A DNA stretch of 64,000 nucleotides from Actinoplanes aureus. GTDB lineage: Bacteria > Actinomycetota > Actinomycetes > Mycobacteriales > Micromonosporaceae. The notes beneath the pieces were generated by a model. The model saw only the letters and a program-made list of their open reading frames with translations. It was not told where the DNA came from and did not search any database. This document shows, one piece after another, positions 1 through 64,000 of this stretch; the first letter of the stretch is position 1, and each line of letters opens with the position of its first letter. Location: NCBI RefSeq assembly GCF_015704865.1, contig NZ_JADQTO010000030.1, positions 1 to 64,000 on the forward strand, read 5' to 3'. The position numbers and the translations under genes are program-made.

Positions 1-3000
1 CGCGACTGGACCCCACTCACCGGACCCGACGGCCGGCCCCTACCCCGCCGCGCCGCCATCTCCGGCTTCGGCTACGGCGGCGTCAACGCCCACCTCATCC
101 TCGAAGAACCCCCACCCACCACACCCCAACCAACCACCAACGGCCCCCACGTCATCACCCTCTCCGCCAAAACCCCGGAAGCGCTCACCGAGCAGGCCAC
201 CCGGCTGCTCGCCTTCGTCGGCGGAGCGCCGCGCGAGGACGGCGACCAGCAGGACGTGGCGCCGGTCGTCGAGGAGGTGCGCTCGCTGGCGGCTGAGGTG
301 ACCGGCGTGTCCGCCGACGACCTGAACGTCGACGAGAACCTGGCCGAGTACGGCGTCGACCGGGTGACCCTGGCCCGCCTGACCGCTACCGTCAACGAGC
401 GGTACGGAACGGCACTGGACCCGGCCGAGGGCAGCATCGCCGCCCTCGCCGACCGTGTGCTCGGCACCACCGGCGCGCCGGCCGGGCCGCCACCCGCCGC
501 CGCTGACGTGGACCTGCGCCGGCTCGCGTACACCCTGCAGGTGGGCCGCGAACCGATGGCCGAGCGCGTCGCGCTGATCGCCGCGAGCGTGCCGGAGCTG
601 CGCACGAGCCTCGCCGAGTTCCTGGGCGGCGAGGTACGCGCCGGCGCTGTGCAGGACACCGGACGGCTGCTCACCTCCCTGTTGGACGGCCCGGAGGGCG
701 AGCGGTTCGTGCGGGACCTCGTCGCGGCTGGACGCCTGCCGAAGCTGGCTGACTTGTGGGTCGCGGGCGCAGGCATCGACTGGCGGCAGCTGTACGGCTC
801 GGAGCCCCCCACCCGCATGTCCTTGCCCACCTACCCGTTCGAACGTCGCCGCTGCTGGGTGGGCGCACGCTCGGAACCCGAAATCGTGGAGGACGACACC
901 GCGGATCCGGTCGAGCGCGTCCTGGCGTACCTCACCGGGGTTTTCGCCACCGCCCTCGGGTGGCGGCCTGAAGAGCTGGACCCGGATGCGGGCTTCGACG
1001 AGTACGGCCTCGACTCCCTGACGGCCCGGGAGCTGACCGCGCGGCTGAGGAACCGGTTCCCGGACCTCTCCGCCACGGCGATGTTCGCCGAGCACAGCTT
1101 GCGCGGCCTCGCCCGGCACCTCGCCGACCAATACCCGTCCGAACCGGAACGCCGGGCAACCGTCGCCCCCACCGCGGAGCCGATCGCGGTGATCGGCGTC
1201 AGCGGGCGCTACCCCGGCTCCCCCGACCTGGACACCTACTGGCAGAACCTGGCGAGTGGCCGGGACTGCGTCACCGAGATCCCGGCCGGCCGGTGGGACC
1301 ATGGGCGCTTCGCCGCGCTGGCCGAGCGGATCTCCGGCAAGCCGTACTGCCGGTGGGGCGGCTTCCTGGACGACGTGGACGCGTTCGACCCGCAGTTGTT
1401 CTCGATCTCCCCGATCGAGGCGCGTTACCTGGACCCGCAGGAACGGCTCTTCATCCAGGCCGTCTGGGAATGCTTCGAGGACGCCGGCTACCCGCGCCGC
1501 CGGCGCGGCGCGAACGGCGGCGCCGGAGCGCCGATCGGCGTGTTCGCCGGGGTGACCTACAACAACTATCAGATGTACGCCGCCGAGGCCGGCGAGTGGA
1601 CGCCGGTCAACTCGCAGACGTTCGGGATCGCCAACCGGGTGTCCTACCTGTTCGACCTGGGCGGTCCGAGCGCCGTCCTGGACACCGCCTGCTCCTCCTC
1701 GCTCTACGCCGTGCACTTGGCGGCGGAGAGCATCCGCCGCGGCGAGTGCGCGGCGGCGATCGCCGGCGGGGTCAACCTGACCCTGCACCCGAGCAAGTAC
1801 GTGACCCTCACCGAGGGGCAGTTCACCGCCAGCGACGGCCGGTGCCATACGTTCGGCGCGGGCGGCGACGGGTACGTGCCGGCCGAGGGTGTCGGTGCCG
1901 TGCTGCTCAAACCGCTGTCGGCGGCGCTGGCCGACGGGGACCGGGTGGAGGCCGTGATCCTCGGCTCGGCGGTCAACCACGACGGGCGTACCTTCGGTTT
2001 CAGCGTGCCCAACCCGAAGGCGCAGGCGGCCCTGATCCGCACCGCCCTGGACCGGGCGGGGGTGTCTCCGGACACCATCAGCTACGTCGAGGCGCACGGT
2101 ACCGGTACGAGCCTGGGCGACCCGATCGAGGTGCAGGGCCTGACCGAGGCGTTCCGGTACGGCACCGACCGGTCCGGGTACTGCGCCATCGGCTCCGCCA
2201 AGTCGGTCATCGGGCATGCCGAGGCGGCCGCCGGGATCGCCGCCCTCACCAAGGTGATCCTGCAATTGCGGCACGGCGGTCTCGCCCCCTCACCGACCCA
2301 TTCTGATCAGCTCAACCCGGAGATCGACTTCGCCGCGACGCCGTTCGTCCCGCAGCGCGAGCCGGCTCCCTGGAGCCGTCCGGTCGTCGACGGCCGGACG
2401 GTGCCCCGGCGGGCCGGGATCAGCTCGTTCGGCGTGGGCGGCGTCAACGTCCACCTCGTCGTCGAGGAGCCGCCGGAACCGGCGGAGCGGCCCGCCGAGG
2501 AGCCCCGGCCGGAGTTGGTGTGCCTGTCCGCGCGTACCGAGGACAGCCTGCGCGAGTACGCCGCCGCCCTCGCCGCGTATCTGCGGGACGTTCGGCCGCG
2601 GTTGTCCGACGTGGCTCTCACGTTGCAGACCGGCCGGGAGGAGCTGGCCTGCCGGGCCGCGTTTGTGGCCGCGGACGTCGGTGCCGCCGTGCGGATGCTG
2701 GACGCGCTGCGTACCGGCGCCGGCGCTCCCGGCCTCGTGCGCGGCGAGGTACGCCGGGGCGGCGCCGCGGTGACCGCGCCGGCCGCCGACGGGGATCCGG
2801 ACCGTCTGGCCGAGGCCTGGGTGGCCGGTGCCGAAGTGGACTGGGAGCGGCACCACGCGGGCCGGCCGGTGCGCCGGATCCCGCTACCCACCTATCGCTT
2901 CGCCCGCGAGCGCTACTGGATCGTGGAGCGGTCCGCGCCGGAGGTCCCGGTGTCGCAGGAGTTGCCGCCCGCCCCTCCCGAGCGGCTCCAGGACTACCTG

Positions 3001-4767
3001 CGCGACCTGGTCGGCGAGCTGCTCGGGTTCGACCGGGCCGCCCCACCCGACGTGCGGACCGGATTCTTCGACCTCGGCATGGACTCGGTGCTGGCGACCC
3101 GGATGACGAATCGTCTCGAGGAGGATCTGGCCGTCGAGCTCTATCCGAGCGTGCTGTTCGACCATCCCACGGTGACCGAGATGGCGGCGTACCTGGCCAC
3201 CGTTCTTCCCGCCGGGACGCCGGCGGCGAGTGACGCGCCGCCTGAGCCGGAGGTCGAGACGGTGCGCTACCGCGTCGGCTGGGAGCCGTCCGAGCCGCTC
3301 CCGGAGACCGTGGCCACGGATCGGCTGCTGCTGTTCGACGTGGACGCCACCGTGCACGCCGCAGCGCCGGCCGGATCGGTCCTCGTGCGGCCGGGCGCCG
3401 GCTTCGCCCGGCTCGGCGACGGCCGGTACGAGGTGCGACCCGACTCCGTCGCCGATCACGAGCGGCTGGTCGCCGAACTCCGCGGAGCCGTGGGCGGTCT
3501 GCCGGAGCGGGTGATTCACCTCTGGTCCCGGTCGGGGGAGACCGGGGTCGACGCCGCGTTGCGTGACGGCCCGCTCGCCGTGCTGACGTTCGCCCGGGCG
3601 CTGGTGCGTACCGCCCCGGACGCCGCGCTCGGCCTGCTGCACGTCTACCGGTACGACCCGGAGCGCCCCGACCCGGCGGCCGAGTCCTCCGGCGGCCTGG
3701 CCCGCAGCATCCCGCATGAGAGCCCGCGGATCGGCTGCGCCACGGTCGGCGTTCCCGACGAACTGCTCGCGCGGCCCGCCGAACTGCTCGCCCTCTGCGC
3801 CGCGGAGTTCGCTGTCACCGACCACGATCAGCGGGAGGCGCGCTACAGCGCGAACCAACGCTGGGTGCGCCGGCTGCGGCAATTGCCGGACGCCACCCTG
3901 GCAACACCTGGGGTACGCCGGAACGGCGTCTACCTGATCAGCGGCGGCGGTGGCGGCTTGGGCCTGATCTTCGCCCGGCACCTGACCGAGAAGTACGGCG
4001 CGGCAGTCGTACTGATGTCGCGTTCCGCCCTCGGCGAGGCCCGCCGAGCCGAGCTGGGCGACCGGGTCTGCCATCTGCGCGGCGACGTGACGAACGCCGT
4101 GGACGTCGACCGGGTCGTCGCCGAGGTGCGCCGCCGCTTCGGCCGTCTCGACGGCGTGATCCACGCCGCGGGTGTGCTCCGGGACGCCCTGCTGGTGAAC
4201 AAGACCGACCGGGACGTCGCCGAGGTGCTCGACGCGAAGGTGCACGGGGCGCTGCATCTGGACCGGGCGACGGCCGGCGACGACCTGGACTTCTTCGTGA
4301 TGTTCTCGTCGCTGGCCGCGCTCGCCGGCAACGCCGGGCAGGCCGACTACGCGGTCGCCAACCGGTTCCTCAACGCGTTCGCCGGCTCCCGTGAGCAGCA
4401 GCGCCGAGCCGGCCGGCGCAGCGGGCGCTCGGTGGCCGTGGTGTGGCCGTTCTGGCGGGCCGGCGGCATGGGGGTGGACGAGGAGACCGCCCGGCTCGTC
4501 CGGCGCCGCCTGGGCCTGGCTCAGCTCGACACCGAGGTGGGTCTCGCCGCCTTCGACGCGGTGCTGGCCGGCGACCACACCGAGGGCGGGGTGCTCCAGG
4601 CCGAGCGGAGCCGGTTCGAACGGCTGCTGCCGGTGCTCCCGCCCGGTGACACCGGCGAGGAGATCCCGGCGGGCATCGCGGCGATGCCGCTGTCGGCCGT
4701 GGCCGACGAGCTGGAGCAGTTGCTGAGCGAGCTGACGACCGGAGGGGATCCCATCGATGTCTCATGA
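1..4767 (+). CDS. Modular PKS without integral AT, 5'-truncated (KS fragment, ACP-like, ACP, KS, ACP, KR)
   Basis: The reading frame is open from base 1, so the 5' end lies outside the window; the internal GTG at 256 is not the start. Of 1,588 visible residues, 1-45 are a KS C-terminus (GFGYGGVNAHLILEEP). Residues ~86-150 are ACP-like but read GVDRV, with Arg121 where the carrier Ser should be. A KS-type linker follows (LAYTLQVGRE to LPTYPFERRRCW, ~177-280). ACP2 has GLDSL (Ser339). A complete KS spans ~394-825, with Cys564 in DTACSSS, His699 in EAHGTGT and His739. ACP3 has GMDSV (Ser1029). The KR lies after the ACP, with a GGGGGLG nucleotide motif and FSS/GQADYAVAN catalytic residues, so it should be active. 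No AT is present, and the KS linkers resemble those of trans-AT synthases. The stop overlaps the next PKS gene by 11 nt. The substrate and product are unknown. Confidence 0.92.
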   Translation, partial: RDWTPLTGPDGRPLPRRAAISGFGYGGVNAHLILEEPPPTTPQPTTNGPHVITLSAKTPEALTEQATRLLAFVGGAPREDGDQQDVAPVVEEVRSLAAEVTGVSADDLNVDENLAEYGVDRVTLARLTATVNERYGTALDPAEGSIAALADRVLGTTGAPAGPPPAAADVDLRRLAYTLQVGREPMAERVALIAASVPELRTSLAEFLGGEVRAGAVQDTGRLLTSLLDGPEGERFVRDLVAAGRLPKLADLWVAGAGIDWRQLYGSEPPTRMSLPTYPFERRRCWVGARSEPEIVEDDTADPVERVLAYLTGVFATALGWRPEELDPDAGFDEYGLDSLTARELTARLRNRFPDLSATAMFAEHSLRGLARHLADQYPSEPERRATVAPTAEPIAVIGVSGRYPGSPDLDTYWQNLASGRDCVTEIPAGRWDHGRFAALAERISGKPYCRWGGFLDDVDAFDPQLFSISPIEARYLDPQERLFIQAVWECFEDAGYPRRRRGANGGAGAPIGVFAGVTYNNYQMYAAEAGEWTPVNSQTFGIANRVSYLFDLGGPSAVLDTACSSSLYAVHLAAESIRRGECAAAIAGGVNLTLHPSKYVTLTEGQFTASDGRCHTFGAGGDGYVPAEGVGAVLLKPLSAALADGDRVEAVILGSAVNHDGRTFGFSVPNPKAQAALIRTALDRAGVSPDTISYVEAHGTGTSLGDPIEVQGLTEAFRYGTDRSGYCAIGSAKSVIGHAEAAAGIAALTKVILQLRHGGLAPSPTHSDQLNPEIDFAATPFVPQREPAPWSRPVVDGRTVPRRAGISSFGVGGVNVHLVVEEPPEPAERPAEEPRPELVCLSARTEDSLREYAAALAAYLRDVRPRLSDVALTLQTGREELACRAAFVAADVGAAVRMLDALRTGAGAPGLVRGEVRRGGAAVTAPAADGDPDRLAEAWVAGAEVDWERHHAGRPVRRIPLPTYRFARERYWIVERSAPEVPVSQELPPAPPERLQDYLRDLVGELLGFDRAAPPDVRTGFFDLGMDSVLATRMTNRLEEDLAVELYPSVLFDHPTVTEMAAYLATVLPAGTPAASDAPPEPEVETVRYRVGWEPSEPLPETVATDRLLLFDVDATVHAAAPAGSVLVRPGAGFARLGDGRYEVRPDSVADHERLVAELRGAVGGLPERVIHLWSRSGETGVDAALRDGPLAVLTFARALVRTAPDAALGLLHVYRYDPERPDPAAESSGGLARSIPHESPRIGCATVGVPDELLARPAELLALCAAEFAVTDHDQREARYSANQRWVRRLRQLPDATLATPGVRRNGVYLISGGGGGLGLIFARHLTEKYGAAVVLMSRSALGEARRAELGDRVCHLRGDVTNAVDVDRVVAEVRRRFGRLDGVIHAAGVLRDALLVNKTDRDVAEVLDAKVHGALHLDRATAGDDLDFFVMFSSLAALAGNAGQADYAVANRFLNAFAGSREQQRRAGRRSGRSVAVVWPFWRAGGMGVDEETARLVRRRLGLAQLDTEVGLAAFDAVLAGDHTEGGVLQAERSRFERLLPVLPPGDTGEEIPAGIAAMPLSAVADELEQLLSELTTGGDPIDVS

Positions 4768-7700
4768 CCTGCTGCTCCGGCGCTCGCTGCACGCCATCCG
4801 GGAGCTGCGCCAGGAACTGGACCGGCACCGCGCCGCCGAGCCGGTAGCGATCGTCGGGATGAGCTGCCGGTTCCCTGGCGGAGCGGACAGCCCCGAGGCG
4901 TTCTGGCGGCTGCTGGCCGACGGGCGGGACGCGGTCGTGCCGGTGCCGCCGGACCGGTGGGGCGGCCGCAGCTACCTCGATCCGGACCCCGACGTCCCCG
5001 GCACCACCTACACCGACCGGGCCGGTTTCCTGCGCGAGGACATCCACGAGTTCGACGCCGAGCTGTTCGGCATCCCGGCCGGCGAGGCGGCCGAGATGGA
5101 CCCGCAGCAGCGCCTGCTGCTGGAGACCAGCTGGGCGGCCCTGGAGTCGGCCGGAACGCGGGGCGGCGATCGGACCGGGGTGTTCGTGGGCATCTCCGGG
5201 TCGGAGTTCGCGATGCTGCCGCGTCCGGCCGAGCGGATCGGGCCGTACACGGCGACCGGCGCCACGGTCAGCATCGCCGCCGGCCGGATCGCGCACGCGC
5301 TGAGCCTGCGCGGCCCCGCGCTGGCGGTCGACACGGCGTGCTCGTCGTCGCTGGTGGCCGTCCATCTGGCGGTGCAGAGCCTGCGCCGCGGTGAGTGCGA
5401 CAGCGCGCTGGCCGGTGGGGTGAACGCGTTGCTGTCACCGGGCAACTTCATCGTGCTCAGCAAGATGCGCGCGCTCGCCCGGGACGGCCGGTGCAAGACG
5501 TTCGACGCGGCGGCCGACGGCTACGTCCGCGGCGAGGGATGCGGGATGGTGGTGCTGCGGCGCCTGGCCGACGCGCGGGCCGACGGTGACCCGGTGCTCG
5601 CCGTCATCCACGGGAGCGCGGTCAACCAGGACGGGCGCAGCAGCGGGCTGACCGTGCCGAACGGTTCGGCCCAGCGGGCGGTGGTGGAGCAGGCGCTGGG
5701 GCAGGCCGGGGTGGCGCCCGGCGAGGTCGGCTATCTGGAGGCGCACGGCACCGGGACCCCGCTCGGCGACCCGATCGAGATGCACGCGCTGACCGAGGTG
5801 CTCGGCCGTGGGCGTACGCCGGACCGGCCGTTGTGGATCGGAGCGGTCAAGCCGGCGATCGGGCACCTGGAGGCGGCGGCCGGCATCGCCGGCCTGATCA
5901 AGACCGTGCTGGTGCTCCAGCACGGTGAGATCCCGCCCAACCTGCACCTCACCCGGCTCAACCCACGCCTGTCGCCGGAGCGGATCCCGGCGCGTCTCCC
6001 GGCTGCGCTGACGCCCTGGGAGAGCGGCGGCGACCGCCGGGTGGCCGGTGTCAGCTCGTTCGGATTCAGCGGCACCAACGCGCACGTGGTCCTCGCCGAG
6101 GCGCCGGCGGCGGCCGAGCAGGACACCGGCGTACGGTCGCATCTCGCGGTCCTCTCCGCGCGCACCCCGGACGCACTGCGGCGGTACGCCGCGGACCTGG
6201 CCGCGCACCTCGAGAGCCGTCCCGGGCTCGCCCTCGCCGCGGTGTGCCACACCCTCGCGGTCCGGCGCACCCACTTCCCGCACCGCGCCGCGGCCGTCGT
6301 GTCCGGGATCGGCGAGCTGGTCGACTGGCTTCGGGACGTCAAGCCCGCCGAGCCGCCGCAGGGGGCAGACGAGCTCAGCGTTCTGGCGCGGCAGTTCCTG
6401 GCGGGCGGCGATCCCCGCTCGGACTGGACCGGCCAGGCTGTGACGCTGCCCAGCCGCCCGTTCTCCCGGGTGCGGCATGTCGCCGCGGCCCCGGGCAGGC
6501 CGGAGGCGGCGCTGCCCGGCCGCCGGGTGCCGTCGCCGTTGCGCACGGCCCAGTACGAGGCTCTCGTCGGCCCGGACACGCTGCCCGAGCTGCGGGACAA
6601 CAACGAGGTGCTGCACATCGGCTACTACCACGCCATGGTCGCCGCCGCCGTCCGTGACCTGTCCGGCTCCCGCAGCTACCTGCTCCGCGACCTGGAGTTC
6701 GTCGAGGCCCTGCACTTCACCGGCGACGCGGAGCGGATCGTGCAGGTGGTGGTGGAGGAGGCCGACGGCGACGAGGAGCGGCCGTGCTCGGTGCACAGCC
6801 GGCCGGCCGCCGGCGACGATTGGAGCGTGCACCTGCGGGCCGCGCTGTATCCCCGGCCCACCACCACCCGCATGCTGACGACGCGGGCCGCCCTGACCGA
6901 GCGCTGTTCCCGTCCGATGAGCGCGGACGACTTCCACGCCGATCTGCGGTCCCGGGGATTCCGGATGGGACCGGCGGTGACCTGGGTGGAGCAGCTGTCG
7001 GTGGGGGAGGGCGAGGCATTGGCCCGGTTCCGGCCCGCCGAACCCGGCGAGAACCGCTGCGGGCTGGCCGTACATCCCGGTGTCCTGGACGCCGCCGTGC
7101 AGCTGTTCGCCGCGGCCGGCCGTGCCGAGCTGGGCGGCGACGCGTTCATCACCCGCCGCATCGCCGAGCTGCTTCTGGTGGACCGGCCGGCCGCCGGGCC
7201 GCTGTGGGGTCACGCGACCCTCCGGGAGGGTCTGCGCGGTGACATCGTGGTCTTCGCCGACTCGGGAGAGCTGGTCGCGAGGGCGACGGGCGTGGAGATC
7301 GTCCGCATCGACAACCGGCGCCGCGAGGAGTTGGTGCGCCAGGCGGCCGCCCGCCCGCCGGCCGCTCATGCCGGCGGGGACGTCACCGGTTACCTGACCG
7401 CGGCGGTCACCGAACTGCTCGCGGGGGAGACACCGCCGCCCGACCGGCCCCTGGCCGAGTACGGGATGGACTCGCTGGCCGTGCTCGAGTTGCGCCGGCG
7501 CATCGCGGCGGACCTGGGGATGGACGTCCCGGTCGAGTACCTGCTGCAGGGCCCGTCGATCGGCGACCTGGCCGCTCTGCTCACCTCGCCCGGGGACGGC
7601 GACGATGCCGTCGGCGCGTACCGCCGGGACTACGACCTGAACCCGGAGTCGTGGCTGGTCCACGGCAGCAAGCGGGCCGACGCGGACGTCCGGCTCTTCT

Positions 7701-8437
7701 GCGTGCCCTACGGCGTCAAGGGCGCGTCGCTCTACAGCCGCTGGGCGAAGCGGCTACCCTACTACGTCGACGTGTGCCCGATCCAGTTCCCCGGCAAGGA
7801 GCAGCGCATCCGGGAGCGCCCGATCGCGGACCTCACCGAGGCGGTCGACGCGCTCGAGCAGGTGCTCAGCAGCCGTCTCGACCGGCCGGTCGCCCTGTAC
7901 GGGCACAGTGTGGGAGCGCTTGTCGCGTACCGGGTCGCGCAGCGGCTGAGCGGCACCGGGCGGGTCAGTCACCTGTTCGTCGGCGCGTACACGGCACCCA
8001 CCGTGCAGCCGAATCCGGTGTACCGGCGGGTGATGGAGACCTTCCGGGTGTTCGGCTTCGACGACGTGCCGGCGCTGGAGGACCTGGCGGGCGCTTCCGC
8101 CGAGGACCACCGGCGGTACGAGGCGTTCATCCGGGAGAAGTTCGGCATCGACGTCGACGACGAGGTACGCGCGGCGGTCAAGCCGGTGGGGCTGGCGGAC
8201 TTCCGGCTGGTGCACACGTACCGGCACGACCCGGACGAGCCGCCGTTGACGATCCCGGTCACGGCCTTCCACGGCGAACGGGACACCTTCGTCACCGAGG
8301 AGGAGATGCGGGCATGGGGCAAGCTGACCACCGGCCCCTTCACGTGCGAGGTGGTGCCCGGTGACCACTTCTTCCTGCACGGTGATCAGGCCGAGGACCG
8401 GGTCGTCACGACGATCGCGCGGCAGCTGGACCGGTGA
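4757..8437 (+). CDS. Terminal PKS module: KS, DH-like, ACP, thioesterase (no AT)
   Basis: The protein has 1,226 residues. The start overlaps the end of the upstream PKS gene. Residues 1-28 form a charged helix of the kind used for docking. The KS (~30-450) has Cys195 in DTACSSS, His330 in EAHGTGT and a GHLEAAAG motif. The KS-to-AT linker is present (LSARTPDALRRYAADL, then AVRRTHFPHRAA) and runs almost directly into a post-AT-like LPSRPFSRVRHV, so the AT is missing between its flanks. Residues ~595-850 look like a double-hotdog dehydratase: the first motif is DNNEVLHIGYYHAMV in place of HxxxGxxxxP, and the second, HPGVLDAAVQ, keeps Asp. Activity is doubtful. The ACP has GMDSL (Ser906). The C-terminal thioesterase (~955-1225) has GHSVGA (Ser1051) and a late GDHFFLH histidine, so this protein probably releases the polyketide chain. 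Confidence 0.93.
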   Translation: MSHDLLLRRSLHAIRELRQELDRHRAAEPVAIVGMSCRFPGGADSPEAFWRLLADGRDAVVPVPPDRWGGRSYLDPDPDVPGTTYTDRAGFLREDIHEFDAELFGIPAGEAAEMDPQQRLLLETSWAALESAGTRGGDRTGVFVGISGSEFAMLPRPAERIGPYTATGATVSIAAGRIAHALSLRGPALAVDTACSSSLVAVHLAVQSLRRGECDSALAGGVNALLSPGNFIVLSKMRALARDGRCKTFDAAADGYVRGEGCGMVVLRRLADARADGDPVLAVIHGSAVNQDGRSSGLTVPNGSAQRAVVEQALGQAGVAPGEVGYLEAHGTGTPLGDPIEMHALTEVLGRGRTPDRPLWIGAVKPAIGHLEAAAGIAGLIKTVLVLQHGEIPPNLHLTRLNPRLSPERIPARLPAALTPWESGGDRRVAGVSSFGFSGTNAHVVLAEAPAAAEQDTGVRSHLAVLSARTPDALRRYAADLAAHLESRPGLALAAVCHTLAVRRTHFPHRAAAVVSGIGELVDWLRDVKPAEPPQGADELSVLARQFLAGGDPRSDWTGQAVTLPSRPFSRVRHVAAAPGRPEAALPGRRVPSPLRTAQYEALVGPDTLPELRDNNEVLHIGYYHAMVAAAVRDLSGSRSYLLRDLEFVEALHFTGDAERIVQVVVEEADGDEERPCSVHSRPAAGDDWSVHLRAALYPRPTTTRMLTTRAALTERCSRPMSADDFHADLRSRGFRMGPAVTWVEQLSVGEGEALARFRPAEPGENRCGLAVHPGVLDAAVQLFAAAGRAELGGDAFITRRIAELLLVDRPAAGPLWGHATLREGLRGDIVVFADSGELVARATGVEIVRIDNRRREELVRQAAARPPAAHAGGDVTGYLTAAVTELLAGETPPPDRPLAEYGMDSLAVLELRRRIAADLGMDVPVEYLLQGPSIGDLAALLTSPGDGDDAVGAYRRDYDLNPESWLVHGSKRADADVRLFCVPYGVKGASLYSRWAKRLPYYVDVCPIQFPGKEQRIRERPIADLTEAVDALEQVLSSRLDRPVALYGHSVGALVAYRVAQRLSGTGRVSHLFVGAYTAPTVQPNPVYRRVMETFRVFGFDDVPALEDLAGASAEDHRRYEAFIREKFGIDVDDEVRAAVKPVGLADFRLVHTYRHDPDEPPLTIPVTAFHGERDTFVTEEEMRAWGKLTTGPFTCEVVPGDHFFLHGDQAEDRVVTTIARQLDR

Positions 8438-9170
8438 CCGCCCGGCAGATGGCCGCCGCGACAGCCGCCCGATGCTCGTGCAGGAAGAAGTGGCCGCCGT
8501 CGAACAGGTGCGTGCGCAGCGGCCGGGTGGTCACCTCCTGCCAGCCGGCCAGCTCCGGCTCGGTCGCGTCCGGGTCGCGCCGCCCGCCGAACACCTCGAC
8601 CGGGCAGTCCAGGGGTGCTCCCGGCCGGTGCGTGTACCCGTCCATCGCCGCGATGTCCGAGCGCAGGATCCGCGCGTAGTGCGCCAGCAGCTCGGCGTCG
8701 GCCGCCACCTCGGCGGGAATCCCGCCGTACCGGCCGTTGAGGACCAGGGCGAGTTCGAAGTCGGGCAGCTCCAGCAGCGCGTCCGGGCGGCGGCGGAACT
8801 GCGGGGCGCGCCGGGCCGCCACGCCGAGCCAGACCGGAGCGGTGCCGTGCTGCCGCCGCCACTCGACAGCGGCCGCATAGGCGGACAGGCCACCCATGCT
8901 GTGACCGAACAGGGCGACCGGCGCAGGACCCAGCTCCGCCAGGGCGTTGACCGCGCCGGCGGCGTACTCCGCAAGGTTCGAACAGAGCGGCTCGTCGCTG
9001 CGGTTGTCCCGTCCCGGTGGCCGGACCACGCACACGTCGACGCGCGGATCGAACAGCTCCGACCAAGCTCGGAACACCCCGGCGCCGGCGCCGGCGTTGG
9101 GGAACATCAGCAGCCGGACCAGCGGATCCGGCTGCGGGCGGAGACGCAGGAGCCATCGATTCGACCGCAT
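8406..9170 (-). CDS. Type II (editing) thioesterase
   Basis: This is an alpha/beta-hydrolase of 254 residues from the start chosen at 9170 (MRSNRWLLRLRP), which matches how this family begins; in-frame starts at 9227 and 9254 would add an Ala/Arg-rich extension that looks like leader DNA. It has the FPNAGAGAGVF segment near the N-terminus, the nucleophile elbow GHSMGG and a final GGHFFLH containing the catalytic His. Stand-alone type II thioesterases remove misprimed or stalled acyl groups from PKS and NRPS carrier domains, and either assembly line here could be its client. The gene converges on the terminal PKS gene and the two coding regions overlap by 32 nt, so there is no room for a terminator between them. 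Confidence 0.9.
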   Translation of the reverse strand: MRSNRWLLRLRPQPDPLVRLLMFPNAGAGAGVFRAWSELFDPRVDVCVVRPPGRDNRSDEPLCSNLAEYAAGAVNALAELGPAPVALFGHSMGGLSAYAAAVEWRRQHGTAPVWLGVAARRAPQFRRRPDALLELPDFELALVLNGRYGGIPAEVAADAELLAHYARILRSDIAAMDGYTHRPGAPLDCPVEVFGGRRDPDATEPELAGWQEVTTRPLRTHLFDGGHFFLHEHRAAVAAAICRAVTGPAAARSS

Positions 9171-9241
9171 CGGAGTCACCCGCCGGAGCGTAGCAGCGGC
9201 CGGTCGCCCGCGAGCCGCTCCATTCATGACCTTGTATTCCC

Positions 9242-9254
9242 GTGGTATGACCAC
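9242..9254. promoter_or_regulatory. 13-bp palindrome in the divergent TEII / ligase intergenic region
   Basis: GTGGT-ATG-ACCAC is a perfect inverted repeat between the divergently transcribed type II thioesterase and the PaaK-like ligase. Its position suits an operator for either gene. No -35/-10 pair stood out on either strand, and a chance palindrome of this size is possible. Confidence 0.25.
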
Positions 9255-9295
9255 AACCGCCGGTCGGCCGGACCGTCCGGCAGTGAGGAGCAGTG

Positions 9296-10681
9296 ATGGC
9301 CGAGAGCCTGATGTCCGTCGCCTGGGACCTGCGCCGCGTCCGTCGCGGCGGTCCGGAGCTCGTCGCCGAACGGCAGCGTGCCCGCCTGGCCGACATGGTG
9401 GCGTACGCCCGCGCCGGCTCGCCGTTCTACCAGCAGCTCTACCGCGACCTGCCGAACCGGGTCGCCGACGTGACGACCCTGCCGGTCACCACCAAGGCCG
9501 AGCTGATGAACCGCTACGACGAGTGGGCCACCGACCGTTCCGTGTCGCTGGCCGAGGTCCGTGACTTCATCGCCGACGCCGACCGCGCGGGCACCCTGTA
9601 CCGCGACCGCTACCAGGTGGTCACCACCTCGGGCACCAGCGGCCACCGCGGCGTCTTCGTCCAGGACGAGCGGATGTACGCCGTGCTGTCCGCGATCACC
9701 GTGGCCCGGGCCAGCGGCTCCTGGCTGTCCGGGCGGGACTATCTGTCGATGCTGCGGCGGGGCAACAAGGTGGCCGCCATCTGGGCGGTCGGCGGCCACT
9801 TCGCCGGATACTCCACCGCCCAGCGGCTCATCCGGGAACGGCCGATCCGCAAGCGCAGCATCCGCATCTTCTCGGTGCACACCCCGCTGGACGAGCTGGT
9901 GAAGGGAGTCGGCGGCTTCCGGCCCACGATCCTCAACGGGTACGCGAGCGCGGTCTCGCTGCTGGCCCGTGAGCAGCGCGCCGGTCGGCTGAACATCCGA
10001 CCGGTCCTGGTGATCACGTCGGCGGAGAGCCTGCCCGCGGAGGAACGCGCCCGCATCCGTGAGACGTGGCAGACGAAGGTCCGCGACCAGTACGCCTGCT
10101 CGGAGTTCATGGGGCTGGCGAACGGCTGCGAGCACGACTGGCTGCACGTCAACGCCGACTGGGCGATCCTGGAGCCGGTCGACGAGCAGTTCAAGCCGGT
10201 GCCGGCCGGCGAGCAGTCGTACACCGTACTGCTGACCAACCTGGCCAACCGGGTGCAGCCCATCCTCCGCTACGACCTGGGCGACAGCGTCCTGATGCGG
10301 CCCGACCCGTGCCCGTGCGGCAACCCGCTGCCGGCGATCCAGGTGCGCGGGCGTACGTCCGAGGTGATCTCCTTCCCCGGCCCGGACGGGCGGACGGTGG
10401 AGCTGCCCCCGCTGGCGCTCGGCACCCTGGTCGACCGCACCGCGGGCGTCCGCATGTTCCAGGTCGTCAAGGACGACCCGCGGCGGCTGTCGGTCCGGTT
10501 GATGACCGAGGACGGCACCGACGGCGACCGGGTCTGGGAGGAGGTGCACCGGGCACTGCGCGGCCTGCTCGACAGCCACGGCCTCACCGGCGTGACCGTG
10601 CAGCGCGACGCGCGTCCGCCCCAGCGCACCCCGGGCGGCAAATTCCGCACCGTCTTCTCCGAGTCTCCTCATTTTAATTGA
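9296..10681 (+). CDS. PaaK/CapK-family AMP-forming acyl ligase
   Basis: The protein has 461 residues and belongs to the phenylacetate-CoA ligase (PaaK) / F390 synthetase-like branch of adenylate-forming enzymes. Visible motifs are the phosphate-binding TTSGTSGHRGVF, ILNGYASAVSLL, SAESLPAEER, an acidic QYACSEF, and the C-terminal LRYDLGDSVLM followed by CPCGNPLP. The ATG at 9296 is preferred over the GTG three bases upstream because GAGGAG lies six nt before it. The family activates an aromatic or other carboxylic acid as an adenylate and passes it to CoA or a carrier protein; the substrate cannot be read here. The gene sits between the PKS and the lasso operon, with a 126-nt AT-rich gap before the lasso precursor, and could serve the PKS, the NRPS starter or neither. 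Confidence 0.85.
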   Translation: MAESLMSVAWDLRRVRRGGPELVAERQRARLADMVAYARAGSPFYQQLYRDLPNRVADVTTLPVTTKAELMNRYDEWATDRSVSLAEVRDFIADADRAGTLYRDRYQVVTTSGTSGHRGVFVQDERMYAVLSAITVARASGSWLSGRDYLSMLRRGNKVAAIWAVGGHFAGYSTAQRLIRERPIRKRSIRIFSVHTPLDELVKGVGGFRPTILNGYASAVSLLAREQRAGRLNIRPVLVITSAESLPAEERARIRETWQTKVRDQYACSEFMGLANGCEHDWLHVNADWAILEPVDEQFKPVPAGEQSYTVLLTNLANRVQPILRYDLGDSVLMRPDPCPCGNPLPAIQVRGRTSEVISFPGPDGRTVELPPLALGTLVDRTAGVRMFQVVKDDPRRLSVRLMTEDGTDGDRVWEEVHRALRGLLDSHGLTGVTVQRDARPPQRTPGGKFRTVFSESPHFN

Positions 10682-10706
10682 TGTATATGAATGTAAATTT
10701 CTGCTT

Positions 10707-10737
10707 TTGTCAAGCGTGTTTAGCAGTCTGCTATAGA
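10707..10737 (+). promoter_or_regulatory. Candidate promoter of the lasso operon
   Basis: In the unusually AT-rich gap before the lasso precursor, TTGTCA (10707-10712) lies upstream of TATAGA (10732-10737). The spacer is 19 nt, or 17 nt if the -10 is read as GCTATA (10730-10735). This fits a housekeeping-sigma promoter with a leader of roughly 60 nt before the ATG at 10808. Confidence 0.4.
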
Positions 10738-10807
10738 TCCTCGCTCCTGTCCTACCGCCTGTGTAGCTTTTTGGACACCGGCCGGCAACTTCGACAGGAG
10801 GAATGAA

Positions 10808-10930
10808 ATGGACGCTAACAAGGAAACGTACGTGCGCCCGTCCTTCGTGAGGATGGGCAGCTTCCGTAAGCTGACCGGCTTCCTCAGCGCGCCGTACGTC
10901 GTCGAATGGCACATCGCCCGCTTCATCTGA
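10808..10930 (+). CDS. Lasso peptide precursor
   Basis: This 40-residue gene is preceded by a strong AGGAGGAA ribosome-binding site. The leader (residues 1-24) carries the recognition pattern YxxPxF-x3-G-x5-T-x as YVRPSF, Gly17 and Thr23, the conserved penultimate leader Thr. Cleavage after Gly24 gives the 16-residue core FLSAPYVVEWHIARFI. Phe1 and the carboxylate of Glu9 are spaced for a nine-residue macrolactam, leaving a seven-residue tail, WHIARFI. The architecture and the C-terminal RFI resemble fusilassin/fuscanodin (Trp1-Glu9, ending PRFI) as I remember it. Cleavage after Thr23 would place Glu at position 10, which is not a usual ring size. Bulky Trp10, His11, Arg14 and Phe15 could act as plugs holding the threaded tail. 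Cyclase, RRE and protease genes follow directly. Confidence 0.92.
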   Translation: MDANKETYVRPSFVRMGSFRKLTGFLSAPYVVEWHIARFI

Positions 10931-10944
10931 CCGAGGAGTGACCG

Positions 10945-12783
10945 ATGTCGGGCTACGACGGACCGCCCTCTTTCCTGGTGCTGCCGGACAACGAGGCGTT
11001 GTCCGAAGTGGCCCGGCATCCGCTACTGACGGCGTCGGGAATCCGGACCCTTCGCCATCCGTCCGGCCGTCCGTGGATCATCGGCCGATGGTCCACGGAC
11101 GAGTTGGTCGCCTCGACCGACGGGCCGGTCCGGGTCGCACTGTTCGGCCAGACCGGCGCGACGACCGACTCGCTGGCGTCGCACGTGACCGGCGCGGCGT
11201 CGGTCACCGCGCTCGACCCGGTGCACGACATCCCCGGCTCCTTCCACATCGTCGCCGCCGCCGGTGACACCCTGCGAGTTCAGGGCACCGCCTCGGGATG
11301 GCGGCGCGTCCACCACGCCCGGATCAACGGCTGCACGGTCGCCGCCAGCCGGGCGGACCTGCTCGCCGGTCTGGTCACCGCCACTCCCTCGCTGACCGCG
11401 CTGGCGGTCCGGCTGCTCGAACCGGTGCTGTATCCCTTCGGGGAGACCTCCATGTGGGACGGGGTCGACACCGTCGCGCCCCAGGATTACCTGCTCGTCA
11501 CCGAGGCCGGACGGCAGGCCCGGCACCGGCGCTGGTGGTCGGTTCCCGAGCCGTCCCTGAGCCTGACCGAGGGAGCCCAGGCGGTACGAGCCGCGCTGGC
11601 CGCCGCGGTCGATGCGCGCCTGCGGCCCGGCGAGCGGTACAGCACGGACCTGTCCGGCGGGTACGACTCGACGGCCATGGCGTTCCTCGCCGCCGGCCAC
11701 GGTGCCGATCTGACCGCCTGCACCTCCTACAGCGACGATCCGTCCTCGGACGAGCTGGGCTGGGCGCGGCGGGCGGCGGCCAGGCTTCCGCTGCGCGAGC
11801 ACGTGCTGGTGCCGGCCTCGGAACTGACCCTGCCGTACGCGGACATGGCGGTCGGACAGGACCGGTTGGAGGCACCCTCCATCATCGCGGTCTTCCGCGG
11901 TCGCGCTCTGTCCACGATCCGGCGGATGGCCGAGACCGGGTCCACGCTGCATCTCACCGGCTTCGGCGGCGACAACCTCTTCACCGGCAATCCCGCCCAT
12001 CTGCACGGGCTCATCACCCGGGCACCGGGGCGAGCCATTCACGACCTGCGCGGCTATCGTGCCCTGTTCTCATGGCGACGCCGGGAGCTGGTCCGCCAGG
12101 TGCTCGACCGCCGCTCGTGGCGTGCCGCCATGCGCGCGGTGAGCCTTGACGACCGCGATGTTCCGGACATCACCGTCCCCTGGCTGGGCTGGGTGTCGCA
12201 GCCGCGAGTGCCGCGATGGCTGACGCCCGCGGCCCGGGAGATCATCATTGAGGCGATCAGGGCCGCCGCCGGATCCGAGGCTCCGCTCGCCGCCGACCGC
12301 GGCCTGCACCACGAGCTCAACGGACTGCGTGCCAGCGCCCGTGACGTCAGCAGCCTGGACATGCTGGCGCGAACCACCGGCATCCCGCTGGCGGCACCCT
12401 TCTTCGACGACCACGTCGTGGACGCTGCGTTCGCCGTCCGCAGCGAGGAGCGCGTCACCCCGTACGCGTACAAGCCGTTGCTGGCCGAAGCCATGCGCGG
12501 CATCGTGCCCGACGAGTGCCTCGAGCGGCAGACCAAGGCGCAGGGCGCCACGGAGCTCGAGGAAGGGCTGCGCCACGAACATGCCGCAGTCGCGGGGCTC
12601 TGGGAGGACTCCCGCCTGGCCGAGCTGGGACTGGTCGATGCCGACGCGTTGCGCCGCCTGTGCGCGACACCGTCCGCCCCGGAACTCGTGGACGGCGCGC
12701 TGTTCAGCACGCTTGCCTGCGAGTCCTGGCTCCGCGCCTTGCCTTCACCCGTCCACTCGCCCGACAGCATGGGGGTCCGATGA
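10945..12783 (+). CDS. Lasso cyclase (asparagine synthetase-like)
   Basis: The protein has 612 residues and begins 14 nt after the precursor stop, behind a GAGGAG ribosome-binding site. It belongs to the asparagine synthetase B-like family. The N-terminal half resembles the glutaminase fold but lacks a catalytic Cys2, as in lasso cyclases. The C-terminal half has the ATP-pyrophosphatase loop SGGYDST (~res 235) and LTGFGGDNLF. The enzyme should adenylate the core Glu9 carboxylate and close the amide with Phe1 while the tail is threaded. Its stop overlaps the RRE gene start (ATGA), so translation is coupled. The family is well known; the product ring is inferred from the precursor. Confidence 0.93.
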   Translation: MSGYDGPPSFLVLPDNEALSEVARHPLLTASGIRTLRHPSGRPWIIGRWSTDELVASTDGPVRVALFGQTGATTDSLASHVTGAASVTALDPVHDIPGSFHIVAAAGDTLRVQGTASGWRRVHHARINGCTVAASRADLLAGLVTATPSLTALAVRLLEPVLYPFGETSMWDGVDTVAPQDYLLVTEAGRQARHRRWWSVPEPSLSLTEGAQAVRAALAAAVDARLRPGERYSTDLSGGYDSTAMAFLAAGHGADLTACTSYSDDPSSDELGWARRAAARLPLREHVLVPASELTLPYADMAVGQDRLEAPSIIAVFRGRALSTIRRMAETGSTLHLTGFGGDNLFTGNPAHLHGLITRAPGRAIHDLRGYRALFSWRRRELVRQVLDRRSWRAAMRAVSLDDRDVPDITVPWLGWVSQPRVPRWLTPAAREIIIEAIRAAAGSEAPLAADRGLHHELNGLRASARDVSSLDMLARTTGIPLAAPFFDDHVVDAAFAVRSEERVTPYAYKPLLAEAMRGIVPDECLERQTKAQGATELEEGLRHEHAAVAGLWEDSRLAELGLVDADALRRLCATPSAPELVDGALFSTLACESWLRALPSPVHSPDSMGVR

Positions 12784-13034
12784 CCGTACAACTGCGTGAT
12801 GACGTCGTCCTCAACGAGACCGAGTACGGCGCCATCCTGCTTGACCAGCGGCGCGGCACGTACTGGCAGCTCAACCCGACCGGCACGATGATCGTCAAGG
12901 CGCTGCTCGCGGAGGGCGACGTCGAGACGACCGCGCGGCGTCTGGTCGAGCGGTACGACATCGAGCTCGACTCCGCCCGGGAAGACGTCCGGGCGCTGGT
13001 GGCGGAGATGCGCACGGCGGGAGCGTTCCGATGA
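12780..13034 (+). CDS. Lasso RRE protein (PqqD-like, B1)
   Basis: The protein has 84 residues of the PqqD-like RiPP recognition element fold. The hallmark segment GAILLDQRRGTYWQLNPTG is followed by a predicted helical region (AKALLAEGD, ARRLVERYDIE). In lasso systems the separate B1 protein binds the leader YxxPxL-type motif, here YVRPSF, and presents it to the peptidase. The gene overlaps the cyclase stop and the protease start by 4 nt each (ATGA at both ends), so the three maturation genes are translationally coupled. Confidence 0.93.
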   Translation: MTVQLRDDVVLNETEYGAILLDQRRGTYWQLNPTGTMIVKALLAEGDVETTARRLVERYDIELDSAREDVRALVAEMRTAGAFR

Positions 13035-13450
13035 CGTTCCACATGGCGGTCCAGCGTCAGCCCCGGGATCCGTCCCTGCGCCGCCGGCTGGCCACCCGGA
13101 CCGCGATCATCGTCGCCCACCTGTTGCGCCCGCTGCCACCGGTCGTCCTCACCCGGGTCCTCGGCCGGCTGCGCCGGGGCGCCGGGGCGGCGACCTACGA
13201 GCAGGCCGAGTCGGCCCGCAACCGGGTGCTGGGCGCCAGCCTCGGCATGAACGCGCTTCAGGCGTGCCTGCAACGATCGCTGGCGGTGACGGTGCTCTGC
13301 CGGATGTCCGGTACCTGGCCGTCCTGGTGCGCCGGCGTCCGTAGAACCGCTCCGTTCACCGCCCACGCCTGGGTGGAGGCTGAAGGGCGCAGCGTGGGCG
13401 AGCCGGGGGTGGCCGAGACGCACGTGTGCATGCTCCGCGTAGATCCGTGA
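13031..13450 (+). CDS. Lasso leader peptidase (transglutaminase-like, B2)
   Basis: The protein has 139 residues of the transglutaminase-like cysteine protease family that removes the lasso leader. The catalytic Cys79 lies in ACLQRS and His112 in FTAHAWVEAEG. The third, acidic residue is not in an obvious DG context; Glu118 in EAEGR is a candidate. Typical B2 length is about 140-150 residues, so the protein looks complete. It ends the operon: no ABC exporter (D gene) or isopeptidase follows, and the next gene is a carboxyltransferase with its own promoter. The product may leave the cell through a transporter encoded elsewhere. Confidence 0.9.
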   Translation: MTFHMAVQRQPRDPSLRRRLATRTAIIVAHLLRPLPPVVLTRVLGRLRRGAGAATYEQAESARNRVLGASLGMNALQACLQRSLAVTVLCRMSGTWPSWCAGVRRTAPFTAHAWVEAEGRSVGEPGVAETHVCMLRVDP

Positions 13451-13495
13451 GCACCGCCGGACTCTGGCGCGCGTTTCCAATTATTTGTGCCGCCG

Positions 13496-13524
13496 TTGTC
13501 GTGATTCCGTTGGCTGTCTAACGT
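13496..13524 (+). promoter_or_regulatory. Candidate promoter for the carboxyltransferase unit
   Basis: TTGTCG (13496-13501) and TAACGT (13519-13524) are separated by exactly 17 nt, a good match to an actinomycete housekeeping promoter. The start site would fall near 13531, shortly before the mini-ORF and the carboxyltransferase gene, which separates this unit from the lasso operon upstream. Confidence 0.5.
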
Positions 13525-13551
13525 CGTCGGCAATGTCGGATCGGAGGATTC

Positions 13552-13593
13552 GTGGATCTGAATCGCCGTCTCGTTCCGGTCGGTGGCCGATGA
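13552..13593 (+). CDS. Possible 13-codon leader ORF coupled to the carboxyltransferase
   Basis: A GTG at 13552, about 4 nt after GGAGG, opens a frame encoding VDLNRRLVPVGGR. Its TGA overlaps the ATG of the carboxyltransferase gene (ATGA at 13590). The downstream ATG lacks a clear ribosome-binding site of its own, so translation of this mini-ORF may deliver ribosomes to it. The alternative is a longer N-terminus for the carboxyltransferase beginning at ATG 13533. No peptide function is claimed. Confidence 0.3.
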   Translation: MDLNRRLVPVGGR

Positions 13594-15002
13594 CCGTCAC
13601 CATGAATCTGCCATCTTCGACCAATGCCGAATCCAGCGATCCGATTCATCGGATCGCGGCACTTCTGGACGCGTGTTCGCTGCGGCCGCTGCTGTTCTCC
13701 GGCGAGGGCGGCGTGATGGTCGCGCGCGGCACGGCCCGCGGCGTTCCCGTCATCGTTTTCGCCACCGACCCGCGGGTCATGGGCGGTGCGATCGGTGCTG
13801 CCGACTGCGACCGTATCGTGACGGCGATCGGCACGGCGTTGGCCGAACGCCTGCCCGTCGTGGGCATCTGGCAGTCCGGCGGCGCCCGGCTGAACGAGGG
13901 CCTTGCCGCGCTGGACGGCGTCAGCCGGGTCTTCGCGGCCAAGGTGCGTGCCTCCGGCCGGATTCCGCAAATCTCCGTGCTGGTGGGTCCGTCGGCCGGC
14001 GGCGCCGCTCACGGGCCGGCGCTGGACGACGTGGTGATCATGGCGAAGGCGGGGCGGATCTTGGTGACCGGGCCGGATGCGGTCCGCAGCGTCACCGGCG
14101 AGGACGTCAGCATGGAGTCCCTCGGCGGTCCCGACGTGCACGAACGCCGCTCCGGTGTGGCACACGTGGTGGCAGCCGACGCCGGTGCCGCGTTCCGGGA
14201 GGCCCGCGACCTGATAAGGCTGCTGGGTGCCCAGGGGATCTTCGAGCCGGAAGCGATCCGCCGGACGAGCGACCCGGGCGCATTCCTGCCGGAGCAGGCC
14301 CAGCGAGCCTACGACGTCAAACCGTTGATCAAGGCGATTCTCGACGACTCGGACTGGTCGGAGCTGCAACCACGCTGGGCCGCCAACGTGGTCACCGGCC
14401 TGGGCCGGCTCGCCGGCCGGACCATCGGTGTGGTGGCGAACAATCCGATCCGCGAGGGCGGCTGCCTGGACTCGCTCAGCGCGGAGAAGTCCGCCTGGTT
14501 CGTGCGGTTGTGCGACGCCATGGGCATCCCGTTGCTGGTCCTGGTCGACGTTCCGGGCTATCTGCCCGGTGCCGATCAGGAGGGGGAGGGCGTGGTGCGC
14601 CGTGCCGCGAAGCTGTTGCACGCCTTCGCGGACTGCAGCGTGCCCCGCGTGACGCTGGTGACCCGCAAGGCGTACGGCGATGCCTACGTGGCGATGAACT
14701 CGCGGGGCCTCGGCGCGTCGGCGGTCTTCGCCTGGCCGGGCGCGCGGGTGGCGGTCATGGGTGCAGCTCCTGCCGTGGAGCTCCCGCGTCGCGGGCGCGA
14801 CACGGCGCGGCCCGACCATCCGGACGCATCCTGCGCGGAGCTCGTCGCCGAGCACGAACGGACAGCCGGCGGAGTCGCGCACGCGCTGGAGATCGGCGTG
14901 GTCGACGAAGTCATCGAGCCGGCCGGCACACCGGACCGGCTGGTGCGCGCGTTCGCCGAGGCTCCACTGATCCGCGGCGACCACACGAACATCCCGCTCT
15001 GA
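13590..15002 (+). CDS. Acyl-CoA carboxylase beta (carboxyltransferase) subunit
   Basis: The protein has 470 residues of the biotin-dependent carboxyltransferase family (AccD/PccB-like). Visible features are GIWQSGGARLNEGLAAL, the oxyanion-type GPSAGGAAHGPAL, the second-half GRLAGRTIGVVANNP, VDVPGYLPGADQEGEGVVRRAAKLL and KAYGDAYVAMNSRGLGA. The partner biotin carboxylase / BCCP alpha subunit is not in the window and is probably shared with primary metabolism. The likely role is to make malonyl-, methylmalonyl- or a longer carboxyacyl-CoA extender for the PKS systems. It is slightly shorter than the usual 510-530 residues. The start at 13590 is supported by the overlap with the upstream mini-ORF; an in-frame ATG at 13533 is the alternative. 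Confidence 0.85.
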   Translation: MTVTMNLPSSTNAESSDPIHRIAALLDACSLRPLLFSGEGGVMVARGTARGVPVIVFATDPRVMGGAIGAADCDRIVTAIGTALAERLPVVGIWQSGGARLNEGLAALDGVSRVFAAKVRASGRIPQISVLVGPSAGGAAHGPALDDVVIMAKAGRILVTGPDAVRSVTGEDVSMESLGGPDVHERRSGVAHVVAADAGAAFREARDLIRLLGAQGIFEPEAIRRTSDPGAFLPEQAQRAYDVKPLIKAILDDSDWSELQPRWAANVVTGLGRLAGRTIGVVANNPIREGGCLDSLSAEKSAWFVRLCDAMGIPLLVLVDVPGYLPGADQEGEGVVRRAAKLLHAFADCSVPRVTLVTRKAYGDAYVAMNSRGLGASAVFAWPGARVAVMGAAPAVELPRRGRDTARPDHPDASCAELVAEHERTAGGVAHALEIGVVDEVIEPAGTPDRLVRAFAEAPLIRGDHTNIPL

Positions 15003-15069
15003 CTCTTCCAGGCTGCCCACTACCTTGAGCGCGCCACCGAGGCCGCCGTACCCGCCCGGAGGGGAACTG

Positions 15070-16974
15070 ATGCAGATATCAACGCTCGGACCGGAGCAAC
15101 ACCGTACGACCACGGTCGGCACCGCCGCTCCCGCGAAGCGGGTCGAGCAGCTGGACCGGGTAGTGATCAGATTCGCCGGTGATTCCGGCGATGGTATGCA
15201 GCTCACTGGTGACCGGTTCACCTCGGAGACCGCTCAGCTTGGCAACGACATCTCGACTCTGCCCAATTTTCCTGCGGAGATCCGTGCACCAGCCGGGACG
15301 CTGCCGGGTGTGTCCAGTTTTCAGGTGCATTTCGCTGACTATGACATTTTGACTCCGGGTGATGCGCCGAACGTGCTGGTGGCGATGAACCCGGCCGCGC
15401 TCAAGGCCAATCTGGCCGAGTTGCCGGCGGGTGCGGACATCATCGTGAACACCGACGAGTTCACTAAACGGAATCTGGCGAAGGTCGGATATGCGACCAG
15501 TCCGCTGGATGACGACTCGCTCAGTGAGTATGCGGTGCATCCGGTGGCGTTGACCTCGATGACGGTCGGTGCGCTGGCTGATGCCGGGGTTTCGAAGAAG
15601 GACGCCGAGCGGGCCAAGAACATGTTCGCGCTCGGCCTGCTGTCGTGGATGTACTCGCGGCCGTTCGAGTCCACGCTGCGGTTCTTGGAGCGTAAGTTCG
15701 CCAAACGACCGGAGTTGGTCGCGGCGAACAAGGCGGCGTTCCAGGCCGGCTGGAACTACGGCGAGACCACCGAGGCGTTCACGGTGCGCTACGAGGTGAA
15801 GCCGGCGAAGATGCGGCCGGGTACCTACCGCAACATCACCGGTAACCAGGCGCTGTCGCTCGGTCTGGTCGCCGCCGGCGTCCGTTCCCAGCTGCCGGTC
15901 TTCCTCGGCGCGTATCCGATCACCCCGGCCTCCGACATCCTGCACGAGCTGTCCAAGCACAAGCGGTTCGGTGTGACCACGATGCAGGCCGAGGACGAGA
16001 TCGCCGCGATCGGCGCCGCGCTGGGCGCCGCCTACGGTGGTGCGCTGGGTGTGACGACCACGTCGGGTCCGGGGGTGGCGCTCAAAGGCGAGACGATTTC
16101 TTTGGCGATCGCGTTGGAGTTGCCGCTGGTGATCGTGGATGTGCAGCGGGCCGGCCCGTCGACCGGGATGCCGACCAAGACCGAGCAGGCCGATCTGAAC
16201 ATGGCCCTGTTCGGCCGCCACGGCGAGGCACCGTTGGCGGTGATCGCCCCGAAGTCGCCGTCGGACTGTTTCCACGCCGCGATCGAGGCGGCCCGGATCG
16301 CGGTCACCTACCGCACCCCGGTGATCCTGCTGTCGGACAACTATGTGGCCAACGGCTCCGAGCCGTGGCTGCTGCCCTCCGTCGACGAACTCCCCGACCT
16401 GCAGGTGCCGTTCGCCACCGAGCCGAACACGGCGGACGGCCGGTTCCTGCCGTATCTACGCGATCCGCAGACGATGGCCCGGCCCTGGGCGGTGCCCGGC
16501 ACCCCCGGCCTGGAACACCGTATCGGCGGGTTGGAGAAGGCCGACAAGACCGGTGACATCTCCTACGACCCGGCCAACCACGAGTTCATGGTCCGCACCC
16601 GCCAGCAGCGCATCGACACGATCGCGGTGCCGGACGTGGACGTGGAAGACCCGGAGGAGAACGCCCGCGTCCTGGTGCTCGGCTGGGGATCGACCTACGG
16701 GCCGATCGGCGCGGCCTGCCGGGCGCTGCGCCAGCGCGGCCTGCCGATCGCGCAAGCCCACCTGCGGCACCTGGCGCCGCTGCCGGCCAACCTGGGTGAG
16801 GTACTGGCCGGCTACGACAAGGTGGTGATCCCGGAGATGAACCTGGGCCAGCTGGCCCAGCTGATCCGGGCCAAGTACCTGATCGACGCGGTGGCGTTCA
16901 ACCAGATCAGCGGCCTGCCGTTCACCGCCGCGACGTTGGAGAACATGCTCGAGGACGTGGTCAAGAATGGCTAA
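15070..16974 (+). CDS. korA: 2-oxoacid:ferredoxin oxidoreductase, fused gamma-alpha subunit
   Basis: The protein has 634 residues. The start at 15070 follows GGAGGGG six nt upstream; a TTG at 15025 is rejected. The N-terminal gamma domain begins RVVIRFAGDSGDGMQLTGDRF. The alpha, pyrimidine-binding part begins near residue 260 (GNQALSLGLVAAG, then GAYPITPASDILHELS) and contains TTTSGPGVALKGE. This is the actinobacterial KorA arrangement. With KorB it interconverts 2-oxoglutarate (or a related 2-oxoacid) plus CoA with the acyl-CoA, CO2 and reduced ferredoxin. Reduced ferredoxin could feed the nearby P450s, or the acyl-CoA could feed biosynthesis, but neither is shown. The stop overlaps korB. 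Confidence 0.9.
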   Translation: MQISTLGPEQHRTTTVGTAAPAKRVEQLDRVVIRFAGDSGDGMQLTGDRFTSETAQLGNDISTLPNFPAEIRAPAGTLPGVSSFQVHFADYDILTPGDAPNVLVAMNPAALKANLAELPAGADIIVNTDEFTKRNLAKVGYATSPLDDDSLSEYAVHPVALTSMTVGALADAGVSKKDAERAKNMFALGLLSWMYSRPFESTLRFLERKFAKRPELVAANKAAFQAGWNYGETTEAFTVRYEVKPAKMRPGTYRNITGNQALSLGLVAAGVRSQLPVFLGAYPITPASDILHELSKHKRFGVTTMQAEDEIAAIGAALGAAYGGALGVTTTSGPGVALKGETISLAIALELPLVIVDVQRAGPSTGMPTKTEQADLNMALFGRHGEAPLAVIAPKSPSDCFHAAIEAARIAVTYRTPVILLSDNYVANGSEPWLLPSVDELPDLQVPFATEPNTADGRFLPYLRDPQTMARPWAVPGTPGLEHRIGGLEKADKTGDISYDPANHEFMVRTRQQRIDTIAVPDVDVEDPEENARVLVLGWGSTYGPIGAACRALRQRGLPIAQAHLRHLAPLPANLGEVLAGYDKVVIPEMNLGQLAQLIRAKYLIDAVAFNQISGLPFTAATLENMLEDVVKNG

Positions 16975-17986
16975 CCCGGTGGAACTGAAACTGACCGCCA
17001 AGGACTTCAAATCCGACCAGGAAGTCCGCTGGTGCCCGGGCTGCGGCGACTACTCGATCCTGGCCGCGATGCAACGGTTCATGCCCGAGCTGGGCATCCC
17101 CCGGCACAACATCGTGTTCGTCTCCGGGATCGGCTGCTCATCGCGGTTCCCGTATTACATGAACACCTACGGGATGCACTCCATCCACGGCCGGGCCCCA
17201 GCGATCGCCACCGGCCTGTCCGCATCCCGCCCGGATCTGAGCGTGTGGGTGGTCACCGGCGACGGGGACGCCCTGTCGATCGGCGGGAACCACCTGATCC
17301 ACGCGCTGCGCCGCAACGTGAACCTGAAAATCCTGCTGTTCAACAACCGGATCTACGGACTCACCAAAGGCCAGTACTCACCCACCTCCGAAATCGGCAA
17401 AATCACCAAATCCACACCGGCCGGCTCCGCGGACTCCCCGTTCAACCCACTCTCCCTCGCGCTGGGCGCCGAAGCCACCTTCGTGGCCCGCACCATCGAC
17501 TCCGACGCCAAACACCTGCAATCAGTACTCCGCGCCGCCGCCACCCATCAGGGCTCCGCGTTCGTCGAGATCTACCAAAACTGCAACATCTTCAACGACG
17601 GCGCCTTCGAACTGATCAAAGACCCGTCAACCCGCGACGAACACCTGATCCGCCTGGAACAAGGCCAACCCATCACCTTCGGCACCGACGCCCGCTACTC
17701 GGTCGTGCACCCCGAAGGCAGCTTCGGACTGAAAGTACAAGAAGGCGGCACCCCGCTGATACACGACGCCACCGTCGACGACCCCGCCTACGCCTTCGCC
17801 CTGTCCCGCCTGTCCGGCTCCGACCTGACCACCACCCCCATCGGCGTCTTCCGCAACGTCCACCGCCCCTCCTACGACGAAATCGTCCGCAAACAAGTCC
17901 ACGACGCCAAAACCCAAGCCACCGGCACCCCCGAACAGATGCTCGGCGAACTCCTGAACACCGGCGACACCTGGACAATTCTCTAG
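16967..17986 (+). CDS. korB: 2-oxoacid:ferredoxin oxidoreductase, beta subunit
   Basis: The protein has 339 residues and overlaps the end of korA by 8 nt, so the pair is co-translated. Key features are the cysteine motif RWCPGCGDYSIL near the N-terminus, SGIGCSSRFPYY, and the thiamine-diphosphate/Mg motif GDGDALSIGGNHLIHALRRN with NLKILLFNNRIYGLTKGQ. The TPP-binding beta subunit binds an iron-sulfur cluster and decarboxylates the 2-oxoacid. The second half of the gene is rich in C on the coding strand compared with the first half, though both halves are intact. KorAB is usually a housekeeping pair, so its place inside a biosynthetic region is notable. A 207-nt gap follows with no clear terminator. 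Confidence 0.9.
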   Translation: MANPVELKLTAKDFKSDQEVRWCPGCGDYSILAAMQRFMPELGIPRHNIVFVSGIGCSSRFPYYMNTYGMHSIHGRAPAIATGLSASRPDLSVWVVTGDGDALSIGGNHLIHALRRNVNLKILLFNNRIYGLTKGQYSPTSEIGKITKSTPAGSADSPFNPLSLALGAEATFVARTIDSDAKHLQSVLRAAATHQGSAFVEIYQNCNIFNDGAFELIKDPSTRDEHLIRLEQGQPITFGTDARYSVVHPEGSFGLKVQEGGTPLIHDATVDDPAYAFALSRLSGSDLTTTPIGVFRNVHRPSYDEIVRKQVHDAKTQATGTPEQMLGELLNTGDTWTIL

Positions 17987-18190
17987 GGCGGATCGGCCTC
18001 TTTTCATATACCTCGCGGATCCAACAATTGGAACCGCAGTTGTCGTCGCATGCGGCAACGCCGAGGATCGATTCCTGTCCGGCACGATTCGGTTTCCTTC
18101 GCCCGTCCAGAATCGAGCGTCAACGCATTTCGGTATTCGCGGAGGCGCTATCCGCCGGCCGGTCCGGCGACAACGGAACCCTGAAGGTGA

Positions 18191-19624
<1,434 letters not shown>

Positions 19625-19642
19625 TGCGGGAAAGGGCGTAGG

Positions 19643-19659
19643 ATAAACTCCTTTATACT
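19643..19659 (+). promoter_or_regulatory. Weak promoter/operator candidate before the YbaK-like gene
   Basis: ATAAA-CTCC-TTTAT is a perfect short inverted repeat overlapping TATACT (19654-19659), a near-consensus -10. No good -35 lies 16-19 nt upstream. It may be an activator-dependent promoter or a chance match in a short AT-rich gap. Confidence 0.25.
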
Positions 19660-19697
19660 GCGTGGAAGAATGCGCTTCTCGCTGATTCACTGAAGTC

Positions 19698-20204
19698 ATG
19701 TCCATTGCTGGGTCCGGTATGGAATCGCACGTCCACGCCCGATTGTTCGAGATGCTGGACCAGAGCCGTGTCGAATACCGGTTGATACATCACAGCCCGG
19801 GATCGACCACTGAAGAGGCCAGCCATTTCCGTGGGCACCCGCCTGCCGACGCCGCGAAAAGTATCGTTCTGCGGGTGCGCGCGTCCAAGAAAGAGAGCCG
19901 ATTCCTGCTCGCCGTGGTCCCCGGCGACCGCCGGGTGGATTTTCGACGCATCCGGACGCTGTTCTCCGCGGTGGACGTGAGCTTCGCGCCGCTGCCTGTC
20001 GCGGAGCAGCTGGCCGGAAGCCCGTCGGGCACTTTCATGCCTTTCACCTTCCATCCCGATCTGGACCTCGTCGTCGACGCGGGGCTCATGGACCGCAGCG
20101 AGATCTTCTTCAACGTCGGCCTCGCGGACCGGTCGATCGCTATGAAACCGGCGGCCTACCTGTCGCTCAGCACGCCCGAGATAGCCGAGATCGCCGCCGG
20201 GTGA
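19698..20204 (+). CDS. YbaK/ProX-like aminoacyl-tRNA deacylase domain protein
   Basis: The protein has 168 residues of the YbaK/EbsC/ProXp editing-domain superfamily, with the conserved lysine segment DAAKSIVLRVRASKK (Lys54) and VDFRRIRTLFSA. The usual G-x-x-P-F-G loop reads GTFMPFTF, so it is a divergent member. The start is either ATG 19698 or ATG 19719 (MESHVHARL); neither has a strong ribosome-binding site. The family hydrolyses mischarged aminoacyl-tRNAs. A plausible but untested role here is to keep a cluster-made non-protein amino acid off cellular tRNA. It lies downstream of the DAHP synthase and ends 21 nt before a strong hairpin. Confidence 0.75.
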   Translation: MSIAGSGMESHVHARLFEMLDQSRVEYRLIHHSPGSTTEEASHFRGHPPADAAKSIVLRVRASKKESRFLLAVVPGDRRVDFRRIRTLFSAVDVSFAPLPVAEQLAGSPSGTFMPFTFHPDLDLVVDAGLMDRSEIFFNVGLADRSIAMKPAAYLSLSTPEIAEIAAG

Positions 20205-20225
20205 CAGGCGCCGGCACGGCGACAA

Positions 20226-20269
20226 GACGCCCATCGTCCGACCGTGTCAACGGCCGGACGATGGGCGTC
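20226..20269. terminator. Bidirectional hairpin terminator between converging genes
   Basis: GACGCCCATCGTCCG (20226-20240) and its exact reverse complement CGGACGATGGGCGTC (20255-20269) form a perfect 15-bp stem. The 14-nt loop adds three further inner pairs (CCG/CGG). It lies 22 nt after the YbaK-like stop and 10 nt after the LysR-type stop on the other strand. There is no strong U-run, as is common in actinomycete terminators. Confidence 0.85.
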
Positions 20270-20278
20270 ACGTACTGG

Positions 20279-20569
20279 TCAGCCGCTGACGCGCAGACCC
20301 ACCGGGTCCCGGATGTCGCGCGTGGCGACCTCCTTGATCCCGTCGAGAAGTGTCAGGACGGCGCGCGCCGCCGGAAGGACCATGGCGCCGTCCTTGGTTA
20401 GTTCCGTACCGTCCGGGTGGCGCAGGAACAGCCGGGTGCCCAGCTCCTGCTCCAAGCATTTGATCTGGTAGCTGACCGCTGGTTGTGAGTATCCGAGCGT
20501 CGTCGCGGCGCGATCCATCCGGCCCGCCTCGACAATGGCGACGAATGTTCGCAGCTCCCGTTCGTTCAT
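20279..20569 (-). CDS. Short LysR-type DNA-binding protein (no effector domain)
   Basis: The 96-residue protein matches only the winged-helix DNA-binding region of LysR regulators: ELRTFVAIVEAGRMDRAATTLGYSQPAVSYQIKCLEQELGTRLF followed by the TKDG wing and the start of the linker helix (VLPAARAVLTLLDGI). The roughly 200-residue co-inducer domain is absent, and a strong terminator follows ten nt after the stop, so this looks like a naturally short protein rather than an interrupted gene. It is transcribed divergently from the first P450 across a 325-nt gap. It may be a pathway regulator that does not sense a small molecule, or a decaying remnant. Confidence 0.8.
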   Translation of the reverse strand: MNERELRTFVAIVEAGRMDRAATTLGYSQPAVSYQIKCLEQELGTRLFLRHPDGTELTKDGAMVLPAARAVLTLLDGIKEVATRDIRDPVGLRVSG

Positions 20570-20894
20570 CGGCTATCCCCGTGTTGTCGAATGCGTGGCA
20601 AAGTGATGGACAGGCCTTTCCGCACTCCTTCGCCGGTCACTGTATGAGCCGCCTTCCGTTTGGGCTCACGTTCAGATGTCAGCTTGGCCGCCGGCACCGC
20701 GCGAATCGCTATCGTCTTGCTATCGGCACCACATGTGCCGGCGGCCGGTCCCGCGGCGGAGGCGGCAGCGGCGGACCCGCGTAGAAATCTTCGATCACGA
20801 GACCGGGGCCGGCCGCCGGCGGAGCAGAATCGGCGTCGCGTGCTGCGTGCGGCGTCAGGGCGATGCAGCGTTCATGTGAAAGGGTGGCGATCGC
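20570..20894. other. Divergent intergenic region, short LysR gene / P450
   Basis: This 325-nt gap contains no convincing gene. It holds a direct repeat GCTATCG (20708-20714 and 20719-20725, 11-nt period) and the palindrome listed separately. Both fall mid-gap, where promoters for the two divergent genes would be expected. No -35/-10 pair stood out. Several short open frames exist but lack ribosome-binding sites. Confidence 0.5.
20724..20740. promoter_or_regulatory. Candidate operator palindrome upstream of P450
   Basis: CGGCAC-CACAT-GTGCCG is a perfect 6-bp inverted repeat overlapping a GCTATCG direct repeat, in the gap between the LysR-type gene and the divergently read P450. It is a reasonable candidate site for the adjacent regulator, but LysR sites usually follow T-N11-A and this assignment is speculative. 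Confidence 0.3.
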
Positions 20895-22112
20895 ATGAGT
20901 GATCTCCGGACGGTGCCGGACCTTTCCGATCCGGATCTCTACCAGAGGGGCGAGATCGAGCAGATGTGGGCGCGGCTGCGCGCCGATTCCCCGGTCTTCC
21001 ACACGCGGCGTCCCGGTGCCCGGGACTTCTGGTCCGTGCTTAGCCACGGGGCAGCAGAGCAGGTGCTGCGTAACAACCGTGAATTCACGTCGACCAAGGG
21101 CATGCGGCTCGACGACGATCCCGCCGCCACCGCGAGCTCGGCCGGCAAGATGCTCATCGTCACCGACCCGCCGCGGCACGGGAAGATACGCGGAGTGATG
21201 AATTCGGCGTTCACCCCGCGAATGGTGCGCCGGCTGCAGGACAACATGCGGACCACGGTGGCCGCGTTGCTCTCCGACGCGCCCGAGGGTGAGCCGTTCG
21301 ACTTCACCGAACTCGCCGCGCGGCTCCCGGTCTCGGTCATCTGTGACATGCTCGGCGTCCCACGGGCCGACTGGGATTACATGTTGCGGTTGACCATGAC
21401 GGCGTTCGGCGCGGTGCCGCCGGACGGGGACACGACCGGGCCGGCCGAGGCGCACACCGAGATCCTTCTCTACTACGACGACCTCATGCGCCGCCGCCGT
21501 CGTGATCCTCAGGACGACATCGTCAGCGCGCTCGTGCACGCCGAGGTGGACGGCGCGCCGCTCACCGACGAGGAGGTCTTCCTCAACTGCGACGGCCTCA
21601 TCTCCGGTGGCAACGAGACCACCCGGCACGCGTCCGTGGGTGGCCTCCTCGCCCTGGCCGACAACCCCGATCAGCTACGGCGGTTGCGCCACGAACCGGA
21701 TGTGCTGCCCACGGCCGTCGCCGAGACTCTGCGCTGGACCAGCCCGGCACTGCATGTGCTCCGCACAGCCACCGCCGACTGCGAGATTGGGGAACAACGG
21801 ATTGCCGCGGGCGACGCGGTAGCGGTCTGGCTGCCGTCGGCCAACCGGGACGAGACCGTGTTCCCCGACGGCGACCGGTTCGACGTCGGGCGTAAGCCGA
21901 ACCGGCATCTCACCTTCGCCGCCGGCACACACTTCTGCCTGGGCGCCTCGCTGGCCACCACCGAGCTCTCCGTGCTCTTCGAGGAGATCGTGCGGAACTT
22001 CGAGGAGATCGAGATCGCGGGAGAAGCGCGGCGGATGCGGTCCAGCCTGATCTGGGGCTTCGAGTCGCTGCCGGTGCGCTGGACCCGGCGTACGGTCACG
22101 CCGGCGCCGTGA
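20895..22112 (+). CDS. Cytochrome P450 (first)
   Basis: The protein has 405 residues, the usual size for a soluble bacterial P450. The I-helix has SGGNETTRHA, the K-helix ExxR is ETLR, and the heme-binding loop FAAGTHFCLGASLA contains Cys348. There is no membrane anchor, so it should work with separate ferredoxin and reductase partners, which are not in the window. The substrate is unknown; carrier-bound amino acids, the acyl chain or the finished peptide are all possible. The 3' end overlaps the convergent dehydratase-like gene by 17 nt, so mRNAs from the two strands must overlap. Confidence 0.92.
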   Translation: MSDLRTVPDLSDPDLYQRGEIEQMWARLRADSPVFHTRRPGARDFWSVLSHGAAEQVLRNNREFTSTKGMRLDDDPAATASSAGKMLIVTDPPRHGKIRGVMNSAFTPRMVRRLQDNMRTTVAALLSDAPEGEPFDFTELAARLPVSVICDMLGVPRADWDYMLRLTMTAFGAVPPDGDTTGPAEAHTEILLYYDDLMRRRRRDPQDDIVSALVHAEVDGAPLTDEEVFLNCDGLISGGNETTRHASVGGLLALADNPDQLRRLRHEPDVLPTAVAETLRWTSPALHVLRTATADCEIGEQRIAAGDAVAVWLPSANRDETVFPDGDRFDVGRKPNRHLTFAAGTHFCLGASLATTELSVLFEEIVRNFEEIEIAGEARRMRSSLIWGFESLPVRWTRRTVTPAP

Positions 22113-22602
22113 TGCTGCCGCGCGGGCGGCGTACGGCGGTCAGCTGACCGACGCGGAACAGCGGCCGCCCGTCCGCGGTGGTCTCCCCGGACATGAACGC
22201 CGTGGCACCGTCGATCACCTCGTGCAGGCGCACGGTATGGCGGATCACCTCGCCGGGATAGGCGCTGCCGGAGAACTCGCACTGCCGGAGGCTTCCGGCC
22301 AGCGGGACCCAGTCCTGCCGGTCGGAAGCCGCTCCGGGCGTCTGCTGTTGCCGCAGGGCGGTGCTGCCCAGCCAGAGCAGGGCAGCCGACTGGCCGAACG
22401 ACTCCACCACCAGCGAGCGCGGGAAGGCGTACCGCTCGGCGGGCAGGCCTTCGGCGAGACCCTGATAGCAGAGGTCGCCGCCGCTGACCGCCTTGGCGGT
22501 GACGATGTGCGAACCCGGCTCCAGGTGCTCGACCCGGTCCACCAGGACGATGGGGTGGCGGACCGGGATGAGGTCGAGAATCCAGCGATAGTCCGGCGTC
22601 AT
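22096..22602 (-). CDS. Hotdog-fold dehydratase-like protein (FabZ-like, His site lost)
   Basis: The 168-residue protein starts at 22602 within a TGATG overlap with the preceding gene. It has the FabZ/FabA-like opening DLIPVRHPIVLVDRV and an active-site helix AFPRSLVVESFGQSAALL. The Glu of the helix is kept, but the catalytic GHFPG histidine is not evident (reads RYAFP). It probably pairs with the neighbouring hotdog protein as a heteromeric dehydratase, as in highly reducing type II PKS systems where two unlike hotdog subunits work together. It is the last gene of the minus-strand operon. Confidence 0.8.
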   Translation of the reverse strand: MTPDYRWILDLIPVRHPIVLVDRVEHLEPGSHIVTAKAVSGGDLCYQGLAEGLPAERYAFPRSLVVESFGQSAALLWLGSTALRQQQTPGAASDRQDWVPLAGSLRQCEFSGSAYPGEVIRHTVRLHEVIDGATAFMSGETTADGRPLFRVGQLTAVRRPRGSITAPA

Positions 22603-23012
22603 CAGATCGCTCCAGGCTCCAGGCGCAACGAGAGCTCGGCCACCGGCTGATCGCCGTGGCGTACGGTCACGGCCGCCGTGAGGGCCGGATCGCCCTCCCC
22701 GGCCGGCGTGAGGACCACCTCCAGATCGAGCAGGTGACCCTCGTGCATCGGGCGGCGCAGCCGGAGGCGACGGACGGTCGTGATCTCCCACCATCCGTCC
22801 GGCGCGGTCTCCACCGCCCGGCCGGCGGCCTGTCGCACGGTTTCCAGCAGGAACACGGCGGGATAGAGGATGAGACCGGGGAAGTGCCCGGACATGTAGG
22901 CGTCGGTACGCCGGACTGTCTTGGCGATGCGCAGGATCCAGCCCGTGTCCGTCCGGCTCACCGACATCTCGTCCACGGCGTCCAGCGGCCGGGCGTACGG
23001 CGTGCCGGTCAC
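22602..23012 (-). CDS. Hotdog-fold 3-hydroxyacyl-ACP dehydratase (FabZ-like)
   Basis: The 136-residue protein starts from a GTG at 23012 that overlaps the previous stop (GTGA), which fixes the start. The catalytic region is SGHFPGLILYPAVFLLETVRQAAG, with both His and Glu of FabZ-type dehydratases. It should remove water from 3-hydroxyacyl-ACP to give enoyl-ACP during chain building on the ACP of this operon. It is shorter at the N-terminus than the downstream hotdog protein, with which it probably pairs. Confidence 0.85.
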   Translation of the reverse strand: MTGTPYARPLDAVDEMSVSRTDTGWILRIAKTVRRTDAYMSGHFPGLILYPAVFLLETVRQAAGRAVETAPDGWWEITTVRRLRLRRPMHEGHLLDLEVVLTPAGEGDPALTAAVTVRHGDQPVAELSLRLEPGAI

Positions 23013-23392
23013 AGGAACCACACCTGCTCGTAGCCCGCCCACCGGACGGCGAGTTCCGTGGTGTCCAGCACCGCGCAGCCGGGCAGCACCGCCTCCGGGC
23101 CGAGGCCCAGATCCGCGAGGCTCCCGGCGTCCACATAGACGGTCGCACCGTTCCCGGTGAGGCCGCTGATCGCCGACCGCGGGTCCGCCGAGAGGGCGAC
23201 GGGCTCGCTGCCCAGCGTGACCTGCGGGACGTCTCCGGTCGGCCGGAGCGCGGCGGTCACGGACGTGCCTCGCAGCAGCAGGTCGATGCCGCCGAGCTGG
23301 GCAGCGAACATTCGCACGCCGTACAGCGCGTCGAAGAACTGTGCCTCGAGGCTGCCGCGGTAGCCCCGGTCCACGATCGCCAGATAGCCCAT
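23009..23392 (-). CDS. DsrF/TusC-like small protein
   Basis: The 127-residue protein has GGAGGAG just ahead of the ATG at 23392. By eye it follows TusC/DsrF: an N-terminal AIVDRGYRGSLEAQFFDALYGVRMFA, a central glycine-rich strand, and a C-terminal half ending ELAVRWAGYEQVWFL like the family's final strand. The position equivalent to the family cysteine (VCAASL in TusC) reads VDAGSL, so it has no catalytic thiol there, as expected of a structural partner. It is coupled to the dehydratase downstream by a GTGA overlap. The function in this setting is unknown. Confidence 0.65.
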   Translation of the reverse strand: MGYLAIVDRGYRGSLEAQFFDALYGVRMFAAQLGGIDLLLRGTSVTAALRPTGDVPQVTLGSEPVALSADPRSAISGLTGNGATVYVDAGSLADLGLGPEAVLPGCAVLDTTELAVRWAGYEQVWFL

Positions 23393-23394
23393 CG

Positions 23395-23808
23395 TCAAGC
23401 TCCTCCGATGTAGAGGGTCCGGCTGGCGGCGCTGATCGTGGCCGCCAGCCGGGCGTCCGAGCGCAGTCGCACCTGCTCGATGTGGCGGCCGGCACCCCGC
23501 TCGGCGCTGCACGCGGTGCAGACGATCCAGCCGAAGCGCCCGCGATGGGTGTCGATCATGTCGCGGATCACGCCGGCGGCCGAGGGGTATGACCCCGTGG
23601 TGTCGAGCAGGTTGACCGGCTTCACCGGGGCGAGCGTCTCCTGGGTCAGCATCGTGTTGTAGCCGCACGCCCAGACCCGGACCGTCCGTCCGGTGTCGAG
23701 CATGGCCCGTGACAACCGCAGCACCGTGGTGAGCGAGTCGTCGACGTGCGGGGGAGCGGTGAGCACCAGCAGCAGGTCCCACATGCGGCGATCGGCGGCC
23801 ACCGGCAT
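23395..23808 (-). CDS. DsrE/TusD-like small protein with the active-site-type cysteine
   Basis: The 137-residue protein starts at ATG 23808, which overlaps the preceding stop as TGATG. It resembles TusD/DsrE: LLLVLTAPPHVDDSLTTVLRLSRAMLDTG at the N-terminus and WIVCTACSAERGAG in the middle, the latter aligning with the ICVAAALRRG segment that holds the sulfur-carrying Cys in TusD. Cys97 is the equivalent residue, with Cys100 three positions on. Of the three DsrE-like proteins here it is the only one with a cysteine at this site. A persulfide-carrying role is inferred from the family and is not shown. Confidence 0.65.
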   Translation of the reverse strand: MPVAADRRMWDLLLVLTAPPHVDDSLTTVLRLSRAMLDTGRTVRVWACGYNTMLTQETLAPVKPVNLLDTTGSYPSAAGVIRDMIDTHRGRFGWIVCTACSAERGAGRHIEQVRLRSDARLAATISAASRTLYIGGA

Positions 23809-24149
23809 CAGTGCCACACCGCCCGCACCCGTTCGTCGCCGAGCAACCGCGCGACCTCCTCCATGCTGACCACGGCCGCACCGGCGACCAGCGACGTCCG
23901 GGGAATGGCCCGTTGCGCCAGCGTGAAGTCATCGGCCCAGACTTCCCCGCCGCCGGCCAGCAAGTCGGTGATCACTTGCGGTGTGCGTCCCGCGGCGACG
24001 CCGACGCCGTCGCCGACGAGCAGCAGGCGGACCCGATGGCCCGCTCGCACCAGCGTCAGGGCGTCCCGCAGGAACAGCTCCACCGTGTCGCCCTGCCGTG
24101 TCTCCACCAGGAGGTAGTCCGCGGTCTCCACGGGCGTCCCGATGCTCAT
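23808..24149 (-). CDS. DsrE-family (TusB/DsrH-like) small protein
   Basis: The 113-residue protein starts at ATG 24149, overlapping the ACP stop as ATGA. It has the family pattern DTVELFLRDALTLVRAGHRVRLLLVGDGV, then LLAGGGEVWADDFTLAQRAIP and VSMEEVARLLGDERVRAVW. The cysteine often found before the arginine is replaced (VWADD). Together with the next two genes it makes a complete three-subunit set like TusBCD/DsrEFH, which elsewhere forms a heterohexamer that relays sulfur. Nothing in the window looks like its usual acceptors (TusE/DsrC, MnmA, ThiS). Confidence 0.65.
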   Translation of the reverse strand: MSIGTPVETADYLLVETRQGDTVELFLRDALTLVRAGHRVRLLLVGDGVGVAAGRTPQVITDLLAGGGEVWADDFTLAQRAIPRTSLVAGAAVVSMEEVARLLGDERVRAVWH

Positions 24150-24397
24150 GCCGCGATCGTCAGCTTCCGGTCCAGAAGGGTGATCACGTCGCGCAGGGAC
24201 TCCACATCGACGATCTCGGTCGACTCGATCTTGATCTGGCACCGGCGCTCCAGCGCGACCGCCAGCTCGAGCGCCAGTAGCGAGTCGACGCCCAGATCGT
24301 CGATGAAGTGCGCGTCGTCGGTGATCACCTCGGGGTTGAGGTCGAGCACGTCCGCGATCAGCGCGATGAGTTCCGTGCGGTCGAGTGCAACGGCCAC
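24146..24397 (-). CDS. Acyl carrier protein
   Basis: The 83-residue protein begins at a GTG (24397) preceded by AAGGAG, a better start than any upstream ATG. The phosphopantetheine site is DDLGVDSLLALEL with Ser39. It lies between the KS pair and the DsrE-like genes and should carry the growing chain for the type II PKS encoded here. A 41-nt gap before it is the only real gap in the operon. Confidence 0.92.
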   Translation of the reverse strand: MAVALDRTELIALIADVLDLNPEVITDDAHFIDDLGVDSLLALELAVALERRCQIKIESTEIVDVESLRDVITLLDRKLTIAA

Positions 24398-24438
24398 GTC
24401 AGTCTCCTTCTCATCAATTCTTTGTTCGTTGGCGAGGG

Positions 24439-25431
24439 TCAGCGGTGGGCGTCGTGCCCCGCCGCCGTGAGCGCGCGTGAGGCCTGGCGAGGTGCCTCGA
24501 CGAGGGTTCCGCAGTAGACGCCGTCGGCCGGGTCGCCACAGACCGCGAGGAGGGTCCCGGTGGCGCCGGCAGCGAAGCGGGCTGCCGCGTGCACGCACTG
24601 GAGCAGGCCCAGCACACTGGAGGGGGTACCCCAGTCGTGGCCGAGCTCGATCGGCCGGACCTGGCCGATCAGCCCGTGCTCGGCGGCTCCTCCGGGCCCG
24701 TACCAGCCGTCCACGGCGGTCAGGTCGACGCCGAGCCGGGGCAGAAGATCATCGATGGTGGCGGCGCGCTGAGTGGCGCTCAGCACGGCCTGTGGCGGCC
24801 GCTTGGTGTCGACCTCGTCACGTGCCGGTCCGAGCACCATCGCCACCGCGCCGTCCAGTGCGCGAGGCGTGCCGGCGAAGGAGCGGACCACGTCGTTGTC
24901 CGGCTCCACCGCTACGACGAGGACGTGCTCGGCCCGGCCGGCACGCAACAGCGAGCCCGCCCAGCGCAGCGCGTCCAACCCGCCGGTCGAGCCGTTGCAG
25001 ACCGTCAGGTTCGGGCCACGTAGGCCGTACCGGATCGCGGCCTCTGACGCGATCACGTTGCTGGACAGGTTGGGCGTGTTGATCGGGCTGACCAACCGGG
25101 TGCTCCGGTCCTGCTGGATCGTGTCGATGGTCGCGGCGACCGAGTCGAGGTTGCCGTAGTTGGAGGCCGCGATCACCGCCACCGAGGAGGCGTCGACCGC
25201 GACGTGCGACTTGGCGTCGTCGGGATCGCTCAGCAGGCCGGCGTCGCGCAACGCCTCGTACGCTGCGACCAGCGCCAGCTGGGTCGCCCGGTCCTTGTAG
25301 CGCAGGCCTTTGCGGCCGATCCGGGCCGCCGGGTCGACCGGCTCCGGGACCTGCGGATCCAGCACGGCGTCGCGGTGGTCGGCACCGGGCAGAGCCACAC
25401 CGATGCCGGTAACGAACAGCTGCTCGCTCAT
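24439..25431 (-). CDS. KS-like chain-length-factor partner
   Basis: The 330-residue beta-ketoacyl synthase-like protein is shorter than a full KS (about 400). The nucleophile region reads NLTVCNGSTGGLDAL, so a cysteine (Cys145) is present, but the LHGTGT histidine motif is absent and the second histidine region is changed to LGHDWGTPSSVLGL. These losses point to a non-catalytic chain-length-factor partner of the adjacent KS. The start overlaps the KS stop (ATGA), the usual coupling of KS/CLF pairs. Confidence 0.85.
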   Translation of the reverse strand: MSEQLFVTGIGVALPGADHRDAVLDPQVPEPVDPAARIGRKGLRYKDRATQLALVAAYEALRDAGLLSDPDDAKSHVAVDASSVAVIAASNYGNLDSVAATIDTIQQDRSTRLVSPINTPNLSSNVIASEAAIRYGLRGPNLTVCNGSTGGLDALRWAGSLLRAGRAEHVLVVAVEPDNDVVRSFAGTPRALDGAVAMVLGPARDEVDTKRPPQAVLSATQRAATIDDLLPRLGVDLTAVDGWYGPGGAAEHGLIGQVRPIELGHDWGTPSSVLGLLQCVHAAARFAAGATGTLLAVCGDPADGVYCGTLVEAPRQASRALTAAGHDAHR

Positions 25432-26567
25432 CGGTTGCCCTCCACGACGGTCACGGCGTTGATGCCTCCGAACCCGAAGGCGTTGATCTGTGCGAGCCGG
25501 GCGTCAACCGGGACCGCCTGCTCGCGAGCGAGGCGGAAGCCACTCATCTCGTCGATCGGCTTCTCCAGCGTCGGCACGGGCACCACCCGGCCGGCGTCCA
25601 TGCTCTGTAGCGCGGTGATCAGACTGTGCAGGCCGGAAGCGCCCGAGGTGTGGCCGGTCATCGACTTCATCGCGGTGCACACCGGTCGAGCGAGGTCCTC
25701 GCCGTACACCTCGCGCATCGCCAGCGCCTCACCGAGGTCGTTGGCGATCGTCCCGGTTCCGTGCAGCATGACCAGATCGATGTCGGCGGGCGTGACACCC
25801 GCCCGCTGGTGGGCGGCTCGCATGGCACCGGCGATGCTCCCGGCCTCAGGGGCGGTGGGGTGGTGCGCGTCGCAGTTCACCTCGACGCCGCGCACCCAGC
25901 CGCGCGGAGACCCGCCCGTCCCGGGCTCGCGGCGCAGCACCACGGCGGCCGCTCCCTCGCCGAGGATGGTTCCCCGGCGCTCCCGGTCGAACGGCCGCAC
26001 CGCGTCCGGCGGGATCGACTGCACCCGGTCGGCGACGCCGAACATGCTCTCGGTGATCGAGTCCGTGCCCGCGACCACGACGGTGTCGGCCTCGCCGGCC
26101 GAGAGCAGGTCGGTAGCCAGCGAGAGCGCGTAGAGCGAGGCGGAGCAGGCGTTGGAGAACGTGTGCGTGTCCCAGGCGCCGAACCGGCTTCGCACGGCGG
26201 CGCCGAAGTGCAGCTCGGCGGGAGTCACCGCGGCGCCGGACCCGCGCCACAGCTCGACCGAGCGCAGCTCCCGCAGGCCGGTGCCGACCAGCACCGGGAC
26301 GTCCCCGAGATCATCGGACAGCCCGGCGTCGGTCAGGGCCTCGGCGATCACGCTCAGCAGGAAACCGGTGGCCCGTCCGGGGCGGTCCTTGGAGTCGTCC
26401 CGGTCGTCGATCTCGAAGAGCGAGTCGCTGGTGTACCAGTCCGTGGTGAAGCCGCGGATCGGGGCGAGACCGCTGCGACCGGCGCAGAGGGCGTCGAACG
26501 TCTCCCGAGCCGTCGACCCGAGGCTGCATATTGCTCCCATGCCGACGATCGGCCATCGTTCAACCAT
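25428..26567 (-). CDS. Type II PKS ketosynthase (KS-alpha)
   Basis: The 379-residue ketosynthase carries a full triad: Cys141 in SNACSASLYAL, His269 in LHGTGT and His306 in KSMTGHTSGASG, with GFGGINAVTVVEG at the end. The ATG at 26567 follows an AGGGG sequence; an in-frame TTG two codons upstream is less likely. It opens the minus-strand operon KS, CLF, ACP, three DsrE-like proteins and two dehydratases, which looks like the highly reducing type II PKS that makes polyene or cinnamoyl-type starter chains for peptides. No ketoreductase is present in the window, so one must come from elsewhere. Confidence 0.92.
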   Translation of the reverse strand: MVERWPIVGMGAICSLGSTARETFDALCAGRSGLAPIRGFTTDWYTSDSLFEIDDRDDSKDRPGRATGFLLSVIAEALTDAGLSDDLGDVPVLVGTGLRELRSVELWRGSGAAVTPAELHFGAAVRSRFGAWDTHTFSNACSASLYALSLATDLLSAGEADTVVVAGTDSITESMFGVADRVQSIPPDAVRPFDRERRGTILGEGAAAVVLRREPGTGGSPRGWVRGVEVNCDAHHPTAPEAGSIAGAMRAAHQRAGVTPADIDLVMLHGTGTIANDLGEALAMREVYGEDLARPVCTAMKSMTGHTSGASGLHSLITALQSMDAGRVVPVPTLEKPIDEMSGFRLAREQAVPVDARLAQINAFGFGGINAVTVVEGNR

Positions 26568-26648
26568 GCTCAACCCCTATCTGTGGGGCATCCGGTAGCC
26601 GGAGCCGGACCAATTCTCCGGTTGCTCGCCCGCCTTTTCCCAGGGCTT

Positions 26649-26663
26649 ATCGATTTTTTCGAT
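26649..26663. promoter_or_regulatory. Inverted repeat in the KS / P450 divergent region
   Basis: ATCGA-TTTTT-TCGAT lies in the 254-nt gap between the divergently transcribed KS-alpha operon and the second P450. It could be an operator or part of the KS promoter. The arms are only 5 bp. Confidence 0.25.
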
Positions 26664-26707
26664 CGGTCGTCCGGTGGCCGCCGAATATGCGGTGCCGCTG
26701 ACGCTCA

Positions 26708-26720
26708 TCGAAATGTTCGA
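26708..26720. promoter_or_regulatory. 13-bp palindrome in the KS / P450 divergent region
   Basis: TCGAA-ATG-TTCGA is a perfect palindrome about 45 nt from the previous inverted repeat, and both are AT-rich islands in GC-rich DNA. A regulator controlling the KS operon and the P450-NRPS side together could bind here; no regulator is assigned. Confidence 0.3.
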
Positions 26721-26821
26721 ACCGTCTCTACCGGTCGCTGCGGAACTCGGGCAGCATCCCCGACAAATATGCTGACGCCAGAATTGGCCCCCGGCCGTCG
26801 CAAAGAAACCGAGGAGACTCA

Positions 26822-28057
26822 ATGGATACCGCTTCTCGCGTGAACGCGGCGAAGTGCCCGGTATTTCCGATGCGGCGGGAGGATCCGCTGCGCATGCCCG
26901 ACGGCTACCGTGCCATGCGCGCCGACAACCCGGTCATGCGGGTCAGGTTGGTCGACGGACGGCTGGCCTGGGTGATCACCAGTTACGAGCTCGCCCGCCA
27001 GTTCCTCACCGACCCGCGGATCAGCTCCGACCGCCTGCACCCGCAGTTCCCCCTGGTCAAGGTCGTCGACCGGGACGAGGTGGTGCACCAATCGCCGCGC
27101 AAGCAGGCGCTGATCGGCGAGGATCCGCCGGTGCACGGCATGCAGCGGAAGATGCTGGTGCGCGAGTTCACCATGCGGCGCATCGAGGCGATGCGACCGG
27201 TCATCCGCACGATCGTCGACGACTGCCTCGACGACATGACGGCCAGCGGTGCGCCCGCCGATCTGCTGGACAAGCTGGCACTGCCGGTCGCGGCGCTGAC
27301 CATCTGCGAGATGCTCGGCGTGCCGCCGGAGGATCGGGAGTTCTTCCAGGAGAAGACCAAGGTCCACGCCGACAAGCGGACGCCGCCGATGGTCCGCAAC
27401 GCGAATCTGCTCGAGCTCTACGGCTACATTGACGAGCTGATCGGCAAGCGGGAGAAGTCGCCCAGCGACGACCTGCTCGGGCGGCTCATCCTGCGTAACC
27501 GCGAGCTGGCCGAGCCGGTGTTCGACCACGACGGGCTGGTCGGCCTGGTCGCGCTCATGCTCGCGGCCGGCCACGAGACGACGGCCAGCATGATCGCGCT
27601 GGGCACGATAGGCCTGCTGGACCACCCCGACCAGTTGGAGCTGCTGCGAGCCGACTCGGGACTGGCGAGCAAGGCCACCGACGAGTTGCTGCGGTATTTC
27701 GCTGTCGGTGACGTCGCGGTGGTGCGGGTCGCGACCGACGATCTGGAGATCGGCGGCCAGCTGATCCGCAAGGACGAGGGCGTGATCGTCTCCATCGGCG
27801 GGGTCAACTGGGACGACCAGATCTACTCCAGCCCGTCCGACCTCGACATTCTCAGAGGCGACCAGCGCCACATGGCCTTCGGATTCGGCATCCATCAGTG
27901 CATCGGTCAGCATGTGGCGCGCATCGAGCTGGAGGAGACGTTCGTGGCGTTGTTCGGCCGCCTGCCCACGCTGCGCCTCGCGGAGCGGCCGAAGCCCGAG
28001 CACTTCAAGTTCGATTCCGACATCTACGGCGTCAGCGAGCTCATGGTCGCCTGGTAG
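26822..28057 (+). CDS. Cytochrome P450 (second)
   Basis: The protein has 411 residues and a clear GAGGAG ribosome-binding site upstream. The I-helix has LAAGHETTASM, the K-helix ExxR is ELLR, and the heme loop MAFGFGIHQCIGQHVA contains Cys360. The GFGIHQCIGQ form is common in the CYP105/107-type actinomycete enzymes. It is the gene directly before the first NRPS, separated by a hairpin, so hydroxylation of a carrier-bound amino acid or of the acyl chain is plausible; the substrate cannot be read from sequence. No ferredoxin or reductase gene lies nearby. Confidence 0.92.
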   Translation: MDTASRVNAAKCPVFPMRREDPLRMPDGYRAMRADNPVMRVRLVDGRLAWVITSYELARQFLTDPRISSDRLHPQFPLVKVVDRDEVVHQSPRKQALIGEDPPVHGMQRKMLVREFTMRRIEAMRPVIRTIVDDCLDDMTASGAPADLLDKLALPVAALTICEMLGVPPEDREFFQEKTKVHADKRTPPMVRNANLLELYGYIDELIGKREKSPSDDLLGRLILRNRELAEPVFDHDGLVGLVALMLAAGHETTASMIALGTIGLLDHPDQLELLRADSGLASKATDELLRYFAVGDVAVVRVATDDLEIGGQLIRKDEGVIVSIGGVNWDDQIYSSPSDLDILRGDQRHMAFGFGIHQCIGQHVARIELEETFVALFGRLPTLRLAERPKPEHFKFDSDIYGVSELMVAW

Positions 28058-28097
28058 CAATCTGCTCCAGTGTTGTCGCAATATCCATATAAGGTCT

Positions 28098-28129
28098 ATT
28101 ACCGCGCCTGCTCGCAGCGGCGCGGTAAT
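28098..28129 (+). terminator. Strong hairpin between the second P450 and the first NRPS
   Basis: ATTACCGCGCC (28098-28108) and GGCGCGGTAAT (28119-28129) are exact reverse complements with a 10-nt loop. The hairpin lies 41 nt after the P450 stop and 164 nt before the NRPS start, with a short T-rich stretch about 15 nt later. It may end P450 transcription or act as an attenuator for read-through into the NRPS. Confidence 0.65.
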
Positions 28130-28293
28130 GGCGTATTGCAGCGTTTCTGACGCCACCATTCAAGTCTTGAAAACCGGGCGGCGACCGGCCGTGGCCACCT
28201 CATAGGGTCGCCGCACAGCGCTTTCTGTCGCGCGGAAATTCGAATCCACCGGTCGCAGGTAATCCGGCCGGCCGAACAAGAGGGCGGAAGCCG

Positions 28294-43887
<15,594 letters not shown>

Positions 43888-43895
43888 TACGCACC

Positions 43896-43948
43896 GGGCC
43901 GGCGGCGTTCTTGCAGATCTTCGATGTGCGAGAGCCCGCCGCCAGCCC
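43896..43948 (+). terminator. Stem-loop between the two NRPS genes
   Basis: GGGCCGGCGGCG (43896-43907) and CGCCGCCAGCCC (43937-43948) pair over 12 positions with one mismatch around a 29-nt loop, beginning 9 nt after the first NRPS stop. There is no T-run. It may be an incomplete terminator or a processing site; the two NRPS genes are 209 nt apart, more than is usual for coupled genes. Confidence 0.35.
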
Positions 43949-44096
43949 GGAATCTACGGTGAGATCCAGACGACGCCAGGCGTCACCACCACACCGGGAC
44001 CATTCCGGACGGTGGTGCAGCGCCGGCTGAGATGCGCGTCGCGCGATTTCCGTCCGGGCACGGCGTTGCCGTTACGAAGGCGAGTGAGAAGTCCAA

Positions 44097-64000
<19,904 letters not shown>

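Follow-up and report, generated by a model that had tools for sequence, protein, structure and literature searches.

The sulfur-relay heterohexamers TusBCD of Escherichia coli and DsrEFH of Allochromatium vinosum each derive from a row of three small genes in the DsrE superfamily, of which one encodes the active-site cysteine. The set described here from Actinoplanes aureus (Pa, Pb and Pc, collectively the trio) likewise consists of three adjacent small genes of this superfamily, with a Pb whose model is structurally near DsrE and TusD and a Pa that profile comparison places nearest to TusB and DsrH. It differs from the two described systems in its B-D-C-like order (42 loci of 44, compared with D-C-B in E. 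coli), in a third subunit, Pc, that is not cleanly of the C/F type, in two extra invariant cysteines of Pb, in its link to PKS genes, in the absence of TusE/DsrC from 33 genomes with the trio and in scores that fall under the Pfam cut-off. YchN, a single-gene representative of the DsrE family that aligns as a single protein, is tied with the top structural matches of both Pb and Pc and shares a Cys-x-x-Cys...Arg-Gly motif with Pb; we know of no three-gene set or PKS link for YchN.

The cinnamoyl-type clusters (skyllamycin, WS9326A, kitacinnamycin, youssoufene and globisporamic acid) share ketosynthase (KS), chain length factor (CLF), acyl carrier protein (ACP), KR, dehydratase (DH) and DsbA-like genes with the contig studied here, and the trio occurs in just part of the clusters of this type. 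According to the accessible text of two papers, the cinnamoyl isomerase of such clusters, which is accompanied by KS, CLF, KR and DH, turns an E double bond ahead of ring closure (PMC6510318; PMC9381841). None of the papers listed in a search of the open-access literature made a relevant connection between DsrE, TusD, TusBCD or DsrEFH and polyketide clusters. Subscription papers lay mostly outside that search, among them work reportedly published in J Am Chem Soc in 2022 and 2021 in which the formation of cinnamoyl and o-dialkylbenzene groups was reconstituted in vitro, so an earlier description is possible.

Gene organization of the locus

The window, that is, the whole stretch of 64,000 nucleotides that was analysed, contains the three minus-strand open reading frames (ORFs) described in the earlier note, spanning 23009-24149. 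They lie among the following genes.

25428..26573, minus strand: ketosynthase (KS alpha); PF02801 and PF00109; best homologues in loci L002-L005 64-69%
24439..25431, minus strand: chain length factor (CLF, KS beta); PF00109 E 2e-16; 44-52% to homologues in L002-L005
24146..24397, minus strand: acyl carrier protein (ACP); PF00550 E 3e-15
23808..24149, minus strand: Pa, TusB/DsrH-like subunit, 113 aa, from hhalign and profile; C-terminal Val-Trp-His invariant
23395..23808, minus strand: Pb, TusD/DsrE-like subunit, 137 aa, from profile and model; start ATG 23808-23806
23518..23520, minus strand: codon of Pb Cys97, from MAFFT alignment to Cys78 of E. coli TusD (NC_000913)
23009..23392, minus strand: Pc, subunit of the DsrE superfamily intermediate between DsrF/TusC and DsrH/TusB, 127 aa, from profile and model
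22602..23021, minus strand: dehydratase DH1, FabA-like, start uncertain (GTG 23021, 23018 or 23012); 34-41% to trio neighbours in L003-L005
22096..22626, minus strand: dehydratase DH2, start uncertain; 51-55% to DH2 of L003-L005

The operon order is KS-CLF-ACP-Pa-Pb-Pc-DH1-DH2. The coupling by overlaps to the ACP before and the dehydratase after, as claimed in the earlier note, holds: the ACP stop and Pa start share 4 nt (ATGA), and the possible starts of DH1 (GTG at 23021, 23018 or 23012) lie within the 3' end of Pc. Inside the trio, the Pa stop and Pb start share 1 nt (TGATG), and Pb and Pc are adjacent without overlap, with 2 nt between stop and start. The FabA-like match of DH1 in Pfam (E 0.0013, 18.8 bits) is under the cut-off of 23 and a Pfam search with DH2 gave no match; both proteins align to genes adjoining the trio in L003-L005. 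Elsewhere in the window, long NRPS-type ORFs were recognised by eye from their translations. So were carboxyltransferase-like, 2-oxoacid:ferredoxin oxidoreductase-like and DAHP-synthase-like genes near the PKS operon (13485-19624), for which a role in precursor supply is possible. A 96-aa ORF at 20279-20569 encodes a LysR-type HTH, the rest of the regulator apparently being missing.

Family placement and predicted fold

DsrE (PF02635) was the sole family named by hmmscan for each of Pa, Pb and Pc, with E-values of 0.047, 0.11 and 0.14 and scores of 14.3, 13.1 and 12.8 bits that do not reach the gathering cut-off of 22.7. Although each match is non-significant singly, it is hardly chance that all three proteins should name the same family out of 24,736. 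An NCBIfam search of the trio returned chance matches, none of them relevant, and a single-sequence phmmer search of Pb against the PDB gave weak unrelated matches and nothing else. Family profiles built from 42-44 sequences and run against PDB sequences had a member of the DsrE superfamily as top match in all three cases, the E-values being mostly weak: YchN was the top match of the Pb profile (E 0.0026) and MTH1491 that of the Pc profile (0.0043), followed there by unrelated proteins and, weakly, by ST0148 (0.89). The matches of the Pa profile were weak, with YchN at 0.17, an unrelated sugar-binding protein at 0.29, DsrH at 0.41 and TusB at 0.42. When the three were aligned by hhalign to TusB, TusC and TusD of E. 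coli (NC_000913), the row maxima fell on the diagonal, with 57% for Pa and TusB (6.6% for TusC and 0.5% for TusD), 27% for Pb and TusD and 1.1% for Pc and TusC, the last of which is no evidence taken alone.

AlphaFold models were made for Pb and Pc (pLDDT 88.7 and 86.5). The Pb model matched DsrE (2hy5_A; Z 15.3, rmsd 2.1, 116 aligned), YchN (Z 14.7, rmsd 2.4, 113 aligned) and TusD (2d1p_A; Z 14.5, rmsd 2.2, 114 aligned) so similarly that the three are tied, the best unrelated fold being at Z 6.4. The Pc model was closest to DsrH (2hy5_C; Z 15.1, rmsd 1.9, 100 aligned), followed by YchN and ST0148 (both Z 14.6), with the best unrelated fold at 5.8. Foldseek puts DsrF ahead of DsrH for Pc, and in VIA-align DsrH and TusB are the best chains of their entries. 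On the models, both Pb and Pc are predicted to have the DsrE-superfamily fold; Pa, judged from family profiles with weak E-values, appears to belong to the same superfamily with TusB/DsrH as its nearest relatives. The superfamily proposed for all three genes in the earlier note is supported by the profiles and by the models of Pb and Pc. Its further proposal that each gene represents a different subunit type stands for Pa (B/H-like) and Pb (D/E-like), but Pc is split between DsrF and DsrH and is not cleanly TusC/DsrF. The genome of the window has another DsrE-family match, above the Pfam cut-off, on a different contig (G000:C26:62775-63071).

Conserved cysteines of Pb

Pb is the best conserved subunit, with a mean column identity of 65% vs 52% and 51% for the other two. 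Its Cys97, which MAFFT aligns to Cys78 of E. coli TusD (a residue we take to be catalytic), is Cys in 43/43 sequences, whereas neither Pa nor Pc has a conserved cysteine (at most 12/42 and 9/44 in any column), in agreement with the suggestion that only the D-like member carries a cysteine of the TusD type. Two further cysteines, Cys48 and Cys100, have to be added to that description, since they too are invariant (43/43). In the secondary structure of the Pb model, Cys48 follows the strand 43-47, the strand 92-97 ends at Cys97 and Cys100 lies in the helix after it; the fold would bring the three close together in space. The motif Cys-x-x-Cys-x3-Arg-Gly of Pb aligns to a similar motif of YchN.

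Occurrence of the trio and its link to cinnamoyl-type clusters

Considering the best 10 candidates per genome in the Streptomyces and class samples, we found the trio in 32 of 392 Streptomyces genomes (39 matches) and, at E <= 0.001, in 7 of 394 genomes of the class sample, the window's own and one weak match included. Among genomes of the window's taxonomic order it occurred in 4/397, again counting the own genome. Four non-Streptomyces genomes besides the window's hold the trio (G162, G338 and G065 from the order, and G688 from the class sample), as do six Streptomyces plasmids and four named Streptomyces contigs; none was found in the viral contigs searched. A set peculiar to this operon, as had been supposed, is therefore not what we see: it recurs in these Streptomyces and other genomes, mostly with cinnamoyl-type PKS genes. 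Pb and Pc are present in 44/44 loci, and in 42 loci all three genes could be measured, always in the order Pa-Pb-Pc and with spacings between -4 and +50 nt, two of these loci being from one genome; the contig of L022 ends before Pa, and Pa of L009 was recovered via tblastn only. In the annotated records L045-L047, eight of the nine trio genes bear the label hypothetical and the ninth is assigned to the DsrE family.

The annotated locus L045 (NZ_CP107856) served as reference for comparing gene contexts in 38 regions with the trio, which represent 37 distinct loci (L004 and G764 are one genome). ACP0, KS1, KS2, CLF2, a hydrolase, a 4HBT-like protein, CLF1, ACP, two DH, KR and a DsbA-like protein accompany the trio in most of them; some regions miss genes of the L045 set or score as the variants seen in the window. 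In most loci the trio adjoins ACP and dehydratases, or CLF1-ACP-dehydratases. The kcn4-kcn15 genes would equal the L045 core without the trio in number (12), by a comparison of counts rather than of gene order.

From the composition of these clusters, the DsbA-like protein is presumably the cinnamoyl isomerase, a relative of which is termed glutathione-dependent in the accessible part of PMC9381841. It is encoded in all 32/32 Streptomyces genomes with the trio vs 81/392 overall (best 8 candidates per genome; best E <= 1e-40, counted by hand, a split match of 6e-26 in G950 being excluded; 113 genomes at E <= 0.001). The hypergeometric probability of this association is 3.6e-25 when relatedness is ignored, a value that overstates independence because the genomes are related; judged by the genome identifiers listed, the trio and isomerase searches covered the same 392 genomes. 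For 32 of the 39 trio matches the contig also carries an isomerase no more than 40 kb away (one just a fragment at a contig end); for the other seven it is on other draft contigs in four and none is near in three. By region, the isomerase is in the DNA of 29/38, in two more after extension and in a further two about 39 kb away by coordinates; three have none, and two (G905 and L046) end too soon to tell. Conversely, 49/81 genomes with the isomerase had no trio match, which means that ring formation as such can do without it, and 27 isomerase regions from genomes without a Pb match contained neither Pb nor Pc, one of them having Pa.

The contig of the window (118,513 bases) carries a DsbA-like gene at 91,939-92,526. 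It belongs to a block (82019-92526), about 60 kb from the trio, of CLF1, DHa, ACP0, KS1, hyp320, CLF1, DHb, KR and the DsbA-like gene itself, beside which a 4HBT-like protein is also encoded. The trio of the window therefore belongs to a cinnamoyl-type NRPS/PKS cluster whose PKS genes form two blocks.

That the trio always goes with a PKS is contradicted by three loci. In G805a it occurs with PKS genes and no isomerase or KR nearby, and in G803 and G1100:C22 it adjoins an NRPS-type gene, the type II PKS core being absent from the 78-80 kb covered (flanks of ~20 kb and ~60 kb). The NRPS-looking ORF next to the trio in the latter two (G803:C3:3282195 and G1100:C22:76986) measures ~5,600 aa and is accompanied by an ABC transporter.

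Loss of the trio

A tree of KS1, KR and isomerase was built from 53 of the 65 regions, leaving out 12 without KS1, KR or isomerase in the region DNA. By inspection, its large clades are all with or all without the trio, with nested absences. In one region (G918:C351), an intact Pa flanked by the 4HBT-like gene and CLF1 is all that is left of the trio, although the PKS is kept; in another (G961a), all three genes are gone and the PKS genes are kept. Near relatives that lack the trio and keep the PKS show it to be accessory. It seems to be an old part of these clusters, and one that the PKS core can apparently do without.

Candidate sulfur partners

The earlier note had pointed out that no TusE/DsrC acceptor accompanies the trio, and this applies well beyond the window: PF04358 was found in 0/33 trio genomes, the control being matched in E. 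coli. TusA is encoded in 24/24 trio genomes tested (of 33) vs 19/20 genomes without the trio, and as a dedicated sulfur donor it was rejected on account of this equal frequency. The TusA copy of G1077, the one Streptomyces copy read, is part of a 463-aa cysteine desulfurase fusion, the desulfurase being recognised by eye. Besides the trio, the annotation of L045-L047, in a gene table that is incomplete by its own description, names no sulfurtransferase, cysteine desulfurase or sulfur carrier.

The DsbA-like isomerases of the window's contig and of related loci often have a variable linker that terminates with -GGCG or -GGCA, which resembles a built-in thiol arm with a penultimate Cys, presumably as in TusE/DsrC. 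This ending occurs in 23/29 regions with the trio (22/28 with L004 and G764 counted as one genome) and in 20/27 without it, so the arm has no link to the trio and was rejected as its acceptor, although it may still serve as one in clusters that have both.

Proposed role of the trio

We favour, at a probability of about 0.4, a TusBCD/DsrEFH-like complex in which the thiol or persulfide of Cys97 would act transiently on an ACP-bound chain and leave a product without sulfur. The analysis shows the genes, their superfamily, the fold of Pb and Pc, the invariance of the cysteines, the linkage to cinnamoyl-type PKSs, the absence of TusE/DsrC and the dispensability of the trio in some lineages; the complex itself, its persulfide chemistry and the donor, substrate and step are inferred. 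In favour of this reading are the fold of Pb and Pc, the alignment of Cys97 to TusD Cys78, the invariant cysteines, the motif in common with YchN, the constant gene order, the tie to the isomerase and to ACP and dehydratase genes, the presence of TusA and the sulfur-free formula of the gla product. Against it stand the equal frequency of TusA in genomes without the trio, the absence of TusE/DsrC, the many isomerase genomes that have no trio, the losses in G918 and G961a and the three loci with no isomerase nearby. Pa, Pb and Pc would assemble into a heteromer devoted to highly reducing type II PKSs of the cinnamoyl type, with Pb as the working subunit and Pa and Pc as non-catalytic partners. 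Cys97, partnered by Cys100 and Cys48, may form a thiol adduct or a persulfide, and the sulfur could come from the housekeeping cysteine desulfurase/TusA. It would then act on the ACP-bound polyene during dehydration, isomerisation or ring formation, either as a nucleophile or in a redox capacity, and such transient use would leave none in the product. A recurrent, conserved, Cys-bearing candidate complex of sulfur-relay fold belongs to many cinnamoyl peptide and lipid clusters. It hints at an unrecognised thiol or persulfide step in pathways whose route to the ring is still under study, and its presence or absence divides cinnamoyl clusters into two classes whose chemistry can be compared.

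A bolder and distinctly improbable form of this proposal makes sulfane sulfur a traceless reagent of arene formation: a Cys97 persulfide would act on the ACP-bound polyene or cyclohexadiene, either as the nucleophile for E/Z isomerisation or as a two-electron oxidant for aromatisation that leaves as sulfide. Were it true, a sulfur relay would serve carbon-ring chemistry and the product would be free of sulfur.

The main rival, only somewhat less probable than transient sulfur chemistry at Cys97, is a thiol-redox or acyl-tethering enzyme with the DsrE fold and no sulfane sulfur. Here Cys97, Cys100 and Cys48 would undergo dithiol-disulfide cycling, or Cys97 would accept the chain that ACP carries. 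In its favour are the invariant cysteines present in addition to that of the TusD type, the lack of DsrC in the 33 genomes and the lack of a sulfur donor or carrier gene in the (incomplete) annotation table of L045-L047. Our searches, however, point to no cofactor site, and Cys-x-x-Cys is found at the same place in YchN, so that the pair alone does not mean a redox role.

Likeness to sulfur relays would also suit a trio that puts sulfur into the final product as a thioether, thiophene, thioacid or similar group, one of the roles raised in the earlier note; the gla cluster makes this improbable. In the available text of PMC9381841, gla comprises 23 consecutive genes (GlaA-W, SGL6302-6324), with KS3-CLF3 as GlaJ-K, CLF1 as GlaQ, ACP as GlaR, DH as GlaS/T, KR as GlaU and the isomerase as GlaV. 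Between CLF3 and CLF1, the trio-bearing cluster of G1077 has five genes, an SDR resembling enoyl reductases, a hydrolase and the three of the trio. GlaL-P likewise number five, and the hydrolase was absent by tblastn from eight trio-free regions with a related SDR. Given the matching gene count and order, GlaN-O-P is probably the trio, going by gene letters and order. Product 1 of gla, which like product 2 is lost in the glaE mutant, is C20H30O2 (PMC9381841, as far as its accessible text goes), so that, provided gla has the trio, none of the sulfur stays in this compound.

A scaffold, as also suggested before, or a complex that docks ACP or CLF, in either case without catalytic chemistry, would fit the position of the trio, mostly adjoining ACP, CLF or dehydratase genes, and the want of a conserved Cys in Pa and Pc. 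We consider it slightly less likely still, since Pb is the best conserved subunit with Cys48, Cys97 and Cys100 invariant in 43/43 and since two loci have the trio apart from type II PKS genes. Those same two loci and the lineages that lost the trio and kept the PKS would agree with a housekeeping-type sulfur or stress role (tRNA thiolation, thiol-adduct repair or self-protection) merely co-located with the PKS, which is the least credible of these readings given that just 32/392 Streptomyces genomes have the trio, every one of them with the isomerase, and that in the window it is coupled to ACP and dehydratase.

Other genes around the trio

A gene-content comparison of the 38 regions with and the 27 without the trio, made with a crude gene caller that found Pa, Pb and Pc in just 19, 18 and 26 of the 38 and produced many false frames, showed an alpha/beta hydrolase in 12/38 vs 0/27, along with a few small families. 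Three families exclusive to regions without the trio (10, 10 and 7 of 27) were taken for clade effects. By tblastn, among regions with the enoyl-reductase-like SDR, the hydrolase was near in 12/12 with the trio vs 0/8 without it. As a companion gene it was rejected: 11 of the 12 regions are in one tree clade (the exception being G065), and it directly adjoins the trio in just 6/12. An SDR of this kind, matched by Pfam to enoyl-ACP reductase, occurs in 20/65 regions, that of G1077 among them, in contrast with the accessible text of PMC9381841, according to which cinnamoyl clusters are without an enoyl reductase.
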